This document shows, piece by piece, positions 1-64,000 of a stretch of DNA of 64,000 bases (positions within the stretch are counted from its first letter, which is position 1; each line of letters begins with the position of its first letter). Origin of the DNA: a virus; the IMG/VR virus record IMGVR_UViG_3300043811_000021, positions 1 through 64,000 of that record. One strand, 5' to 3'. The notes under the pieces were generated by a model that worked only from the letters and a program-made list of their open reading frames with translations, was not told the DNA's origin and ran no database searches. The position numbers and the translations under genes are program-made.

Positions 1-156
1 GTTACCGTGACAGTGACATTCACACGACTCAACCCAAAGACTCCGAGCGCATGGGATGCCACGGCAGCAGCCTACGCACAGAGTACCGGCAAAGACTTTG
101 AGGCACTGCCGCTGTCCGAGCAAGTACGGCTCATTCGTGAACGGGTCGCGGCCTAA
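1..156 (+). CDS. C-terminal 51 aa of a gene that starts outside the window
   Basis: Frame 1 is open from the first base and stops with TAA at 154-156. The tail reads as a soluble alpha-helical end (…LPLSEQVRLIRERVAA). The family cannot be told from 51 residues. It is the last gene before a 330-base region with its own promoter. Confidence 0.6.
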   Translation, partial: VTVTVTFTRLNPKTPSAWDATAAAYAQSTGKDFEALPLSEQVRLIRERVAA

Positions 157-487
157 AAATAATCCTTGCGCCGCTATATTTTCTACTTGACAAACGTTTC
201 TCACTATGGCAATATCGTAAGCATGGAAGCAAGCAACGCGGGTCTTGCAAGAACCTGAGATAAGCGATAGGGAGCCAATAGACTTAACAGGGGAACGGCA
301 ACTATCCGCCCGCAAGCAACAGAGATTCAGAGAAAGGGGATGCAAGTATCAATCATTCGGTGCCGGGAGTAAATCTTAAGCAAGCCGGAAGGTAAGGGGA
401 GTCTGGCGGGTTGCCTACCTAGAGTAGGGTACACGAGATCAATTCAGACCGGCACGAATGAGATACAGGCATCGGGGGAGTGCAAGC
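157..487 (+). other. Gene-poor leader region, possible small RNA or long 5' UTR
   Basis: No convincing gene lies between the partial first gene and the DUF7352 gene. A strong promoter sits at 187-215. Downstream are short self-complementary stretches such as GGGTCTTGCAAGAACC near 240-255. A 12-codon ORF (223-258, MEASNAGLART) begins seven bases after the -10 box and could be a leaderless mini-ORF like those at 59.5 and 63.4 kb. RNA versus 5' UTR cannot be decided from sequence alone. Confidence 0.4.
187..215 (+). promoter_or_regulatory. Promoter TTGACA-N17-CAATAT
   Basis: TTGACA at 187-192 and CAATAT at 210-215 are separated by 17 bases. The next ATG (223) lies seven bases beyond. The upstream context (AAATAATCC then TTGACAAACGTTT) is shared with the promoter at 4065, which suggests a duplicated phage promoter. 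Confidence 0.7.
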
Positions 488-757
488 ATGAGGACAGTTT
501 ACAAGTACTTTCTGAATCCAGACATAACCGTACTGGCGTTGCCCTATGGCGCAGAGGTTCTTTCCGTGCATGAGCAACACGAACAAGTATGCCTGTGGGC
601 CTTGGTCGATCCTGACCCAATTAACGGGACAGTCGATAGGAAGTTTAAGACTGTCGGCACAGGTCACGACATCACGGAGACTAATCTTCAGTTCATCGGC
701 TCCGTACATCTGATTGGTGGTGCTCTCGTATTCCACGTTTTCGAGGTTGCGGCGTGA
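488..757 (+). CDS. DUF7352 family phage protein
   Basis: This 89-aa protein begins MRTVYKYFL and ends GGALVFHVFEVAA. It has the family's usual core: 'LPYGAEVLSVHEQ', 'LWALVDPD' and 'GTGH'. It is a small beta-rich phage protein of unknown role. I chose ATG 488, not 458, because GGGGGAGTG lies just upstream of it. It overlaps the next gene by a GTGA junction. Confidence 0.8.
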   Translation: MRTVYKYFLNPDITVLALPYGAEVLSVHEQHEQVCLWALVDPDPINGTVDRKFKTVGTGHDITETNLQFIGSVHLIGGALVFHVFEVAA

Positions 758-921
758 GTTGGCTTAAGACATTGCGAATGACCGTTAACTGCCCCTACTG
801 CGGGACCGGCTACACTTTCCGCAAGATTGAACTCTGGCAAGCATGGATTGCCACCGGGAGAAAAGACCCGTTGCACCCCGCTTGCAAGCAAGCATCGAAG
901 GCGCAGAATACCGGAGCATAG
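754..921 (+). CDS. Small zinc-ribbon protein, 55 aa
   Basis: GTG start overlapping the TGA of the DUF7352 gene. The protein carries CPYC near residues 12-16 and a lone Cys near residue 44, as in half zinc ribbons. It is probably a small DNA- or RNA-binding accessory protein, translationally coupled to its neighbour. No family recognised. Confidence 0.6.
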   Translation: MSWLKTLRMTVNCPYCGTGYTFRKIELWQAWIATGRKDPLHPACKQASKAQNTGA

Positions 922-924
922 GCC

Positions 925-1272
925 ATGACAGATCACCGCAGACCGTATTGCCTAAACGTCTTTGGGAATGGTTTCCGCCCCGGCAGACGTGTCAAGGCTG
1001 GGAAAAATCACGGCGCATACACCGAGATCATTCCTTGCGGCTGGGGGATTCAAGGCTGGAATCCAGATAACAGGCACGAACCTGGACGGCTCCCAAACAG
1101 CGGCTGCTTCACTTGGCTAGGCATCGTAGCTGTACGGAAAGCCGCAATGGAGTGCCTTGCACGTCCGAACGTCACGCAGGTTTCAGTGAGAACGAACCAG
1201 TCTAAACAGCTTTACAGATGGTTCAAACAACCCGATGGACGGATCACCGGCTATGGTGGGAATGGAGACTGA
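925..1272 (+). CDS. Hypothetical protein, 115 aa
   Basis: Not recognised. A basic N-terminal half (RPGRRVKAGKNHG) is followed by a Gly/Trp-rich region (GWGIQGWNP) and a Gln-rich tail. It lies three bases after the zinc-ribbon gene in the same run, which supports a real gene. Confidence 0.55.
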   Translation: MTDHRRPYCLNVFGNGFRPGRRVKAGKNHGAYTEIIPCGWGIQGWNPDNRHEPGRLPNSGCFTWLGIVAVRKAAMECLARPNVTQVSVRTNQSKQLYRWFKQPDGRITGYGGNGD

Positions 1273-1276
1273 GACG

Positions 1277-1477
1277 ATGGCACAGTTCAACGTAAGGCAG
1301 CGCATGGTCTACTACGAGGATTTTGTCGTAGAGGCCGAGTCCGCAGAGCAGGCCGTCCAGCTTGTCAATGATTGCGAAGTCGTAGGCAAAGGACCGGAGT
1401 ACCTGGAAACCACCGCTATCTTCCTCACTGACGGGGTTTTCGCTCTCAAAGATCAACCAGAAAATGCAACCGTTTGA
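1277..1477 (+). CDS. Hypothetical protein, 66 aa
   Basis: Not recognised. The segment 'VEAESAEQAVQLV' is typical of small phage proteins built on a beta-strand-helix unit in which 'ESAEEA' starts the helix. ATG 1277 was preferred to 1235, which would overlap the preceding gene. The TGA overlaps the next ATG. Confidence 0.65.
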   Translation: MAQFNVRQRMVYYEDFVVEAESAEQAVQLVNDCEVVGKGPEYLETTAIFLTDGVFALKDQPENATV

Positions 1478-1692
1478 TGAGGCCAGCAATGAGACAGACT
1501 ATCGAGTTAACATCCTTCGAGTGTGACCTGATTCGTGTTGATATTCTCCACGCGATTGAAGGATTCAAGCGGGATCGCGAATTAGCTCTCTGCCGACCGA
1601 ACAAGCGCGGGGCCGATGTACTACAGGCTGCAATCGATGTACGGGAAGATTTTCTTGAACGTCTGAACGTGATTTTCCCATTAACCGTTTGA
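1477..1692 (+). CDS. Hypothetical helical protein, about 71 aa
   Basis: Not recognised. ATG 1477 overlaps the stop of the previous gene. A second possible start is ATG 1489. The product is a predicted helical, soluble protein with several Arg and Asp residues and no transmembrane segment. Confidence 0.6.
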   Translation: MRPAMRQTIELTSFECDLIRVDILHAIEGFKRDRELALCRPNKRGADVLQAAIDVREDFLERLNVIFPLTV

Positions 1693-1729
1693 TACGAAAC
1701 CAATTCATTCCGAAAGGAGTTTTACCGTC

Positions 1730-2182
1730 GTGGCAACCCAAGTAGTCAATTTCCCAAAAACCCGCCAGATCACCCGCAAGGCCAAACCCGCAACCCTCAC
1801 AGCAGCCCAGTACACCCGGCTGACCGTCATCGAACAAGTCCGCCGTGCCTTTCTCCCCGGCGCTCGTCTAGCCGGATTCACCGGCTTAGTCATTGGTGGT
1901 TTTGTTCCTATGGCTACCTGGACTCTGGTCCACTACGAGGTCGAATCTATCCCGGCTCTCTGGCTCCTAGTCGCTGGAGGACTCCTGTACAGTGCTCTCA
2001 CGGTGTTTCAGTGGGGTCTAGCGGCTTTCGGTAACAGGTACAAGGCCGCAGGATTCTGTCTCTTGCTTGAGGGAATTCTGTCTTTCGGTCACGTCCTGGC
2101 GCTCTCTCTTTCGGCTCTGGCCGTGCTCGTATTCATCAACGCTGTATCAGCAGCCTGTGCGTTACAGGTGCGTAAGGGGTAG
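1730..2182 (+). CDS. Polytopic membrane protein, 150 aa
   Basis: GTG start with a good Shine-Dalgarno site (AAAGGAG) 12 bases upstream. About 50 basic N-terminal residues precede three or four hydrophobic helices (near 52-72, 80-95, 107-120, 122-143). The layout suggests an inner-membrane protein with a cytoplasmic N-terminal tail. Family and role unknown. Confidence 0.75.
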   Translation: MATQVVNFPKTRQITRKAKPATLTAAQYTRLTVIEQVRRAFLPGARLAGFTGLVIGGFVPMATWTLVHYEVESIPALWLLVAGGLLYSALTVFQWGLAAFGNRYKAAGFCLLLEGILSFGHVLALSLSALAVLVFINAVSAACALQVRKG

Positions 2183-2186
2183 AGCA

Positions 2187-2471
2187 ATGCTCCATCATCC
2201 CGGTAACGATCACTGGCACGAATGGCGAGAGGCGGTCAAGAGCACAGGATATACACCGCAACTTGCCCACGCGGCGCGTGTCTTACTGGAACTCGAAACT
2301 TGGACAGTCAGTGAGTTTGATAGGCTCTCGATTGCGATGATGGAAGGGCGAGTACCTTGCATGTGCCTTGCCACAACTAACATTGCAGACGAGATAAATT
2401 TTGGCATGGGAAAACTAGATGAGTTTGGTTTCTGGGAATTCCCATGCACTCACCGCAAAAAAACAGCGTGA
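2187..2471 (+). CDS. Hypothetical protein, 94 aa
   Basis: Not recognised. It begins MLHHPGNDHWHEW and has a His/Trp-rich N-terminus and a helical middle (LAHAARVLLELE). ATG 2187 was chosen because the longer reading frame from 2067 runs inside the membrane protein gene. Confidence 0.6.
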   Translation: MLHHPGNDHWHEWREAVKSTGYTPQLAHAARVLLELETWTVSEFDRLSIAMMEGRVPCMCLATTNIADEINFGMGKLDEFGFWEFPCTHRKKTA

Positions 2472-2501
2472 CGGGCGCTATATCCCGTCAGTGAGAATTC
2501 A

Positions 2502-2657
2502 ATGCCTGAAGTCCTGAGAAAGTTCCTTGAGTCCCTTGTTTATCCTGAAAGAGATCAGGTTTGGGATTATCTCGATGGAGACCCAGACGCCATTCACGAG
2601 ATGATAGAACTCGTAGCAACTGATACACCATCAACCTTTACGAAAACTGAGGCATAA
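2502..2657 (+). CDS. Small acidic protein, 51 aa
   Basis: A short ORF (MPEVLRKFLESLV…) with an acidic second half (WDYLDGDPDAIHEMIELV). It fits exactly between its neighbours on the same strand. Not recognised; its order and composition favour a real gene. Confidence 0.5.
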   Translation: MPEVLRKFLESLVYPERDQVWDYLDGDPDAIHEMIELVATDTPSTFTKTEA

Positions 2658-2690
2658 CCGGCAGCGGAGATGCTGCACATGGAGACAGCA

Positions 2691-2921
2691 ATGTCCACAA
2701 CACTTGCACGGAAGATCAGGCGCATCGGACTTGACAGAACCACTTACCGAGAAACTGAAGAGCGCGTCCTGGCAAAGAACGACGAAGGGAAGATGGTCGA
2801 AGAGATCAGGGTCAAGCGCACCCCCCAGCACAACCGGCTCCCGCTCACCATCGAAGAGTTAACCGCAAAGCGTGAGCAAACCATTGCCGAGTGGCGGGCA
2901 AAGCGCAAGAGGCGCAAGTAG
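2691..2921 (+). CDS. Basic helical protein, 76 aa
   Basis: Starts MSTTLARKIRR after GGAGACAGCA. It is highly charged, with an acidic-basic heptad-like middle and a very basic tail (WRAKRKRRK). It could bind nucleic acid, but there is no recognised domain. A palindrome-rich, gene-free stretch (2922-3061) follows. Confidence 0.6.
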   Translation: MSTTLARKIRRIGLDRTTYRETEERVLAKNDEGKMVEEIRVKRTPQHNRLPLTIEELTAKREQTIAEWRAKRKRRK

Positions 2922-3061
2922 ACCCAGGCAGGGCTTGCTCTGCCGCCTGCCTGACTCGCTAGCAAAGAGAAGCGTATTCGTTCACTTAGGTATACCGGCG
3001 ATACGGAGGAGTGGGCAGGCGGGAGCGCATCGCTCTAATCACTTGATAGGAGATCAACGAA

Positions 3062-3283
3062 ATGGCATTAGGATATACAAGTCCAAGCATGATGCTGATA
3101 GGACTAATCTTTACAGCATTCATCGGCATATTCGCTGCCGCAGCCCTTTTTGTTATCGGCTGGGAGTATGACAACAGACGTAAGGTAACGGTATTGGCAG
3201 TCTACACTCTTGTCAATATCTCCATGATCACAACTCTGGCAGTAGTGGCATGGAGATTATCTCAACACTTCTTTAGCAACTGA
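3062..3283 (+). CDS. Small membrane protein with two helices, 73 aa
   Basis: Two hydrophobic segments (about 9-33 and 43-62) are linked by a charged loop (WEYDNRRK), giving a hairpin topology. The start follows TTGATAGGAGATCAACGAA, one copy of a repeated start cassette seen before other genes here. Function unknown. Confidence 0.7.
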   Translation: MALGYTSPSMMLIGLIFTAFIGIFAAAALFVIGWEYDNRRKVTVLAVYTLVNISMITTLAVVAWRLSQHFFSN

Positions 3284-3331
3284 CAAGAGAGCCACGGAAA
3301 AACCTGTTTACGGGAAACAACCGGAGTAGCC

Positions 3332-3538
3332 ATGAACCGTTATCAGCTCATGCACCAATTCGGCAAGAATCCTGATATTGTCGCCGTGCTCGTCTGGGCA
3401 ACCCAACAGGCACTCAAGGCATATGGAAAGACTCACCCTGATTACAAACGTCAACGCTGCAATAGACAGCGCGACCTCATGCTCTGGGGCGCGAGAAAGA
3501 TCAAGAGGGCCGTCCATGATGAGCGTAGCTACTACTGA
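3332..3538 (+). CDS. Hypothetical basic protein, 68 aa
   Basis: Not recognised. It is helical and basic in its second half (KRQRCNRQRDLMLWGARKIKR), possibly binding nucleic acid. Its 3' end overlaps the next gene by about 20 bases. Confidence 0.55.
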   Translation: MNRYQLMHQFGKNPDIVAVLVWATQQALKAYGKTHPDYKRQRCNRQRDLMLWGARKIKRAVHDERSYY

Positions 3539-3683
3539 GGCTGAACAGATCGCAGCCGAGTTTGAACGGACCCTAAACGGTCTATTCGATCAAATCGACA
3601 AACTACCACCCGAACACAGAGAGAAGGCCTTTCAGGTCATGGCCAATACTCCCTGGTTCCGAGAAACGGAGCATACGCTATGA
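3516..3683 (+). CDS. Hypothetical helical protein, 55 aa
   Basis: ATG 3516 is followed by a second ATG at 3519. The protein is helical (AEQIAAEFERTLNGLFDQID). The frame open further upstream belongs to a shadow of the preceding gene. It overlaps the next start (ATGA at 3680). Confidence 0.55.
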   Translation: MMSVATTEAEQIAAEFERTLNGLFDQIDKLPPEHREKAFQVMANTPWFRETEHTL

Positions 3684-3862
3684 AATGCTTTGCTTGCGAA
3701 GATGGCTGGCTACGGCGCTCAGTCCCTCACCCATGCCTCCCTGGTAAACGAGTAATCGTTACACGCGTCTGCCCGACATGCGAGGGTAAAGGGAAAGTAG
3801 AGGCAATACCAAACCTGTTTGCCGCTGTAAAAGAGGAAACCTATGCGCCTAATCACGCGTGA
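3680..3862 (+). CDS. DnaJ-like zinc-binding protein, 60 aa
   Basis: Two Cys pairs: CFAC (residues 3-6) and CPTCEGKGK (about 31-39). The second resembles the CxxCxGxG repeat of DnaJ zinc fingers. There is no J domain. It is probably a small structural zinc protein of unknown partner. Confidence 0.65.
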   Translation: MKCFACEDGWLRRSVPHPCLPGKRVIVTRVCPTCEGKGKVEAIPNLFAAVKEETYAPNHA

Positions 3863-4034
3863 CTACCGACGCACCGAGGAAGATGACTTCAAATTGAATG
3901 TCCAGCCTTATCTGGATTCCTCTAACGAAGCTGTGCCGCTGTACCATGCTTTTCGAGATACCCTCACAGGGGAATTGACTGGAGAACATAACGCAACATG
4001 TTTTGGATGGAAAATAGTTCCGAGAGGCGAGTGA
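3843..4034 (+). CDS. Hypothetical protein, 63 aa
   Basis: Starts with MRLITRDYRR after AAAAGAGGAAACCT, overlapping the previous gene by 20 bases. Not recognised. It is the last gene before the promoter at 4065. Confidence 0.55.
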   Translation: MRLITRDYRRTEEDDFKLNVQPYLDSSNEAVPLYHAFRDTLTGELTGEHNATCFGWKIVPRGE

Positions 4035-4064
4035 AAATAATCCACCGCAATCGTTACTTTCTCA

Positions 4065-4093
4065 TTGACAAACGTTTTGAAACATGAAAGTAT
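4065..4093 (+). promoter_or_regulatory. Promoter TTGACA-N17-AAGTAT
   Basis: TTGACA at 4065-4070 lies in the context ATAATCC…TTGACAAACGTTT, which is also found at 187. The -10 box is weak at 17-base spacing; better AT-rich matches follow one to three bases later. It serves the ParB-like gene, whose start at 4123 has its own Shine-Dalgarno site. Confidence 0.55.
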
Positions 4094-4122
4094 TAACTCA
4101 TCCTTGGGAGAGGAGAAAAACA

Positions 4123-5142
4123 ATGTCAGCACAAACAGTTTCTTTTGAATCGGCAGAGTCCATGCCCGTAACATTGGTTGACGGGGTTAATGAGACTCTT
4201 GAAGCAACCCCGGCAGACGATACCGTTACCGTCCAAGCCAAAGCAAAGCGCATGAAAGATTTAGGCAAGGCGCGTGATGCCGTCTGGATTGACCCTCGTA
4301 AGATCGTCATTGAAAATGGGCACAATCCCCGCAATTACGAACTTCCCGAAAATCACGCTCATCTTGACGCGCTCAAGCGGTCCATCAAAGAAAATGGCAC
4401 TCTGGTTCCTTTGCTTGTCCGCTTCGATACCGCTACCGGCTCCGCCGTGCTGGTTGACGGGGAATGCAGACTACGGGCTAATCTAGAATTGATTGCTGAA
4501 GGCGTAGAGATCGATTTAGTCCCGACTACGCAGGTTTCTGGCAACAATGAAGCGTCCCGGCTCCTGATAGCTATTACAGCCAACACTGGTAAACCTCTTT
4601 CCAAGTGGGAATTGGGAGCGGCTTTCCAACGTCTCTATAACTTCGGCTGGGATGAAGCCAAGATCGCGCTGAAGACTGGATATGATGAGCGGTTTATCCA
4701 TGAGGCAATGGAACTGGCAGACGCGCCCGATGAAGTCAAGCAGCTTCTTTCTTCGCAAGCCGTAACCCCGGCGCTAGCGTTGTCGCAGTTGCGTACCAAT
4801 GGCTCTGCTGCCGTCCAGACACTACAGAGCATCGCCAACGATCACAAGGCCAGCGGCAAAGCAGGACCGGCAAAGCGGGCAAAGGCTAACCCCGCCCCGG
4901 CGCAATCCAGCGCACCGGCACAGCCTACCGTACAGCCCGCAACCAATCAGGCTCCTGTAGCGGCCAAAGGCAAGCGCAGCACATCGGCTCCCGACATGGA
5001 AGACGTGTACAAATCTCTCTGTGACTTGCTGGTAGATGTGAACGTTGCAGACCTTACCAATTCAGAGGTTGAATCAGTATCCGTCTCCGCAATAAAGCTC
5101 TTGACGCTCTCCAATCTGGTTAACCGGGCAATCAGCAACTAG
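4123..5142 (+). CDS. ParB-like nuclease-fold DNA-binding protein
   Basis: 339 aa. A ParB/sulfiredoxin-type N-terminal domain spans about residues 45-150. It includes 'NPRNY', then 'LKRSIKENGTLVPLLVR' and 'LVDGECRLRA', the family's nucleotide-binding region. A helical DNA-binding part follows (about 150-235), then a Pro/Ala-rich linker and a C-terminal helix that may dimerise. ParB proteins bind CTP and centromere-like DNA. No ParA partner is seen, so roles in host takeover, plasmid-like partition or transcription are all open. ATG 4123 has GGGAGAGGAG upstream and is preferred to 4084. Confidence 0.85.
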   Translation: MSAQTVSFESAESMPVTLVDGVNETLEATPADDTVTVQAKAKRMKDLGKARDAVWIDPRKIVIENGHNPRNYELPENHAHLDALKRSIKENGTLVPLLVRFDTATGSAVLVDGECRLRANLELIAEGVEIDLVPTTQVSGNNEASRLLIAITANTGKPLSKWELGAAFQRLYNFGWDEAKIALKTGYDERFIHEAMELADAPDEVKQLLSSQAVTPALALSQLRTNGSAAVQTLQSIANDHKASGKAGPAKRAKANPAPAQSSAPAQPTVQPATNQAPVAAKGKRSTSAPDMEDVYKSLCDLLVDVNVADLTNSEVESVSVSAIKLLTLSNLVNRAISN

Positions 5143-5151
5143 GAGACGGGC

Positions 5152-5385
5152 GTGGATAAGGAACTGTTTTATCTGAGGATCAAACTCGCCGCTGAAGCAT
5201 TGGGAGTAATCGTCCACTGGGGAAAAGATGTACACGCGGGCGATTACTACCTAGCTATGCGCAATGGTCCTGTTAAGTTCCTTCAGTGTAAGTCTGTTAA
5301 CTACGAGAGTGGGCTTGTTGTCCCTACTACCCCAGATTACTCGTATGACATAGAGGAATGCGTTCCTGTATCCGTATTGAGTTAG
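5152..5385 (+). CDS. Hypothetical protein, 77 aa
   Basis: GTG start after AGGAGACGGGC. Not recognised; a mixed alpha/beta protein with an N-terminal helix (LRIKLAAEALGV) and no membrane segment. It lies between the ParB-like gene and a large unknown gene. Confidence 0.6.
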   Translation: MDKELFYLRIKLAAEALGVIVHWGKDVHAGDYYLAMRNGPVKFLQCKSVNYESGLVVPTTPDYSYDIEECVPVSVLS

Positions 5386-5397
5386 GGAGACATATCG

Positions 5398-6387
5398 ATG
5401 GATCACATTCAGTCTGTACGGGCGGCGCTCAAAGCAGCGTCAGTCAAAGGCTCTCCGCCGCCCGTTGTAGCTATTCCAGTAGAGGGTCACGCTCCTGTAT
5501 GCATCAAGGCAAAGCTCCTGAAGGGCGCTCTCAAGGGCGTGACAATTGATTCTGTGGAGTTGCTGGATAACGGTTGGCTCAAGGTCATAGGTCACGCTCA
5601 AGGGGTGAGCCGTACCTGCTCTAAATTCGCTCCGATGAACCGTATCCTGGCACTCAGACAGATCAGCGATTGGGCCGAACGTGAGCGCAAGAAGCGTGTC
5701 CTGATAATCAATCAGGGCGTGTTATCGGCTGAGGCGCAGAGAGAACTGAAACTCAAAGAAGCCGAGAAAGCTGGCATTGCCGAACTACTCAAGGCCCAAC
5801 GGGAAGAGAAAGAAATCCTGGAGTCTGTCAAAGAGCGCATTAACCCCGTGCTGACTCCTGTAGACCCTGAGACACGGCAAGAGATCATTCAGTCCTATGC
5901 GGCCTACCGAGCACAGCACCGTAAGCGCGGCGCGGTCATCCGCTGGCAACTCGCCAAGCTCCGCAAAGAGAAAGCCGAGATGGTCACGGTAAAACGTGAG
6001 TACGAAGAGCGGCCCCGGATCAGTCCTTTCGCCCGACGCAAGAGGGTCATGGTTGGCGAGAAAACGGTCCTGCGGCGCAAGAAAGACGCTGTAAGATATG
6101 CAGCGGTGATTTACCAGATCGGCGAACTAGAGAAGCAATACAAGGCTCTCTATGCCGATGTGTGGGTTCCGCGTGAGTATTGGAGCGGTGGAGGCTACTA
6201 CCGCGACCCCTGGATTGATAAGCGGCCAAAAGACTTGCCGTATACACCACCATACGGGTACTGGAGCGTCAAGAACGAAACAGCGCATCGAAAGCATAAG
6301 GCAGAACACTTGAAAAACGTTCGCGGTGACATTCGGGCCTTAACTCCACCGCAAGACAAAACCGAAGAATTTCAGATCGCAGCTTGA
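5398..6387 (+). CDS. Large hypothetical protein with coiled-coil centre, 329 aa
   Basis: Not recognised. An N-terminal beta-rich part (about 1-95) is followed by a long charged helical region (about 100-180) and a basic stretch (SPFARRKRVMVGEKTVLRRKK, about 204-224). The C-terminus is Tyr/Trp/Pro-rich. The stop is a tandem TGA TAG, of interest because the window encodes a UGA-reading tRNA. Confidence 0.65.
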   Translation: MDHIQSVRAALKAASVKGSPPPVVAIPVEGHAPVCIKAKLLKGALKGVTIDSVELLDNGWLKVIGHAQGVSRTCSKFAPMNRILALRQISDWAERERKKRVLIINQGVLSAEAQRELKLKEAEKAGIAELLKAQREEKEILESVKERINPVLTPVDPETRQEIIQSYAAYRAQHRKRGAVIRWQLAKLRKEKAEMVTVKREYEERPRISPFARRKRVMVGEKTVLRRKKDAVRYAAVIYQIGELEKQYKALYADVWVPREYWSGGGYYRDPWIDKRPKDLPYTPPYGYWSVKNETAHRKHKAEHLKNVRGDIRALTPPQDKTEEFQIAA

Positions 6388-6401
6388 TAGGGAGACAAAA
6401 C

Positions 6402-6584
6402 ATGCCGGGAATGACACTAAAACAGTTTGCACGACATAGGTTCTTTCAGTTATGTGATTCTATGAAAGAAGCCAAAAAGCACCTCGACACTCAAGATGGA
6501 CGGGAGTCTTTCATAGTTCTCTCTGTGCAACTTCACATATCTAAGGGTAACGTACCAAAATATCTTTGGAGGTACGCACAGTGA
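6402..6584 (+). CDS. Hypothetical protein, 60 aa
   Basis: Starts MPGMTLKQFARHRFF after TTGATAGGGAGACAAAAC, a copy of the repeated start cassette. Not recognised; helical, possibly a small HTH-like protein. It overlaps the next GTG start. Confidence 0.55.
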   Translation: MPGMTLKQFARHRFFQLCDSMKEAKKHLDTQDGRESFIVLSVQLHISKGNVPKYLWRYAQ

Positions 6585-6808
6585 ATCCACGCTATCTAGC
6601 CTATTGCAAAGCGCACAGCAAAACACCGGAGGAAATGGCTGAGTATGACTCAGACAAATTTGCTGGAGGATGTATGACTGGATTCTTAATCTGGAGCGGT
6701 CAGATGCTCTACAAAGCGCGAGAGGAGCATCCTGGCTGGTTCCGCAATAAGACACTGTACGATCACGTTGCATACGATGATTGGTTACAGAAAGAGGTGC
6801 AAGCATGA
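6581..6808 (+). CDS. Hypothetical protein, 75 aa
   Basis: GTG start after TTTGGAGG, overlapping the previous TGA. The product (MNPRYLAYCKAHSKTPEEM…) is aromatic-rich, similar in feel to other phage proteins that begin 'RYLAYC', but the function is unknown. It overlaps the next gene at ATGA. Confidence 0.65.
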   Translation: MNPRYLAYCKAHSKTPEEMAEYDSDKFAGGCMTGFLIWSGQMLYKAREEHPGWFRNKTLYDHVAYDDWLQKEVQA

Positions 6809-7068
6809 TTCACAATGGGTGGACCTATGACGGTCATATCGAATGGAACCGTAAGGTATTCCAGATATGGCACAAGGATTTTGAGGTCGGCTCAAATCTT
6901 GCCTATCGTGGATACATCGAGACGCATCAACCATCCGACGGCTCAGCTAATCCTCCCCCAAAAAACAGCGGACACTCCACCAGCTTAAAAGCATTTTCTC
7001 GAATGTCAAGATTCCCATTAGAGTTGCTCGAATCGGTAGTAGAAGAAACAACACAACGAGAGGCTTAA
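6805..7068 (+). CDS. Hypothetical protein, 87 aa
   Basis: Not recognised. The N-terminal half is Trp-rich, a disordered Pro/Ser linker follows (near residues 48-65), and the tail is helical. It overlaps the previous stop and is followed two bases later by the methyltransferase, suggesting coupling. Confidence 0.55.
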   Translation: MIHNGWTYDGHIEWNRKVFQIWHKDFEVGSNLAYRGYIETHQPSDGSANPPPKNSGHSTSLKAFSRMSRFPLELLESVVEETTQREA

Positions 7069-7070
7069 TC

Positions 7071-7838
7071 ATGAACATCGACAGCGCAGTACTTGACGTA
7101 TTAAGCAATTCCATAATGGATGGTAACTCTCTAAAGCTGACTGGTCAGCTTGACCGGGCGCTCTACGTCGCAACCAACAAAGTCTTGGAGGCCGCAGGAG
7201 GTAAGTGGAATCGCAAAGCACAAGCCCACATCTTCGACGGCGTAGCGTCTGAGATCATGGATAACATCATTCTGACGGGGAAAGTAACGGATAAGAAACA
7301 GGAGTTAGGATACTTTCCGACTCCACTGGCTGTAGTTAAAAGGCTACTGGAACTAGCAGAGATCGAGCCTGGAATGCTTGTCTTAGAGCCGAGCGCAGGG
7401 CAAGGCGCGATAGCGGTTGAGATCGCAAAACTACACGCTATAGTTCATTGCTACGAGATTGACGGGGAGAACTCCGAAAAACTATCTTCTAGGTTGTTTA
7501 GCGCCTCTCCAGAGTACAGAGTAGAGACGACAGACTTTCTTACAATACCGCCAGAGAAAGCAAACTTCAGGGGAGACCTATACGACCGCGTAGTTATGAA
7601 TCCTCCATTTGCTAAGAACTCCGCGCCAGCACACGTTTTACACGCGCTGAAGTTACTTGCGCCTAATGGCCGTCTAGTCTCTGTCATGCCGTCCAGCGTC
7701 ACATTCCGTACCGACAGACTCAACAAGGCGGTACGGGACGCTGTAGAGGCCAGTGGGAGCATAGAGCCATTACCGGAAAATTCCTTTGCGGAGTCTGGCA
7801 CAAACGTCAATACCGTTATCGTCACAATCAACGCCTAA
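7071..7838 (+). CDS. Class I SAM-dependent DNA methyltransferase, adenine type
   Basis: 255 aa. The SAM-binding motif is 'VLEPSAGQGAIA' (about residues 103-114) and the catalytic motif is NPPF (about 176-179). The latter points to N6-adenine (or N4-cytosine) methylation of DNA. An N-terminal helical domain precedes it. The family occurs in phages as an orphan methylase with no restriction partner, and none is seen here. The likely role is protection of phage DNA from host restriction. Confidence 0.85.
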   Translation: MNIDSAVLDVLSNSIMDGNSLKLTGQLDRALYVATNKVLEAAGGKWNRKAQAHIFDGVASEIMDNIILTGKVTDKKQELGYFPTPLAVVKRLLELAEIEPGMLVLEPSAGQGAIAVEIAKLHAIVHCYEIDGENSEKLSSRLFSASPEYRVETTDFLTIPPEKANFRGDLYDRVVMNPPFAKNSAPAHVLHALKLLAPNGRLVSVMPSSVTFRTDRLNKAVRDAVEASGSIEPLPENSFAESGTNVNTVIVTINA

Positions 7839-7877
7839 TTGATAGGCAACCAAATCAACCGGAGAGGAAAAGGGAAA

Positions 7878-8147
7878 ATGCCAAAGACAGTAGAAGAAGT
7901 TGAGAAGTTCATCGAAGTTCTGGAGGATGCTGGATATGAACCTGAGTCCTATAGCGGACGCGGGATGTACGGAAAAAATTGCGTATCTCTTAAGGGAGAT
8001 GTTTCAGTCTGGGATGTTGCATACTCTCTGTGGTTTAATAACTTCGACGATGAAGACCTAGATGTTCCTGAGCCGAAGACTGATTCCTTGGGACTTGGAA
8101 TTGTCATTTACTGGCCTAGTTATGAGTGGCCGAAAGATCGTGACTGA
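7878..8147 (+). CDS. Acidic hypothetical protein, 89 aa
   Basis: Strongly acidic (DDEDLDVPEPKTD), with aromatic patches. ATG 7878 has GGAGAGG upstream. A DNA-mimic or inhibitor role would fit the charge but is not shown. It ends in a tandem TGA TGA, the second TGA overlapping the next gene. Confidence 0.6.
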   Translation: MPKTVEEVEKFIEVLEDAGYEPESYSGRGMYGKNCVSLKGDVSVWDVAYSLWFNNFDDEDLDVPEPKTDSLGLGIVIYWPSYEWPKDRD

Positions 8148-8245
8148 TGACAGTCCTACAGGGTTTCATCCTTGGATTTATAGCGGGCGCTTCACTGATT
8201 GCTGTTGCGGTCGGGTGGAGATTGAGTAAGTTAACTCTGCTTTGA
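8147..8245 (+). CDS. Single-pass membrane peptide, 32 aa
   Basis: ATG overlaps the tandem TGA stops of the previous gene. The peptide (MTVLQGFILGFIAGASLIAV…) is one hydrophobic helix with GxxxG-like spacing (GFILGFIAG) and a short basic tail (WRLSK). It may assemble in the membrane, but there is no evidence for a toxin or holin role. Confidence 0.55.
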   Translation: MTVLQGFILGFIAGASLIAVAVGWRLSKLTLL

Positions 8246-8269
8246 TAGCAGACCAAAATGGAGGCTAGT

Positions 8270-8506
8270 ATGTACACACATGGGATTTTACCGGACGAAG
8301 TACAGTTCCAAGCGCAGGCAAGACTATCTGGCCTATCGGCCCAACAAATGGCCGATCAGATCGTACTCCTATTTCATCCTGCTCACGACTCATTTGGTGA
8401 ATTTGAAGAATATCCAATGACTGTCACCAAAGGACTAGCTCTCATGGAAGAACTCGATAGACAAGCAAAAGTCGAGATAGCCGAACTACAGAAAGGGAAG
8501 AATTGA
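8270..8506 (+). CDS. Hypothetical protein, 78 aa
   Basis: Starts MYTHGILPDE after GGAGGCTAGT. Helical and soluble. Not recognised. The region before it has another copy of the TTGATAG start cassette. The TGA overlaps the next TTG start. Confidence 0.6.
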   Translation: MYTHGILPDEVQFQAQARLSGLSAQQMADQIVLLFHPAHDSFGEFEEYPMTVTKGLALMEELDRQAKVEIAELQKGKN

Positions 8507-8829
8507 TCTGGAACGTTCAGAACTATTGGATCGCTGTGCAACAGTGGATAAACGGAAACTTACTTCTCACATTCACCTTCCTATTGGCGCTGATCTGGGG
8601 GAAGATAGCCTACGAAAGCATCAACAAGTATTACCGAAGTGAAAAATTGATTCGTTTCCTAAGTAAGCGAATCAGACATAAATATCAGGAAATTGCTAAC
8701 GGGATGAGGTTGGAGAGGAAAGTGAAAGAGTTTTACTTCAACCAAGACAAAGAACTTTTTGAATCGTGTTTAATCAAAGAAAAGGAGGTAGATCATGGCA
8801 TTGACACAGGAACAGATCGAAGAGTTTAG
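8503..8829 (+). CDS. Membrane-anchored protein, 108 aa
   Basis: TTG start coupled to the previous stop. One N-terminal transmembrane helix (about 18-36, 'NLLLTFTFLLALIWG') is followed by a basic cytoplasmic helix. Function unknown. Its last 35 bases overlap the next gene, which has its own strong ribosome site (AAAAGGAGG). Confidence 0.6.
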   Translation: MIWNVQNYWIAVQQWINGNLLLTFTFLLALIWGKIAYESINKYYRSEKLIRFLSKRIRHKYQEIANGMRLERKVKEFYFNQDKELFESCLIKEKEVDHGIDTGTDRRV

Positions 8830-9532
8830 GGACAAGGCTATTAAGTGGGCGGGTTCGCCCCCATCGCGCTACGATCTCGAAGCCTTCGCGCAAGATGCGC
8901 TGCGCATCCTCGCACCCTCGCAGCCGAGCGCGGAGCTAGCCGCATGTGAAGAGTGCGCCGGGACGGGATTTAACGACAGAGGCAGAGTTTGTCAATGCTC
9001 TCGCTCTAAGCCGCCCCACCAGCCAACAGAACGGCGCGAAAACGCCCACTTCGCCCAGCAGGAGCGCCAAGCCGTAGCAGCGGTAGAACGCGATCTTAAA
9101 GTCGCCAGTGCCGCCAACCAAGAATTAATACGTGAAATATCCAATGTAGATGCAAATATGCGCGAGGCCGTAGAGCAGGCCGTGCGGAAGTGCTGCGAGT
9201 ATAGGGATGAGGACATCAATACATTTACGGCGGGGTGGAACGATTGCAAGTGGAGCGATGATAAGGCATGTATTGAAGGTATCAAAGCCGTGCTCGACGC
9301 TCATCTCGCCGCAGCCCTGCCAGCAGAGAAGAAGACACCAGAGGAGCGGGTGACGATTGACCATCTTAGCCTTGGAGAGTTTCCCGGCGATGCCTACATC
9401 GTAAAGGTTGACGGAATGCCCGGATTCGATGGCCACACTTTTTTCGGGAACATAACAGGGAAAAAACACGCCGAAATCTATCGCCTCGGCCTAATAGCGC
9501 AGATCGCAGCACAAGGGGGAGACCATGCCTGA
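8795..9532 (+). CDS. Hypothetical protein with Cys-rich motif and coiled coil, 245 aa
   Basis: Residues about 50-70 hold a DnaJ-finger-like zinc motif (CEECAGTGFNDRGRVCQC). A coiled coil (about 85-125) and a C-terminal alpha/beta part follow. It is noticeably richer in G+C than its neighbours, hinting at later acquisition. Such zinc plus coiled-coil proteins are common in phage accessory regions. Function unknown. Confidence 0.65.
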   Translation: MALTQEQIEEFRDKAIKWAGSPPSRYDLEAFAQDALRILAPSQPSAELAACEECAGTGFNDRGRVCQCSRSKPPHQPTERRENAHFAQQERQAVAAVERDLKVASAANQELIREISNVDANMREAVEQAVRKCCEYRDEDINTFTAGWNDCKWSDDKACIEGIKAVLDAHLAAALPAEKKTPEERVTIDHLSLGEFPGDAYIVKVDGMPGFDGHTFFGNITGKKHAEIYRLGLIAQIAAQGGDHA

Positions 9533-9788
9533 ACATACACCGTGGAAGAGAAAAAAAATGACCAGCGACCTGATTATTTTCAACGATATGGGACGTATAG
9601 TGGCAAGTTTTGAGCGCAGCATAGAGCTTGATTTTGCTCTTCTCTCTGCCAACTTCCACGACTGGCTAGTAGAAGCGCTTTCTGAGATGGTTCGAGACTG
9701 CGAATACCATAACGGGCGCGTAGATCGTTCCACTCTATGCAAGGCAAAAACACTCCTCGACAAGATCGAGAAAGAGGCATCCAAATGA
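9525..9788 (+). CDS. Hypothetical protein, 87 aa
   Basis: Starts inside the previous gene's tail with GGGGGAGACC upstream. Helical (ALSEMVRDCEYHNG…). Not recognised. It ends overlapping the next ATG (ATGA). Confidence 0.6.
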   Translation: MPEHTPWKRKKMTSDLIIFNDMGRIVASFERSIELDFALLSANFHDWLVEALSEMVRDCEYHNGRVDRSTLCKAKTLLDKIEKEASK

Positions 9789-9913
9789 GCGGATGGAATC
9801 TTGAAGAAGAAATTGAGGAAGATTGGGGAGGTACAAATCCAACCGCTCTCTCACGTTTCTTCAAAAAACTTGGGCAATTTATCCAATCTATTTTTGATAG
9901 GCGGTCAAAATGA
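9785..9913 (+). CDS. Small protein, 42 aa
   Basis: ATG overlaps the previous stop. The product (MSGWNLEEEIEEDW…) has an acidic first half and a basic amphipathic helix at the end (LSRFFKKLGQFIQSIF). It may touch the membrane peripherally. Its TGA overlaps the next ATG. Confidence 0.5.
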   Translation: MSGWNLEEEIEEDWGGTNPTALSRFFKKLGQFIQSIFDRRSK

Positions 9914-10149
9914 AACACGTCACAATAGGTCTCCGCATGGACACAGAGTTTATCTCTCTCCTGTGGGCTGATGTTGAACTTTCTAACCTGCGTCTTAAAG
10001 ATGAGTTGACTCCTAGCCAACAGTTGGCTCTGCTGGTTCTATATGAAGCACGAGGCGGAACTGAAGTCCAAGTGCATGACTCAATACTCCATTCATGGAG
10101 ACCGCATATTGAGGCTGTATCGGAAATGAGAAAAGTGGAGGAATCGTGA
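9910..10149 (+). CDS. Hypothetical protein, 79 aa
   Basis: Starts after TTTGATAGGCGGTCAAA, one of the repeated start cassettes. Mixed alpha/beta, soluble; not recognised. It is coupled to the DUF262 gene, whose ATG overlaps its stop. Confidence 0.6.
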   Translation: MKHVTIGLRMDTEFISLLWADVELSNLRLKDELTPSQQLALLVLYEARGGTEVQVHDSILHSWRPHIEAVSEMRKVEES

Positions 10150-10979
10150 TGGCAACCAAAAAACAGACGAAACAAAAAGAGCCTGCAACCTACGAAGAGT
10201 TTTTAGCTAAAGAATGGACTAGTTTCGAGACTCTTAACGCAGAATGGGATGCTAACGTCCCTCCATCTAACTACCCGTTTCAGGTAGGAGAGTCAGTGCG
10301 CTATGGAGCAATGCATGATCCTCGCGTCGAAGAAGTTTTGAAAGACGGTCGTCTCCTGCATATCAGTTACCACGACAAAGGATCATCCTACGGTGTTCCA
10401 TTCGATCACAACCGCCGTCTCCCAAGGCTTGTCTGGTGGGTACAAGTCGATCCTCTGTCCAGAGAAGAATACACATCCTTTGCGCGTCCGATAATATCAA
10501 CTCAGTATATGCAAACATCACTCGATTCTCTCATGCATCAAACATACTCTAGGGGGATTATCGACTCACCAGATTACCAGAGAGACTATGTATGGACTCT
10601 CGAAGATAAGCAGAGACTTATCAGAAGCATACTGGATCAAATGGATATTGGTAAGTTTGTTTTCTTAACCCGCCCGTATCCTGAACATCGTTTAGAGGTG
10701 GTAGACGGAAAACAGAGACTCAATGCGATTATGGAGTTCATCCAGGGACGATTTGAGTACGAGGGGAAAACGTGGTTCCAGTTCAGTAGGGATGATAAGA
10801 ACTCGTTTAAGCAGTTGATGATCCAGCAGGCGACCTTAGACTCAACAAAGGTCTCAAAGTCTGACATCCTATGGCTGTTCCTTTCGATTAACACTGGCGG
10901 AGTCCCGCAGACCGAAGAGCATGTTGCCAAAGCCAAGAAGTTATATGCTGAGGCTTTGATAGCGGAACAAACGAAGTAA
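10149..10979 (+). CDS. DUF262 (GmrS/ParB-fold) protein
   Basis: 276 aa. The diagnostic DGQQR-type motif appears as 'VVDGKQRLNAI' (about residues 183-193), followed by 'INTGGVPQTEEHV' (about 254-266). In GmrSD-type enzymes this fold binds and hydrolyses nucleotide and drives a nuclease. Here there is no DUF1524/HNH half. A free-standing copy in a phage could be anti-restriction, a regulator, or a superinfection defence. Catalytic residues look intact. Confidence 0.8.
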   Translation: MATKKQTKQKEPATYEEFLAKEWTSFETLNAEWDANVPPSNYPFQVGESVRYGAMHDPRVEEVLKDGRLLHISYHDKGSSYGVPFDHNRRLPRLVWWVQVDPLSREEYTSFARPIISTQYMQTSLDSLMHQTYSRGIIDSPDYQRDYVWTLEDKQRLIRSILDQMDIGKFVFLTRPYPEHRLEVVDGKQRLNAIMEFIQGRFEYEGKTWFQFSRDDKNSFKQLMIQQATLDSTKVSKSDILWLFLSINTGGVPQTEEHVAKAKKLYAEALIAEQTK

Positions 10980-10989
10980 TAGGAGATCA

Positions 10990-11298
10990 ATGATAGAAAA
11001 ACTAACAAAAACAGTCTATAAATGCACATGCGAACTTCCAGACTGCGGTAAGAGTTGGGAGTCAGAAAGCGATCATCCTACTGTATGCCGATGGTGCCAC
11101 TCAAGAAACTGGGATGGATCAGGACCAAAACAGAAATACCATCTCCTAACTGCAAAAGGAAAAACTCAACACCTATCTGCGTGGGCAAAAGAAACAGGAA
11201 TAAGCCGACAAACAATACGCCACCGCCTAGACACATTAGGATGGTCCGAGGAAAAGGCAGTTACTACACCAGCAAGGAAAAGGAGAAAAACGAAGTGA
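10990..11298 (+). CDS. Zinc-ribbon plus HTH (NUMOD-like) DNA-binding protein, 102 aa
   Basis: The N-terminal half has Cys pairs (CTCELPDC, then CRWC, about residues 14-36). The C-terminal half reads 'LSAWAKETGISRQTIRHRL…GWSEEKAV', the helix-turn-helix module also found next to HNH endonucleases. It probably binds DNA. It is coupled by GTGA to the next gene. Confidence 0.7.
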   Translation: MIEKLTKTVYKCTCELPDCGKSWESESDHPTVCRWCHSRNWDGSGPKQKYHLLTAKGKTQHLSAWAKETGISRQTIRHRLDTLGWSEEKAVTTPARKRRKTK

Positions 11299-11990
11299 GC
11301 TACAGCGTATTTTTTGGATTCTCCTCTGGATTAGCGAAACCACTAAAGGTTCCCGTTGGCACCAAGAAAGCAATTCTTGAACACGTCGAGAAAGTTGAAA
11401 GAGTGCTTGGATTGAAACGTACTCAGTACGAAGATAATCCTGTCCATTGGGATCATTTCGATCATGAGTATCGCAATGGTTTTCCTAGCGTTGATGACAA
11501 AACATTATGTAATACAGTAGAGGACCATAACGCTTGGGTGCGAGGTCTTTATCGTGAATTTGGCGAATGGTTTGAGAAGCCATTTAAGAGCAGTAAGGGA
11601 CGTCGTGGAGAATGGATCACTCCAAAGGATGCGAAGATGTTCTGGCATAGTTTAGTAGAGTTAAATGTGGAAGTGTCTCGATGGACACCTGAATATTATA
11701 TCAATCGGATGGAACACTTATATGAAGTTATGCGCGGTAGAGAGTCAGAAGGTGTAACCTTTGGCGCAAAGGCACTAACAACAGAACAGGCCGCTGCGGT
11801 TGTCAATATTTTTTCTCCTTTCTTGGATAAAGATGATAGGAGATTAGATGTTCCAAACGGTTACGACTATCTAGCATCCTCCTACGATGGTGGATATACA
11901 TGGTGTGAAAAATGTGGTGCTGTTACACCAGAAGACGCAGATGCTTGCCGTAAGAGAAAATGCCCTATACGAGCGGAGCGTGGCGAATGA
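11295..11990 (+). CDS. Hypothetical protein with C-terminal zinc ribbon, 231 aa
   Basis: GTG 11295 overlaps the previous TGA, so the apparent reading frame upstream of it is a shadow. The N-terminal region is alpha/beta, and the C-terminus ends with CEKC…CRKRKC (about 206-225). Not recognised. It overlaps the next ATG. Confidence 0.65.
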   Translation: MSYSVFFGFSSGLAKPLKVPVGTKKAILEHVEKVERVLGLKRTQYEDNPVHWDHFDHEYRNGFPSVDDKTLCNTVEDHNAWVRGLYREFGEWFEKPFKSSKGRRGEWITPKDAKMFWHSLVELNVEVSRWTPEYYINRMEHLYEVMRGRESEGVTFGAKALTTEQAAAVVNIFSPFLDKDDRRLDVPNGYDYLASSYDGGYTWCEKCGAVTPEDADACRKRKCPIRAERGE

Positions 11991-12211
11991 TCCTCGGCGA
12001 CGTAATGGTTCCCGGAAAGTCTTTACAGTGCGATGTCTGCAAAATAGAATGGGTAAGCATCGCAAGCAGACTTCCAAATGCTTGCCCAAACCGTGACTGC
12101 CGATCAAGAGAGTGGAACGGCAAGAAACAGAAACGTAAGCCAGAGCCTAAACCGCGAATCGAATTACCCAAACCGAAACGGATCAAAGAGGAGATCGATG
12201 ATGAGTTCTGA
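11987..12211 (+). CDS. Small zinc-ribbon protein, 74 aa
   Basis: CDVC (about residues 15-18) and CPNRDC (about 32-37) form a zinc ribbon, followed by a Lys/Pro-rich tail (KPEPKPRIELPKPKR) suited to nucleic-acid contact. ATG 11987 overlaps the previous stop. Confidence 0.65.
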   Translation: MILGDVMVPGKSLQCDVCKIEWVSIASRLPNACPNRDCRSREWNGKKQKRKPEPKPRIELPKPKRIKEEIDDEF

Positions 12212-12437
12212 TGAAATAAAACGCGAAGCAGCACAAATAGTGAAGTCTGGTATTGAAAGAGGTTGCTCCTCTGACGTGATAGCACAGGCTGTTTACGATC
12301 ATATTAGACTGGGCGATCCTATGCTCACGGTTTTATCTGAAATCGCGGTGCAATTGACGAATCTAAACGGAACCATAAAAAGTTTCGATTACAACGAAGG
12401 AAGTCGCATCTTTGATGTTCAGGTGAGACAGCAATGA
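12198..12437 (+). CDS. Hypothetical protein, 79 aa
   Basis: Starts after AAAGAGGAGATCG with two adjacent ATG codons. A helical N-terminal half (IKREAAQIVKSGIERG) is followed by a beta-rich end. Not recognised. It overlaps both neighbours slightly, typical of this run. Confidence 0.6.
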   Translation: MMSSDEIKREAAQIVKSGIERGCSSDVIAQAVYDHIRLGDPMLTVLSEIAVQLTNLNGTIKSFDYNEGSRIFDVQVRQQ

Positions 12438-12781
12438 TCGCTAAACAAATCACATTTTTCGGTAAACAGTGCATCCTTGCCTGTGATGCTAACTGCGGTA
12501 AAGCGTGGGGAATTTCCAATAGGCCAAAACTCCAATTGTCTAACGATGAGGATGATATTGTTTGGCTGGCCGATGGGGAATTAGGGGAGGCTCCACAGTT
12601 CCCTGGAACTTGGGAAGGCGGTCAAGGGAAGCCTCTCAACCCAGAGGGTAGGCTAAATAAGTGGTGCGCAAGAGAATGTGAGAGAAGTGTAATTGTAGAT
12701 GTAGGAGAGGATTTCTCTCTGAAAGATTTTAGTAAACGCCGGTACAACCAACCTTTTAAGCATAAGGGAGAGGAATCATGA
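12434..12781 (+). CDS. Hypothetical Cys-rich protein, 115 aa
   Basis: Cys residues at CILACDANC (about 13-21) and WCARECE (about 77-83) could bind zinc across the chain. Similar proteins occur in phages without known function. It overlaps the next ATG (ATGA). Confidence 0.65.
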   Translation: MIAKQITFFGKQCILACDANCGKAWGISNRPKLQLSNDEDDIVWLADGELGEAPQFPGTWEGGQGKPLNPEGRLNKWCARECERSVIVDVGEDFSLKDFSKRRYNQPFKHKGEES

Positions 12782-12960
12782 CAGATTTGCAAAAAATCAC
12801 ATTGGCTTCTATTCGTGCTTGCTGCGATAGTATCAAAGCCTCTAATTCGGCTCTAACTGAGTATCAGGACGAGTGGTTGAATGATGTTTGTAGCAGCCTA
12901 TTGCAACTTCAGAAAGAGATTGTATTCGACATCCATCCCGAAAGTAAGGAGACGAAATGA
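12778..12960 (+). CDS. Hypothetical protein, 60 aa
   Basis: Helical, acidic protein (MTDLQKITLASIRACC…). Not recognised. Coupled at both ends by ATGA overlaps, its stop overlapping the serine recombinase start. Confidence 0.6.
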   Translation: MTDLQKITLASIRACCDSIKASNSALTEYQDEWLNDVCSSLLQLQKEIVFDIHPESKETK

Positions 12961-13700
12961 GTGAGAACACTGCCGTCAGCTATCTCCGATGCTCCGGCGA
13001 CGGTCAGACCTACGGAGACACTTGGGACAGGCAAATGGACAAAATCAAGTCCTACGCCAATCCAAAAGGTGTTTCCCTAATCGCCGAATACCGCGACGAA
13101 GCAATTCCGGGGAAATTAGGGGAAGAGTCTCGTCCTGGCTTTCAGAAGATGGTCTCCGATCTTTTAGATAACGGTTGCCGTACCGTCATTGTGGCGGGGA
13201 TGGACAGATTCGCAAGGCAATACGACATTCAGCAGCAATTGATTACCTACCTTGCCTGCAAAGAAATCACCCTCATTTCAGCCGACACTGGAGAAGATAT
13301 TACCGCCGCTCTCATGGGCGATCCTATGCGCAGGGCAATGGTTCAAATTCAAGGCGTTTTGAGCGAACTCGATAAAAACATGATTGTTGCCAAATTGAAA
13401 GCAGCGAGAGATCGAATTCGTAAAGAAGGACGCAGGCCGGGAGCAAAAAACTATTCTCCAGATAAAAATGCAAATTGTCGCGCAGAAGGGAGAAAACCTT
13501 TCGGAGAGCACCCAAAATACCCAGAAGAAAAGGTCATCGTAGACCGTATGGTTTCCCTAAGCGCGGCAGGAAATAAACCAGATCAGATCGCGGAAATCCT
13601 TAACAATGAAGGAGTTCCTACCCGTGGGACAAAGCACGGAAGAAAGCCTTGGCACCCGTCTACAGTGGCCAAAATACTGGCGCGATGGAGAAAACAGTAA
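12957..13700 (+). CDS. Serine recombinase (resolvase/invertase family)
   Basis: 247 aa. The catalytic domain begins 'VSYLRCSGDGQ', with the nucleophile Ser13 and Arg11. The helix containing 'MDRFARQYDI' (about 81-90) holds the other conserved Arg residues. A short recombinase domain (about 165-245) binds DNA. It is shorter than large phage integrases (about 450 aa or more), nearer to resolvases and small invertases. It ends the + strand run before a terminator. Integration, dimer resolution or inversion of a nearby segment are all possible; no matching recombination site was seen. Confidence 0.88.
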   Translation: MSENTAVSYLRCSGDGQTYGDTWDRQMDKIKSYANPKGVSLIAEYRDEAIPGKLGEESRPGFQKMVSDLLDNGCRTVIVAGMDRFARQYDIQQQLITYLACKEITLISADTGEDITAALMGDPMRRAMVQIQGVLSELDKNMIVAKLKAARDRIRKEGRRPGAKNYSPDKNANCRAEGRKPFGEHPKYPEEKVIVDRMVSLSAAGNKPDQIAEILNNEGVPTRGTKHGRKPWHPSTVAKILARWRKQ

Positions 13701-13776
13701 ATTTCTCCGCAGAAAAAAGTCATATCTCTGCGCCTCGCGGCTTGTTTTTCTATCTAAAATATCTACAGACAAGAGA

Positions 13777-13814
13777 AGCGGGGATCGAAATACATCGGTC
13801 CCCGCTCTATTTTT
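13777..13814 (+). terminator. Intrinsic terminator after the recombinase gene
   Basis: AGCGGGGA (13777-13784) pairs with TCCCCGCT (13799-13806), followed by CTATTTTT. It ends the + strand transcript between convergent genes. A weaker GCC-TCGC-GGC stem with a T run lies about 40 bases earlier. Confidence 0.8.
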
Positions 13815-13822
13815 CAAATAAA

Positions 13823-13945
13823 TTAGTCTTGAGCCTCTGGGCAGTCGAATGAATGACATTCCGGGTATACCGCCCCGCATTCAGTACACACTGGCATAGG
13901 TTCACCGTCTGAGTTTGTTGGTTGATCTTCGATTTCATTTTCCAT
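13823..13945 (-). CDS. Small zinc-binding protein, 40 aa
   Basis: Last gene of the long - strand run. The product (MENEIEDQPTNSDGEPM…) has CTEC followed by CHSFDC, four Cys in a compact zinc-knuckle layout. The ATG overlaps the TAA of the upstream gene (TAATG). Confidence 0.6.
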   Translation of the reverse strand: MENEIEDQPTNSDGEPMPVCTECGAVYPECHSFDCPEAQD

Positions 13946-14649
13946 TAGAAGTCCTCGCCCCCATGAAGAGGCTTAGTAAATCCTCTCGGTCCCTTGGCTT
14001 CTTCTTTTGCAACTTCGTTCGCGTGGAATGCAGCCAAATCCTTCGGCCCTGACTTCTTTCCTTTTGGCTCTTCATACTCGATTTCAATCGGAGCGTCAAG
14101 AACCGGATCATCCCCCTCAGTTTCATTGTCTGGGTCTAGGTCGTTTTCCCCGTCGTCCAGCAGAGTTCCGTCGTCCTCTTTCTCTGGCAAACCTACTACT
14201 CCGGGAGTAAAGCGCATCCATACTTCGTCTCCCTGAAATTCTCCTAGCCACTCCCATCTTTTCTTGGTGTAGGGGACTCTGACGACGAAATTGAGCACAA
14301 CGTCTGGATGTTCCTCTTTCCCTACTTGGCAAATTTCAAATGCCCGCATGATCGCATCTGTAGCCTTAATGTCTTCTCCAAACAGATTTTCCGTAGAGAA
14401 TTCAATCGTATAACCCTTGAATTCCAAATCCGGGGTGACGGTATCTCCATGTTGTGAAACGTAGAGGAAGGCTGAATCTAGCCAAGGCGGAGCGCCCATG
14501 TTAACGGTGTCTGAAAGTTTCATCTGGCACCTGATACTGATTCGCTTTTCCCTTGTTGGCGGTTTGCTTACTAGACCCCCAACGCAGACGATTCGTACTA
14601 ACCTCTCGTTGTGTCTGTTGGTTGTTGAGTAAAATTCTGGTGTGTTCAA
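13945..14649 (-). CDS. Hypothetical protein with acidic tail, 234 aa
   Basis: Residues 1-155 look like a beta-rich globular domain. Residues 160-200 are very acidic (EKEDDGTLLDDGENDLDP) and the end is basic. Not recognised. An acidic tail recalls single-stranded-DNA-binding proteins, but no OB-fold signature is clear. Start preceded by GGAGAGGAG. Confidence 0.65.
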   Translation of the reverse strand: MNTPEFYSTTNRHNERLVRIVCVGGLVSKPPTREKRISIRCQMKLSDTVNMGAPPWLDSAFLYVSQHGDTVTPDLEFKGYTIEFSTENLFGEDIKATDAIMRAFEICQVGKEEHPDVVLNFVVRVPYTKKRWEWLGEFQGDEVWMRFTPGVVGLPEKEDDGTLLDDGENDLDPDNETEGDDPVLDAPIEIEYEEPKGKKSGPKDLAAFHANEVAKEEAKGPRGFTKPLHGGEDF

Positions 14650-14671
14650 TTGTTTCTCCTCTCCTGTGTGG

Positions 14672-14947
14672 TTATTCTGCTATTTCGTAGTCAATGGCAA
14701 GCAAGTCGCCTTGTGATGCGTTCCAAGGGAAAACGCTCCCGTCAACGGTCACAATATCTACATGTGGTCTGTAATTAACGATTTGTCCAATCTGGAAAAC
14801 CGAAGCTAGAGGTCTACCCTCAGAAACTATAATAGAACTTCCGGGAACAAAAATTAGATATTGTCCCTTTCCATTCCACCCAGAACGGCGCACCTTGCTC
14901 CCATTTTGTAACTGCTTTACAGCCCATCCGATTCCTTGTATTCCCAC
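14672..14947 (-). CDS. DUF2829 / Tad2-like anti-Thoeris protein
   Basis: 91 aa from GTG 14947, which has AAGGAG upstream. Family hallmarks are 'GSKVRRSGWNGKGQYLIFVP' (about residues 16-35), 'YRPHVDIVTVDG' (about 59-70) and 'VFPWNASQGDLLAIDYEI' (about 72-89). Known Tad2 proteins are small phage proteins of this family that bind the cyclic ADPR-type signal of Thoeris defence and block abortive infection. Length and motifs fit the family. Activity here is inferred. Confidence 0.85.
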   Translation of the reverse strand: MGIQGIGWAVKQLQNGSKVRRSGWNGKGQYLIFVPGSSIIVSEGRPLASVFQIGQIVNYRPHVDIVTVDGSVFPWNASQGDLLAIDYEIAE

Positions 14948-14960
14948 TTTTTTCTCCTTG

Positions 14961-15143
14961 TTATGCGTCTGGTACGGTTTTGATTTCCCACTCATGTCCT
15001 TGCGGACAAATTGCTCTCCACGGCTCCTGAGATGTATCAAAATCCGTCCCAAGGTCCAGTGTCTCGCAGATCGGGCATACTACCCTATCCGCAGGTATAG
15101 ATTTTCCTTTGATTTCAACCCAATCTACCCGGTATTCTGACAT
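14961..15143 (-). CDS. Small zinc-ribbon protein, 60 aa
   Basis: CPIC (about residues 23-26) and a second Cys/His pair at CPQGH (about 46-50) suggest a zinc ribbon. It lies directly upstream of the Tad2-like gene in the same operon. Function unknown. Confidence 0.65.
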   Translation of the reverse strand: MSEYRVDWVEIKGKSIPADRVVCPICETLDLGTDFDTSQEPWRAICPQGHEWEIKTVPDA

Positions 15144-15166
15144 GAATCTCCTATATTTATTCTACA

Positions 15167-15766
15167 TCATTTGATCTTTTTGAAAGAAATCACCCAAACC
15201 CAAGGATTGCTTTCAAACGGATGTTTCTTCCCGTTGATCGAATCCCAAATTTTTTTGTAAACCATTTGAGGATAACGGTGAAAAAATTCAAAATCATCCC
15301 AGAACTTTTCTTCAAATGGTTTTCCCTCTAATTCATTTGGTGTCCAAAATTCTGTGTGCGCCACACCTTCCGCTAAGGCATCTGATGCGCTTATGTCCTG
15401 TAATCTCTCCACGCGAACTTCCGTAATCTCCAGCCAAGTCCTAGCCATCGATTTAGGCATAAACATTGCCGTCCTACGCGCCATCCACGATTCTGTGGCC
15501 CTGCAACCGTCCAAGTAATACCCGATTAGTTGCGGGATGGAGCAGTGGGTTATTACGCCCTCTTTTATATAGAGACGATCCTTATAGCCTCCAAAAGGAG
15601 ACATGTAAGGTAAACCGCTTTCCCACTTTGGACCTCCAATGTGGTGCATCAACTCTCCCTGAATTACGCATGGTTGTATTTTTACAACCCTTCGCGTTTG
15701 AGTTTTTTGCCCAGAAAGGATAAGGCGGTGATTCTCTGGGGTAAATAAAATTCCGGTTTCCTTCAT
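15167..15766 (-). CDS. ASCH-like phage protein
   Basis: 199 aa. The opening 'ILSGQKTQTRRVVK' (about residues 16-29), the middle 'DRLYIKEG', the 'LEITEVRVERLQDIS' strand-helix (about 111-125) and the end 'NPWVWVISFKKI' match the phage ASCH-domain family. ASCH folds resemble PUA domains and are thought to bind RNA or modified bases. The gene overlaps the next one upstream by ATGA. Confidence 0.75.
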   Translation of the reverse strand: MKETGILFTPENHRLILSGQKTQTRRVVKIQPCVIQGELMHHIGGPKWESGLPYMSPFGGYKDRLYIKEGVITHCSIPQLIGYYLDGCRATESWMARRTAMFMPKSMARTWLEITEVRVERLQDISASDALAEGVAHTEFWTPNELEGKPFEEKFWDDFEFFHRYPQMVYKKIWDSINGKKHPFESNPWVWVISFKKIK

Positions 15767-15996
15767 ATTTTCCTCTCCCGTTTCCTCTTTAAAGCCTCAC
15801 TCGCCCAAGCCGCGCTAGACAGTTTAAGTAGACGAAACAACTGCTTCCGGTACTCAATCAGCAATTTTTCTCCTAAATCCCTCGCTTTTTTACTGCTTTC
15901 ATCAGTGCAACCCTTAATGCAATCGAGGAGACTAACTTGCCAATCTATTGCATCGCGCAGACAATGAATGCGAATCTGCTTTGCGCTTAGTTTCAC
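15763..15996 (-). CDS. Hypothetical helical protein, 77 aa
   Basis: Helical, basic protein (MKLSAKQIRIHCLRDA…) ending in KRKRERKI. Not recognised. Preceded by GGAGG-like sequence. Coupled to the ASCH-like gene. Confidence 0.55.
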   Translation of the reverse strand: MKLSAKQIRIHCLRDAIDWQVSLLDCIKGCTDESSKKARDLGEKLLIEYRKQLFRLLKLSSAAWASEALKRKRERKI

Positions 15997-16004
15997 TTTT
16001 CCTC

Positions 16005-16229
16005 CTACGATGCGTGGCTCTGGCCCGTAGACCGTGCGTCGTGCGTCTTTCCTGGTCTGCGCTTGCTAAGATCGACCCGGCTCACCTCTACATGCGTCCT
16101 GATTGCCGACCACCCGCAGCAGACCTCACAGCAGGGGTTTGTGATGTGGTAAAGCTCCCCATCGATCATCGCATCCCGGCAGCAGCAGGTGGGTGTGCGG
16201 ACCTCAAGATTGACTGGCAATGCTTTCAT
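16005..16229 (-). CDS. Cys-rich hypothetical protein, 74 aa
   Basis: Six Cys within residues 14-41 (TCCCRD…CCEVCCGW) suggest a metal-binding or disulfide-rich fold. GAAAGGGAACC precedes the ATG. Not recognised. An open frame on the other strand here lacks a ribosome site. Confidence 0.55.
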   Translation of the reverse strand: MKALPVNLEVRTPTCCCRDAMIDGELYHITNPCCEVCCGWSAIRTHVEVSRVDLSKRRPGKTHDARSTGQSHAS

Positions 16230-16245
16230 GGTTCCCTTTCTACCG

Positions 16246-16578
16246 CTAGATTTCTTCGATCCGAATTCCCTTGAGCCACAGCATGAGCTTCCTTTTTATG
16301 ATGTATTCCTTGGTGAGGAATTCCTTTGTGTCTTCGACGTGCAGCTTGCCGTCCTCGCCGATGTACTCGAAGTTACTAACATACTTGACGGCGCTTTCGG
16401 TAAACCCATTTACTTGTTGCGTCTCTATCAGAAGGTGCGGAACCTGGAGTGCCAACTTGGAAATCCTCCCCATGCACTGCAAGAGAAGCAATTCCTCGTA
16501 TCGGTTGCACTCGCGGATGCTGCCGAACACTCTGCCATCGGAGGCGGTTTTCTGCTTGTTGCTGTACTTACTTGGCAT
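16246..16578 (-). CDS. DUF1064 phage nuclease-fold protein
   Basis: 110 aa. The family pattern is 'DGRVFGSIRECNRYEEL' (about 14-30), 'ISKLALQV', then 'YIGEDGKLHVEDTKEFLTKEY…KRKLM' (about 72-97). The D/E-x-K residues at 'VEDTKEF' resemble PD-(D/E)XK nucleases, and the family is annotated as a putative endodeoxyribonuclease of phages. Its small size suits a Holliday-junction or replication-associated nuclease. Confidence 0.85.
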   Translation of the reverse strand: MPSKYSNKQKTASDGRVFGSIRECNRYEELLLLQCMGRISKLALQVPHLLIETQQVNGFTESAVKYVSNFEYIGEDGKLHVEDTKEFLTKEYIIKRKLMLWLKGIRIEEI

Positions 16579-16828
16579 TGTCGGCCTCCGTAGACTTGCG
16601 CTTGCTCAGTACCCGTTTCACTATCCGCCTGCTTTTGCGTTCGTTGCAGGCTATGTCTTGCATCGGAAACCTAAGATCGTATTCAAACCACCAGCAATTA
16701 GTCTGGTCTAGTTCGCGGCATCGCTTGATAAACAGGCATAGCTCTTTGTCGTTGAGTTTGCATATCTCATTGGCAAAAGATGCCACGATGCGCTTGAGGA
16801 TTTTTCTCCCCGTAACTCTATTTGCCAT
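16568..16828 (-). CDS. Hypothetical basic protein, 86 aa
   Basis: Starts MANRVTGRKILKR after GAAAGGATCAGGGG. Basic at both ends. Not recognised. It overlaps DUF1064 downstream by 11 bases and the small Cys-rich gene upstream. Confidence 0.6.
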   Translation of the reverse strand: MANRVTGRKILKRIVASFANEICKLNDKELCLFIKRCRELDQTNCWWFEYDLRFPMQDIACNERKSRRIVKRVLSKRKSTEADNAK

Positions 16829-16958
16829 CCCCTGATCCTTTCTCCGCGCTGGGCGGGGTGGGCTTGCTAGGAAAGCGAATGTCAAATTGACACGCTTGAC
16901 ACAGAGAATCAGAGCGGCAAGAAAGCTGCCCATTTTTACAACGCGGTCCCCACACCAT
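16818..16958 (-). CDS. Small Cys-rich protein, 46 aa
   Basis: ATG 16958 has an excellent ribosome site (GCAGGAGGAG). The product (MVWGPRCKNGQLSCRS…) has Cys at residues 7, 14, 20 and 23, which could coordinate zinc. It overlaps both neighbours, which read in other frames. Confidence 0.55.
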   Translation of the reverse strand: MVWGPRCKNGQLSCRSDSLCQACQFDIRFPSKPTPPSAEKGSGDGK

Positions 16959-17178
16959 CGTTCTCCTCCTGCGCCGCTGCGCGTGTGTCCCGGATTAAAT
17001 CAGCCAAAGATACGAATTCGTGAGCCTGATTTTCATCATGGCCGATCCATCTTTTCGCTCGAAAGCACAGCCGTCCGTTTTCCATCAAATGGAAACACGG
17101 CGGACCTCCGTTAGCCATTACCTGGCCCCAATCCGCTTGCTTGGCGGCCTTGATCAGTTTTTCGTGTTCGCTCGTCAC
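16936..17178 (-). CDS. Hypothetical protein, 80 aa
   Basis: A segment like 'NGGPPCFHLMENGRLCFRAKRWIGH' (about residues 23-47, Cys/His spaced) is often seen in small phage proteins that bind zinc. The end is helical. It overlaps the small Cys-rich gene. Confidence 0.6.
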   Translation of the reverse strand: MTSEHEKLIKAAKQADWGQVMANGGPPCFHLMENGRLCFRAKRWIGHDENQAHEFVSLADLIRDTRAAAQEENDGVGTAL

Positions 17179-17522
17179 TCCGCATCTCCATCCTTGCTTG
17201 CGCGTGTGGGCTGGGTTCGTACGCTTTCAACCGCTTCGCATCTGTTGAAGTTATCCCATCGGTCACGATATTTGACAATTACTATCTCGCCCTTCGCATC
17301 CAATGCGGGGACTGGGGAGCATAGTTGGAATTCGATACGCTCTCCGTTCTGATACTCGATTGTCTTGTGAAACAGGTAATCATCTTCTACGACCCTAACA
17401 GGGCCAGTGGTTTTGATAGGCTGGGGGAACCACCATGACACCCCTCCATCGTAATAAACAATCACGCACAGAAGAGACAACCAAAGGAATACCCACAAAG
17501 GAAAGAAATACTTGAATTTCAC
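17175..17522 (-). CDS. Membrane-anchored protein, 115 aa
   Basis: An N-terminal hydrophobic helix (residues 5-24, 'YFFPLWVFLWLSLLCVIVYY') anchors a beta-rich periplasmic or extracellular domain. Not recognised. Coupled by ATGA overlaps at both ends. Confidence 0.65.
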   Translation of the reverse strand: MKFKYFFPLWVFLWLSLLCVIVYYDGGVSWWFPQPIKTTGPVRVVEDDYLFHKTIEYQNGERIEFQLCSPVPALDAKGEIVIVKYRDRWDNFNRCEAVESVRTQPTRASKDGDAE

Positions 17523-17731
17523 TCCGCACCTCCATCCGCCACAAGTATTGATCCATCACCAATGACCTCGACGAGCATCATCCCAGTTATCTTCACGGCA
17601 TCCCCAGGATTGTCCTCAAAGAATTTGCGCATGAATTTCTTTGTGGCCTCTACTTGATTGGCAACGAAATCAACATATTCAGTGCGAGGTTGCCTGTCGC
17701 TCCGCTTAACATAGTCAACCTTGTATAGCAT
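17519..17731 (-). CDS. Hypothetical protein, 70 aa
   Basis: Starts MLYKVDYVKRSDR after GGAGGTAACG. It has a DUF-like beta-helix 'VDFVANQVEATKKFM' that appears in many small phage proteins. Function unknown. Confidence 0.6.
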   Translation of the reverse strand: MLYKVDYVKRSDRQPRTEYVDFVANQVEATKKFMRKFFEDNPGDAVKITGMMLVEVIGDGSILVADGGAE

Positions 17732-17978
17732 CGTTACCTCCACCCGCCGCGCCCGCCGGGGCGTTGAGCCGTCTCTGAAGGATGCGATTACAACGCTCGC
17801 TCATCTTTTCTACCTTAGGAGCAGTCTCCATCGCCCACACTAGCTCTAGTTCAGAAATAGGTTGGCTCAATAGCTTGATCGTCTCCCGCGCAGCCTGTAG
17901 CTCGATAGCTATCTGTTGAGTTTCGTACTTGCAGGAAGTGGTTAGCTTCTGCAACCGCTCATCGCTGATTCGTTCCAT
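17715..17978 (-). CDS. Hypothetical coiled-coil protein, 87 aa
   Basis: Starts MERISDERLQKLTT. Helical, with heptads, and a Gly/Ala-rich tail. Phage proteins beginning 'ISDERLQ' are common accessory proteins. It overlaps its downstream neighbour by about 17 bases. Confidence 0.6.
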   Translation of the reverse strand: MERISDERLQKLTTSCKYETQQIAIELQAARETIKLLSQPISELELVWAMETAPKVEKMSERCNRILQRRLNAPAGAAGGGNDAIQG

Positions 17979-18009
17979 CACCGCACCGCCTTTGGAGTCT
18001 TGAGTAGCT

Positions 18010-18216
18010 TCATTGGGAGGCTCCTTCAAGTAACCGCTCAAGTCTTTCCTCTCCTTCATCCAGAGAAGCCTTGCAAACACAAATCATGGCATCGCATTTA
18101 GCCACATGCCCGTACGCCCTCTCGCGTGCACTCTCCCAGTTAAGAAGAATCTCTCGAAGCGCCGAAATACCCGCCCTGCAATTGCCTATTCTTATGTGAA
18201 TATCATTCATACTCAT
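18010..18216 (-). CDS. Hypothetical protein, 68 aa
   Basis: Starts MSMNDIHIRIG after AAGAAGGGAGA. Helical with Cys residues and an acidic end (DEGEERLERLLEG). Its leader carries the GTAACC…GGGAGAATG start cassette repeated before the next two genes. Confidence 0.6.
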   Translation of the reverse strand: MSMNDIHIRIGNCRAGISALREILLNWESARERAYGHVAKCDAMICVCKASLDEGEERLERLLEGASQ

Positions 18217-18229
18217 TCTCCCTTCTTGG

Positions 18230-18409
18230 TTACTGAATTGTTTCCACACACGGTAAATCAATCAATTCCATAGGATCATATCCGGGACATTCGCATTCAT
18301 GCGGCGATCCATAATCTCGGTGCAGACAGTTTCCGAACTCCTCATCATGACTCAATCCGGTATGCCCACAGTGCTTACAGGGTGGGTGTGTTTCTTCATA
18401 CATGATCAT
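18230..18409 (-). CDS. Small zinc-binding protein, 59 aa
   Basis: Starts MIMYEETHPP after GAAGGGAGA. Cys/His residues lie at CKHCGH (about 11-16), CLH (about 28-30) and CEC (about 39-41), enough for one or two zinc sites. Not recognised. Confidence 0.65.
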   Translation of the reverse strand: MIMYEETHPPCKHCGHTGLSHDEEFGNCLHRDYGSPHECECPGYDPMELIDLPCVETIQ

Positions 18410-18422
18410 TCTCCCTTCATGG

Positions 18423-18611
18423 TTACTTGCACGAGTATGTTTTAGATTCCGCTATCCTTCTGTCATACTCAGGACGCGTTTCTAGTTGCTCAATATCAGG
18501 ATCAGCGCATCTATGAATTGAGCGGGCTTGCCTTACCTGCCCAGCTAAACTGTCGTCCTTAGCCTCCATCCATCCCGCCGCGCCGCACTGACACACCCAT
18601 CTAACTTGCAT
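18423..18611 (-). CDS. Small Cys-containing protein, 62 aa
   Basis: Starts MQVRWVCQCGAAGWM, with CQC and a later Cys pair. The leader again holds GTAACC…GAAGGGAAG. Possible zinc ribbon. Function unknown. Confidence 0.6.
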   Translation of the reverse strand: MQVRWVCQCGAAGWMEAKDDSLAGQVRQARSIHRCADPDIEQLETRPEYDRRIAESKTYSCK

Positions 18612-18667
18612 ATATACTTCCCTTCCTGGTTACTTGCACCGTGTTCAACCGCCTGCCGGTACGATGC

Positions 18668-18976
18668 CTAATGCCTTCCACTTTCGGAATCAAGCATCTT
18701 CCAGAATTCCTCGTTGGTATAAGGGGTGTTGTCCGCGCCCCCGAAATTTCCCGCCCTATCCACCGTTTCACTGATTCGCAAATACATCTTTTCATACAGC
18801 AACGTTACATTCGTACAGTGAAAATTCAACGTCGTTCGAGAAGGTTTGGTTGCTTTCATCGCATCTTCAACATCCATAGCCAATACTCGATAAGTTGCAC
18901 AATTTCCGTGCACTTCTCTCCATGTGACGGAGTACAGGTTGGCTATGACGTGCTTCATGCTGGCAGTATCAAACAT
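18668..18976 (-). CDS. Hypothetical protein, 102 aa
   Basis: Starts MFDTASMKHV after GGGAGGGAAGTA. Mixed alpha/beta ('YRVLAMDVEDAMKATKPS' resembles the beta-helix units of small phage proteins). ATG 18976 overlaps the stop of the upstream gene. Confidence 0.6.
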   Translation of the reverse strand: MFDTASMKHVIANLYSVTWREVHGNCATYRVLAMDVEDAMKATKPSRTTLNFHCTNVTLLYEKMYLRISETVDRAGNFGGADNTPYTNEEFWKMLDSESGRH

Positions 18977-19497
18977 TACTTCCCTCCCTGTGCATCGGCG
19001 CTCTGCCACTTCTTATCAATGCGTATCGATTCAATGCGCTTTGCCGCTGCCGATTCGCTGTCAATCCGCTCAGAGGATTCAAGTCGCTCCTTCAAGCTAT
19101 TAATCGACCCACACCGCTTACAGGAAGGATCGTACTGACTGTGGTCGGGGCACGGAATTTCCTCACTTTCGGTGCTCTGCTGTGGTGCTGGCGGGGAGAG
19201 GAGGGCGTGAAGTTCGCGGTTGAGGCGGGCGAGGGTGCGGCGCTTGGAGTCCATATCGTAGCCATCAACAGAGCCGACAATTCGCGCATCCGTTGCCCAC
19301 TTGATGTCAGCTTCAATCTCCGCGATCTCCTGCTCACGCTGCTTGGTGAAGGCGTAGGCAGCGGCCCATCCCACAAAGGAAAGATTTTCATCAATCGAAA
19401 GATACACGGACGGGATAGTGCCAAATGTTTGAACTGTTTTACACCGCGCCCGCACATACGCTTCCATGTGCTCTGCTGTCATCGGCTCATTATGCAT
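18976..19497 (-). CDS. Hypothetical protein with helical centre, 173 aa
   Basis: Not recognised. Long helices (EAYVRARCKTV…, REQEIAEIEADIKW…) are followed by a Cys pair (CPDH…CKRCG, about 121-138) and a charged coiled-coil end. It could be a scaffold or regulatory protein. Confidence 0.6.
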   Translation of the reverse strand: MHNEPMTAEHMEAYVRARCKTVQTFGTIPSVYLSIDENLSFVGWAAAYAFTKQREQEIAEIEADIKWATDARIVGSVDGYDMDSKRRTLARLNRELHALLSPPAPQQSTESEEIPCPDHSQYDPSCKRCGSINSLKERLESSERIDSESAAAKRIESIRIDKKWQSADAQGGK

Positions 19498-19509
19498 GTG
19501 ATTCCCCCC

Positions 19510-20058
19510 CTACCTCCCCTGCTTTGCCCTTTTCTTCGCACTACGTTCTTTCTGAGCCTTACCCCAAATTCCAGACTTTCTCAGATCATTAATTATACCA
19601 TGATTTGCGAATGCTCCAGCAGCTAATTTAACTGATTTTTCTAACCTAGATAATATATCCTGTCTCGCTAAAGGTAGCTCTTTTTCAAGGAATACAAGTA
19701 ACTTAGTAAACTCATCTAATGTAAGTGACCCTTTTTTGTCATTGCATGGTTTGCATGGGTAGTCAATATTATTGAGTCCCGTCGATCCTCCACGGCTCAA
19801 TGGGTTTGCGTGATCTACTGCTATGCCGTCAAGAGAGAATCTTCCTTTGCAGTATCTACATTCTACGGCTCCATCCTCGCGACCTCCCATTACTGACAAA
19901 ATATCGTCACGAAATTCGTCAAGTGTAAAAGGCAAAGGTGGTAATCCTTTTCGCTTCATCCTTTCCCGCATAGAATAATATCTAGCCCCCGTAATCTCCA
20001 TAAATCGAGAGTGAGAACTAGATGGGAATAACGATCCAGTGCCGATTGGTTTTGACAT
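19510..20058 (-). CDS. HNH endonuclease
   Basis: 182 aa. The core 'CRYCKGRFSLDGIAVDHANPLSRGG' (about residues 71-95) plus 'NNIDYPCKPCNDKKGS' (about 98-113) gives a zinc-stabilised beta-beta-alpha metal nuclease. Such genes in phages are either homing endonucleases or terminase-linked nicking enzymes. No terminase is nearby, so a homing-type mobile gene is more likely. The start follows a GACAAAACC region near the previous stop. Confidence 0.85.
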   Translation of the reverse strand: MSKPIGTGSLFPSSSHSRFMEITGARYYSMRERMKRKGLPPLPFTLDEFRDDILSVMGGREDGAVECRYCKGRFSLDGIAVDHANPLSRGGSTGLNNIDYPCKPCNDKKGSLTLDEFTKLLVFLEKELPLARQDILSRLEKSVKLAAGAFANHGIINDLRKSGIWGKAQKERSAKKRAKQGR

Positions 20059-20059
20059 G

Positions 20060-20440
20060 CTACACGTCTACAACTTCCACATAGTCAGCGGTTCCATATT
20101 TCCATCGTGGATTGAACTGTGCAACATAGAAAGTGTCCAAGTATCTTTCGTCTAATTCCTCTCCTTCATCAAATGATGGACGAACATATATTTGTGGTCT
20201 CATGTAACTATCGTCCATTTCTACACCAATTATTACTAAACACTCAGCGCATCCAAATTCTTCATCTTTGCATATTGTCTTCAATTCCGCCGCAGTCGGG
20301 TAATGACCAGTCTTCTTGATTCGATCTACTACTTTGGAAGCATTATATCCATTATCCCCACGACAATTTTGTAAATCACAATTCCATCTTTTCGGATTGA
20401 TATTACTCCTTGTGTCATCCCAATTTCTCCACAGTTCCAT
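20060..20440 (-). CDS. Hypothetical protein, 126 aa
   Basis: ATG 20440 is preceded by GGAGG and lies inside the end of the SbcC-like gene. It contains CDLQNC and CAEC motifs and 'YMRPQIYVRPSFDEGEEL'. Not recognised. Coupled to the recombination operon. Confidence 0.6.
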   Translation of the reverse strand: MELWRNWDDTRSNINPKRWNCDLQNCRGDNGYNASKVVDRIKKTGHYPTAAELKTICKDEEFGCAECLVIIGVEMDDSYMRPQIYVRPSFDEGEELDERYLDTFYVAQFNPRWKYGTADYVEVVDV

Positions 20441-22331
20441 CCTCCACAAAGAAGTAAGCAGAGTTAGGTACTCGTCTCTCTGGTAAAGTCTTATCCAAGC
20501 TGAAACCGATCATAATAGCCTGATCCAACAACCCGCCATTCACTAGCTCAAAAACCTTTTTGAAAAGCATCGGTCTCAGATTTTCGCCAAGTTCTTCCAT
20601 CTCGTCTATCACCACCAGTTTTACACCAGAAGCAATAGCCACAGCACACTGGAAAGCCCTCTTGAATATCTCAACCTGAGCGCCGCATAGTTCCTTGATT
20701 GGCCCCTTATATCCCCTCGCAGTCGTCACATCGAATCCTATAGACGGATCAAATGAGAGTGATGCTTTATACCCAAACACTTCCATTACAGGGTTTATCT
20801 TTGCCTCAAATCCTCCAATGTGCTGAGAAATCAACTCAGCTTTAATTCCGTCCTTGTCGAAGTATTTCACCAGAGAATCAAGCGTAGATGCCTTCTTTTG
20901 CAAATTTGTTAACTGCTCCGTTAGTCTCTTAATCTCCTTGTTTCTTTCCTCTGCCGCAATCACTGGCCTCAGTTGCTCGTTGATCTTATCTTCCTTTAAC
21001 TGTAGTTCGGCGACTGGATCATTGAACGATAAAGTAGCATTTACTGGCTCCCCCAGTGAGTCTAGTTCTGCCCTGGTTTTCTTCCCTTCTTCTACCGTTT
21101 CGCGCAGAGACTTTTCTATTTCCTCCTTTTCTTTTACCGCCGCTTCGTGATTCTTGAGTTTCTCCTTTGCGGCATCCACATCGCCGATAGCTTCGATCTG
21201 CTTGTCTATTCTCTTAATCCATTGGTCTGCCTTATCAAGTTCACTCTGTAACTCGATAATGAGAGCATCTACTTTTTCTTTGTCAATTACCTGTTCGCAT
21301 GTCGGGCAAGCTGATTCTTCTCCTACCAGCCCTTTGAATTTGTCTATCTGTGAATTGATAATACTAATACTTGAAACACACCCTGCATGGTCTGAATTGA
21401 GTTTTGCAAGTTCATCTGCTTTAGATACAGTCTCCTTTAGTTTGGCTACCACTTCTTCAGAAATAATATGAAACTCGACAATCTCCAGTTTCTTTTTATC
21501 GTCATCCCTTTTCTTCAAAAGGTTCTCGCGGGTCGTATTGAGAGTAGCTCTCCTTACCTCTATCGCATTAGCCTTCTCTACGGCCTCATCGCGCTCCTTT
21601 TGTATTTTCTCTCGCTGCTCACGAATTGAAACAAGTTCAGAGTTAAGAGAGTCTGAGTCTACCGGCTTACCATCTTTTCCTTTAACTGGAGGCATAGGAT
21701 CAGGAACCTTGAATTCCTTCACCTGTCTATTGACTGTCTCTCTTTCCTTGTAAAGAGCTTTGTAGGCACTGGTTATCACCGTGAACGGATCATCATCAAA
21801 ATTTATAGGCTTATCCAGTAGATCGTTCGTTGCCTTCGTTTTGTCTGCCGGGAATTCATACCGCGATGGAAGCACTAACTTAGCCAACAGGTTGGTCTGT
21901 TTTGCCTCTTCCATCTTCATGAAATAATCCGTGTTCAGGCTGATAAGAAGCGCGTCGCGACGGTCAGTGAGGATATTTTTAAATGCGTTCACTACCTTGG
22001 TATTATCTGGTTCGTCTACGCACTCTGTAAACGGTGTCCTGCCGCTCGTGTTGACATTCAGAGTCACCGTGTTACGCAAATGGTGCTGCCCCTGAATGTC
22101 AGCAGTAATTACAGACTTCCCCTCACCTTGCGTAATCTTCTTTACAAATCCCTTCCCGTCTCCCGGAAGAGATACTGCGGTAGATGCCAAATTCATGCTC
22201 AAGGCATCCGCAAAGGATGTCTTCCCGCTGTCGTTCCCCCCACGGATAACAACATAGGTTGCATCTCCTATGTCGAGTGTTGAGTCTGTGTGGACGCGGT
22301 AGTTCTGGAGTCGTAATTTTGTCAAGCGCAT
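20415..22331 (-). CDS. SbcC/Rad50-like ATPase
   Basis: 638 aa. Walker A is GGNDSGKTS (residues 31-39). Long coiled-coil arms meet at a zinc hook 'ACPTCEQ' near the middle. Walker B is 'VVIDEMEEL' near residue 575. This is the SMC/Rad50 plan (compare T4 gp46). The usual partner, an Mre11/SbcD nuclease, is not present; a PD-(D/E)XK nuclease gene just upstream could take its place. The likely role is DNA-end processing in recombination-dependent replication. Confidence 0.9.
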   Translation of the reverse strand: MRLTKLRLQNYRVHTDSTLDIGDATYVVIRGGNDSGKTSFADALSMNLASTAVSLPGDGKGFVKKITQGEGKSVITADIQGQHHLRNTVTLNVNTSGRTPFTECVDEPDNTKVVNAFKNILTDRRDALLISLNTDYFMKMEEAKQTNLLAKLVLPSRYEFPADKTKATNDLLDKPINFDDDPFTVITSAYKALYKERETVNRQVKEFKVPDPMPPVKGKDGKPVDSDSLNSELVSIREQREKIQKERDEAVEKANAIEVRRATLNTTRENLLKKRDDDKKKLEIVEFHIISEEVVAKLKETVSKADELAKLNSDHAGCVSSISIINSQIDKFKGLVGEESACPTCEQVIDKEKVDALIIELQSELDKADQWIKRIDKQIEAIGDVDAAKEKLKNHEAAVKEKEEIEKSLRETVEEGKKTRAELDSLGEPVNATLSFNDPVAELQLKEDKINEQLRPVIAAEERNKEIKRLTEQLTNLQKKASTLDSLVKYFDKDGIKAELISQHIGGFEAKINPVMEVFGYKASLSFDPSIGFDVTTARGYKGPIKELCGAQVEIFKRAFQCAVAIASGVKLVVIDEMEELGENLRPMLFKKVFELVNGGLLDQAIMIGFSLDKTLPERRVPNSAYFFVEDGTVEKLG

Positions 22332-22342
22332 TTAGTTCCCTT

Positions 22343-22573
22343 TCAGTCTTCTGGTTTGTACCGCTTTGGTCTGTATTCGAGTGTCTCATGATTTACGCTG
22401 TCTGGGGGTAATTCTTTCTTTATAAAATCAATAACACTCTGTCTCGATGTAAACCAATCACTTCCGGTGCATGACCAAAACTGTTTCGTTCCTTTTGGTC
22501 TGCACTGAAGCATCCAAATGTCTTCACGGTCTCTCTGGTAGCGGCTGCGTGTCATCCTAATCGTTTGTGCCAT
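22343..22573 (-). CDS. Hypothetical protein, 76 aa
   Basis: Lies between the SbcC-like and nuclease genes. A Trp/Tyr/Arg-rich small protein (MAQTIRMTRSRYQRD…) not recognised. The position suggests an accessory DNA-end-processing factor. Confidence 0.6.
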   Translation of the reverse strand: MAQTIRMTRSRYQRDREDIWMLQCRPKGTKQFWSCTGSDWFTSRQSVIDFIKKELPPDSVNHETLEYRPKRYKPED

Positions 22574-23883
22574 TAGAATTCATCCTCTCCCCACTCTGAA
22601 TCTTCGTAGTCGTCCTCTGGTTCTTCATCTGGAGCCATATCCAAAGGTTTAGATACTTTCATCTTAACCTTTGTCACCTTATCTGCCTTGTCTGTTATTG
22701 CGTGGTGGGCAAGCACTCTTTTCTTTGCTTTCAAGGCACTATCCATCTTCGTAGATGATATTACCAGTTTATTCAACCATTCTCTATCGTCTAGTGGAAC
22801 TAAATCTGTGTCAAGAAGAAGAGAAACAACTGGCATTATCGGGTTTCCGTGCAGGTCAGTTAGTATCCCATCCGCAGTTGCTTGGAATAAAGGATATACA
22901 TCAGACGTAGTTTCCTCTGGCCCAAAACTATACGCCTTACCGTTGTAGTCTTTTACCACAATGTTCTTACCTGTAGCCTGCACCTTTGCACTCAGTACCT
23001 TTGTATTCAGCCTCGCAAACGCAGAATCGAAAATCTTAAATCTCAACCTGTCTTCATCGCTCAACTGCATGTTTTCGTTGAATTGTCCAATAGGGCAGCT
23101 ACGGTCGGAGAGTTTTGGACAGTACATACAGTGATCTCCAGGTGTAGCCTCCATCTCTATCCCGTTGTCGTAGTTCAAATGAATCATCTTCTGCCGCTCA
23201 CGCGCAGCCTTCACCGTTTCAATCAGCGATGGAATGTCCTCTCGCGTGTAAGTCACTTCCTTGTATAAATTCTTAAACCTCACAAACACGAGCCGGAATT
23301 TTACCTCATTCACCCAAGGAAAATGCTTGAATATAAACAGAGAGTACATCTTCCCTTGCAATGCCTTTTCAGGATCGCTCGGATCATAAGGTCTGGGATG
23401 AGTTTTCATGTCATCCGATTGAGCCTTTAGTTCCTCTCGAAACAAGAAAAGAGTATCAAGAATTCCCTGAAAGTGCGGCTCCTTCCCGCTATCTCCTGAT
23501 ATTCCTTCAATCTCTGCGGAAACATCTGTTGGCTCAAAGTTCTCATCCAGAGACATCGTTATCTCTGTCGCCAATAGATGCTCGTAGTCCACCGAATAAG
23601 ATTCTCGCATCCCCACCAAAATCTTAGTCGCTGTCGGTCCTGCGCCCTTAGAGAATCTGTCAAACGCATCTAAGTCCATCGCTACGCCGTTTTGAGCGCA
23701 CCATGAGGCATAGTCAGACCCTACCTTATGCACCTGCCGCCCACGCGCAGATTCCATCCCTCCAGGCTTCTTGTTCCCCTTAATTACCGATTCAATGTAA
23801 AAAATCGGACAAGCGGTCATGGTCTCTGTGCTTTGATGCAGAGGTGGTATCGGTCTACTGGTGATCTGGACTAAATCAGACAT
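22573..23883 (-). CDS. PD-(D/E)XK nuclease of RecB/Cas4 type
   Basis: 436 aa. N-terminal 'MTACPIFYIESVI' (about residues 22-34) supplies one Cys. 'HFQGILDTLFLF' (about 137-148) holds a catalytic Asp and 'EVKFRLVFV' follows. The C-terminal cluster 'CMYCPKLSDRSC' provides three more Cys. This one-plus-three pattern is that of Fe-S nucleases of the Cas4/AddB group. The end is acidic. It probably resects DNA ends together with the neighbouring SbcC-like ATPase. Confidence 0.8.
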   Translation of the reverse strand: MSDLVQITSRPIPPLHQSTETMTACPIFYIESVIKGNKKPGGMESARGRQVHKVGSDYASWCAQNGVAMDLDAFDRFSKGAGPTATKILVGMRESYSVDYEHLLATEITMSLDENFEPTDVSAEIEGISGDSGKEPHFQGILDTLFLFREELKAQSDDMKTHPRPYDPSDPEKALQGKMYSLFIFKHFPWVNEVKFRLVFVRFKNLYKEVTYTREDIPSLIETVKAARERQKMIHLNYDNGIEMEATPGDHCMYCPKLSDRSCPIGQFNENMQLSDEDRLRFKIFDSAFARLNTKVLSAKVQATGKNIVVKDYNGKAYSFGPEETTSDVYPLFQATADGILTDLHGNPIMPVVSLLLDTDLVPLDDREWLNKLVISSTKMDSALKAKKRVLAHHAITDKADKVTKVKMKVSKPLDMAPDEEPEDDYEDSEWGEDEF

Positions 23884-24279
23884 TTATACCTTCCAATCGA
23901 GTACTACATCTTCCTTTTCAAAAGGCAGGGTAATTTTCCAAGAGTTAGTATTCGTAATTACCTTATCCCAACCATTGCACTCTATGTTGGAAATTAAGGT
24001 ACTCTCTTTGTCTTTTGATCTCGCCTTTACTTGCTCAAGAGTTTCTACTATTCCCCCGAGAAAATACATGCCGCTAGTTTTAGTTAGTTTTGAGTCTAAT
24101 TCATCTTCTTTGCGCTCACGAGTAGAAAATCTGAACCCATAAGGAGTAGATCCATGTCTCTCCATTATCCCGGAAACCATATCTTTGGCTTTTTCTACAT
24201 CCCATTCTTCAATAGGCTTTTCACTAGATTCAGAGAAAAATGTTCCTGGACTGTAAAATGTTACGAAATTCTTTTTCAT
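23884..24279 (-). CDS. Hypothetical protein, 131 aa
   Basis: Not recognised. The phrase 'TPYGFRFSTRERKEDELDSK' is typical of a small phage protein seen in several genomes. Mixed alpha/beta. It sits between the radical SAM module and the nuclease gene. It overlaps its upstream neighbour (ATGA). Confidence 0.6.
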   Translation of the reverse strand: MKKNFVTFYSPGTFFSESSEKPIEEWDVEKAKDMVSGIMERHGSTPYGFRFSTRERKEDELDSKLTKTSGMYFLGGIVETLEQVKARSKDKESTLISNIECNGWDKVITNTNSWKITLPFEKEDVVLDWKV

Positions 24280-24488
24280 GCAGTTCTCCTGATCTTCTTT
24301 ATCGGTCCATAAGGGATGACAACTATACGCCTATCCTTGTGCGATTCCTTAAACGCCTCTACACGCTCCCGGATGTTATTCCATGTTCTCTCTGTGCAGA
24401 TCAATGTCTCTCCCTGCCATAGGTTCTTCAAAGCTAGTCCTAGTACATCCTTTGGCCTCTTTGTTACTCTCTTGCGTGTGTGGGTCAT
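24276..24488 (-). CDS. Hypothetical protein, 70 aa
   Basis: Starts MTHTRKRVTKRPKD after GGAGGTACTGGC. Basic N-terminus with an alpha/beta centre and a strand 'RRIVVIPYG'. It overlaps the end of the radical SAM gene, suggesting coupled translation and a related role. Confidence 0.65.
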   Translation of the reverse strand: MTHTRKRVTKRPKDVLGLALKNLWQGETLICTERTWNNIRERVEAFKESHKDRRIVVIPYGPIKKIRRTA

Positions 24489-25510
24489 GCCAGTACCTCC
24501 GTTGGAGTCTGTAACCAAACCAATTGCTGAGGTTGAATAACTGTTTTCGGAGAAAACAAAACTCTTTCTCTCTTGTCCCATGATGCAGATACCGTACCGT
24601 CTGGGTGAACCACTGCGAAATATAGTTCCCCGTCTCGTAACTCCGGGTCATTATCCCTTGAATACATCGCTGGGATAGGACTCCCGTCCATATCCCATCC
24701 CGATAATGTCTTTATGGAGAATTGTCCTCCTCTTTCTGTATTCCAGAACCGTCTATGACCTCCAATTTCAAAAGAACTTATCCAGTTATTCGGCGCTCCC
24801 CATGCAGACATTAAAACAATAGGAGATTCGTGTACAGGTACGAAATCTTTGTCTAGCTGAGTAACTATAGAACTAAGTTCAACGGCCATCCTCTCCGCGT
24901 ATCCAACTTCGATTGGAACATTGTGATCGAATACTCCAAGAGGGAAGGTTTCAGAAAAAGAAACACTATACACACCAAATGACTCACACCATTTGATGAA
25001 CTTCTTCATCTCATCTACCGAGTCCACGTAACTAAAAAGAATATTGCAGTTGATCCGAACGAGTATTCCTGCCGCTTGGATCATCTTTACCGATTGTATA
25101 AATCGTTCGTTTGTCGCCCATTTCTCAGGATTTATTCGCATGACTTCTTGATTATTTCTCTCATCGTAATGGTGACGACTCAGGTTGACGTGAGTAATCC
25201 CAGCATCAACCAATTTTTCGACTAATTCTCCAGATATTCCACATCCGTTGCTATTCACAACCTTGCGGTGAAACGCTCTCTTTCCAACTTCTTCCAGAAC
25301 AAAAGAGATTCGCCTACTTAGTGTAGGCTCTCCCCCCGTCACTTGTATCGAACCATTGTGTTTCTGAGTGAAGTCTAGCCCGTATTCTAATCCTTCCGAG
25401 AATCCAGGACCATCGCCCCTCCCAATTGTGGGAGCAATGCAGAACGGGCAGGATGCGTTGCAAGCTGCGGTTATATCCACATATAGATTGAATCCATTAT
25501 CTACTCTCAT
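24485..25510 (-). CDS. Radical SAM enzyme
   Basis: 341 aa. The Fe-S cluster motif CxxxCxxC is Cys17, Cys21 and Cys24 (CNASCPFC). 'VTGGEPTLS' (about 56-64) is the GGE motif that binds the SAM amino group. The family cleaves SAM to a 5'-deoxyadenosyl radical. There is no second Fe-S (SPASM/twitch) Cys set near the C-terminus. The substrate is unknown; modified bases, tRNA or a peptide are possibilities. Radical SAM genes in phages are uncommon, and some serve base hypermodification. Confidence 0.88.
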   Translation of the reverse strand: MRVDNGFNLYVDITAACNASCPFCIAPTIGRGDGPGFSEGLEYGLDFTQKHNGSIQVTGGEPTLSRRISFVLEEVGKRAFHRKVVNSNGCGISGELVEKLVDAGITHVNLSRHHYDERNNQEVMRINPEKWATNERFIQSVKMIQAAGILVRINCNILFSYVDSVDEMKKFIKWCESFGVYSVSFSETFPLGVFDHNVPIEVGYAERMAVELSSIVTQLDKDFVPVHESPIVLMSAWGAPNNWISSFEIGGHRRFWNTERGGQFSIKTLSGWDMDGSPIPAMYSRDNDPELRDGELYFAVVHPDGTVSASWDKRERVLFSPKTVIQPQQLVWLQTPTEVLA

Positions 25511-25803
25511 GGTTTTTCCTCCTCTACCTTTGGCTCTTCAATCAGAGGGTCAACCATATCCAAACCGATGAGCATCATATTGAGCGTTTGCCGTATGGTT
25601 TCAATCTGGCTCTTACGTTGATTATTGCGGTGAATCTGCTCGAATGCTTCCACTATGTTGAATGTTGTTCCAGACTTTATTGTTCTGTCGTAGGAGTAGT
25701 ACCCGCTTTTATTTCCTACAGTTTTCCCTGCCAGAAAGTCTATCTCTCGGTAGTCGAGTTCTGCCAGAAAATTCCCGTCTCCAATTGTTGCTATGATCTT
25801 CAT
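25507..25803 (-). CDS. Hypothetical protein, 98 aa
   Basis: Starts MKIIATIGDGNFLAELDYREID after GGGAGAGGAAACG. The first half is beta-rich ('VGNKSGYYS'), the rest helical. Not recognised. It precedes the radical SAM gene and overlaps it by ATGA, so it may be its partner. Confidence 0.65.
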   Translation of the reverse strand: MKIIATIGDGNFLAELDYREIDFLAGKTVGNKSGYYSYDRTIKSGTTFNIVEAFEQIHRNNQRKSQIETIRQTLNMMLIGLDMVDPLIEEPKVEEEKP

Positions 25804-25818
25804 CGTTTCCTCTCCCAA

Positions 25819-26057
25819 GGTGTTAATGCGCGGGCCGGATTGGATACCGGCATGTGATCCCCTTCCCGAACAGGTTAGCGATGCTTTGCCTCTTTATACA
25901 GACCTGCCGAATATCCGTTAACTGGACCGGCTACCGTGTAGGCATTTGACAGTACTTAGGCCGTATCCGTCGGATCACTATAACGGTTTGCTTTCAAATT
26001 AGCGTGTTCTCCACGCCGCCGCGCATCTCCCCGTGACTCCCCAAGCCACGGAAACTG
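25819..26057 (-). other. Intergenic region of 240 bases with hairpins
   Basis: No gene found. Contains GCCGG-N8-CCGGC (near 25835) and other inverted repeats. It separates the TPM/PspA module from the radical SAM genes and probably holds a terminator-like structure, a promoter, or a small RNA. No clear -35/-10 pair on the - strand was found. Confidence 0.4.
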
Positions 26058-27242
26058 TTAGAAATCGCTACTCCCGCCACCGAAGTCACTTCCACCGCCT
26101 CCAAAATCAGACGATGAAGATGAGTCACTATAACTACTGCTCCCACCGAAATCGCTCGAAGATGAGCTATCACTCCAACTACTCGACGGAGGCGTGTAAC
26201 TCGGCTCAGGTGAACGATATGTGTCGTGGTACACAACCGGCTCCTCAATAATAATCGGAGTCGAGATATACGAAGGCTGGTAACTTGGCTGGTAGTTTTC
26301 GTGTATCACTGTTGTAGTGTGGTGATGCTCTACAACTTCTGTCGGTGGGGTAGACTCAGGCGAAGTCTCTGGAGTCGTGTCTACCTTTGGCGCGTGATGG
26401 TTGCTCTTTGTCTTCACCTTAGTACCTGCCGTACTAGCCATTCTGGTCAGATTGTCGTATCTCACGGCGATAGAGTTGTACTGTCCCACCGATAGTCCAT
26501 TTGTGTCTGGGTTGAATGTCTCGCTGTTAGATAATTTAGCGAATTGCTCTGCTACGTAGTCGTTAGAACTAGAATTAACAGCCTCTGCCGCCTGATTCCT
26601 AGCCTGTACAGCCCTTTGCTGCGCGTCAATGGACTCTCTACGCCTATTTCGGTAGTAGACAACCAATCCCCACACTCCGATAAGGAAAATAGTAACTACT
26701 CCCCAGCCAAGCACTTTCCATAATCCAGAAAAGTCAGTAGGCTGCTGAGTGACTACCGTGGTTCCCGGATGTAAGGCCGAAGTTTGAAACGCTTCAATTT
26801 GTACGCCTGCCTCATTGATCCCTGAAATCAAGCCTCTGGCCCAATCTCCATCCTTGAACGCAGGAGCCATGAACTGACTCCTAATAGCAGATGTATTCAA
26901 TGCCTTTCCAAACTCATTTCCGACAAACACCCCCATCTTGTGATGCTTCGGAAATACAAGGAAAACTACCAGATTGTTCTTCACTCCTCCGCTTGCGGAT
27001 TGCCATGAAGAGCATGAACGCCGAGCAGACTCTACATATTGCTCTGGAGTGATGCTCGGATCGTCAACAATCACCTTGGGGTCCGCTCCCTTAGATGCAA
27101 GCGAAATGATCGCCGCATTAACGTCAAACTTCTTACTTCCAAGAACGTTGGTGTTGTCAGTAATTGGCGCATTGCAGTCAGGCGTTTGCGCATAGGCGCA
27201 ATATCCTACAAAAAACAGAATCGTAAGTAATACTTCCCTCAC
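26058..27242 (-). CDS. TPM-domain exported membrane protein
   Basis: 394 aa. A signal peptide (residues 1-18, ending CAYAQT) leads into a TPM fold (about 25-165) with 'GVFVGNEFGKAL'. A transmembrane helix follows (about 178-198, 'GLWKVLGWGVVTIFLIGVW') and a cytoplasmic basic-helical part. The last 40 residues are low complexity (Ser/Asp/Gly/Phe repeats such as SSSSDFGGSSS). TPM proteins of the YgcG group accompany PspA-like proteins in bacteria. This gene sits directly downstream of one, so a shared role in membrane maintenance is probable. Confidence 0.8.
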   Translation of the reverse strand: MREVLLTILFFVGYCAYAQTPDCNAPITDNTNVLGSKKFDVNAAIISLASKGADPKVIVDDPSITPEQYVESARRSCSSWQSASGGVKNNLVVFLVFPKHHKMGVFVGNEFGKALNTSAIRSQFMAPAFKDGDWARGLISGINEAGVQIEAFQTSALHPGTTVVTQQPTDFSGLWKVLGWGVVTIFLIGVWGLVVYYRNRRRESIDAQQRAVQARNQAAEAVNSSSNDYVAEQFAKLSNSETFNPDTNGLSVGQYNSIAVRYDNLTRMASTAGTKVKTKSNHHAPKVDTTPETSPESTPPTEVVEHHHTTTVIHENYQPSYQPSYISTPIIIEEPVVYHDTYRSPEPSYTPPSSSWSDSSSSSDFGGSSSYSDSSSSSDFGGGGSDFGGGSSDF

Positions 27243-27901
27243 TTTGAATCTCCCTTCAAAGAGGCTAGAAGCGCATCCACTTCATCGCTATTGCTATCGT
27301 CTGCCGGTACAGACGCTATCGACTGATCAAATTTCGCGTTGGCTACGTCGTTACGTCTACGCATCCTGCTTTCCAAGTCATCAACAGATTCAGACCCAAC
27401 ACTACCAACCAACGATCCAGCAGCACTCAAAGCCGATGCCGCAGATTCCTTCGCCTTGCTATCGCGGTCAATGCGCTCAAGTTCTCTTACGCGAGAAACC
27501 ATCAAGTCATGCTTGGTCTGGAGATTAGACACAGCCAAAGCTAGTTCGTCCGCTACCTTTTGCTGCGCAACAATATCTACTCCCATCTGCTCAAAGTGTT
27601 TCTGGTTTTGAACAATCAGAGCAGCCTTACTCTTTGCTAGTTCTGGGTTGGTTGCCAGAATCTTCTTGACTGCCTCTTTATCAGCAGCAATCTTCGCTCC
27701 CAAGTCTCCGTACTCCCTGGTTAGAGTTCTCACTCCACCAAACTGAACAGCGGCCTCGGAGTTCATCTTGCCTATTGCATCCTCAAGGTCTCTGACGTAC
27801 TGCCTTAAAAGAGAAGGCGAGTTCATATTTATTTCTTTGTCCAAAAGATCGTGCGCTGCTCCCAATGTTACAGCGCGTAGTTTTTGAAAAAATCCGCTCA
27901 T
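27239..27901 (-). CDS. pspA: PspA/IM30 (phage-shock, ESCRT-III-type) protein
   Basis: 220 aa from ATG 27901 (GGGAGAGAAAA upstream). An N-terminal amphipathic helix is followed by the long PspA coiled coil with 'LLRQYVRDLEDAIGKMNSEA' (about residues 31-50). The C-terminus is Ser/Asp-rich. PspA/Vipp1 oligomers coat and repair stressed inner membranes and can inhibit PspF. Family length is about 220-230 aa, so the gene is complete. It overlaps the TPM gene by ATGA. Confidence 0.88.
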   Translation of the reverse strand: MSGFFQKLRAVTLGAAHDLLDKEINMNSPSLLRQYVRDLEDAIGKMNSEAAVQFGGVRTLTREYGDLGAKIAADKEAVKKILATNPELAKSKAALIVQNQKHFEQMGVDIVAQQKVADELALAVSNLQTKHDLMVSRVRELERIDRDSKAKESAASALSAAGSLVGSVGSESVDDLESRMRRRNDVANAKFDQSIASVPADDSNSDEVDALLASLKGDSK

Positions 27902-27914
27902 TTTTCTCTCCCGG

Positions 27915-28187
27915 TTATTCGTGAATTGTTTCGTCGATTGTTTTTGCCCATTCAATTAGCTGCAAGTTAGTTGCTCCGCAACTTCCTGCGCACCCGCGCA
28001 TTTCGCTGATCACATCCTCTAGGTCACTTACAATGCTATCTGGAATAACTTCAACTTCTACCGTAGCCTTTCCTCGGTTGAATAGGTTCTCGAAGAAATT
28101 TGTGAAAGCGGCAAGGACGATTATTGCAACAAGAAGTCCTTCCCCGCCTTCCGTGATGATCTTGTAGATCGCTTCTGGCCACTGCAT
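27915..28187 (-). CDS. Membrane protein next to PspA, 90 aa
   Basis: An N-terminal helix and one transmembrane segment (about 17-33, 'GLLVAIIVLAAFTNFFE') precede a helical domain with CAGSCG. It starts the PspA-TPM set. A membrane receptor or assembly factor for PspA is one possibility. Not recognised. Confidence 0.65.
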   Translation of the reverse strand: MQWPEAIYKIITEGGEGLLVAIIVLAAFTNFFENLFNRGKATVEVEVIPDSIVSDLEDVISEMRGCAGSCGATNLQLIEWAKTIDETIHE

Positions 28188-28202
28188 TTTTATCTCTCCC
28201 GG

Positions 28203-29336
28203 TTAGAACTCGAATCCTGGCTGAGTCTGTCCTGTTTGTGATGGTTGTTCCTCTGTTACCTGCGGTTCCTGTTGCGTCTCAGTTTCTGTCTCAGTATCTA
28301 TCTTCTTTGGCCGTCCCGGTCCACGCTTCCCTTCTGGTTTTACCTCATCCTTTGCAGGTTCTGGTTTTTCCTCTGCTTGCGTAGATGCTTGCTCCGTAAC
28401 TTTGGATTCAGTCTTTTGTTCTGTCTTTACATTAACTCCACTTATAGGTTCTGTTTGCTTGCGTAGATATGCGAGTAATTCGACAGAGCGTCCAACGTAC
28501 CCTTCTCTTTGAGCCTTTCGTCTCGCCGCATTGTAGCCTAGCTTATCAAACAGTTCCGTCAATTCCTTTTCGTAAGGATCGCCAAATGCCTCTTCGAGCG
28601 TACTCTCGCCATCCTTCAAAGAGTTAAACAATCCTCGCAGAGCAATTAACTCCTCTACTCCAAGGTCATTGATTCCTTGCACTCCAAGAGTGTTGTATAT
28701 CTGATCCTCAGATACTCCAATCTTTGCTCCATACTCGATTGCTAGTCTGCGCTTTTCGGCAATGCTTTGCGTTCCGCCAATAGCAGTCATCTTTGCTTTT
28801 TCAAGAATATCTTTCCATAAAGCCTGCGGGATTGAGCCAGTGACAGCATTACGGTAGGCTAGTGATGCAGATGCGTTTCCAGTAGTTTGGATCATATCGG
28901 CGTTATAGCGCCTTCCGTTACTGTCTGTAATACGGCGCTTCGTCTTGACTTTACCAACAATGTTCCTTTGCAAGTCCATAAACACGCCTTCGCCGGTTAC
29001 AAACTCGCTATCAACGTCTGAGATTTGCTTACCCCAGCGTACATGGCCCCAGCAATAGCACAGGACTTCGGCAAAGCGAATAGATGGACCTTGAATTAGC
29101 TTTACGTTTCCAGACTTATCCTTGCGCTTCAGAGTATAAAACGATTCCTCGGCAATGCTCTGGTTAAGAGTGATTAAGCTCTCAAGTTCCTTACGAACTT
29201 TTTCAATTGAGCGCGGATGCTGCATTGCGAATTCAACTTGCATGTTAATCTCTGATTTTGTCAGAGCATCCATGCTTCCTATTGTCGTTATCGATACTTC
29301 ATCGCTTGGGGTTAGAATCTCTGGTTCGCTTGCCAT
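28203..29336 (-). CDS. Conserved phage protein with AT-hook tail, 377 aa
   Basis: The core 'GPSIRFAEVLCYCWGHVRWGKQISD' (about residues 83-107), 'VKTKRRITDSNGRRYN' and 'TTGNASASLAYRNAVTGSIPQ' recurs in phages next to recombination genes; I think of it as an ssDNA-binding or annealing candidate. The C-terminal 90 residues are Glu/Lys/Gln-rich with an AT-hook-like 'GPGRPKK'. Function is inferred from location and tail. Confidence 0.65.
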   Translation of the reverse strand: MASEPEILTPSDEVSITTIGSMDALTKSEINMQVEFAMQHPRSIEKVRKELESLITLNQSIAEESFYTLKRKDKSGNVKLIQGPSIRFAEVLCYCWGHVRWGKQISDVDSEFVTGEGVFMDLQRNIVGKVKTKRRITDSNGRRYNADMIQTTGNASASLAYRNAVTGSIPQALWKDILEKAKMTAIGGTQSIAEKRRLAIEYGAKIGVSEDQIYNTLGVQGINDLGVEELIALRGLFNSLKDGESTLEEAFGDPYEKELTELFDKLGYNAARRKAQREGYVGRSVELLAYLRKQTEPISGVNVKTEQKTESKVTEQASTQAEEKPEPAKDEVKPEGKRGPGRPKKIDTETETETQQEPQVTEEQPSQTGQTQPGFEF

Positions 29337-29359
29337 TTATTTCCTCTTTTCTTCTGGTG

Positions 29360-29956
29360 TTAGCAACTACATGAAAAAAACGTTGGTCTGTTCTTAATTT
29401 TCTTCCCTGTCACAACCTCAAAGTGATCCCAAAACTCAGATGGAATTTCGCCGTGTGCGTCTTGTCCTCCGAAGTGTAAATACTCATCACCTTCACAATT
29501 CATCGCCGCCGCCATCACAGCTTCATATCCGGGGCAATCAGCATTAGCGCAGAATTCTCGTAACCACTTCTCAGACTTACCAGTAAGCCTCTCCGCAACC
29601 CTACGAGCGTTCTCCCTGTCGGCTTCGGTAATTGGCGGAAGTTCTGAGTCAGGAAAAGCAGGGTGTGTCCACACATGCCGTAGAGAAGTGATCTGACGGG
29701 GATAGACTACAAGCCAAAAATGCTCACCCTTCTTTACATAGCCTTTGATGAAAGGGTCGACAATCCCTACTGGGTTTTCACACTTTCCAACTCCACCATC
29801 TACAAATCCAACATCCTCTCCCGGACTCAACCTTTGCGCGGCCACAGCAGGCTCTACTGCAAGATGAATTGCATCCCGTCCCTGTCCGGGTCCGATGATC
29901 GTCCCTAATGTCTCAAGAGCGTCGGTAGATACGCTCCGCTTGTCTGCGTGTCCCAT
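29360..29956 (-). CDS. Conserved phage protein, 198 aa
   Basis: Opens with an element recalled from other phages: 'LGTIIGPGQGRDAIHLAVEPAVAAQRL' (about 17-43), then 'VGIVDPFIKG…HFWLVVYPRQITSLRHVW'. The role is unknown, though relatives sit near replication and recombination genes. The tail ends FFSCSC. Confidence 0.65.
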   Translation of the reverse strand: MGHADKRSVSTDALETLGTIIGPGQGRDAIHLAVEPAVAAQRLSPGEDVGFVDGGVGKCENPVGIVDPFIKGYVKKGEHFWLVVYPRQITSLRHVWTHPAFPDSELPPITEADRENARRVAERLTGKSEKWLREFCANADCPGYEAVMAAAMNCEGDEYLHFGGQDAHGEIPSEFWDHFEVVTGKKIKNRPTFFSCSC

Positions 29957-30271
29957 CTATCCCTCTCCCTTTTCTTGCTCTGGCTCATCAACCGTAACAA
30001 TAGCCGCATCCTTAAACGGAGGCTTCAACTCCAATGTCGATTCCCTATTCGCATCCGTTATATCTATCGTTGTAAGTCGGCTTACCGTCCTAATCATGTG
30101 GTCGTTCCCGCACAAATGAAGCCCCTCTTTCATAGCTTTTACAGGGCACTCATCCCACTCGTATATGTGCGTTCCGACTGTATCCTTGTGGACTACGAAC
30201 CAGTGATTCGTCTCTGTTCGCGGAATTCCACAATCGCGAAAATCACACGTTGGCGCTGATCCTAATGCCAT
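29957..30271 (-). CDS. Hypothetical protein, 104 aa
   Basis: Cys at 'TCDFRDCGIP' (about 8-17) and 'LHLCGNDHM' could bind zinc. The tail is acidic (DEPEQEKGEG). It abuts the upstream conserved gene. Not recognised. Confidence 0.6.
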   Translation of the reverse strand: MALGSAPTCDFRDCGIPRTETNHWFVVHKDTVGTHIYEWDECPVKAMKEGLHLCGNDHMIRTVSRLTTIDITDANRESTLELKPPFKDAAIVTVDEPEQEKGEG

Positions 30272-30279
30272 AGTATTTA

Positions 30280-30543
30280 TTATACTCCTTTCTCTGCGAT
30301 TTTACTCACAGAATTTACCACATCCCCAAACGTCTTCCACTCGTCTGAGATTTCATCGTCTACCTCTGCGTCGTCAAGGATCATGTCCTCAATGTCCATC
30401 GTTAGTTCAACTATATCCAGTGAGTCAAGTCCTAAGTCTTCCCGCAGATCAGCGTTATCGGTTATCTCATCTTTCGGTACAGAGACTCCGATTTCTTCGA
30501 TCAATATGTGTTTGATGCGATCTTCCAGTGTCTGGGTTGTCAT
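30280..30543 (-). CDS. Acyl carrier protein
   Basis: 87 aa, highly acidic. The phosphopantetheine attachment site is Ser41 in 'LREDLGLDSLDIVELTMDIED'-type context (GLDSLD). The fold and length (about 80 aa) match bacterial ACP. In cells ACP carries acyl groups for fatty acid and lipid A synthesis, and SpoT/stringent signalling also binds it. Phage copies are rare; diversion of host acyl metabolism or a modification pathway are inferences. It lacks a neighbouring synthase. Confidence 0.85.
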   Translation of the reverse strand: MTTQTLEDRIKHILIEEIGVSVPKDEITDNADLREDLGLDSLDIVELTMDIEDMILDDAEVDDEISDEWKTFGDVVNSVSKIAEKGV

Positions 30544-30755
30544 CTGTACCTATCTCCCCTAATTTCTCCGCAAATATGGCATATTGTGTGATTGGTATAC
30601 GCGCTCTCTCCCCACGGGTACTGGTGATCGCAGGCTTTCAGAAGAGGGTCCAAGTTTTCTTTCTCCCAGAGCATTCTCTCTTCGTCGTGTTTTCTTCTCA
30701 AAGCCTCTCTGTCGGCTCTCGCATCTCTGATTGCTTTGATCTGTTCGTTAGTCAC
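30540..30755 (-). CDS. Hypothetical zinc-motif protein, 71 aa
   Basis: GTG 30755 follows GGGAGGTAGAC. The N-terminal half is helical and basic; the end 'CHICGEIRGDRYR' with an earlier CDHQYP suggests a zinc site. The stop overlaps the ACP gene start. Longer starts lack a ribosome site. Confidence 0.6.
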   Translation of the reverse strand: MTNEQIKAIRDARADREALRRKHDEERMLWEKENLDPLLKACDHQYPWGESAYTNHTICHICGEIRGDRYR

Positions 30756-30942
30756 GTCTACCTCCCGGTTTCTGATTAGAGAAAGGATCAATCACCTTAC
30801 CGCATCGGGTGCAAACCAAAATTTCTTTTGAGAACGACAAGACACGCCCATCTACAGGTTCCCTATCTTGCCACTCTCTCTTTAATGACAAGAAGTTATG
30901 ATCTTCCGCTGGCGATATATTACATTTTGTCTGATCTTTCAT
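30748..30942 (-). CDS. Hypothetical protein, 64 aa
   Basis: Starts MKDQTKCNISPAEDH after CGGGGGATAGTAAAC. 'CTRCGKVIDP' near the end is one half of a zinc ribbon. Overlaps neighbours on both sides. Confidence 0.6.
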   Translation of the reverse strand: MKDQTKCNISPAEDHNFLSLKREWQDREPVDGRVLSFSKEILVCTRCGKVIDPFSNQKPGGRRD

Positions 30943-31081
30943 GTTTACTATCCCCCGGTTTGGTAATAAGTTTGTTTTCATGGATACGCGCAAAAAGTGC
31001 CGCGTATTCATTCTCATGTGGACGGACGTAATTGTAATACGTCCCGTTTTCTCGCGTTGTGACCCAATGCTCTGGCTTCAT
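30920..31081 (-). CDS. Small protein, 53 aa
   Basis: Starts MKPEHWVTTRENG after AAGAGGTAGGA, between the 149-aa gene and the 64-aa gene, with a 23-base overlap downstream. Charged and soluble. Not recognised. Confidence 0.55.
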   Translation of the reverse strand: MKPEHWVTTRENGTYYNYVRPHENEYAALFARIHENKLITKPGDSKHERSDKM

Positions 31082-31083
31082 TC

Positions 31084-31533
31084 CTACCTCTTACTCGCAA
31101 GAAGTTCCTTCAGTTGCGGAAGTTTCGTATGCACCTTCTTAGGATCAGGATCGATTGACCCGTCTTCACGCATACGCTGCAAAGCCTTCAGTGCTACGAT
31201 TACACGTCCGCGAGGACCGTTTTCTCTGTATTCCTCTCCAAGATCGCTCGGCCAAGAATCAACATAGTCAAATAAGTCGGCATTGCGAGGTATTCCGAGT
31301 TGCTTTGCTCCATCTCCTCTAGGGTCAATAACTGGATCGCTTTCGTCATCTATCCATTTATTAAATTTCCTCAGTCCTACACTACGGATAGAACAGAACC
31401 CTGCCAAACAGCATACCGTTCCGCAATCTTCTTTGTCTCCAAAAGTCTGTTGATTATAACGCTTCTTATTGGCCACCAAATCATCAGCCAACTGCCGAAT
31501 ACCAGCCTTATTCAATGTGCTTCGTTTTCCCAT
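31084..31533 (-). CDS. Hypothetical protein, 149 aa
   Basis: Contains 'DCGTVCCLAGFC' (about 36-47), a motif shared with phage proteins that read 'CGTAACIAGW'. Helical bundle predicted, with a charged C-terminus. Function unknown. It is separated from the AAA gene by a short gap. Confidence 0.65.
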   Translation of the reverse strand: MGKRSTLNKAGIRQLADDLVANKKRYNQQTFGDKEDCGTVCCLAGFCSIRSVGLRKFNKWIDDESDPVIDPRGDGAKQLGIPRNADLFDYVDSWPSDLGEEYRENGPRGRVIVALKALQRMREDGSIDPDPKKVHTKLPQLKELLASKR

Positions 31534-31544
31534 ATTTCTCTCCT

Positions 31545-32621
31545 TTAGAATGCCAGTACATCTTGGAAATTAAATTCCCTTGTCCGCTTCAACTTCAACG
31601 TTGCAGTGTACCCATCTTCGTTTGTAAAAACAGATACTCCCTTTTCCGCATCCAGTTTAACCAGATGCCCCGGCTCAAACAAGACTGTTGTGTAGTCTCC
31701 CTCGTCTTTGTCTTCATGTTTCTTGAAATAATCCAGCCTGAATTGCTTTTGCAGCGGATTCCCAAACCACTGTCCACTACCATCAAGGTCTTCATCTGGT
31801 ATTTGAGTTCCGTTAAGACTCAAAGAGAATGAGTAGTTATTCTCCCCTTGCGTATCCGGTTTCGCGTTTAGCATCCTAAGCGCATCTTTTGGTGACTCCC
31901 CATAACGATTCATTTCCTCCACAAGAGCCTGTAAAAGATCAAATGTAAATATATTAAACATCAGAGACACTTTGCACACCTGCTCAGTGTACTCTTGTGC
32001 ATTCAAATTATCTGCACAGTACGAACGAATAAACTCTACATCAACCCCATTGTATTCCAAAAAATAAAATAATCTCCCTGGACGATTCTTCATGTGAATA
32101 TCTACACGCCACTTATCATTACAGGTAAGAATATACAGTTTCTTTCCGCCATATATCCCATCAAGCAATGTGAGAATCTTCTCCTGGTCGTCTTTATCAA
32201 ATACCTTTTCAAACTCATCAAACAGAACAATGCACGGCTGAGTTATCATGTTAAGCAGAGTATTAAACCCATCTCCGTTAAAAGGGGAATTGACGATTAT
32301 TGTAGGTATTCCTTGATTAGTCCCTTCCTTGCTAATCATCTTTGCAAGCATAGTCTTTCCCGATCCCTTATCTCCGCAAAGCAAAACTCCTGTACCCCCC
32401 GGACGCAGATTAAAGGTATTCAACACACGGATCGCATCTTTACCGTGATTCCCGTACACCTTACTTGGCAGAGAAAATTCATCCATCTGGTCAAGGTAAA
32501 AGTTCCCGGATGAATCTACCTTGACTACATAATTCCCTGCCGGGAGTTTGTCGTGCATATCCATCGCGCTCTCAGAACTCACGCGGAACTGCGTTCCCTG
32601 CTTCAAAAAGATACTATTCAT
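31545..32621 (-). CDS. AAA+ ATPase
   Basis: 358 aa from ATG 32621, which has AAAGGGAGAGGG upstream. Walker A is GDKGSGKT (residues 83-90). Walker B is 'CIVLFDEFEKV' (about 130-140). 'LTCNDKWRVDIHMKNRPGR' resembles sensor 1 and an arginine finger. This looks like a helper ATPase such as a helicase or clamp loader, or a protein-remodelling AAA+. No second ATPase is adjacent. An in-frame start at 32666 would overlap the small gene upstream. Confidence 0.8.
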   Translation of the reverse strand: MNSIFLKQGTQFRVSSESAMDMHDKLPAGNYVVKVDSSGNFYLDQMDEFSLPSKVYGNHGKDAIRVLNTFNLRPGGTGVLLCGDKGSGKTMLAKMISKEGTNQGIPTIIVNSPFNGDGFNTLLNMITQPCIVLFDEFEKVFDKDDQEKILTLLDGIYGGKKLYILTCNDKWRVDIHMKNRPGRLFYFLEYNGVDVEFIRSYCADNLNAQEYTEQVCKVSLMFNIFTFDLLQALVEEMNRYGESPKDALRMLNAKPDTQGENNYSFSLSLNGTQIPDEDLDGSGQWFGNPLQKQFRLDYFKKHEDKDEGDYTTVLFEPGHLVKLDAEKGVSVFTNEDGYTATLKLKRTREFNFQDVLAF

Positions 32622-32632
32622 CCCTCTCCCTT

Positions 32633-32782
32633 TCACATCCATCCGTGAATTTTGACGTAATGCCATACTATCCAAATTAGAAGACAATCAACAGCTAGTA
32701 AAATTAGTAATCCAATCACTGATTGTACACCAGAAAATTCCTCGCATTCCCCTTCTTTGTCGTGGAAAATTTTCCGTGGCAT
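32633..32782 (-). CDS. Single-pass membrane peptide, 49 aa
   Basis: Starts MPRKIFHDKEGECEE after CGAGGGGAGTAAG. A hydrophobic helix (about residues 22-40) is followed by a basic tail. The frame runs against that of the AAA gene start, which it precedes. Function unknown. Confidence 0.6.
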   Translation of the reverse strand: MPRKIFHDKEGECEEFSGVQSVIGLLILLAVDCLLIWIVWHYVKIHGWM

Positions 32783-32783
32783 C

Positions 32784-32930
32784 TTACTCCCCTCGCGCCT
32801 TATCTAAAGCCTTTATCGCCATTGTTGCTCGCATGTCTCCAGATTGTAGGGTTTCGTAGGCTGTACCCTGTAATCTCTTGTGAAATTCTGATTGTTGTTT
32901 CCTTGGTCCATGATGCTTTGATCCTGGCAT
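32784..32930 (-). CDS. Small basic protein, 48 aa
   Basis: Starts MPGSKHHGPRKQQSEFH after GGTAAGGAGAGAAA. Predicted short basic helix protein, possibly RNA- or DNA-binding. Not recognised. Confidence 0.55.
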   Translation of the reverse strand: MPGSKHHGPRKQQSEFHKRLQGTAYETLQSGDMRATMAIKALDKARGE

Positions 32931-32939
32931 TTTCTCTCC

Positions 32940-33221
32940 TTACCAACTGTTATAAAACCTGATAATCTTCACATCTGGAGGCAGTATAGTTATATCTACC
33001 TCGTATCCTTCGCGCCCATCTTTTTGGTACTCAGAGACACACGGATGACCAAGAATCCCAACCTCAACTCCCAAGGGATCAGGTTCCACTCCATCGAAGA
33101 AATCTGTAATACTACTCGGAATCAACACTCCCGCCACTTGGCAAGCATAGTACGCTCGTTTCATCTTCTGCCACTTCTCATCCGGTGGCCTGAACCCTAC
33201 TACATGTGTTGACATACTCAT
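32940..33221 (-). CDS. Hypothetical protein, 93 aa
   Basis: Starts MSMSTHVVGFRPPDE. The pattern 'VVGFRPPDEKWQKMK…A' recurs in phage proteins and the C-terminus is beta-rich. Function unknown. Coupled to the gene upstream by a short overlap. Confidence 0.65.
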   Translation of the reverse strand: MSMSTHVVGFRPPDEKWQKMKRAYYACQVAGVLIPSSITDFFDGVEPDPLGVEVGILGHPCVSEYQKDGREGYEVDITILPPDVKIIRFYNSW

Positions 33222-33418
33222 GGCTTAAGCTCCTTTTTTGTCTTCCCGATGTCTGCTAAGTATGCATACTCAACTAGAGTTGCGGCGATCAAGAAACTCG
33301 CGAGGCGCAGAGCATATACCCACCATCCAAAAGTTATAGGAATATCAAATGCAACCTCAAGAACAAGGTAAGCTCCTACATACAGAAAAACGCTCTTTGT
33401 TCGATTCCTGCGCATCAT
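33218..33418 (-). CDS. Small membrane protein, 66 aa
   Basis: Starts MMRRNRTKSVF after GAGGGAGTA. Two hydrophobic stretches (about residues 9-25 and 32-50) separated by a turn. Charged tail (KTKKELKP). Role unknown. Confidence 0.65.
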   Translation of the reverse strand: MMRRNRTKSVFLYVGAYLVLEVAFDIPITFGWWVYALRLASFLIAATLVEYAYLADIGKTKKELKP

Positions 33419-33425
33419 TACTCCC

Positions 33426-33785
33426 TCAAAGAATATTGTTGATCTTCGCGTACAAGTCTGCCCACGCCGCCGTTTTGCATTGGTTAAGATAATTTGACAT
33501 CGGGTTAGTAGAGTGTTCTGGCCACCGAGCGCCTCGGATAACTTCACTCAAAGCAAAATCTGAGAAATACTCTACCGTTTCTTCGCCTGAGGCCGGACGC
33601 CGCCCTTGAAGCCGTAGGACTTGTGTATACACTTCCAGCTTCGCTGCCTGCTCGTAAAGACTTCCAGACCACTCAAGCGCGTGAGCCGAGTTTTCGTCTA
33701 GTTTTTCCCGAAACTCTTTGATGTACTTTTCGGCATACTTCTTCCCTAGCTCGGCTTCACATTCCAGTTCTTCTAAAGTGATCAA
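33426..33785 (-). CDS. Hypothetical helical protein, 119 aa
   Basis: Helical, charged first half (ITLEELECEAELGKKYAEKYIKEF). Not recognised. It is the second gene from the left-facing promoter. Confidence 0.6.
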   Translation of the reverse strand: MITLEELECEAELGKKYAEKYIKEFREKLDENSAHALEWSGSLYEQAAKLEVYTQVLRLQGRRPASGEETVEYFSDFALSEVIRGARWPEHSTNPMSNYLNQCKTAAWADLYAKINNIL

Positions 33786-33794
33786 GTGTCCCCC

Positions 33795-34166
33795 TCACCC
33801 TTCAATATTTTTGAACATCTCGACTTCCTGTAAAGCCAGTTTTCTGCCGATTTTGATTCCCCAATACAAGAATTCAAACTGCGGCTTAAACGCTTCCAAG
33901 TTGGCCAAGATTGCCTCTGAAATAGAGTCAGACGTACTATCCCCTTTTAGAGAATTACGCGCCATAAATTCCCCTACACTCTTCGCGCTCATAGCTGTCA
34001 TTAGGAAACCGCACAGGATACTTGCGTTAATTTTCTTATCTCTGACAATCTCCTCCACGATCTCCCGGAAGTCGCCCCCAACCGCTAAACCAAAGTTTTT
34101 GCGGGTGAATTCCTTGCTGGTCTCCATTTCCTCAACTAGCATCGCTCTGATTTTATTTCCCACCAT
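33795..34166 (-). CDS. First gene of the leftward operon, 123 aa
   Basis: Starts MVGNKIRAMLVEEM after GGAGGAG, with the promoter at 34197-34225 above it. Mostly helical. Not recognised; being the first gene it could be an early regulator. The upstream in-frame starts lie inside the promoter. Confidence 0.65.
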   Translation of the reverse strand: MVGNKIRAMLVEEMETSKEFTRKNFGLAVGGDFREIVEEIVRDKKINASILCGFLMTAMSAKSVGEFMARNSLKGDSTSDSISEAILANLEAFKPQFEFLYWGIKIGRKLALQEVEMFKNIEG

Positions 34167-34196
34167 CTTTTCCTCTCCTCCGACTTCAATGAACTC

Positions 34197-34225
34197 ACCA
34201 TAAACCAATATCCTGCGCATGTCAA
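34197..34225 (-). promoter_or_regulatory. Promoter for the leftward operon
   Basis: On the - strand: TTGACA (34220-34225), 17 bases, TATGGT (34197-34202). The spacer contains GCGCAGGATATT, a copy of a motif found six times in the window. The transcript would have a 24-base leader with a Shine-Dalgarno site before ATG 34166. Confidence 0.75.
34207..34218 (-). repeat. GCGCAGGATAAT-type motif, copy 1
   Basis: GCGCAGGATATT on the - strand, inside the spacer of the leftward promoter. Confidence 0.6.
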
Positions 34226-34338
34226 GAATAAAAAGTGTGGAATTTGAATTATTTTTTCTCGTTGATTCTATTATATTTACGTATATATATTCCACTTGTT
34301 ATTTTTATGATAATAACACATCTAGCGGCCAAAAGTAG

Positions 34339-34350
34339 GCGCAGGATAAT
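34339..34350 (+). repeat. GCGCAGGATAAT motif, copy 2
   Basis: Exact GCGCAGGATAAT on the + strand in the divergent control region, about 30 bases before the rightward promoter. Confidence 0.6.
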
Positions 34351-34381
34351 GAAAGTAAAGGGCTTAACCAAAATTTAGGGC

Positions 34382-34410
34382 TTGACAACATTTTTTCGGT
34401 TTGGTAGGGT
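34382..34410 (+). promoter_or_regulatory. Rightward promoter TTGACA-N17-TAGGGT
   Basis: TTGACA 34382-34387 and TAGGGT 34405-34410 with 17-base spacing. The transcript start would be near 34417, giving a 160-base structured leader before the replication gene. Confidence 0.75.
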
Positions 34411-34441
34411 TGATTTGTCTAGCGACGGTTAGACACCTCCA

Positions 34442-34514
34442 GCCGGTGAAAAGTTCCAGGGGTCGTTCCAGCAGCGGCCCCTGAGCAACTTTAGGCTGAA
34501 GGGAATTCACCGGC
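34442..34514 (+). ncRNA. Structured RNA leader before the replication gene
   Basis: GCCGGTGAA (34442-34450) pairs with TTCACCGGC (34506-34514), nine bases perfect. Inside, AAGTT (34451-34455) pairs with AACTT (34487-34491) and AGGGG (34458-34462) with CCCCT (34478-34482). The nested stems suggest a riboswitch-like or attenuation leader, or an origin structure. No known class recognised. Confidence 0.5.
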
Positions 34515-34577
34515 AAACTTTTCTCTCCGCAATCATAATTTTTGCGCTGCGAGGAAATCCTTGCCCTTTGGGGCTTA

Positions 34578-35441
34578 ATGGCTAACGCTTGGTTTCGCTT
34601 GTACTCGGAATTTGCTCACGACCCTAAAGTGCAGACCATGCCGGTCGCTATGCAGAGGCATCTCATAATGCTGTTCTGTCTGCGCTGCGAGGGTAAGCCA
34701 CTCCGAAAATATTCTGACGAAGAGATCGCCTATTTTCTCCAAATCACACCACTAGAATTGCCTCCAGTGAAGTCGATTTTAGAAAAAAAGGGATTTATAG
34801 ATAATACATGGGAAATACTAAATTGGGATAAAAGACAATATGTTTCAGATTCATCGACAGACCGTGTTCGTCAATATCGAGAGCGGATGAAACAGGATGA
34901 AACGTTACTGAAACGTGGTGAAACGGAAAATGTAACGGTCCCAGAACAGATACAGAACAGAACAGATACAGAGCAGAAACAGAAAAAGCCTGCCGCAAAG
35001 GCAAAGCCTTTGCAGTTTATTTTGCCGGATTGGATAGACAAAAATGCTTGGGCTGGATTTGAGGAAATGCGGAAGAAAAAAAGAGCGCCGATGACCGACA
35101 GAGCGAGAGCCGGAATAGTGCAGGATTTAGAAAAACTTTGTCCTGTCGGGGATAACGGCGCAGCGATTTTAGATCAAAGCACAAAGAAATGCTGGTCTGG
35201 AGTATTTCCACTTTCAAGAGTTAATGGGGGATTTAATGCCAATTTACCTACAGGAAAGACAGATTCCAATATGGCAATTCTCGAAGAGCTTATCGCTGAG
35301 GACCAACATCGAAGCCGCGCTGCTGAAAATGGCTTCATGCAGGCAGGCGAAGACGAGCAAGATGGACCTCCAACTTTACTCGTCGATTCTGGAGCCGCTA
35401 GACATGAGAGCTTTTCAGGTGGCGATGGCTATGATTTCTGA
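34578..35441 (+). CDS. Replisome organiser / replication initiator-like protein
   Basis: 287 aa from ATG 34578. The opening 'MANAWFRLYSEFAHDPKVQTM' and 'LIMLFCLRCEGKP' match phage replisome organisers. A central hydrophilic linker (about 100-145) is followed by a helical region and an acidic end. Such proteins load the replicative helicase at the phage origin, which fits the adjacent control region and downstream helicase. Confidence 0.8.
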   Translation: MANAWFRLYSEFAHDPKVQTMPVAMQRHLIMLFCLRCEGKPLRKYSDEEIAYFLQITPLELPPVKSILEKKGFIDNTWEILNWDKRQYVSDSSTDRVRQYRERMKQDETLLKRGETENVTVPEQIQNRTDTEQKQKKPAAKAKPLQFILPDWIDKNAWAGFEEMRKKKRAPMTDRARAGIVQDLEKLCPVGDNGAAILDQSTKKCWSGVFPLSRVNGGFNANLPTGKTDSNMAILEELIAEDQHRSRAAENGFMQAGEDEQDGPPTLLVDSGAARHESFSGGDGYDF

Positions 35442-35601
35442 ATCTGAGCGCCAAGAGGGAGAAACAGCCTTCCCGTCGTTAGGAACGATCCTGGCGGCAA
35501 TGGAAGAGGCTAGAGAGCGGTTCCCTGTGTTCTCGCAGGGGGCTACAGAAGTGAATACTACTCCGGTGTTTGCGGAGAATAAGCAGAAGAGGTTGGCATG
35601 A
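35362..35601 (+). CDS. Putative helicase-loader-like protein, 79 aa
   Basis: ATG 35362 starts 'MDLQLYSSILEPLDMRAF', with helices typical of small replication proteins ('AMAMISESERQEGETAFPSLGTIL'). It overlaps the organiser gene's end by 80 bases in another frame. A role as helicase loader is suggested by position only. Confidence 0.55.
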   Translation: MDLQLYSSILEPLDMRAFQVAMAMISESERQEGETAFPSLGTILAAMEEARERFPVFSQGATEVNTTPVFAENKQKRLA

Positions 35602-36218
35602 GGATAGGAACTAAAAGCGTCTTATTCGGCGCACACTGCTTTTTTCTACATCCTTGGTTCGTTGCGCTGGGATGGTGGAAGCTCTACGGATTTCCGTTTG
35701 ACCCGCGCCTATGGGTTGCGTTCTTTGTTCACGATCTGGGCTACATCGGTAAACCGAACATGGACGGACCTGAAGGCGAGAGGCATGTGGAGTTTGGAGC
35801 GAAGATTATGTCACGGATTTTCGACCCTCTTGAAAACTACTACAACATATATCTTGAAGACGGAACGCCTATCGGAAAATGGGGACAGTTTTCACTTTAC
35901 CACTCCCGTTACTATGCCAAAGCGAACGGAGTACAACCATCACGTCTATGCTTCGCAGACAAACTCTCATTCCCGCTTACACCTCGCTGGTTATATCTTC
36001 CTGCGGTCACTGCTACTGGAGAGATAAATGAATATCTAAAGAACGCCCAGAAAGCCGATAGTGGACATTGGAAACCTACAGGGTATGACAAGAAACTCTG
36101 GCATAAACAACTTTGCGAGTACATGATCAAGTGGGTCAATGAGCATAAAGATGGAGCACAGGATACATGGACTGATGCGAAACGTCATGCAAAAACTGAC
36201 AGTGGAGTGTGGCAATGA
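35598..36218 (+). CDS. HD-like phage protein, 206 aa
   Basis: 'FFVHDLGYIGKPNMDGPEGERHVEFGA' (about residues 42-68) has an HD doublet, and 'YHSRYYAK…FADKLS' (about 101-124) supplies further His and Asp residues expected of HD metal-hydrolases. The substrate, perhaps a nucleotide, is unknown. It is coupled to neighbours on both sides. Confidence 0.65.
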   Translation: MRIGTKSVLFGAHCFFLHPWFVALGWWKLYGFPFDPRLWVAFFVHDLGYIGKPNMDGPEGERHVEFGAKIMSRIFDPLENYYNIYLEDGTPIGKWGQFSLYHSRYYAKANGVQPSRLCFADKLSFPLTPRWLYLPAVTATGEINEYLKNAQKADSGHWKPTGYDKKLWHKQLCEYMIKWVNEHKDGAQDTWTDAKRHAKTDSGVWQ

Positions 36219-37678
36219 GTTTTGACGATCTTGACGATTTCTTCGCATCCGACGAAGTTCCTGAGCCGCCGCCAGAGATTGCAGCGCCCGTACAAGAGCC
36301 GCCGAAGAAGAACGGATACAAGTCTACGCCTAATGCTGTATTTGATGCTGGATTACCGTCCAATGTAGATGCAGAAAAGACGGTACTTGGAGCCGCGCTG
36401 CTTGACAATGCTTGCATTAAAGAAATTCTTCAAGAACTTGAGCCGGATGATTTTTCTCTTGATTCGAATCGCAGAATATGCCATAGAATGGCTGACCTAT
36501 ATAACTCCGGCCACGCGGTCGATATCGTCACACTCGTAGCAGAATTGGAAAAGCATAAAGAACGTGATTCTGTCGGCGGAGTGGCTTACTTAGCCAGTCT
36601 CACCGAAGGATTACCACGCCGTCCAGTCATTGATGAATACCTTCGTATTCTCGTAGATAAAAGCATACTTCGTAAGATCATGCTCATCAACTCTGCGTCT
36701 ATCGCCAGAGCCGCAGACCAAAGTGAGACTGCCTTAGAGGTATTCGGCGCACTCGAATTACAGTTACAAGTAATCAAAGATAGAACTAAGGCTCTGCTAC
36801 GCCGGAGAAATCCAGAACCTTTCTTTGTTGGATACAGAACATTCGCCAGCACTCATCCTGATGAAATTGAGTGGACAGTGGAAGGAATAATTCAGAAAGA
36901 CGGCAATGGATTAATTCTTGGCGATTCAGGAACGTCAAAATCTTTGTTGATTTTTGATCTTGCATTACACCTTGTAGGCGGTGTACAGTGGTTCCATCAT
37001 AAAGTCCCAAGCAGGGTAAAAGTAGGACTTGTAGCGAGGGAAGATTCACCTGGGTTATCTCATAGCAGACTTACGAGAATGAGAGCAGGAGCCTCTGAGT
37101 CCTTAGCGACGTTTCTTGAATATGTTGATCTTGAAGACTGGTTATACGTCCACACACGCGCACAAAGAGAAACATGGAGTTTACAAAAAGAGGCAGATAT
37201 TCAGGAGATCATCGAAGCTACAAAAGAAAGAGGAATTCAGTTTTTATTCTTCGATGTTTTCAGAACTCTATGGGAAGGGAATGAAAACGACAATCAAGAG
37301 ACTGCGAGAGTCCTTGAATCTGCAAAACGAATCGGGAGAGAGGCTAACTGCCAAGTCTGCATCGTCCATCATCTTTCCAAAAGTGATCGTGGGACAATTT
37401 TCGATAGAGCGAGAGGCGGAGGAATCAACGGATGGAAAGAATGGGGTATAGGTCTAACGGTTGAGAATCCAGATGCAAGTCCTAAAGATCAGATCAGAAA
37501 GATGGTTTTTCATACTAAAGCATCTGTATCATCTGATCCTATTCACTACCGGATCGACGGATACGACTCTAAGCTATGCTTAGAAGAAGTCGATCCTCCA
37601 ACACAGCAATACAGTTACAAAAAAGGAAAGAAAAAAGAAGAACCAGTCCAGGACCATATTTCTTGGAACAAGGACTAG
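36215..37678 (+). CDS. DnaB-N domain fused to a RepA-type (AAA_25) helicase
   Basis: 487 aa. After a Pro-rich start, residues about 46-160 form a DnaB N-terminal domain ('VDAEKTVLGAALLDNACI…DSNRRICHRM'). The second half is a hexameric RecA-type ATPase: Walker A GDSGTSKS (about 236-243), Walker B 'IQFLFFDVFRTLW' (about 337-349), then 'VHHLSKSDRGT'. This pairs a DnaB-like loader interface with a RepA-like motor. It is probably the phage's replicative helicase. Confidence 0.8.
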   Translation: MSFDDLDDFFASDEVPEPPPEIAAPVQEPPKKNGYKSTPNAVFDAGLPSNVDAEKTVLGAALLDNACIKEILQELEPDDFSLDSNRRICHRMADLYNSGHAVDIVTLVAELEKHKERDSVGGVAYLASLTEGLPRRPVIDEYLRILVDKSILRKIMLINSASIARAADQSETALEVFGALELQLQVIKDRTKALLRRRNPEPFFVGYRTFASTHPDEIEWTVEGIIQKDGNGLILGDSGTSKSLLIFDLALHLVGGVQWFHHKVPSRVKVGLVAREDSPGLSHSRLTRMRAGASESLATFLEYVDLEDWLYVHTRAQRETWSLQKEADIQEIIEATKERGIQFLFFDVFRTLWEGNENDNQETARVLESAKRIGREANCQVCIVHHLSKSDRGTIFDRARGGGINGWKEWGIGLTVENPDASPKDQIRKMVFHTKASVSSDPIHYRIDGYDSKLCLEEVDPPTQQYSYKKGKKKEEPVQDHISWNKD

Positions 37679-37685
37679 GAGCATC

Positions 37686-37904
37686 ATGGCACAATCGGCG
37701 ACATGGGCACCAGAGAAAGAAACACTAACAGAATTCAATGCGCGGCTCGATAGAGAGGATATAGAGGCCATGACAGTGAAGTGTCCTCTCGAATCATGCG
37801 GCGCTGAGGTAGGCCAACCGTGCGTTACGGATTCTGGTATAAAGAGAATTCGACATGCACGGCGTATATGGGTAGCTAGGAGGGGAAATGACAATAAGAT
37901 GTGA
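37686..37904 (+). CDS. Small zinc-finger protein, 72 aa
   Basis: 'VKCPLESCGAEVGQPCVTDSGIKRIRHARR' (about 31-60) has the Cys/His order of phage zinc-finger proteins described as CP-C-A-G-PC…H. Likely DNA- or RNA-binding. Confidence 0.75.
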   Translation: MAQSATWAPEKETLTEFNARLDREDIEAMTVKCPLESCGAEVGQPCVTDSGIKRIRHARRIWVARRGNDNKM

Positions 37905-38064
37905 TGATGAGATAGAATGTCCTTATTGCGGTCACATGAACGAACCTGATCCGCCGCGCATCACTGATACTGCGATGGATTGCGAAAAGTGCGAGAAGCA
38001 CTTCAGATTCTACTCGGAGGCGACAATAACTTACTACAGCAGTAAGATTGATGGGGAAGAATAA
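37888..38064 (+). CDS. Small zinc-ribbon protein, 58 aa
   Basis: Starts MTIRCDDEIECPYCG after AGGAGGGGAA. Two Cys pairs (CPYC, CEKC) make a zinc ribbon. It overlaps the previous gene by 17 bases. Confidence 0.65.
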   Translation: MTIRCDDEIECPYCGHMNEPDPPRITDTAMDCEKCEKHFRFYSEATITYYSSKIDGEE

Positions 38065-38082
38065 TGACTACTAGGAGGCGGA

Positions 38083-38865
38083 ATGGGTAAGACATCGATT
38101 TCGTGGACATCGACTATATTACCTAACGGAGATATATCTCCAGGATTTTCATTTAATCCGTGGTGGGGATGTACTGAAATCTCTTCTGGCTGCGACAACT
38201 GCTATGCGCGTGTCTTAGATGGTCGTTGGGGCGGTGAATCGCATTGGGGAAAGGGCGTACCTCGTAAAACCATGAGCGATAGCTACTGGAGACAGCCTTT
38301 GCGGTGGGATGCAATTGCTGCGAAGGATGGTATCAAGCATAAAGTCTTCTGTGCATCAATGGCAGATATAATGGACGATGAGGCTCCAGAAGGACAGCGT
38401 GATAGGTTATGGGAACTGATTCATAACACTCCTAACCTAATCTGGCTACTTCTTACCAAGCGTCCACAGAGATATGCTAAATATCTTCCGCTATTCAACT
38501 GCCCGAAAAATATATGGTTAGGTACAAGTGCGGAAGATCAATCCAACTATAATTTGCGCTGGCCATATCTTAAGTTCGCAGCAGAGGCTAGAGAACTAAT
38601 TAGTTTTATTAGTTACGAACCAGCATTAGGCCCTTTGGAATTAAGGCAAAAGGACGGCAGACCAAACTGGGTAATATGCGGGGCAGAAAGCGGGAATAAC
38701 CGTCGCGACATGGAACAAGACTGGGCGAATAATCTACGATTTGAGTGCGAGAACGACGGAGTTTCGTTTTGGATGAAACAGATGGGCGCTAGGACTCCAG
38801 AGGAAGGTAGTAAGTTAATTCCTGCTCACTTGCTTATACGTCAATTTCCGGGAGAGACTAAATGA
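38083..38865 (+). CDS. DUF5131 (phage Gp37/Gp68) family protein
   Basis: 260 aa. Signature features: 'WWGCTEISSGCDNCYA' (about residues 27-42), 'LLLTKRPQRY' and 'VICGAESGNNRRDM'. The CxxxxxGCxxCY cluster resembles metal or Fe-S-binding proteins. The biochemical role remains unknown even though the family is common in phages. Confidence 0.85.
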   Translation: MGKTSISWTSTILPNGDISPGFSFNPWWGCTEISSGCDNCYARVLDGRWGGESHWGKGVPRKTMSDSYWRQPLRWDAIAAKDGIKHKVFCASMADIMDDEAPEGQRDRLWELIHNTPNLIWLLLTKRPQRYAKYLPLFNCPKNIWLGTSAEDQSNYNLRWPYLKFAAEARELISFISYEPALGPLELRQKDGRPNWVICGAESGNNRRDMEQDWANNLRFECENDGVSFWMKQMGARTPEEGSKLIPAHLLIRQFPGETK

Positions 38866-39293
38866 TTCTTTCAGGCGCAGATATAAATCAGTATATCAAG
38901 TACGGAGGTCTGTCTTTTTCTCCAGAGTTACGCGAAGATCAGTTTCAACAGAATGGAATAGACCTGATCCTTAACGAAGTTGAGTTAGTGCGTAAAGGAG
39001 TAGACATTTCTTTCTATCTCGGTAGTACGAGAGAGTACGTGCAGATGCCGAATGATCTTATGGGAGACGTAGCGTTAAGATCGACTATGGCTCGTGGGAT
39101 AATGCTCATGCCGAACACAAAGGTAGACGCAGGATTTCACGGAAACATTACTCTGGAAATATGGGCATGGAACGATGTAGAATTACCTATCGGGGAGAGA
39201 TTTGTACATTTTGTTCTTCATAAGTTAGCTAGTCCATCAGAACCATATTCCGGTAAGTACCAAGGGCAGACAGGGATTACTCATGCAAAATAG
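38862..39293 (+). CDS. dcd: dCTP deaminase / dUTPase-fold protein
   Basis: 143 aa. 'ALRSTMARGIMLMP' (about 72-85) and 'QGQTGITHAK' at the end match dCTP deaminase family motifs (RSSxAR, and GxTGI). It would make dUTP from dCTP, feeding thymidylate synthesis. The protein is shorter than bacterial Dcd (about 180-190 aa), so a trimmed or regulatory variant is possible. Confidence 0.8.
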   Translation: MILSGADINQYIKYGGLSFSPELREDQFQQNGIDLILNEVELVRKGVDISFYLGSTREYVQMPNDLMGDVALRSTMARGIMLMPNTKVDAGFHGNITLEIWAWNDVELPIGERFVHFVLHKLASPSEPYSGKYQGQTGITHAK

Positions 39294-39302
39294 GGAGGGA
39301 AA

Positions 39303-39932
39303 ATGTTCAAAGAAGAAACAGTAGTTATGTACGACAGTCCCGAAGCGGCGACACTGGTTGAGATGAAAGGGTGGAAATCTCGATTAGGTCACTTTTATCC
39401 AGGAGACAACCCAAGCAGTGAACACGGAGCTAGGTGGTCGGGGTGTACGCATCAAACATGCGTCTGCGGGAACATTTATGAACATGGAAGAGTGAGGTGT
39501 AATTCCTGTCAAGCAAAGATCGACTGCGAAAAATACTACGCTCTTCCTATTGCGAACTGGGATGGAATCACTCCTACTTGCGACGATGAGCGAGATAAAT
39601 ATTTCTGGACAAAAGAAGAGTTGATGGATGAGATGTATTGGCAACTCGAAGAAGCCAAGAAGCGCGGTGAAGAGCCAGAGATGCATGTTGTTATCGCCGA
39701 ACCTCATTACCTTCATCAACTCGATGGCTCCGAATGGTCTGATGATCTTCCTGATGAGGGAGACGGAGAACTGCCCGACGAAGTGGGAGCCGCAATAGAC
39801 GCTCTGAACGCCGTACTGAAAGAGCAAGGACCATCCTGCTGGTATCCAGGTAAAGAGCGTATTGACATGGATAAACTATGGAAGGAATTAAAGGAAGGAT
39901 TATCTAAGGAGTCAGATAACAATGCCAATTAA
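39303..39932 (+). CDS. Phage hypothetical protein with Cys pairs, 209 aa
   Basis: 'CVCGNIYEHGRVRCNSCQAKI' (about 53-73) holds two Cys pairs as in a zinc ribbon. The rest is acidic (DEGDGELPDEVGAA) with Trp residues. Such proteins occur in many phages with no known function. It overlaps the next small gene. Confidence 0.65.
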   Translation: MFKEETVVMYDSPEAATLVEMKGWKSRLGHFYPGDNPSSEHGARWSGCTHQTCVCGNIYEHGRVRCNSCQAKIDCEKYYALPIANWDGITPTCDDERDKYFWTKEELMDEMYWQLEEAKKRGEEPEMHVVIAEPHYLHQLDGSEWSDDLPDEGDGELPDEVGAAIDALNAVLKEQGPSCWYPGKERIDMDKLWKELKEGLSKESDNNAN

Positions 39933-40101
39933 ACGCAGAAAGAAGACTGGAGGACGAAAGGTAAATCCAATCCTTCAGGCGTACACTGAGAAATACAAAT
40001 TGACTCCTAAACAAAGAGAGTTAACTGCAAAGTGCCTTGTTCAGTTGGCTCTTTGCCAAAGCGAAGAAGCGAGAAGACTAATACTGGGGGTGGCGGCATG
40101 A
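39922..40101 (+). CDS. Small basic protein, 59 aa
   Basis: Starts MPIKRRKKTGGRKVNP, strongly basic, then 'LTPKQRELTAKCLVQLALC', a likely nucleic-acid binding helix. Its stop overlaps the next ATG. Confidence 0.6.
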   Translation: MPIKRRKKTGGRKVNPILQAYTEKYKLTPKQRELTAKCLVQLALCQSEEARRLILGVAA

Positions 40102-40595
40102 GTGCAATAGCAGTTAACGATCAAGGTGTTATGAAGAGGCCGAGAGCCAACGATGAATGTGTCCTTCGCAGAGCAGCAGAATTAGCCCTACCAGAAGTAA
40201 AAGTATGGCTTGGTAATGATGGCTCTCCTGATTCTGAAGTTATTGAAGATTTGATGGAAACATTAGGAGAGATAGACGGATTTGCAATCGCTGATAGATT
40301 GCAGCATAGAAAACATTGGGATTGTGACTCTAGACTCGTTGACATATTAAACGGTAATTTTGTCAGTGATGCGCAAGATGAACTTGAGAAACAATGGGTT
40401 AAATGTTTAGGGATCACATTAGATATTCCTGTCGGCGCTCAGGTAAAAATCAAGCGTCTTCCGAGAGGGCTAACCGATGTTACGGGAGAAGTGGTAAAGC
40501 ACTATCCTGAATCTGCTAAGTACGGAGTTCGGACTCCAGAGCAGCCGAAAACTTCAAACTGGATTCTTCTGCCAGAAGATATTGAGTCTATATGA
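40098..40595 (+). CDS. Hypothetical protein, 165 aa
   Basis: The N-terminal 90 residues are acidic and helical, a common phage pattern ('DGFAIADRLQHRKHWDCDSRLVDIL'), followed by a KOW-like small beta barrel ('IPVGAQVKIKRLPRG…TGEVVKHY'). The barrel could bind nucleic acid. Function unknown. Confidence 0.6.
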   Translation: MSAIAVNDQGVMKRPRANDECVLRRAAELALPEVKVWLGNDGSPDSEVIEDLMETLGEIDGFAIADRLQHRKHWDCDSRLVDILNGNFVSDAQDELEKQWVKCLGITLDIPVGAQVKIKRLPRGLTDVTGEVVKHYPESAKYGVRTPEQPKTSNWILLPEDIESI

Positions 40596-40831
40596 CAACA
40601 ACATATCACCTTTGTATCAGTCTGACGGGCGCTCTTAGAAGCTGGAGAGACAGCGATTATATTGGTTGCTGCACGGATGCTGACGGCAGGACAATGGAGC
40701 CTTGGGAAGTGAAGGCATATTTTCTTGCTTGTGTGTCTGAGGGTAAAAAAGTAATTCCGATGGACTCCAGTTGCGATAACTTTGACTTTCAGGAAGGATG
40801 CTTGGGACATGAGGAGGTAGTAAATGAGTAG
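40592..40831 (+). CDS. Hypothetical protein, 79 aa
   Basis: Starts MTTTYHLCISLTGALR. Several Cys residues are spaced through the chain. Not recognised. Overlaps both neighbours. Confidence 0.6.
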   Translation: MTTTYHLCISLTGALRSWRDSDYIGCCTDADGRTMEPWEVKAYFLACVSEGKKVIPMDSSCDNFDFQEGCLGHEEVVNE

Positions 40832-41018
40832 GCGTATTGGAAATGTTACGGTTATAGAAGTTGAAGAAGATCGTCGCTGTGAATTATGTGGAGCAATAGA
40901 AGAATGTCGCCCGTATGGTCCAAAAGGTGAGCAAGTATGTTTCCAGTGTGGAATGAAGAATGAGAAAGCCGCTGAACGTCAATGCAATAAGCACCTTTTT
41001 GGAGAAGGTAATGCATGA
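40824..41018 (+). CDS. Small zinc-binding protein, 64 aa
   Basis: 'CELCGAIEECRPYG' and 'CFQCG' (about 19-45) are two Cys pairs of a zinc ribbon. Probably a DNA-binding accessory. Coupled to the HNH gene downstream by ATGA. Confidence 0.65.
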   Translation: MSRRIGNVTVIEVEEDRRCELCGAIEECRPYGPKGEQVCFQCGMKNEKAAERQCNKHLFGEGNA

Positions 41019-41416
41019 TTAAACGTACTCCCATAAAACGCAAAACTCCCCTGCGCTCCAAGAAGCCTGAGCCGCGCACAGAAAGGATTCCTTTGACTAT
41101 ACTGAGACCCGGTGAAGTGAAGAAAGAAGTAGAAGTCGAACACATATTCCGCGACGGTAGAACAAAGATAAATCAGAACTGTAAAGAGGGTCGTGATCTT
41201 TACCAATCTCGCAAGAGAATAGCATGGGAGGCGCAAGGGAAACTATGTGCTATCTGCCATAAGACTCTAGCATTTAGTGATTCACAGGTGGACCATAAGG
41301 AACCCCGAGGCATGGGCGCAGGAAAGATCGATGATCGCCAAGAGAATATTCAGGCTGTACACCCCATTTGCAATAGTCGTAAGGGGTCTATAAGAGACTT
41401 TGAGGATGTAGACTAA
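41015..41416 (+). CDS. HNH endonuclease
   Basis: 133 aa. 'KLCAICHKTLAFSDSQVDHKEPRGMG' (about residues 77-102) with 'NIQAVHPICNSRKGSI' (about 112-127) is a zinc-type HNH core. The N-terminus is very basic. It sits immediately before the methyltransferase with no gap, so it could be a free-standing mobile nuclease or a partner nuclease. Confidence 0.85.
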   Translation: MIKRTPIKRKTPLRSKKPEPRTERIPLTILRPGEVKKEVEVEHIFRDGRTKINQNCKEGRDLYQSRKRIAWEAQGKLCAICHKTLAFSDSQVDHKEPRGMGAGKIDDRQENIQAVHPICNSRKGSIRDFEDVD

Positions 41417-42959
41417 ATGGATTACCTTTCAATATGCTCTGGATTTGGCGGTGCTGAGTTAGCTTTTGAGCCGCTAGGATGGAATTGTGTGGCAGTTAGT
41501 GAGATAGAACCTGCTGCTTGTTCTGTTCTAAAGTCGCGCTGGCCAAATACGCTGAGCATTGGAGACTTTACAAGAATAGGAGCTACAGATGTCGGACCAA
41601 TCGACCTTTTGGTCGGAGGAACACCTTGCCAATCTTTCTCAATCGCAGGTCTCCGAGGAGGATTGGGCGACGACCGTGGCAACTTGGCGCTCGAATTTCT
41701 TAGACTTGCTGATCGCACACGGCCCAGATGGATACTCTGGGAAAACGTGCCCGGCGTATACTCTGCAACTTCCCACGTCGCTCCCGATCCATGTCCACCG
41801 GAAATCGACTTGGACAGTCCAGACGGACCCAAAGACGGGGAAGAAATCGTGGTTGAGGACGAATACGACGCAGACGAAGACCATGCGTTCTCATGCTTCT
41901 TGGCCGGACTTTCAGAACTCGGGTACGGATATGCCTACAGGACTCTTGACGCTAGATACTTTGGAGTCCCCCAAAGACGCCGTAGAGTTTTTGTTGTCGC
42001 ATATCTTGGAAACGGGAATCGTGCCAGAGCAGTATTATTTGAGCGCAACTGCTTGTCTTGGAATTCTCCGAAGAGCAAAGAAAAGGGGCAAAGCGTTGCC
42101 GGATGCCTTAAGGGTGGCTCTGGAAAACGTGGCTATCCAGACCCATCAGACGGAAACGGAGGAGGACTTGTTGATGTTACAGGAACCCTCGCTGGAGGAT
42201 CAGGAGAACGACTAGCTAACACTTTAGGAACTAGAAATAGCGATGGACGTAATGAACGAGGTGATGGAAGTGGCAATCAGATTGCCACTTGGCCAGCAGA
42301 AGTAACTCAAACTCTCGATTCTCACTATGGCGATAAACAAGGCTTAGAAGACCAACATATTCGGGGGGGGGCAACATTATTTGTCCCATGCAGTAACTTG
42401 CCATCAAGCGAAGGGCGGCGACCCAACGACGGACAATTATGTGGTGACAGGGGGTTTCTTTGACAACCTTAAAGGTTTTCATAATACAGGAAAAGGATGG
42501 TGGAACGAAGGAGACATAGCAGGTACAGTAAGAACTCCAAAGGGAACCGATTCTATAAACCATACTGTTATTTCTTTTTCTAATGTCAGTGATGGTTCTA
42601 GCGCACGTAATGCTAGCGATATTTCCAATCCTCTCACTTGCAGACATGGTGATCCTGGGATGATAGCTTTCAGAACCAATCAAACATCTGCTAATGGACC
42701 GATTCACTCCGTGGATGTTACAGATAGTTTAGCGTCAGACCATCCTCCAGCAGCGGTACAAGGTATGCAAGTACGCAGACTAACCCCTGTAGAGTGCTCC
42801 AGATTGCAAGGTGTACCAGATGACCATTTAGACATACTTCACAACGGTAAACCTCTTGCAGATGGGAACAAATATAGGTTGCTAGGGAACGGGTTTGCTG
42901 TACCAGTCGTGGCATGGATTGGAAGGCGCATACAGATGGTGGAGGATATGACAAAGTGA
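41417..42959 (+). pseudogene. C5-cytosine DNA methyltransferase split by a frameshift at a G9 tract
   Basis: Frame one (41417-42463) holds motif I (SGFGGAELAF), motif IV with catalytic Cys (GGTPCQSFS), the ENV motif (WENVPG) and motif VIII (PQRRRRVFVV). Motifs IX (RRLTPVECSRLQG) and X (LGNGFAVPVVAWIG) are in another frame, open to 42959. The switch falls at nine G residues, 42363-42371; eight G would restore one 514-codon enzyme. As given, the target-recognition and closing motifs are lost. It may be phase-variable, a programmed frameshift, or an assembly error. Confidence 0.85.
41589..42215 (+). CDS. Second gene overprinted inside the methyltransferase, 208 aa
   Basis: An ATG-initiated frame fully inside the methyltransferase in another frame. 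It resembles a protein that often follows or overlaps phage C5 methylases: 'HASWPDFQNSGTDMPTGLLTLDTLESPKDAVEFLLSHIL' (pattern from about residue 101) and 'YLSATACLGILRRAKKRGKALPDAL'. Phage relatives suggest real dual coding. Function unknown. Confidence 0.7.
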   Translation: MSDQSTFWSEEHLANLSQSQVSEEDWATTVATWRSNFLDLLIAHGPDGYSGKTCPAYTLQLPTSLPIHVHRKSTWTVQTDPKTGKKSWLRTNTTQTKTMRSHASWPDFQNSGTDMPTGLLTLDTLESPKDAVEFLLSHILETGIVPEQYYLSATACLGILRRAKKRGKALPDALRVALENVAIQTHQTETEEDLLMLQEPSLEDQEND

Positions 42960-43159
42960 CCCCCGATCTATGCCCCACCTGTGGCCGTCCCTACCGTACT
43001 CCATCGCGTCAGGCGGGTAGAAGAATCTGTGCTTTGTGTGGGCATAAAATAGGGCGCTACGATAAGTGGGAATTTGGTCCTGATTCTCGCCCTCAGCACA
43101 AGAACTGCAAGCATCCCCGTGGTACACTAGATAGTAAAGAGGTTAAAGGATTATTTTGA
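42956..43159 (+). CDS. Small zinc-ribbon protein, 67 aa
   Basis: GTG 42956 overlaps the TGA of the methyltransferase frame. 'CPTCGRPY' and 'CALCGHKIG' are typical of a zinc ribbon. Overlaps the next TTG start. Confidence 0.65.
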   Translation: MTPDLCPTCGRPYRTPSRQAGRRICALCGHKIGRYDKWEFGPDSRPQHKNCKHPRGTLDSKEVKGLF

Positions 43160-43530
43160 AGAATACTAACTTTCAGCGATGGTCAGATGCAGAACTAGCT
43201 ACACTCAAAGAGTTGGCAGGTAAATATCCAGCTTCATACATAGGAGCACAGATCGGACGTGGAACCGAAGGCGCAAGGAAGATGATCCGTAAACTCGGTC
43301 TGACTCCGTACAAGGTTCCAATCACCAAACCAGTTTCTCATCTAAGGCCGAATAGGAAATCACCAGTTCAAAATATTACTCCTATCGCGAAACCGGAAAA
43401 GAAGAAGTTTGTAACCAAAGAAGTTTCAATGCTTGAGAAGTGCCCAGTACATCACTGCTGGGTATCAATTACAGACTGGGCAGGGCATGTAGAGAGATTG
43501 GGCGGGACTTGTAAGAGGCCAGCGGCATGA
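43156..43530 (+). CDS. SANT/Myb-like DNA-binding protein, 124 aa
   Basis: TTG start. 'FQRWSDAELATLKELAGKYPASYIGAQIGR' (about 5-34) looks like a SANT/Myb helix-turn-helix, as in many phage DNA-binding proteins. A linker and a C-terminal Cys-containing segment follow. Likely transcription or nuclease-associated protein. Confidence 0.7.
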   Translation: MKNTNFQRWSDAELATLKELAGKYPASYIGAQIGRGTEGARKMIRKLGLTPYKVPITKPVSHLRPNRKSPVQNITPIAKPEKKKFVTKEVSMLEKCPVHHCWVSITDWAGHVERLGGTCKRPAA

Positions 43531-43688
43531 CAATTTGCTTACACTACCATCCCAGTGATCCGCGCTACGAAAATTGCCTACTTTGCGCAAAGAATAAACT
43601 TCGGGAAATTTGGATGCGTCATTGGGATCATAAAAAAAATGGGAATTACATACTTGACTCCCTCGGAGGGGAAAATGAAGTTGTTTGA
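43527..43688 (+). CDS. Small Cys-containing protein, 53 aa
   Basis: Starts MTICLHYHPSDPRYEN, overlapping the SANT-like gene, with CLLC pair near residues 17-20. Not recognised. Its 3' end overlaps the next gene by 14 bases. Confidence 0.55.
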   Translation: MTICLHYHPSDPRYENCLLCAKNKLREIWMRHWDHKKNGNYILDSLGGENEVV

Positions 43689-44112
43689 TCGCATTTTCAA
43701 AATCGAAGAAATCAACGGTGCCAATCGTTGCCCCACGTACCTCTATCGTTGGACACTGCTGAAGCTGTGGGCCGGGCGCGGCGTCTACCTCCATCATTTC
43801 ATCGGTGATGACTGGTCGCTCGACCTGCACGACCACCCAAAGCGATTCATCTCCATCGGGCTGTGGGGGAAATATCTGGAGACAACGCCAAGCGGCGCAA
43901 AGGTCTATCGTGCGCCGTGGATACGGACGTTCCCTGCCGATCACATCCACCGGCTGAGCATGATCGACGGCGGACACTGCTGGACGCTGGTGATCGTCCT
44001 GAAGGCCGTGCGCGATTGGGGATTCTGGCATGATGGGCTATTTATCCAATGGCGTAGGTACGTCAAGGGTGACAAGAAAGAACTCGCCGACAAGATGAAG
44101 GCGTGCCCATGA
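43675..44112 (+). CDS. Cupin-like phage protein, 145 aa
   Basis: ATG 43675 follows CGGAGGGGAAA. 'LHHFIGDDWSLDLHDHPKRFISIGLWGKYLE' (about 39-69) and 'TFPADHIHRLSM' look like a cupin metal-site pattern (HDH…H). Related proteins occur in phages without assigned function. An enzymatic role is possible. Confidence 0.65.
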   Translation: MKLFDRIFKIEEINGANRCPTYLYRWTLLKLWAGRGVYLHHFIGDDWSLDLHDHPKRFISIGLWGKYLETTPSGAKVYRAPWIRTFPADHIHRLSMIDGGHCWTLVIVLKAVRDWGFWHDGLFIQWRRYVKGDKKELADKMKACP

Positions 44113-44121
44113 AAGGGAATC

Positions 44122-44349
44122 ATGTATATAAGTCCCAAAAAAATAGGCTTACGCCTCTCCCGGAGCCTCCAGATGGCTTGTAACCTAGAGAAGTACCTAG
44201 AAGGTGAAGAACTCTCCTGCCGCCGTATAGCCCGCAGCGCCAACGATGGTACTCAGGCTCAAAAGGAATGGCTTAAGACGGCTGAGGTTCTTCTAGAGCG
44301 CCGTAGGGAGCATGTTCAGGTGTGTAAGAAGTGTGGAGGAGAAAAGTGA
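44122..44349 (+). CDS. Hypothetical protein, 75 aa
   Basis: Starts MYISPKKIGLRLSRSLQ after AAAGGGAATC. Basic and helical, ending CKKCGGEK, a possible half zinc site. Not recognised. Confidence 0.6.
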   Translation: MYISPKKIGLRLSRSLQMACNLEKYLEGEELSCRRIARSANDGTQAQKEWLKTAEVLLERRREHVQVCKKCGGEK

Positions 44350-44516
44350 AAGCAGAATCCGAAGTAAAGATGGTCCATCCCGATGCTTACGTCTGCCGTG
44401 ATACCTTTGGAATGGTCGTAATGGCCGGTCCAGATGGCCCTAAACTAGGCGAAGGGAGATGCTATTACGAGGAAGAAGCATGGCTTGAGGCCGCTCAAAA
44501 TCTCCCTGATGAATAA
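44346..44516 (+). CDS. Hypothetical protein, 56 aa
   Basis: GTG 44346 overlaps the previous gene's stop. Small alpha/beta protein ('PDAYVCRDTFGMVVMAGPDGPKLG'). Not recognised. Last gene before a strong leaderless promoter. Confidence 0.55.
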   Translation: MKAESEVKMVHPDAYVCRDTFGMVVMAGPDGPKLGEGRCYYEEEAWLEAAQNLPDE

Positions 44517-44522
44517 ATTAAC

Positions 44523-44551
44523 TTGACTTTTACGCATCATCCTTACATACT
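44523..44551 (+). promoter_or_regulatory. Leaderless promoter for gene 44558
   Basis: TTGACT 44523-44528, 17 bases, CATACT 44546-44551, then six bases to ATG 44558. The expected transcript start coincides with the start codon. There is no Shine-Dalgarno site. Confidence 0.7.
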
Positions 44552-44557
44552 GCTTGC

Positions 44558-44776
44558 ATGGCGGCAAGCATACAACTCGGTTCTCGCGTGTATCTAAGGC
44601 TATGCATAGCCGGTGATCCTGGTTGCGTGATCGGCTTTGACCGCAAAGGAAAGGCAGTTGTGGAGTGGTACGACCTTGATCTTGGTCACACTACAAGTCA
44701 TGATGTTGACAATCTAGTGGTCGATGAGGCGTTCTCAGTCCGTCAGCTAGACCTGTTTGAAGAACTAGCGGCCTAG
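44558..44776 (+). CDS. Small protein with leaderless promoter, 72 aa
   Basis: Starts MAASIQLGSRVYLRLC with no Shine-Dalgarno site. Beta-rich, SH3-like composition ('GCVIGFDRKGKAVVEWYD') as in small modifying or RNA-binding proteins. Its stop converges with the - strand gene at 44765. Confidence 0.65.
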   Translation: MAASIQLGSRVYLRLCIAGDPGCVIGFDRKGKAVVEWYDLDLGHTTSHDVDNLVVDEAFSVRQLDLFEELAA

Positions 44777-44932
44777 TTCGATCCTTTTGCACCCTTTGCC
44801 CACAAAAGCCACTTCATCAACGAAATAGATTGGCTTATACTCCTCTGCGGCCTTCCCGTCTGCGGTCATATAGCCGTTGTCTATGAGGTGCTGGTAGTTC
44901 TTGCGGTATGTCTCTAGTCTTTCTTTTGTCAT
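44765..44932 (-). CDS. Small leaderless protein, 55 aa
   Basis: Starts MTKERLETYRKNYQHL, with -10 box TATTCT six bases upstream of the ATG. Helical first half, beta end. It converges with the + strand gene, overlapping its last codons. Confidence 0.55.
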   Translation of the reverse strand: MTKERLETYRKNYQHLIDNGYMTADGKAAEEYKPIYFVDEVAFVGKGCKRIELGR

Positions 44933-44938
44933 GCTTGC

Positions 44939-44944
44939 AGAATA
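44939..44944 (-). promoter_or_regulatory. -10 box of the leaderless gene at 44932
   Basis: TATTCT on the - strand, six bases before ATG 44932. The -35 is not clear. It faces the + strand promoter at 44969. Confidence 0.45.
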
Positions 44945-44968
44945 CCACAAATACTTGCGTTTTTCTAG

Positions 44969-44997
44969 TTGACTTTTCTGTACGGAAGGCGCAGAAT
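44969..44997 (+). promoter_or_regulatory. Leaderless promoter for gene 45005
   Basis: TTGACT 44969-44974, 17 bases, CAGAAT 44992-44997, seven bases, ATG 45005. The -10 overlaps the GCGCAGAATAAT motif. Confidence 0.65.
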
Positions 44998-45000
44998 AAT
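44989..45000 (+). repeat. GCGCAGAATAAT motif, copy 3
   Basis: Copy of the six-times repeated motif with A instead of G at position 7. It overlaps the -10 of the 45005 promoter. Confidence 0.6.
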
Positions 45001-45004
45001 AGAC

Positions 45005-45271
45005 ATGGAGAAAACAAATATGACGATCAAAGAATTTATTTTCAGTCCGTTTTACTATATACATGCCTGTGTAGAATATCTAAAGGCATCGAATCGCCTA
45101 TCTGCTGTAGAAAAACTGAGCGCAGAAGGAAAGATACCTTTCAGTAAACATAAGAAGGCATTTGATGAATACATGCCATACTACGAGGCAACGTGGAAAT
45201 ATTTTACGCCCACATTCTATCTCCTGTTTACGGTAATGGCAGGCGTGTTCATCGCAATAGCTATAAGGTAG
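45005..45271 (+). CDS. Membrane-anchored small protein, 88 aa
   Basis: ATG 45005 is leaderless. A helical N-terminal region is followed by a C-terminal hydrophobic segment (about 68-87, 'FYLLFTVMAGVFIAIAIR'), a tail-anchored topology. Not recognised. Confidence 0.65.
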   Translation: MEKTNMTIKEFIFSPFYYIHACVEYLKASNRLSAVEKLSAEGKIPFSKHKKAFDEYMPYYEATWKYFTPTFYLLFTVMAGVFIAIAIR

Positions 45272-45276
45272 ATGAC

Positions 45277-45627
45277 ATGGATACCCTCTACGACATCCTC
45301 GGAATCGTACCTGCCTCCAGTCATAATGAAGTGGTGGAGGCGTACCAATCTGGAGTTCGAGCATTATTGGACGGCGGGGATTTCAAGTCTTCGATGTGGT
45401 GGTGGCCGAACCTCGAAAAGATTGATGAGATGACGCAAGCTATGAAGACTCTAGTTCACGGTGATCGCAGGCACGACTACAACCGCAAGCTAATGGCCCA
45501 AGGAATCATCTGCTCTCTCTGTGAAGGAAGAGGATGGAATCGAATGGACGGTTGTCTTACAGAGCGTACATGTATAGCCTGTGATGGGTCTGGTAAATCT
45601 CTATTGAGATATGCAGAGAAGGGATAA
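45277..45627 (+). CDS. J-domain-like protein with DnaJ zinc finger, 116 aa
   Basis: 'MDTLYDILGIVPASSHNEVVEAYQSGVRALL' (residues 1-31) fits the start of a J domain, but the HPD motif needed to stimulate Hsp70 is absent. C-terminal 'CSLCEGRGWNRM…CIACDGSGK' (about 80-107) resembles a DnaJ zinc finger. It could act as a decoy or adaptor of host DnaK. This is inferred from fold only. Confidence 0.65.
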   Translation: MDTLYDILGIVPASSHNEVVEAYQSGVRALLDGGDFKSSMWWWPNLEKIDEMTQAMKTLVHGDRRHDYNRKLMAQGIICSLCEGRGWNRMDGCLTERTCIACDGSGKSLLRYAEKG

Positions 45628-45628
45628 A

Positions 45629-47086
45629 ATGGGAAAGATTGAAAAACTCACGCTTGAGCAACAAATAGCGCATGATCAATGGTTTGAAGAATGTATGCGC
45701 ATCGGTACATGTACTGATCCTGCTGATCGAATAAAAGCGGAATCAGCTATCACGAAGATGTACCAGTTTATCGGCAAACCTCAACCTATATTTGTATGGT
45801 GCGATTCTCCTGCGACATGCATATTAGCGCGGTTCGTATTGCAGGAATGGTTGAAGACTAATAAAGACAATTCTTCCTTGGAGAGTTCCTTGAGGAGTTC
45901 CTTGAGGGGTTCCTTGGGGAATTCCTTGAGGAGTTCCTTGTGGAGTTCCTTGGAGAGTTCCTTGAGGAGTTCCTTGGAGAATTCCTTGGGGAGTTCCTTG
46001 AGGAGTTCCTTGTGGAGTTCCTTGGAGAGTTCCTTGGGGAGTTCCTTGGAGAGTTCCTTGGGGAGTTCCTTGTGGAGTTCCTTGAGGAGTTCCTTGGGGA
46101 GTTCCTTGGAGAGTTCCTTGGGGAGTTCCTTGTGGAGTTCCTTGGGGAGTTCCTTGGGGAGTTCCTTGAGGAGTTCCTTGGGGAATTCCTTGTGGAGTTC
46201 CTTGAGGAGTTCCTTGTGGAGTTCCTTGGGGAGTTCCTTGGGGAGTTCCTTGGGGAGTTCCTTGAGGAGTTCCTTGGGGAGTTCCTTGGAGAGTTCCTTG
46301 AGGAGTTCCTTGTGGGGTCAGCAAGAACAGTATTGGATTGGGTTTTATCGATTTATGGAACTCCACCTAAAGATCGCATACGATCCAGAAAAATCGGCTC
46401 ACCTTGGATGGTGGCAGGATATTGCAGAATCGGCTAATTGGTGGTTTCCGTATGAGGGATTCTGTTTTGTCAGTGAACGACCAATCAGATGCGCAATTGA
46501 CGAACAAAGGAGATTACATCACGATTCATTAGCTGCAATGGAATTCAAAGACGGATGGAAGATTTACTCTTATCATGGAACTACTGTTTCTGCACAACTG
46601 ATTGAGTATCCAGAAACTATCACTATCGACCAGATAAAGAACGAGGGCAATGCCGAAGTGCGGCGCTGTATGATTGAGAGGATGGGGTGGCAGAAATTTG
46701 TAGATTTGTCAGAACTGAAGGTCATCCACTCAGATACTCTTAAATCAAATTTCCCGTCACTATCTCCGTCTGCACTGGTTGACAATTCAGACCCAGCGGC
46801 GTTTCATTACGAAAGTGGAGAAGAGAAGGCAGAATTGCTTGAATCTTCTTTTCTGAAAGACTTCGAGGATCGTCCAATCCGCTTTGTTCGACTCACTTGC
46901 CCTAGTACGGGAAAGATTTATATTCAGCGTGTTGCGCACGATGAGACTAGGGCATATGAGGCTGTTGGAAGGGCGTTCGGAATGTCTGAGAAGGAGTATA
47001 AAAGCGGACGCTATTACCGGCAAGGAGATGTTTTGCTATGGGCGCTCGATCAGAATGATGAGAGAATCGTCCAGCAGCACAGCTAA
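45629..47086 (+). CDS. DUF6745 protein with a 4-residue repeat insert
   Basis: 485 aa. Residues 1-82 and 229-485 are the DUF6745 body: 'YWIGFYRFMELHLKIAYD…WWQDIAESANWWFPYEGFCFVSERP' (from about 233), then 'EYPETITIDQIKNEGNAEVRRCMIERMGWQKF'. Between them about 36 copies of a 12-bp unit encode SSLx (x = R, G, E, W). The role is unknown. The repeat probably forms an amphipathic or beta-solenoid-like stalk and could vary in length by slippage. Confidence 0.8.
   Translation: MGKIEKLTLEQQIAHDQWFEECMRIGTCTDPADRIKAESAITKMYQFIGKPQPIFVWCDSPATCILARFVLQEWLKTNKDNSSLESSLRSSLRGSLGNSLRSSLWSSLESSLRSSLENSLGSSLRSSLWSSLESSLGSSLESSLGSSLWSSLRSSLGSSLESSLGSSLWSSLGSSLGSSLRSSLGNSLWSSLRSSLWSSLGSSLGSSLGSSLRSSLGSSLESSLRSSLWGQQEQYWIGFYRFMELHLKIAYDPEKSAHLGWWQDIAESANWWFPYEGFCFVSERPIRCAIDEQRRLHHDSLAAMEFKDGWKIYSYHGTTVSAQLIEYPETITIDQIKNEGNAEVRRCMIERMGWQKFVDLSELKVIHSDTLKSNFPSLSPSALVDNSDPAAFHYESGEEKAELLESSFLKDFEDRPIRFVRLTCPSTGKIYIQRVAHDETRAYEAVGRAFGMSEKEYKSGRYYRQGDVLLWALDQNDERIVQQHS
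45874..46314 (+). repeat. 12-bp tandem repeat, about 36 copies
   Basis: Unit close to AGTTCCTTGRGG (R and nearby positions vary), in frame in the DUF6745 gene. The repeat keeps three other frames open by chance, which accounts for the shadow ORFs on both strands. Confidence 0.9.
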
Positions 47087-47087
47087 T

Positions 47088-47099
47088 TTTATCCTGCGC
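47088..47099 (-). repeat. GCGCAGGATAAA motif, copy 4
   Basis: Motif on the - strand in the gap after the DUF6745 gene. No - strand promoter or gene follows it directly. Confidence 0.5.
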
Positions 47100-47148
47100 T
47101 GTCGCGACGGCGTATAACGTAAACCAGTAACCCAAAAAAGGAGTACAT

Positions 47149-47421
47149 ATGAACGTCGGAATTCCGAAGGATGCGGTAAGAATCAAGAATCGACCACTCG
47201 CTCTAGGAGAAGCAACAGGCCATCACCATTCACTTGTAGCTGAAGAAGAGGAGTGGATCGAAATGTACGAACTCAACGGAGAAACATTTGTGAAAGCCAA
47301 AAATACCGTTCCAGTACAACATCAGGAGCATAAACCCCACACCTGCCCTGCTGGTGTTGAGTTTGGCATCCGTATTGCAACTGAAGTTAATGACTGGGGA
47401 CGCGCTCCTGTGCGTGACTGA
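47149..47421 (+). CDS. DUF6745-linked protein, 90 aa
   Basis: 'LALGEATGHHHSLV' (about 18-31) is a recurring motif next to DUF6745 genes. Beta-rich, with His residues suggesting metal binding. AAAAAAGGAG precedes the start. It lies downstream of the DUF6745 gene and is probably co-transcribed. Confidence 0.7.
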   Translation: MNVGIPKDAVRIKNRPLALGEATGHHHSLVAEEEEWIEMYELNGETFVKAKNTVPVQHQEHKPHTCPAGVEFGIRIATEVNDWGRAPVRD

Positions 47422-47434
47422 TTCACTTTTATTG

Positions 47435-47468
47435 GGTCCGTGACCTATTGGTTGCGGACCTAGTTTTT
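47435..47468 (+). terminator. Intrinsic terminator
   Basis: GGTCCG (47435-47440) pairs with CGGACC (47455-47460), then TAGTTTTT. It may cause partial termination before gene 47480. Confidence 0.7.
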
Positions 47469-47479
47469 CTGGAGGAGAT

Positions 47480-47791
47480 ATGACAATCGAACAAGGGCTA
47501 AAGGAGTTCTTTGATAGCCTTCATATACGAGTTCCTGTTTCGCGAGAAGATCGCTTAGGAGTAGCTCTTATGTTCGGGTATGTAGACGTAAAGAATATGG
47601 TTTTCTTTAAGGAAACCTACGGTCTTCCTCTGGATATGATGCTCATGCAGATGCGCAAGAAATTCCCTAAAGTTAAGGTGGATTATAGTGGACTTGAGCA
47701 TGAACTGTTAATGATCGGAACTAATGAGGGTTCCGTCAAGTCACAACTAGAAGAGTTGCGCATCGCTGATCGGGAAATGGAAGACGCATGA
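47480..47791 (+). CDS. Hypothetical protein, 103 aa
   Basis: Start after CTGGAGGAGAT. Helical, soluble. Not recognised. Coupled to the next gene by ATGA. Confidence 0.6.
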   Translation: MTIEQGLKEFFDSLHIRVPVSREDRLGVALMFGYVDVKNMVFFKETYGLPLDMMLMQMRKKFPKVKVDYSGLEHELLMIGTNEGSVKSQLEELRIADREMEDA

Positions 47792-47988
47792 ATTCAAAGA
47801 AGGCATCTCTCTACTGCCGTCGCGGCCACAAGAAAGTAGGAAAGAACGTCATCTGGCGTAGGCGTATGAACCAGAAGACTAAGATAGTTCACGAAGTAAA
47901 AGAGTGCCGTAAGTGCAGGAACTTAGCTAATGCGGCTAGGAAAGAGGCTAGGAAAAGGAATGAAGAGATTATGAGAGGAACTAAGTAA
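47788..47988 (+). CDS. Small basic zinc protein, 66 aa
   Basis: Starts MNSKKASLYCRRGHK, with Cys/His and a later CRKC pair, and a very basic tail (NAARKEARKRNEEIMR). Probably binds nucleic acid. Stop adjoins the next ATG. Confidence 0.6.
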   Translation: MNSKKASLYCRRGHKKVGKNVIWRRRMNQKTKIVHEVKECRKCRNLANAARKEARKRNEEIMRGTK

Positions 47989-48174
47989 ATGCATGGTTGG
48001 GAAGAACTAGCAACTCCAGAGGAAAAAGTAATTCTTGATGGTCCGTGCAGCGGACCTGATGCGTCAGATTGGAGATGTTGGTACAACCCAGACACTGGGT
48101 ATATGGAATACTGTCCTGTCCATGAATCCGTGATAGCTGACATTTGTTTTCGTAAGAAGAATGGAGATATATAA
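47989..48174 (+). CDS. Small Cys-containing protein, 61 aa
   Basis: Starts MHGWEELATPEEKV. Cys residues (CSG, CWY, CPVH, CFR) suggest a zinc site. Immediately follows the previous gene. Not recognised. Confidence 0.55.
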   Translation: MHGWEELATPEEKVILDGPCSGPDASDWRCWYNPDTGYMEYCPVHESVIADICFRKKNGDI

Positions 48175-48176
48175 AT

Positions 48177-48608
48177 ATGGCCGATCTTGGATATATAGAA
48201 GGGGAGATATGCAATCGCCACGGTTGCAATGGAATAATGGCGGAGCGCCCTATAGAAAACTGCTCTTGCCACATTTCTCCTCCATGTGGTTCATGCACAG
48301 AAGAGCGCGGGTACTGCACTAAATGCGGAGCCGATGTCCGAGACGAGCGAGAGCAATCAATCAATGATTACGTCTGCAATGTGGATTCAAGGTCGGGTAA
48401 GATATGGGAATATAAGCTTCGCGTTCTGGACAAGACAAAGATCGACTGGTATACGAAATCTCACACTCACTTTACTCAGATATGTGAAGGAGTTTACCCA
48501 GAAGGGACATCCTCCGAAGAAGTAAGAAAGTTGGTAGATGGTACATTTGGAGGAAGATTTGAATCTTTTGGAGGGGGAAAGTTCAAGTTTATAGCTTATA
48601 CCGACTAG
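48177..48608 (+). CDS. Hypothetical protein with Cys-rich first half, 143 aa
   Basis: Residues 10-50 carry about ten Cys/His (CNRHGCNG, CSCH, CGSC, CTKCG), like two zinc fingers. The second half is beta-rich. Last + strand gene before the convergent hairpins. Confidence 0.65.
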   Translation: MADLGYIEGEICNRHGCNGIMAERPIENCSCHISPPCGSCTEERGYCTKCGADVRDEREQSINDYVCNVDSRSGKIWEYKLRVLDKTKIDWYTKSHTHFTQICEGVYPEGTSSEEVRKLVDGTFGGRFESFGGGKFKFIAYTD

Positions 48609-48623
48609 ATAAATTAGAAATCC

Positions 48624-48721
48624 AGCGGCGCGTTTACCGGGAAGGTTAGGACGCGCCGCTTTAGGAGAGAGGGCCGCTGGGAGACGGCCACTATAGGCGC
48701 ATAGGAAAGGGGTCTATGCGC
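48624..48721. other. Three tandem hairpins between convergent genes
   Basis: AGCGGCGCGT pairs with ACGCGCCGCT (48624-48660). GGCCG pairs with CGGCC (48672-48689). GCGCATAG pairs with CTATGCGC (48697-48721). No long T run follows. They may act as a bidirectional terminator or RNA-stability element. Confidence 0.6.
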
Positions 48722-48736
48722 TAGGAGTATTAAATC

Positions 48737-48943
48737 CTATCTCCTGTATCCTGTCAAGGTCTTCTGTTTACTTTCATATTCTTCCACTGGCATTACATCT
48801 TCCGGTCTAAACCACCCCCGATATTCCCTGTCTTTATACCACCATGTACACAAAAGATCATAGTCTTCGTCTGGGAATTCCTTGTATTTTGATGGGTCTA
48901 CATTTTTGTCTTCCATATCTTCTCCGCAATTGCATTGTACCAT
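48737..48943 (-). CDS. Hypothetical protein, 68 aa
   Basis: GTG 48946 and ATG 48943 are both possible starts; ATG chosen. 'MVQCNCGEDMEDKNV' has two Cys. Trp-rich centre (CTWWYKDREYRGWFR). Overlaps the HNH gene's stop. Confidence 0.55.
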   Translation of the reverse strand: MVQCNCGEDMEDKNVDPSKYKEFPDEDYDLLCTWWYKDREYRGWFRPEDVMPVEEYESKQKTLTGYRR

Positions 48944-56084: not shown

Positions 56085-56245
56085 ATCTTAATCCGCTTGT
56101 GTCTTTTGGCTAACCCTTGCGGGCACAAGGCCGTTTTCGAGGCGGCTTCTTTTTCTCCAAATGAAAATGCTGGACTACCAGCACATGTACGCCAAAACGT
56201 AAGCGGAATCTTTCATCCCTAACATCAGGAAAACTCAAACTCAGT

Positions 56246-56362
56246 GATTAGGTAGCCTCACATCAGGTCGCTCACTTCCAGAATCCGGCACAGTTACAAA
56301 CGGGACGACACCCTCACCTAGCTACCATCTTTCCATGCCCTCATTGGTAAAGCTACCTAATC
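56246..56362. ncRNA. 117-nt RNA closed by an 11-bp stem, Y RNA-like candidate
   Basis: GATTAGGTAGC (56246-56256) pairs perfectly with GCTACCTAATC (56352-56362). Closed ends and length recall bacterial Y RNAs, and a Ro60-like gene lies 2 kb away. No binding motif was verified. Confidence 0.4.
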
Positions 56363-56455
56363 TCTGCATCAACAAAACCAACTCTACTACAATGTCCTGC
56401 GCATTGCAAGCACTTTCTAAAACTATTTTCTACTATTTTTATGCTTGCTAAATTA

Positions 56456-56534
56456 TGGTGGGGCTGGCAGGACTTGAACCTGCTGCCTCCGGTTTCGTAG
56501 ACCGGCGCTCTGAATCCAGATGAGCTACAACCCC
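56456..56534 (-). tRNA. tRNA-Arg (anticodon ACG)
   Basis: 79 nt with CCA. Acceptor GGGGTTG/CAGCCCC, stem CCGGT/ACCGG, loop CTACGAA. Confidence 0.95.
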
Positions 56535-56546
56535 ACTTACAAAAAA

Positions 56547-56621
56547 TGGTCGGGGAGGGGAATCCTGACATCCCAACCTTTCCGCCCCAAACGGAAAGCT
56601 CTTCCTTTGAGCTACTCCCCG
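56547..56621 (-). tRNA. tRNA-Pro (anticodon TGG)
   Basis: 75 nt with CCA. Acceptor CGGGGAG/CTCCCCG, loop TTTGGGG within a six-pair stem. Confidence 0.92.
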
Positions 56622-56631
56622 ATAAACTTGG

Positions 56632-56826
56632 TTACTTCTCGTCCAATAAAACATAGTACTGATCAGGACCATGCTCTGCTGCTGAATTCAGAACATCCAC
56701 CAATTCATCCGCAGTAATGGCATAGTATTTTCTATTTCCATTCACCGGAAAAAACGGGAATAGCGCAGCCATTCGTCTTTCTGATTCAAGATACAGCTTT
56801 TCTGTTTGTACGAAAACCTGTGACAT
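56632..56826 (-). CDS. Hypothetical protein, 64 aa
   Basis: Starts MSQVFVQTEKLYLE after CGGAGGTAAT. A short alpha/beta protein ending YYVLLDEK. Not recognised. Lies between two tRNA genes. Confidence 0.6.
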   Translation of the reverse strand: MSQVFVQTEKLYLESERRMAALFPFFPVNGNRKYYAITADELVDVLNSAAEHGPDQYYVLLDEK

Positions 56827-56843
56827 ATTACCTCCGATAACAC

Positions 56844-57143
56844 TCACAAATCTCTAACAACAAACTTCCACGGATCGCTCATTACCCAGCCAACAGCTTT
56901 TCCGTTCTCTAACTCATACCAACGATCAACTGGAGATTCAGGTCCAGGCCACGGCTTAGGCCAAGTAGGTCCATCCTCGCCAAAATTAGTATGCGTCCTT
57001 AGCACAGGAATTTTAAGTAAAGAATCTACTTCGTCATTCCTGCCCATTCCATTTTCCGTGTACCCGCATGGCAGAGCGTCAGATAAACTATCAGACCCAT
57101 CATATCCAAAAATCTTTATGAGTAGTTCTTCTTCCTCTGTCAT
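56844..57143 (-). CDS. Hypothetical protein, 99 aa
   Basis: Starts MTEEEELLIKIFGYD after GGAGAAGCA. Acidic, Trp/Pro-rich centre. Not recognised. Between tRNA-Pro and tRNA-Phe. Confidence 0.6.
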   Translation of the reverse strand: MTEEEELLIKIFGYDGSDSLSDALPCGYTENGMGRNDEVDSLLKIPVLRTHTNFGEDGPTWPKPWPGPESPVDRWYELENGKAVGWVMSDPWKFVVRDL

Positions 57144-57156
57144 TGCTTCTCCGATA

Positions 57157-57234
57157 TGGTGGACTCGGCCAGATTTGAACTGGCAACACGATGATTTTCA
57201 GTCACCTGCTCTACGCGATTGGAGCTACGAGTCC
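57157..57234 (-). tRNA. tRNA-Phe (anticodon GAA)
   Basis: 78 nt with CCA. Acceptor GGACTCG/CGAGTCC, stem GGTGA/TCATC, loop CTGAAAA. Its 5' 24 bases overlap the end of the HNH gene. Confidence 0.94.
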
Positions 57235-57843
57235 GATTAACGATCTCCAGTCGTTTCTTTCTTTAGATGTCTTCCGACGATGACAATTTGCACATCGCAC
57301 AACACATTTTTCAATCTCTTCCAAAATCCTTTTCATCGAGCATGTTGAGCGTAGGAGCTTAGATATATTGCACTTTTTAACCCCTTTAATATGGTCAAAA
57401 TCCAAGACCATAATGTCCGATTCTCCGCAATCCACACAATGATGTTCCGCCAGATAAGAAACGATGAAAGCCCTTTGTTCCTGTCGTTTAATATCCCTGT
57501 TACGATAAAGGCGCTTCCGTTCTCTTTCCGAGTTATCCCTATAGTGCTGTGCCTTATAAGAACTTTCGCAAATCATGCACCATGCTTGTAGCCCATCTCT
57601 CCGTGCAGCATTTTCTCTAAAATCGCAGCGTGTTTTAACCGTGGTGCATTTGCTGCAATATTTCTCCTTTTCAGGATCGAACTTTGGAAGAAGACTTCTA
57701 CCGTCTTCCGCGATGCACTTCTTGGAGCAAAACCTACGTTTAGCATATTGAGTTTTCCAAAACTCTTTGCCACACCAAGCACATGAATAAGCAAATAGAC
57801 GCCTATTCTTGCCATGAAAAAATTCGATCCTACAATCAACCAT
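57211..57843 (-). CDS. HNH endonuclease with multiple zinc motifs, overlapping tRNA-Phe
   Basis: 210 aa. N-terminal FCSKKC-type zinc (about 25-45) and CSKC, then CMIC and the HNH core 'HHCVDCGESDIMVLDFDHIKG' (from about residue 140) with 'VVRCANCHRRKT'. Its last codons overlap the 5' end of tRNA-Phe, so it sits inside a tRNA locus. Promoter TTGATG-N17-TACACT-N6-ATG, leaderless. Confidence 0.85.
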   Translation of the reverse strand: MVDCRIEFFHGKNRRLFAYSCAWCGKEFWKTQYAKRRFCSKKCIAEDGRSLLPKFDPEKEKYCSKCTTVKTRCDFRENAARRDGLQAWCMICESSYKAQHYRDNSERERKRLYRNRDIKRQEQRAFIVSYLAEHHCVDCGESDIMVLDFDHIKGVKKCNISKLLRSTCSMKRILEEIEKCVVRCANCHRRKTSKERNDWRSLIGLVAPIA

Positions 57844-57849
57844 GCAATA

Positions 57850-57878
57850 AGTGTAATACAAATGACTGAAAACATCAA
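57850..57878 (-). promoter_or_regulatory. Leaderless promoter of the HNH gene
   Basis: TTGATG (57873-57878), 17 bases, TACACT (57850-57855), six bases, ATG 57843. Confidence 0.7.
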
Positions 57879-57884
57879 AACTTT

Positions 57885-57960
57885 TGGTGGACCGGGAGGG
57901 GCTTGAGTCCTCGCGCAGACGCTTGCAGGGCGTCCCATCTCCATCTGAAAGTACCGGCCC
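57885..57960 (-). tRNA. tRNA-Ala (anticodon TGC)
   Basis: 76 nt with CCA. Acceptor GGGCCGG/CCGGTCC, stem GACGC/GCGTC. Loop CCTGCAA has C at position 33 instead of the nearly universal T. Confidence 0.88.
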
Positions 57961-58005
57961 ATTTATTCAACTTCAAACTGTGCCGGGGAATTTCACCCCG
58001 GCGAT

Positions 58006-58093
58006 TGGGGAGATCGGCGGAACTCGAATCCGCGTTGAGGAATTACCCTCCCGGAGCCACAATCCGGTGCCTATCCATCTCGGCCACGACCTC
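58006..58093 (-). tRNA. tRNA-His (anticodon GTG) with long variable arm
   Basis: 88 nt with CCA. Acceptor GAGGTCG/CGATCTC, stem CCGGA/TCCGG, loop TTGTGGC, C73 as His tRNA has. A 17-nt variable arm (GAGG…CCTC) is unusual for His. Confidence 0.87.
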
Positions 58094-58096
58094 ACT

Positions 58097-58170
58097 TGGA
58101 GCACTCAGTAGGAATCAAACCCACGTTTTGGCCATACAAAGGGCACGTTCTGTCACTGAACTATGAGTGC
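58097..58170 (-). tRNA. tRNA-Thr (anticodon TGT)
   Basis: 74 nt with CCA. Acceptor GCACTCA/TGAGTGC, loop TTTGTAT, one C-C mismatch in the anticodon stem. Confidence 0.9.
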
Positions 58171-58174
58171 AAAC

Positions 58175-58720
58175 TTACACAAACTGCAAACTCTTCTCAC
58201 CTTCGGAATCAGAGTACAAATACTTACTCCACGCTTCGACTTCCAATCCCATCGAACGAAGGATAATCCTTCCTGTGTGAACCGTGGCTGGGAGAGGCTT
58301 GCGAAGTAGTTTCATTCCAGCCTCTTCCGGCGTACGATCTGCCTTGCGGTGGTTATCTTTGCGGCAGCAAGTTACAAGGTTACTCCAGTCGTTCTTTCCT
58401 CCACGCGACTTAGGAATTACGTGGTCAAGTGTCAAAGAATCACCCTTGAATTCCTCTCCACAATAGCAGCACTTATGCCCATCGCGCAAGTAAATATTTT
58501 TCCTACTCACAACCTGCATCCGAACGGGAATATGTCTATACGTTCTCAACTTGATTACCGATGGTAAAGTTATGCCAGGATAAACTTCAATATCCGTTGG
58601 CATCTCTACCATAGCAGCACCCTTACAAAGTAACGTCAAAGCTCTACGGGCAGCAACTATTCTGATCGGCTCATACGATGCGTTTAATACCAACACCGGC
58701 TTTTTCATCAGGTTGCTCAT
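58175..58720 (-). CDS. HNH endonuclease, bacterial-like
   Basis: 181 aa. 'VLVLNASYEPIRIVAARRALTLLCKG' (from about residue 9) and 'KCCYCGEEFKGDSLTLDHVIPKSRGG' (from about 89) plus 'NLVTCCRKDNHRKADRT' match a common bacterial HNH family. GAGGGA precedes the ATG. It is flanked by tRNAs on both sides. Confidence 0.87.
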   Translation of the reverse strand: MSNLMKKPVLVLNASYEPIRIVAARRALTLLCKGAAMVEMPTDIEVYPGITLPSVIKLRTYRHIPVRMQVVSRKNIYLRDGHKCCYCGEEFKGDSLTLDHVIPKSRGGKNDWSNLVTCCRKDNHRKADRTPEEAGMKLLRKPLPATVHTGRIILRSMGLEVEAWSKYLYSDSEGEKSLQFV

Positions 58721-58764
58721 ATTCCCTCAATCAATCTCCGCTAGTCTCTCTGAATAATCTTCTG

Positions 58765-58840
58765 TGGAGCCGGTGGAGGCAATCGAAGCCCCGACCTCAT
58801 CTGTACGAAAGATGCGCTCTTCCACCTGAGCTACACCGGC
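58765..58840 (-). tRNA. tRNA-Thr (anticodon CGT)
   Basis: 76 nt with CCA. Acceptor GCCGGTG/CACCGGC, stem CATCT/AGATG, loop TTCGTAC. Confidence 0.95.
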
Positions 58841-58935
58841 TTGTCTACGTCTTGCCACTACTATACTATGCACTTTCGTGAAGTCGTGGCTCACTAACAT
58901 CATTCTGTGGGTCATCGGCTTTCCTTTCTTTCAAT

Positions 58936-59010
58936 TGGAGCGGAGTACGGGGTATGATCCCGTGCGCAAAGTGTGGCACACTTCGATGCTTCCAATTACA
59001 TCAACTCCGC
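58936..59010 (-). tRNA. tRNA-Gly (anticodon GCC)
   Basis: 75 nt with CCA. Acceptor GCGGAGT/ACTCCGC, loop GTGCCAC. Confidence 0.94.
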
Positions 59011-59018
59011 AAATCTTT

Positions 59019-59093
59019 TGGTTCCAGCGCGAGGTTACGATCCCCGATCCTCGCCTTCAAAGGGCGGTATCCTACCAGTTAGATGACGCTGGA
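59019..59093 (-). tRNA. tRNA-Gln (anticodon TTG)
   Basis: 75 nt with CCA. Acceptor TCCAGCG/CGCTGGA, loop CTTTGAA, one mismatch at the base of the anticodon stem. Confidence 0.92.
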
Positions 59094-59102
59094 TCAAAAC
59101 CT

Positions 59103-59177
59103 TGGTTGCCCATCGAGGCGACGATCCCCGAACTACTGGTCCAGAGCCAGCCGTGATACCAATTTCACCAATGGGCA
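59103..59177 (-). tRNA. tRNA-Gln (anticodon CTG)
   Basis: 75 nt with CCA. Acceptor TGCCCAT/ATGGGCA, stem CTGG/CCAG, loop CTCTGGA. Confidence 0.92.
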
Positions 59178-59293
59178 ACAACTAAACAGTGAGGGCGCGA
59201 CTCTTTCGCTCCGAACGTCTTACTCAAACCCCAAAGGGGTCACTGCGTTACTCGACAGGACTTACTAGACGGCCTGTGTCCCTCTCCAAACTT
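59178..59293 (-). other. Structured gap of 116 bases
   Basis: No gene. GAGGG…CCCTC (about 59192-59280) pairs at the ends, and CCCC-TTT-GGGG makes a tight inner hairpin. It may be a decayed tRNA; no cloverleaf found. Confidence 0.35.
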
Positions 59294-59384
59294 TGGCTCA
59301 CGGAGCAGGACTCGAACCTGCGATGGGAGATGAACTCCTCTGTATTAACAGTACAGCGCCTGCTACCAACTCGGCTATCCGTGA
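59294..59384 (-). tRNA. tRNA-Asn (anticodon GTT) with long variable arm
   Basis: 91 nt with CCA. Acceptor TCACGGA/TCCGTGA, stem CTGTA/TACAG, loop CTGTTAA, G73 as in Asn tRNA. The 18-nt variable region has a GGAG…CTCC stem, unusual for Asn. Confidence 0.9.
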
Positions 59385-59476
59385 ACATCCCTAAACAGTT
59401 CGAGACCCAAACCTTTCGATCTGGGCCTCTGCGTTTTACCATTTTTAGTTAGGTAAAAATCTCTCTGAGACCCCGA

Positions 59477-59542
59477 TTATGACCCCCCACCCTGCGGCGT
59501 TTGTGTCGCGGTTGGATTGGCGTTATGGAATCGTGTCTGCAT
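59477..59542 (-). CDS. Leaderless small ORF, 21 aa, first on a tRNA transcript
   Basis: ATG 59542 is six bases after TACATT. Peptide MQTRFHNANPTATQ… ends with Gly-rich GGGS. No Shine-Dalgarno. It may be a leader peptide or only mark the transcript start. The tRNA-Asn gene follows about 90 bases later. Confidence 0.45.
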   Translation of the reverse strand: MQTRFHNANPTATQTPQGGGS

Positions 59543-59548
59543 GAATTC

Positions 59549-59577
59549 AATGTACCTCAGTCCTAAAAACTTGTCAA
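59549..59577 (-). promoter_or_regulatory. Leaderless promoter before the tRNA-Asn group
   Basis: TTGACA (59572-59577), 17 bases, TACATT (59549-59554), six bases, ATG 59542. Confidence 0.75.
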
Positions 59578-59585
59578 GAACTTTT

Positions 59586-59861
59586 TTAAGGTAATCCCGC
59601 CAACTGCGTTTCTTGCCTCTGGGCCGGTGGCCAGTTGTCTATTTTTCGCATTAGAGTCCGTATCGCTGCTTCCCGCTTCACGTCCACAATTCCTCTCCCC
59701 TGATCTTTCAGAGAATCAATCAATAAAGAAACCAGCTTTGCCTTTGCCTCAGCTAACGGATACTCTCGTTTAGAAACGTGAATCACTACTTCATGCTTTT
59801 GTGTGTCCTGCGCGAAACAGGTAATCGAGAAAAGAAGAATTGCGATAAGGAATGGTTTCAT
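59586..59861 (-). CDS. Small exported protein, 91 aa
   Basis: Signal peptide (residues 1-17, MKPFLIAILLFSITCFAQ) followed by a charged helical domain. A periplasmic role is likely. Not recognised. Lies just upstream of the promoter at 59549. Confidence 0.65.
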   Translation of the reverse strand: MKPFLIAILLFSITCFAQDTQKHEVVIHVSKREYPLAEAKAKLVSLLIDSLKDQGRGIVDVKREAAIRTLMRKIDNWPPAQRQETQLAGLP

Positions 59862-59973
59862 GCGTCATCATGGCATAGTTCATATAAAGACAATATAAGA
59901 AAAGAGAAGGGACATGCTCTTCAGCTTGCCCCTTCGAGCCTCAGCCTACGCAGCTGAGGGAATACGATTTTGG

Positions 59974-60481
59974 TTAAATCAATTGTAACGCAGTTCCGCA
60001 ATCTGTGCAGAATTTATTTGCAGCCTTATTCACTTTTCCGCAAGTCACACACTCCGGTTTCCTGTCCACCGTTCCCGCCGCCCAGCTTGCTCCAATTGCA
60101 ATCCTTGAGGGCTAGGCGAATACGATGCAGCATGAACCATGCCGTCTTCTGTGTGACCTCAATCGCCCGCATGATCTCGTAGGAACTAACGCCGTTCTTG
60201 CAATTCACTACCAGCCAAACGGCGGTCAGCCATTTATCGAGCGGCACAGGAGAATCCTCGAACACACTCTGAGTCTTCACACTGAATTGCTTGTGGCACT
60301 CTTTCGCCATGCACTTCCATATCCGGCGAGAGGACAGATAGGAAACTCTCTTGCTCTCACAGTGCGGGCAGGTGACACCGTTAGGCCAGCGCATCGACGC
60401 AACGAAATCGACACACACGTTCGGGTCTTGGAAATACCGCGTTGCGGCAAGTAAGCTCTTGGGTAGTCTTTCTTTACTCAT
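59974..60481 (-). pseudogene. IS1595-type transposase remnant, frameshifted
   Basis: 60481 to about 60026 encodes the transposase zinc-ribbon and HTH start: 'NGVTCPHCESKRV' (about 34-46), 'KCMAKECHKQFS…PLDKWLTAVWLV'. It lacks the DDE catalytic half. After the stop, another frame continues with a zinc ribbon 'CVTCGK…CTDCGTAL' to TAA 59974. So a domesticated or decaying DNA-binding protein, not an active element. Confidence 0.7.
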
Positions 60482-60726
60482 TCTTCACCTCACAGAATCA
60501 AAGAAAACGTTGCGGCTGTCTCCGTAGAGGTGTATTATTTCTACAGAGAGAAGCCCTTATGACTCCCCGCGCAACCATGCGCAGGGAGCCTGAAAGGCCA
60601 TAGACTCCGGTGTTAGAGCACCATTGCCTGTGGGTACTACCGTGTGAAAGTACATTTTGCTTCTCCTCGGTCCTTAAATTAGCTTGCTAGGCTGTGGACC
60701 GAATCCGTTGTACCGAAGCCCCGGCC
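60482..60726 (+). other. Gene-free region, possible small RNA
   Basis: No confident CDS (one ORF of 14 codons). Contains GGTCC/GGACC and CCCCGGC/GCTGGGG stems; the latter at 60720-60738 is followed by TTTCGTTTTT. A small RNA on the + strand would fit. Confidence 0.4.
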
Positions 60727-60748
60727 TTAAGCTGGGGTTTCGTTTTTA
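60720..60748 (+). terminator. Intrinsic terminator, + strand
   Basis: CCCCGGC-CTTAA-GCTGGGG followed by TTTCGTTTTT. It lies at the end of the leftward gene 60727, so it terminates rightward transcription. Confidence 0.7.
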
Positions 60749-61158
60749 TCCTCCCTTTTATTGGCAATGTAGCGATGCGGATCACGGCCCCGGCCTTGGT
60801 GCGTCCGCGTGATCCGTCCAGCCTGCATGAGAGCGATGAGCGACCACCCTACTGCGTTCATAGCGGCATCAGGTTTTTCTGGGAGACGAACCAGTGCACC
60901 GAGTTGAATTGCCGAAAGGACACTCCGCGAGGTCCACTCGGTTTCCGGCGAAGAATTCACCAATTGCAGAACGACAGACTCCATTTCACTCAGTTCGCCC
61001 CGGACAGTTTTTGCTTGGACAGTGACTAGATTTCCATCTTTGCCAACAAAGACAAAATCGTATCCGGGATAACGCTGCTTGAGGCGTGTCAGATCATCGC
61101 TATCCCTGCGGATTTCCCGCTCAGCGGCTTCGATTGGATTTATGGGAGCTGCGTTCAT
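60727..61158 (-). CDS. Leaderless protein with winged-helix-like end, 143 aa
   Basis: Starts MNAAPINPIEAAERE immediately after its promoter. 'WTSRSVLSAIQLGALVRLPEKPDAAMNAVGWSLIALMQAGRITR' (from about residue 74) suggests a winged helix. Likely regulator. Not recognised as a family. Confidence 0.65.
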   Translation of the reverse strand: MNAAPINPIEAAEREIRRDSDDLTRLKQRYPGYDFVFVGKDGNLVTVQAKTVRGELSEMESVVLQLVNSSPETEWTSRSVLSAIQLGALVRLPEKPDAAMNAVGWSLIALMQAGRITRTHQGRGRDPHRYIANKREDKNETPA

Positions 61159-61164
61159 TCCTTA

Positions 61165-61193
61165 ATCGTAAACATGGATTCATGGAATGTCAA
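61165..61193 (-). promoter_or_regulatory. Leaderless promoter of gene 61158
   Basis: TTGACA (61188-61193), 17 bases, TACGAT (61165-61170), six bases, ATG 61158. A GCGCAGGATAAT copy lies 35 bases upstream. Confidence 0.8.
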
Positions 61194-61346
61194 GCCTTAC
61201 GGTGGAAAGTTTTCATGGAAATCATGGATTATCCTGCGCTTTCCTACGCAACGGCATAGTCCTAAATCACGCCGCTACGAGGGTTGTATCCGCTCGGCTG
61301 TAAACCGAAGTCAACAGATTTTATTTGTATGGTGCGTCAACGATAT
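61194..61346. other. Gap before the HNH-like gene
   Basis: No gene. Contains the GCGCAGGATAAT copy (61228-61239) and a hairpin with a CTGTAAA loop on the + strand near 61285-61303, possibly a tRNA-Tyr remnant. Confidence 0.35.
61228..61239 (-). repeat. GCGCAGGATAAT motif, copy 6
   Basis: Exact motif on the - strand, 35 bases upstream of the -35 of the 61158 promoter. Confidence 0.6.
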
Positions 61347-62009
61347 TTATGCCGATTTAACCTCTTTCAGATGAGCAACCTCTATGTATCGCGAATATCT
61401 ACATACCGCACAGAATTTCGGTCGTCCGCTTTTATCATATATCGTTTCAGCATCTCTACGAATAGATGAACGCGCTGACTGCCAATTAGACCGCCTCGCG
61501 AATAGTTCATCCTTCGTTAATTGTCCGATACTGATTGGTCGCTTCACTCTCTCTGCGCACGATGGGCAGTATTTATGAGATTTATAATCTTCCGTCCTGT
61601 AAAATACGTCCCCACATATTTTGCAGTGGCATCCAGTTCTTAGTTTTTTGCCGACAAATACAGAAGAGCACTTTCGGTCACAGAAGTTTCTTTTATTTAT
61701 CTGAGAGATTTTCTCCCTCGGCTTGAGAATTAGAATCCTTCCACACTCCTTGCATATTTTTGGGTTAGAGTAATAGAGATCAATTGCTTCTTGTCTAGCT
61801 AAAATATTTCCATTTGGTATGTAGTTTGGGTGCTCTTTTTTATATCTCTCTTTATCTCTTTCAGTCAGATATTCCCTGTGATCTTCTCGATACTTCTTCT
61901 GGTATGCGCGGCGGCATTCCATGCATCTTTCTGTCGATATTGGGATTTCATGAAGGCGCTTTTGGCAAAACTTCGTTAATCCTGAAAACATTTCTTGACC
62001 ATGCTTCAT
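61347..62009 (-). CDS. HNH-related zinc protein, apparently C-terminally cut
   Basis: 220 aa. Several zinc pairs (CMEC, CKECG, CDRKC, CKIC, CPSC) and a final 'CAVCRYSRYIEVAHLKEVKSA', which looks like the start of an HNH core, after which the frame stops with TAA. The second His/Asn half is absent. It may be a truncated homing gene or a zinc-only DNA-binding protein. GAGGAG precedes the start. Confidence 0.7.
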   Translation of the reverse strand: MKHGQEMFSGLTKFCQKRLHEIPISTERCMECRRAYQKKYREDHREYLTERDKERYKKEHPNYIPNGNILARQEAIDLYYSNPKICKECGRILILKPREKISQINKRNFCDRKCSSVFVGKKLRTGCHCKICGDVFYRTEDYKSHKYCPSCAERVKRPISIGQLTKDELFARRSNWQSARSSIRRDAETIYDKSGRPKFCAVCRYSRYIEVAHLKEVKSA

Positions 62010-62067
62010 ATTCTCTCCTCAGATTGGCGTGGCAGTAGCCTACGCTGATTAAATTCAGTGTTTTCAT
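61948..62067 (-). CDS. Possible small ORF overlapping the HNH-like gene, 39 aa
   Basis: ATG 62067 follows AAGAGGAATAGGT. Overlaps the next gene by 61 bases in another frame. The peptide (MKTLNLISVGYCHA…) is not recognised. A short upstream ORF is plausible. Confidence 0.35.
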   Translation of the reverse strand: MKTLNLISVGYCHANLRREYEAWSRNVFRINEVLPKAPS

Positions 62068-62145
62068 ACCTATTCCTCTTTTTTTTGGTTTTCCTGCTGC
62101 TTAACGTGTTGCAGGAGCCACGGAATAATTTAGTGTAGCACGGAA

Positions 62146-62490
62146 CTACGGAAACCGAGCAATACCAGGAACTTGATCGAATCCAGTCACTCCTTCTCGC
62201 TTCAAAAGCCTCCAACCTCCATCACCTATCCGCATCACTTCTCCACTGTCTATTTCCTCAATCGGATTCGTAACCTTTCTCCAATTCTCGCAAGTGCATT
62301 TGAATTGCATTGAAACAGGAAGAGGACATGGCTCTCCTAGATGCGATTCTTCATTATCACCACAACATCTACGCATATTACATGGAGGGATACATCCACC
62401 AACTAAAACAGCGCCCTGTTTGACAAGACGCTGCGCTTCGGCTCCAGAACGGGCCATTCCAGTTTCCGTTAGTGCCTTAGATAATTTCAT
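62146..62490 (-). CDS. S4-domain RNA-binding protein
   Basis: 114 aa. 'MKLSKALTETGMARSGAEAQRLVKQGAVLVGG' (residues 1-32) is the S4 fold as in TyrRS C-termini. An insert of Cys residues (CNMRRCCGD…CTCENW) follows, then 'EIDSGEVMRIGDGGWRLLKREG'. It lies 18 bases upstream of tRNA-Tyr on the same strand. It probably binds RNA; tRNA or rRNA binding is inferred. Confidence 0.75.
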   Translation of the reverse strand: MKLSKALTETGMARSGAEAQRLVKQGAVLVGGCIPPCNMRRCCGDNEESHLGEPCPLPVSMQFKCTCENWRKVTNPIEEIDSGEVMRIGDGGWRLLKREGVTGFDQVPGIARFP

Positions 62491-62507
62491 TTCCTCTCCC
62501 TAAAGTA

Positions 62508-62594
62508 TGGTGCAGGCGGTGTGAATCGAACACACTATGCCCCGGAGGACGCTTGATTTACAGTCAAGGAGGCTACCATTAGCCCAACGCCTGC
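62508..62594 (-). tRNA. tRNA-Tyr (anticodon GTA)
   Basis: 87 nt with CCA. Acceptor GCAGGCG/CGCCTGC, stem CTTGA/TCAAG, loop CTGTAAA, normal long variable arm. Confidence 0.95.
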
Positions 62595-62600
62595 ACATCA

Positions 62601-62687
62601 TGGAGGAGAGGACGCGAGTCGAACGCGCAGTACCTTTCAGTACGTCTGATTTCAAATCAGGTCGGCTTGCCCATGCCGAACCTCTCC
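62601..62687 (-). tRNA. tRNA-Ser (anticodon TGA)
   Basis: 87 nt with CCA. Acceptor GGAGAGG/CCTCTCC, loop TTTGAAA, long variable arm. Confidence 0.93.
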
Positions 62688-62692
62688 AAATT

Positions 62693-62780
62693 TGGCGGTA
62701 GCAGGATGAGTTGAACATCCAATAGCTTTCACTATGTCTCGCTTCGAACGAGGTGGGCTTGCCACATGCCCAATGCTACC
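62693..62780 (-). tRNA. tRNA-Ser (anticodon CGA)
   Basis: 88 nt with CCA. Acceptor GGTAGCA/TGCTACC, G73, loop TTCGAAG. Confidence 0.93.
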
Positions 62781-62784
62781 AAAA

Positions 62785-62870
62785 TGGCGGAAAGTTAGGT
62801 ACTCGAAACCTACACCTCGCGGTGCTCACCGATTTCCAATCGGGTCCCATCCCTGACGGGTTAACTTTCC
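62785..62870 (-). tRNA. tRNA-Ser (anticodon GGA)
   Basis: 86 nt with CCA. Acceptor GGAAAGT/ACTTTCC, G73, loop TTGGAAA. Confidence 0.93.
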
Positions 62871-62874
62871 AAAC

Positions 62875-62960
62875 TGGCGGAGCGTACTGAAGTCGAATCA
62901 GTTCAGGCTTTCACCTGTACGGTTTAGCAAACCGCTGCATTTCCGTCCTGCCCACGCTCC
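62875..62960 (-). tRNA. tRNA-Ser (anticodon GCT)
   Basis: 86 nt with CCA. Acceptor GGAGCGT/ACGCTCC, G73, loop TTGCTAA. Confidence 0.93.
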
Positions 62961-62961
62961 G

Positions 62962-64000: not shown

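What the first reader, a model, noticed from the sequence alone, without database searches (positions are those of the whole stretch)
42363..42371. G9 tract frameshift in a C5 methyltransferase
The methylase has intact motifs I, IV, VI and VIII before the tract and IX and X after it, in a shifted frame. Removal of one G restores the enzyme. Such tracts cause phase variation by slippage in host-adaptive genes. In a phage it could switch methylation on and off to suit host restriction. An assembly error is the main alternative.
Basis: partly seen in the sequence, partly recalled or inferred. Interest (0 to 1): 0.7.

Follow-up and report, generated by a model that had tools for sequence, protein, structure and literature searches.

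The report
Slippery on/off switch in phage methylase
A virus of bacteria carries a DNA-methylating enzyme whose gene contains a run of nine Gs that has knocked it out of frame, and dozens of related viruses carry the same kind of run at lengths that leave the enzyme sometimes whole and sometimes broken, which points to a random genetic on/off switch for DNA methylation.

Summary
A G9 run at 42363-42371 is the only G run longer than 6 in the window. It divides a C5-cytosine methyltransferase: motifs I-VIII lie in one frame and IX-X in the +1 frame. The closest tract-bearing relative, L082 (52% aa), has G9 in the same inter-motif region and the same break. Pattern scans found 43 distinct phage methylases with G9-G12 between motifs VIII and IX: 18 intact, 16 broken exactly at the tract, 9 broken otherwise. 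Without a tract, 97 of 102 are intact. Near-identical contigs differ at the tracts: L084 and L158 have 7 differences in 1,246 alignment columns, 5 of them single-G indels in two G runs. L169 (G9, intact) and L173 (G10, broken) are 98.9% identical over 450 nt. The broken state is scattered over the tree, and identical lengths recur in different samples, which argues against random assembly error. Best explanation: slippage-driven phase variation of a phage methylase, with the window caught OFF. Switching in this phage, methylation and benefit are untested. I found no phage precedent in the papers I could search. Unexplained: OFF alleles are almost always one G too long (16:1).

The parts
41417..42463 (+). 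C5-cytosine methyltransferase, N-terminal part as encoded (motifs I-VIII, proximal variable region, then an out-of-frame tail of about 30 residues to a stop)
   Evidence: ORF; PF00145 3.7e-42; phrog_116 1.1e-59; M.HaeIII/M.HhaI hits
42363..42371 (+). G9 homopolymer, the frame break; relatives have G7-G12 in the same inter-motif region
   Evidence: relatives
42348..42959 (+). C-terminal part in the +1 frame (distal variable region, motifs IX and X); first possible start TTG 42381
   Evidence: motif IX-X match at about 42759-42956
42372..42463 (+). OFF-state tail read in the N-terminal frame (ATLFVPCSNLPSSEGRRPNDGQLCGDRGFL stop); starts like the common GG-LFVP module
41589..42215 (+). overlapping ORF X, 208 aa, in the +1 frame inside the methylase gene; conserved in relatives (accompanying feature, not part of the switch)
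   Evidence: no PHROG match
41015..41416 (+). HNH endonuclease gene directly upstream (stop codon adjacent to the methylase ATG)
   Evidence: PF01844 1.4e-7; PHROG HNH families

Best explanation
The gene is a phage C5-cytosine DNA methyltransferase that is phase-variable. A poly-G run in its target-recognition region gains or loses Gs by slipped-strand mispairing. At one length class the N-terminal catalytic half is in frame with motifs IX-X and a whole enzyme is made (ON). At the next length the frame runs into a stop within about 20-70 codons and a truncated protein without motifs IX-X is made (OFF). The window's genome is in the OFF phase. Shown: the tract, the intact halves, the same arrangement in many relatives, both phases in nature, and length differences at the tract between near-identical genomes. 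Inferred: replication slippage as the cause, loss of activity in the OFF state, and an advantage from mixed methylated and unmethylated phage populations facing hosts with different restriction systems.
For: (1) L082 (52% aa) has G9 in the same inter-motif region and the same +1 break; L008 has G11 and +1. (2) Distinct loci with a tract >=9: 18 intact, 16 broken at the tract, 9 otherwise broken; without a tract, 97 of 102 intact (Fisher p 1e-9). (3) In scans blind to G content, G>=8 runs occur at 0.86-1.2 per kb between motifs VIII and IX against 0.009 per kb elsewhere on the same contigs. The glycines are coded either by mixed GGN codons (always in frame) or by pure G7-G11, with nothing in between. 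(4) L084 vs L158: 99.4% identical over 1,246 columns, two substitutions, five indel columns all in two G runs (7,9 vs 10,7). L169 (G9, ON) vs L173 (G10, OFF): 98.9% over 450 nt. L100 (G11, +2) vs L160 (G10): 96.7% over 608 nt. (5) On the tree the OFF label needs 14 changes for 15 rows, no better than shuffled labels, while tract-independent splits cluster. (6) L188 has the window's downstream module in frame right after a G8.
Against: No second length was seen in this phage itself; near copies of the window's record may be left out of the searches. No reads, expression or methylation data. L169 and L173 have different recognition modules starting about 40 nt after the tract, so that pair is not a pure slippage event. 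Cultured or complete phage records checked (7) have no tract, so no tract-bearing isolate is in hand. The 16:1 excess of one-G-too-many OFF alleles is not predicted by symmetric slippage. The post-tract segment is conserved in the OFF frame.
Confidence: 0.78

Rival explanations
1. Sequencing or assembly error: the true tract has one G fewer and the gene is simply intact.
For: Homopolymers are error-prone and most tract-free relatives are intact. Read data are not available.
Against: Identical contigs from different samples share the same out-of-phase lengths (L158, L164 and L178; L084 and L096). Broken frames are common only where the tract is long. Length differences of two and three Gs between near-identical contigs are not typical consensus errors.
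Confidence: 0.08
2. A fixed split enzyme: motifs I-VIII and IX-X are two polypeptides from overlapping frames, as in M.AquI, the second starting at TTG 42381 with the G run as ribosome-binding sequence.
For: The division matches M.AquI's subunits (PMC3404938). L082 has a TTG at a comparable place after its tract. A separate clade (L085, L086, L091, L093, L110, L115, L118) does show a fixed split away from the tract.
Against: In tract-bearing relatives fused and broken forms are scattered rather than clade-specific. Relatives about 99% identical around the tract are fused. The only nearby start in the window is a TTG.
Confidence: 0.07
3. Fixed tract with decoding-level correction: RNA polymerase or ribosome slippage on the G run yields some whole enzyme constantly, so the run is a dimmer and not a switch.
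For: For M.HaeIII, frame-shifting indels in homonucleotide repeats, G and C repeats included, are bypassed to give functional enzyme (PMC3812077).
Against: Tract lengths vary among near-identical genomes and ON lengths are common. This can coexist with phase variation as leakiness of the OFF state.
Confidence: 0.07
4. The methylase is a dying pseudogene with an ordinary frameshift.
For: The reading frame is broken.
Against: Both halves keep all motifs and open frames. Independent relatives carry the same class of break at the same kind of tract with intact counterparts.
Confidence: 0.03

Closest known systems
Phase-variable bacterial restriction-modification genes with G tracts, e.g. Campylobacter jejuni cj0031 (PMC4889913) and the Helicobacter/Neisseria/Haemophilus mod genes
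   Same: Repeat tract in the reading frame; length change turns a DNA methyltransferase on or off; many homologues lack the tract (also reported for cj0031)
   Different: Here the gene is phage-borne, it is an orphan-type C5-cytosine enzyme rather than type IIG or III, and the tract sits inside the target-recognition region next to exchangeable modules, often with a second tract
M.AquI and M.EcoHK31I two-polypeptide C5 methyltransferases (PMC3404938)
   Same: Motifs I-VIII in one frame and IX-X in another (M.AquI)
   Different: Those are fixed two-subunit enzymes; here fused and broken forms alternate among near relatives at a homopolymer
Orphan phage C5 methyltransferases (Pfam PF00145, phrog_116)
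   Same: Motif order, gene size, place among DNA-metabolism genes
   Different: Most members lack a G run and are intact
M.HaeIII frame-shift bypass (PMC3812077)
   Same: C5 methylase with indels in homonucleotide repeats
   Different: Laboratory drift and decoding-level rescue, not a natural length switch

Membership tests
C5-cytosine DNA methyltransferase | Motifs I, IV (PC), VI (ENV) and VIII (QRRRR) in order | tested here: met
   SGFGGAEL, GGTPCQSFS, WENVPG, PQRRRRVFVV in 41417-42463; PF00145 3.7e-42, M.HaeIII alignment
C5-cytosine DNA methyltransferase | Motifs IX and X | tested here: met
   RRLTPVECSRLQGVPDD and GNGFAVPVVAWIG in the +1 frame, PF00145 8.4e-9
C5-cytosine DNA methyltransferase | Methylates cytosine at a defined site | not testable with these tools
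   needs expression and bisulfite or nanopore data
Simple-sequence-repeat phase-variable locus | Long homopolymer or short repeat inside the reading frame, beyond chance | tested here: met
   G9, only one in 134 kb; tract density about 100 times higher in the variable region of module-scan relatives than elsewhere on their contigs
Simple-sequence-repeat phase-variable locus | Length differs between otherwise near-identical genomes | tested here: met
   met in relatives: L084 vs L158, L169 vs L173, L100 vs L160; not seen for the window itself
Simple-sequence-repeat phase-variable locus | Both ON and OFF lengths occur in nature without clade structure | tested here: met
   18 ON, 16 broken at tract; OFF unclustered on the tree
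Simple-sequence-repeat phase-variable locus | Reversible switching at measurable rate with a phenotype | not testable with these tools
   needs phage passaging and read-level data
Two-subunit C5 methyltransferase (M.AquI type) | Frame split fixed within the lineage | tested here: not met
   fused and broken forms mixed among tract-bearing relatives; the nearest tract-bearing kin of the window include intact L032
Two-subunit C5 methyltransferase (M.AquI type) | Second polypeptide separately translated | not testable with these tools
   only a TTG at 42381 is available near the tract
Phasevarion | Switching changes expression of other genes through methylation | not testable with these tools
   no expression data

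The most novel reading that the evidence does not exclude
The G tract chooses between two meaningful reading frames rather than between ON and broken. OFF alleles are almost always one G too long, and in that register the enzyme continues into a conserved recognition-region segment (GG-LFVP or GG-LNGQDAYTGRI) whose codons vary at third positions even in intact loci. The OFF product could then be a selected short form, or the tract could be a frame selector next to exchangeable recognition modules, diversifying specificity as well as switching it.
Probability: 0.15. Interest if true: 0.82.

Novelty: new variant of a known kind. Interest (0 to 1): 0.64.

Why it matters
Phase-variable DNA methylation is well described in bacteria as a defence against phages and a gene-expression switch. 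Here phages themselves appear to carry the same kind of slippage switch in their own modification enzyme. If true, a clonal phage population would hedge between methylated and unmethylated DNA, which bears on how phages cope with restriction enzymes and with nucleases that attack methylated DNA. The family offers many natural ON/OFF pairs for a direct test, and gene callers will score the OFF forms as pseudogenes.

Tried and rejected
Looked for the same tract in cultured or complete phage records: 7 records checked, none has a G run over 5. The genome-collection scan with the QHI-type pattern gave nothing; the DGAH..NGQDAY pattern gave two bacterial MAG contigs, both ON. An initial worry that the post-tract similarity of L082 to the window was only shared DNA in both frames was resolved by noting both genes break at the tract in the same direction. 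Loci counted as broken away from the tract (L085 group and others) were kept out of the ON/OFF tally. The literature search found no report of a tract-controlled phage methylase, but only open-licence PubMed Central papers are held. Structure prediction was not used, as it would not decide between the explanations.

Full report
What is there. The + strand of the window holds a G9 run at 42363-42371. It is the only G run longer than six in 64 kb and the only G9 in the 134,145-base virus record. A first-order expectation is about 0.07 such runs per 64 kb. Before the run, ORF 41417-42463 carries motifs I-VIII of a C5-cytosine methyltransferase (PF00145 3.7e-42; phrog_116 1.1e-59; M.HaeIII and M.HhaI). 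After it, motifs IX and X lie in the +1 frame, open from 42348 to 42959 (PF00145 8.4e-9). The 192 codons from 42381 contain no stop, which has a chance of about 1e-4 in random sequence.

Relatives show that the tract is not a private accident. The relative L082, 52% identical in protein, has G9 in the same inter-motif region and the same +1 break. L008, 45% identical, has G11 and a +1 break. L032, in the same well-supported tree group as the window and L082, has G9 and is in frame. L188 has the downstream module of the window (KGGDPTTDNY) directly after a G8 and in frame. Most of the other closest relatives have no run and are intact.

Scans for more cases. Two pattern scans for this methylase block followed by G8 gave 42 contig stretches. 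Two further scans used only flanking peptide patterns and did not ask for G. In the latter the result is bimodal. The glycines between DGAH and NGQDAY are coded either by mixed GGN codons with runs of 2-3 Gs, always in frame, or by pure runs of 7-11 Gs with spacings of 13, 14, 15 or 16 bases. G>=8 runs occur at 1.2 and 0.86 per kb between motifs VIII and IX in these two scans, and at 0.009 per kb elsewhere on the same contigs. The relatives found by protein similarity alone show a weaker excess (0.047 against 0.010 per kb), because most of them lack the tract.

Phase. After removal of duplicates, 43 loci have a tract of at least nine Gs and both halves of the enzyme in view. Of these, 18 are intact, 15 are shifted by +1 and one by +2 with the tract in the overlap of the two frames, and nine are broken in other ways. 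Without a tract, 97 of 102 are intact (Fisher p about 1e-9 for breaks at the tract). The tract-requiring scans enrich for tracts, but they put no condition on frame.

Length differences in near-identical genomes. L084 and L158, from different samples, align over 1,246 columns with seven differences. Two are substitutions and five are gap columns, all in two G runs (G7 and G9 against G10 and G7). L169 and L172 (G9, intact) and L173 (G10, broken) are 98.9% identical over 450 nt including the tract. L100 (G11) and L160 (G10) are 96.7% identical over 608 nt. Identical genomes from different samples keep the same lengths: L084 and L096; L158 and L178, with L164 sharing the second tract; L169 and L172. 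Random assembly error would not do this. On a tree of the N-terminal halves the OFF label needs 14 changes for 15 rows, no fewer than typical shuffles (196 of 500 as low), as expected for a switch.

How it most likely works. Replication slippage adds or removes a G. In one length class the catalytic half continues into the distal recognition region and motifs IX-X. In the neighbouring class it stops after roughly 20-70 codons, giving a protein without motifs IX-X. That slippage is the cause, and that the OFF form is inactive, are inferences from known C5-methylase anatomy and known repeat-driven switches (for example cj0031, PMC4889913). Some leakage in the OFF state is likely, because frame-shifting indels in homonucleotide repeats of M.HaeIII are bypassed during expression (PMC3812077). 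The benefit, a mixture of methylated and unmethylated phage facing different hosts, is a reasonable guess only.

What does not fit neatly. OFF alleles are almost always one G too long (16 against 1, two-sided p 0.0003). In that register the frame runs into a segment that is also found in tract-free relatives (GG-LFVP, GG-LNGQDAYTGRI). In 24 loci the LFV codons vary mainly at third positions of that frame, even where the gene is intact in another frame. Three readings remain open: biased slippage, repeated import of the segment from tract-free relatives by recombination, or selection on the short product. Recombination is plausible, since L100, L160, L169 and L173 are about 98% identical in the N-terminal part but differ in recognition modules. 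Many loci carry two tracts, so more than one position may need to be in phase.

Rivals. A two-polypeptide enzyme like M.AquI divides at the same place (PMC3404938). One clade (L085, L086, L091, L093, L110, L115, L118) does show a fixed split away from the tract. In the window's class, however, fused and broken forms alternate. Assembly error and simple decay are disfavoured for the reasons above. Decoding-level bypass can coexist with the switch.

Limits. There are no reads, no expression data and no methylation data. Close copies of the window's own record may have been withheld from the searches. All tract-bearing cases come from metagenome-derived contigs, two of them in bacterial MAGs (L189, L190, both in frame). 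None of the seven cultured or complete phage records checked has the tract. The literature search covered only open-licence PubMed Central papers and found bacterial but no phage examples.

Noticed in passing
41589-42215 (+), and the homologous place in relatives: A second ORF (X, 208 aa) lies in the +1 frame inside the methylase gene. In 162 of 174 relatives that frame is open for at least 120 codons, against 2 of 174 for the other frame, so it is probably a real overlapping gene; no PHROG matches it.
   Followed up: partly
L085, L086, L091, L093, L110, L115, L118: One clade of these methylases has motifs I-VIII and IX-X fixed in two different frames away from the tract (mostly overlapping by about 40-80 nt), as in the two-subunit enzyme M.AquI.
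   Followed up: partly
L100, L117, L160, L169, L172, L173: Methylases about 98% identical in the N-terminal part, some also near the C-terminus, carry different recognition-region modules, and in L169/L173 the switch of module starts about 40 nt after the G tract; this looks like exchange of target-recognition modules.
   Followed up: partly
L084, L087, L092, L094, L102, L105, L106, L107, L149, L155, L158: Several methylases carry two or three G runs of at least 7 in the recognition region, so an intact frame may need two tracts in phase at once.
   Followed up: no
45611-47086 (+), DNA about 45824-46437: A 491-aa protein (DUF6745) contains a long run of near-identical SSL-x repeats (GSSLESSLRSSL...), an internally repetitive stretch of about 500 nt that could itself vary in copy number.
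   Followed up: no
38083-38865 and 38862-39293 (+): Neighbours are a DUF5131 protein and a dCTP-deaminase-like protein, suggesting a nucleotide-metabolism and modification region around the methylase.
   Followed up: no
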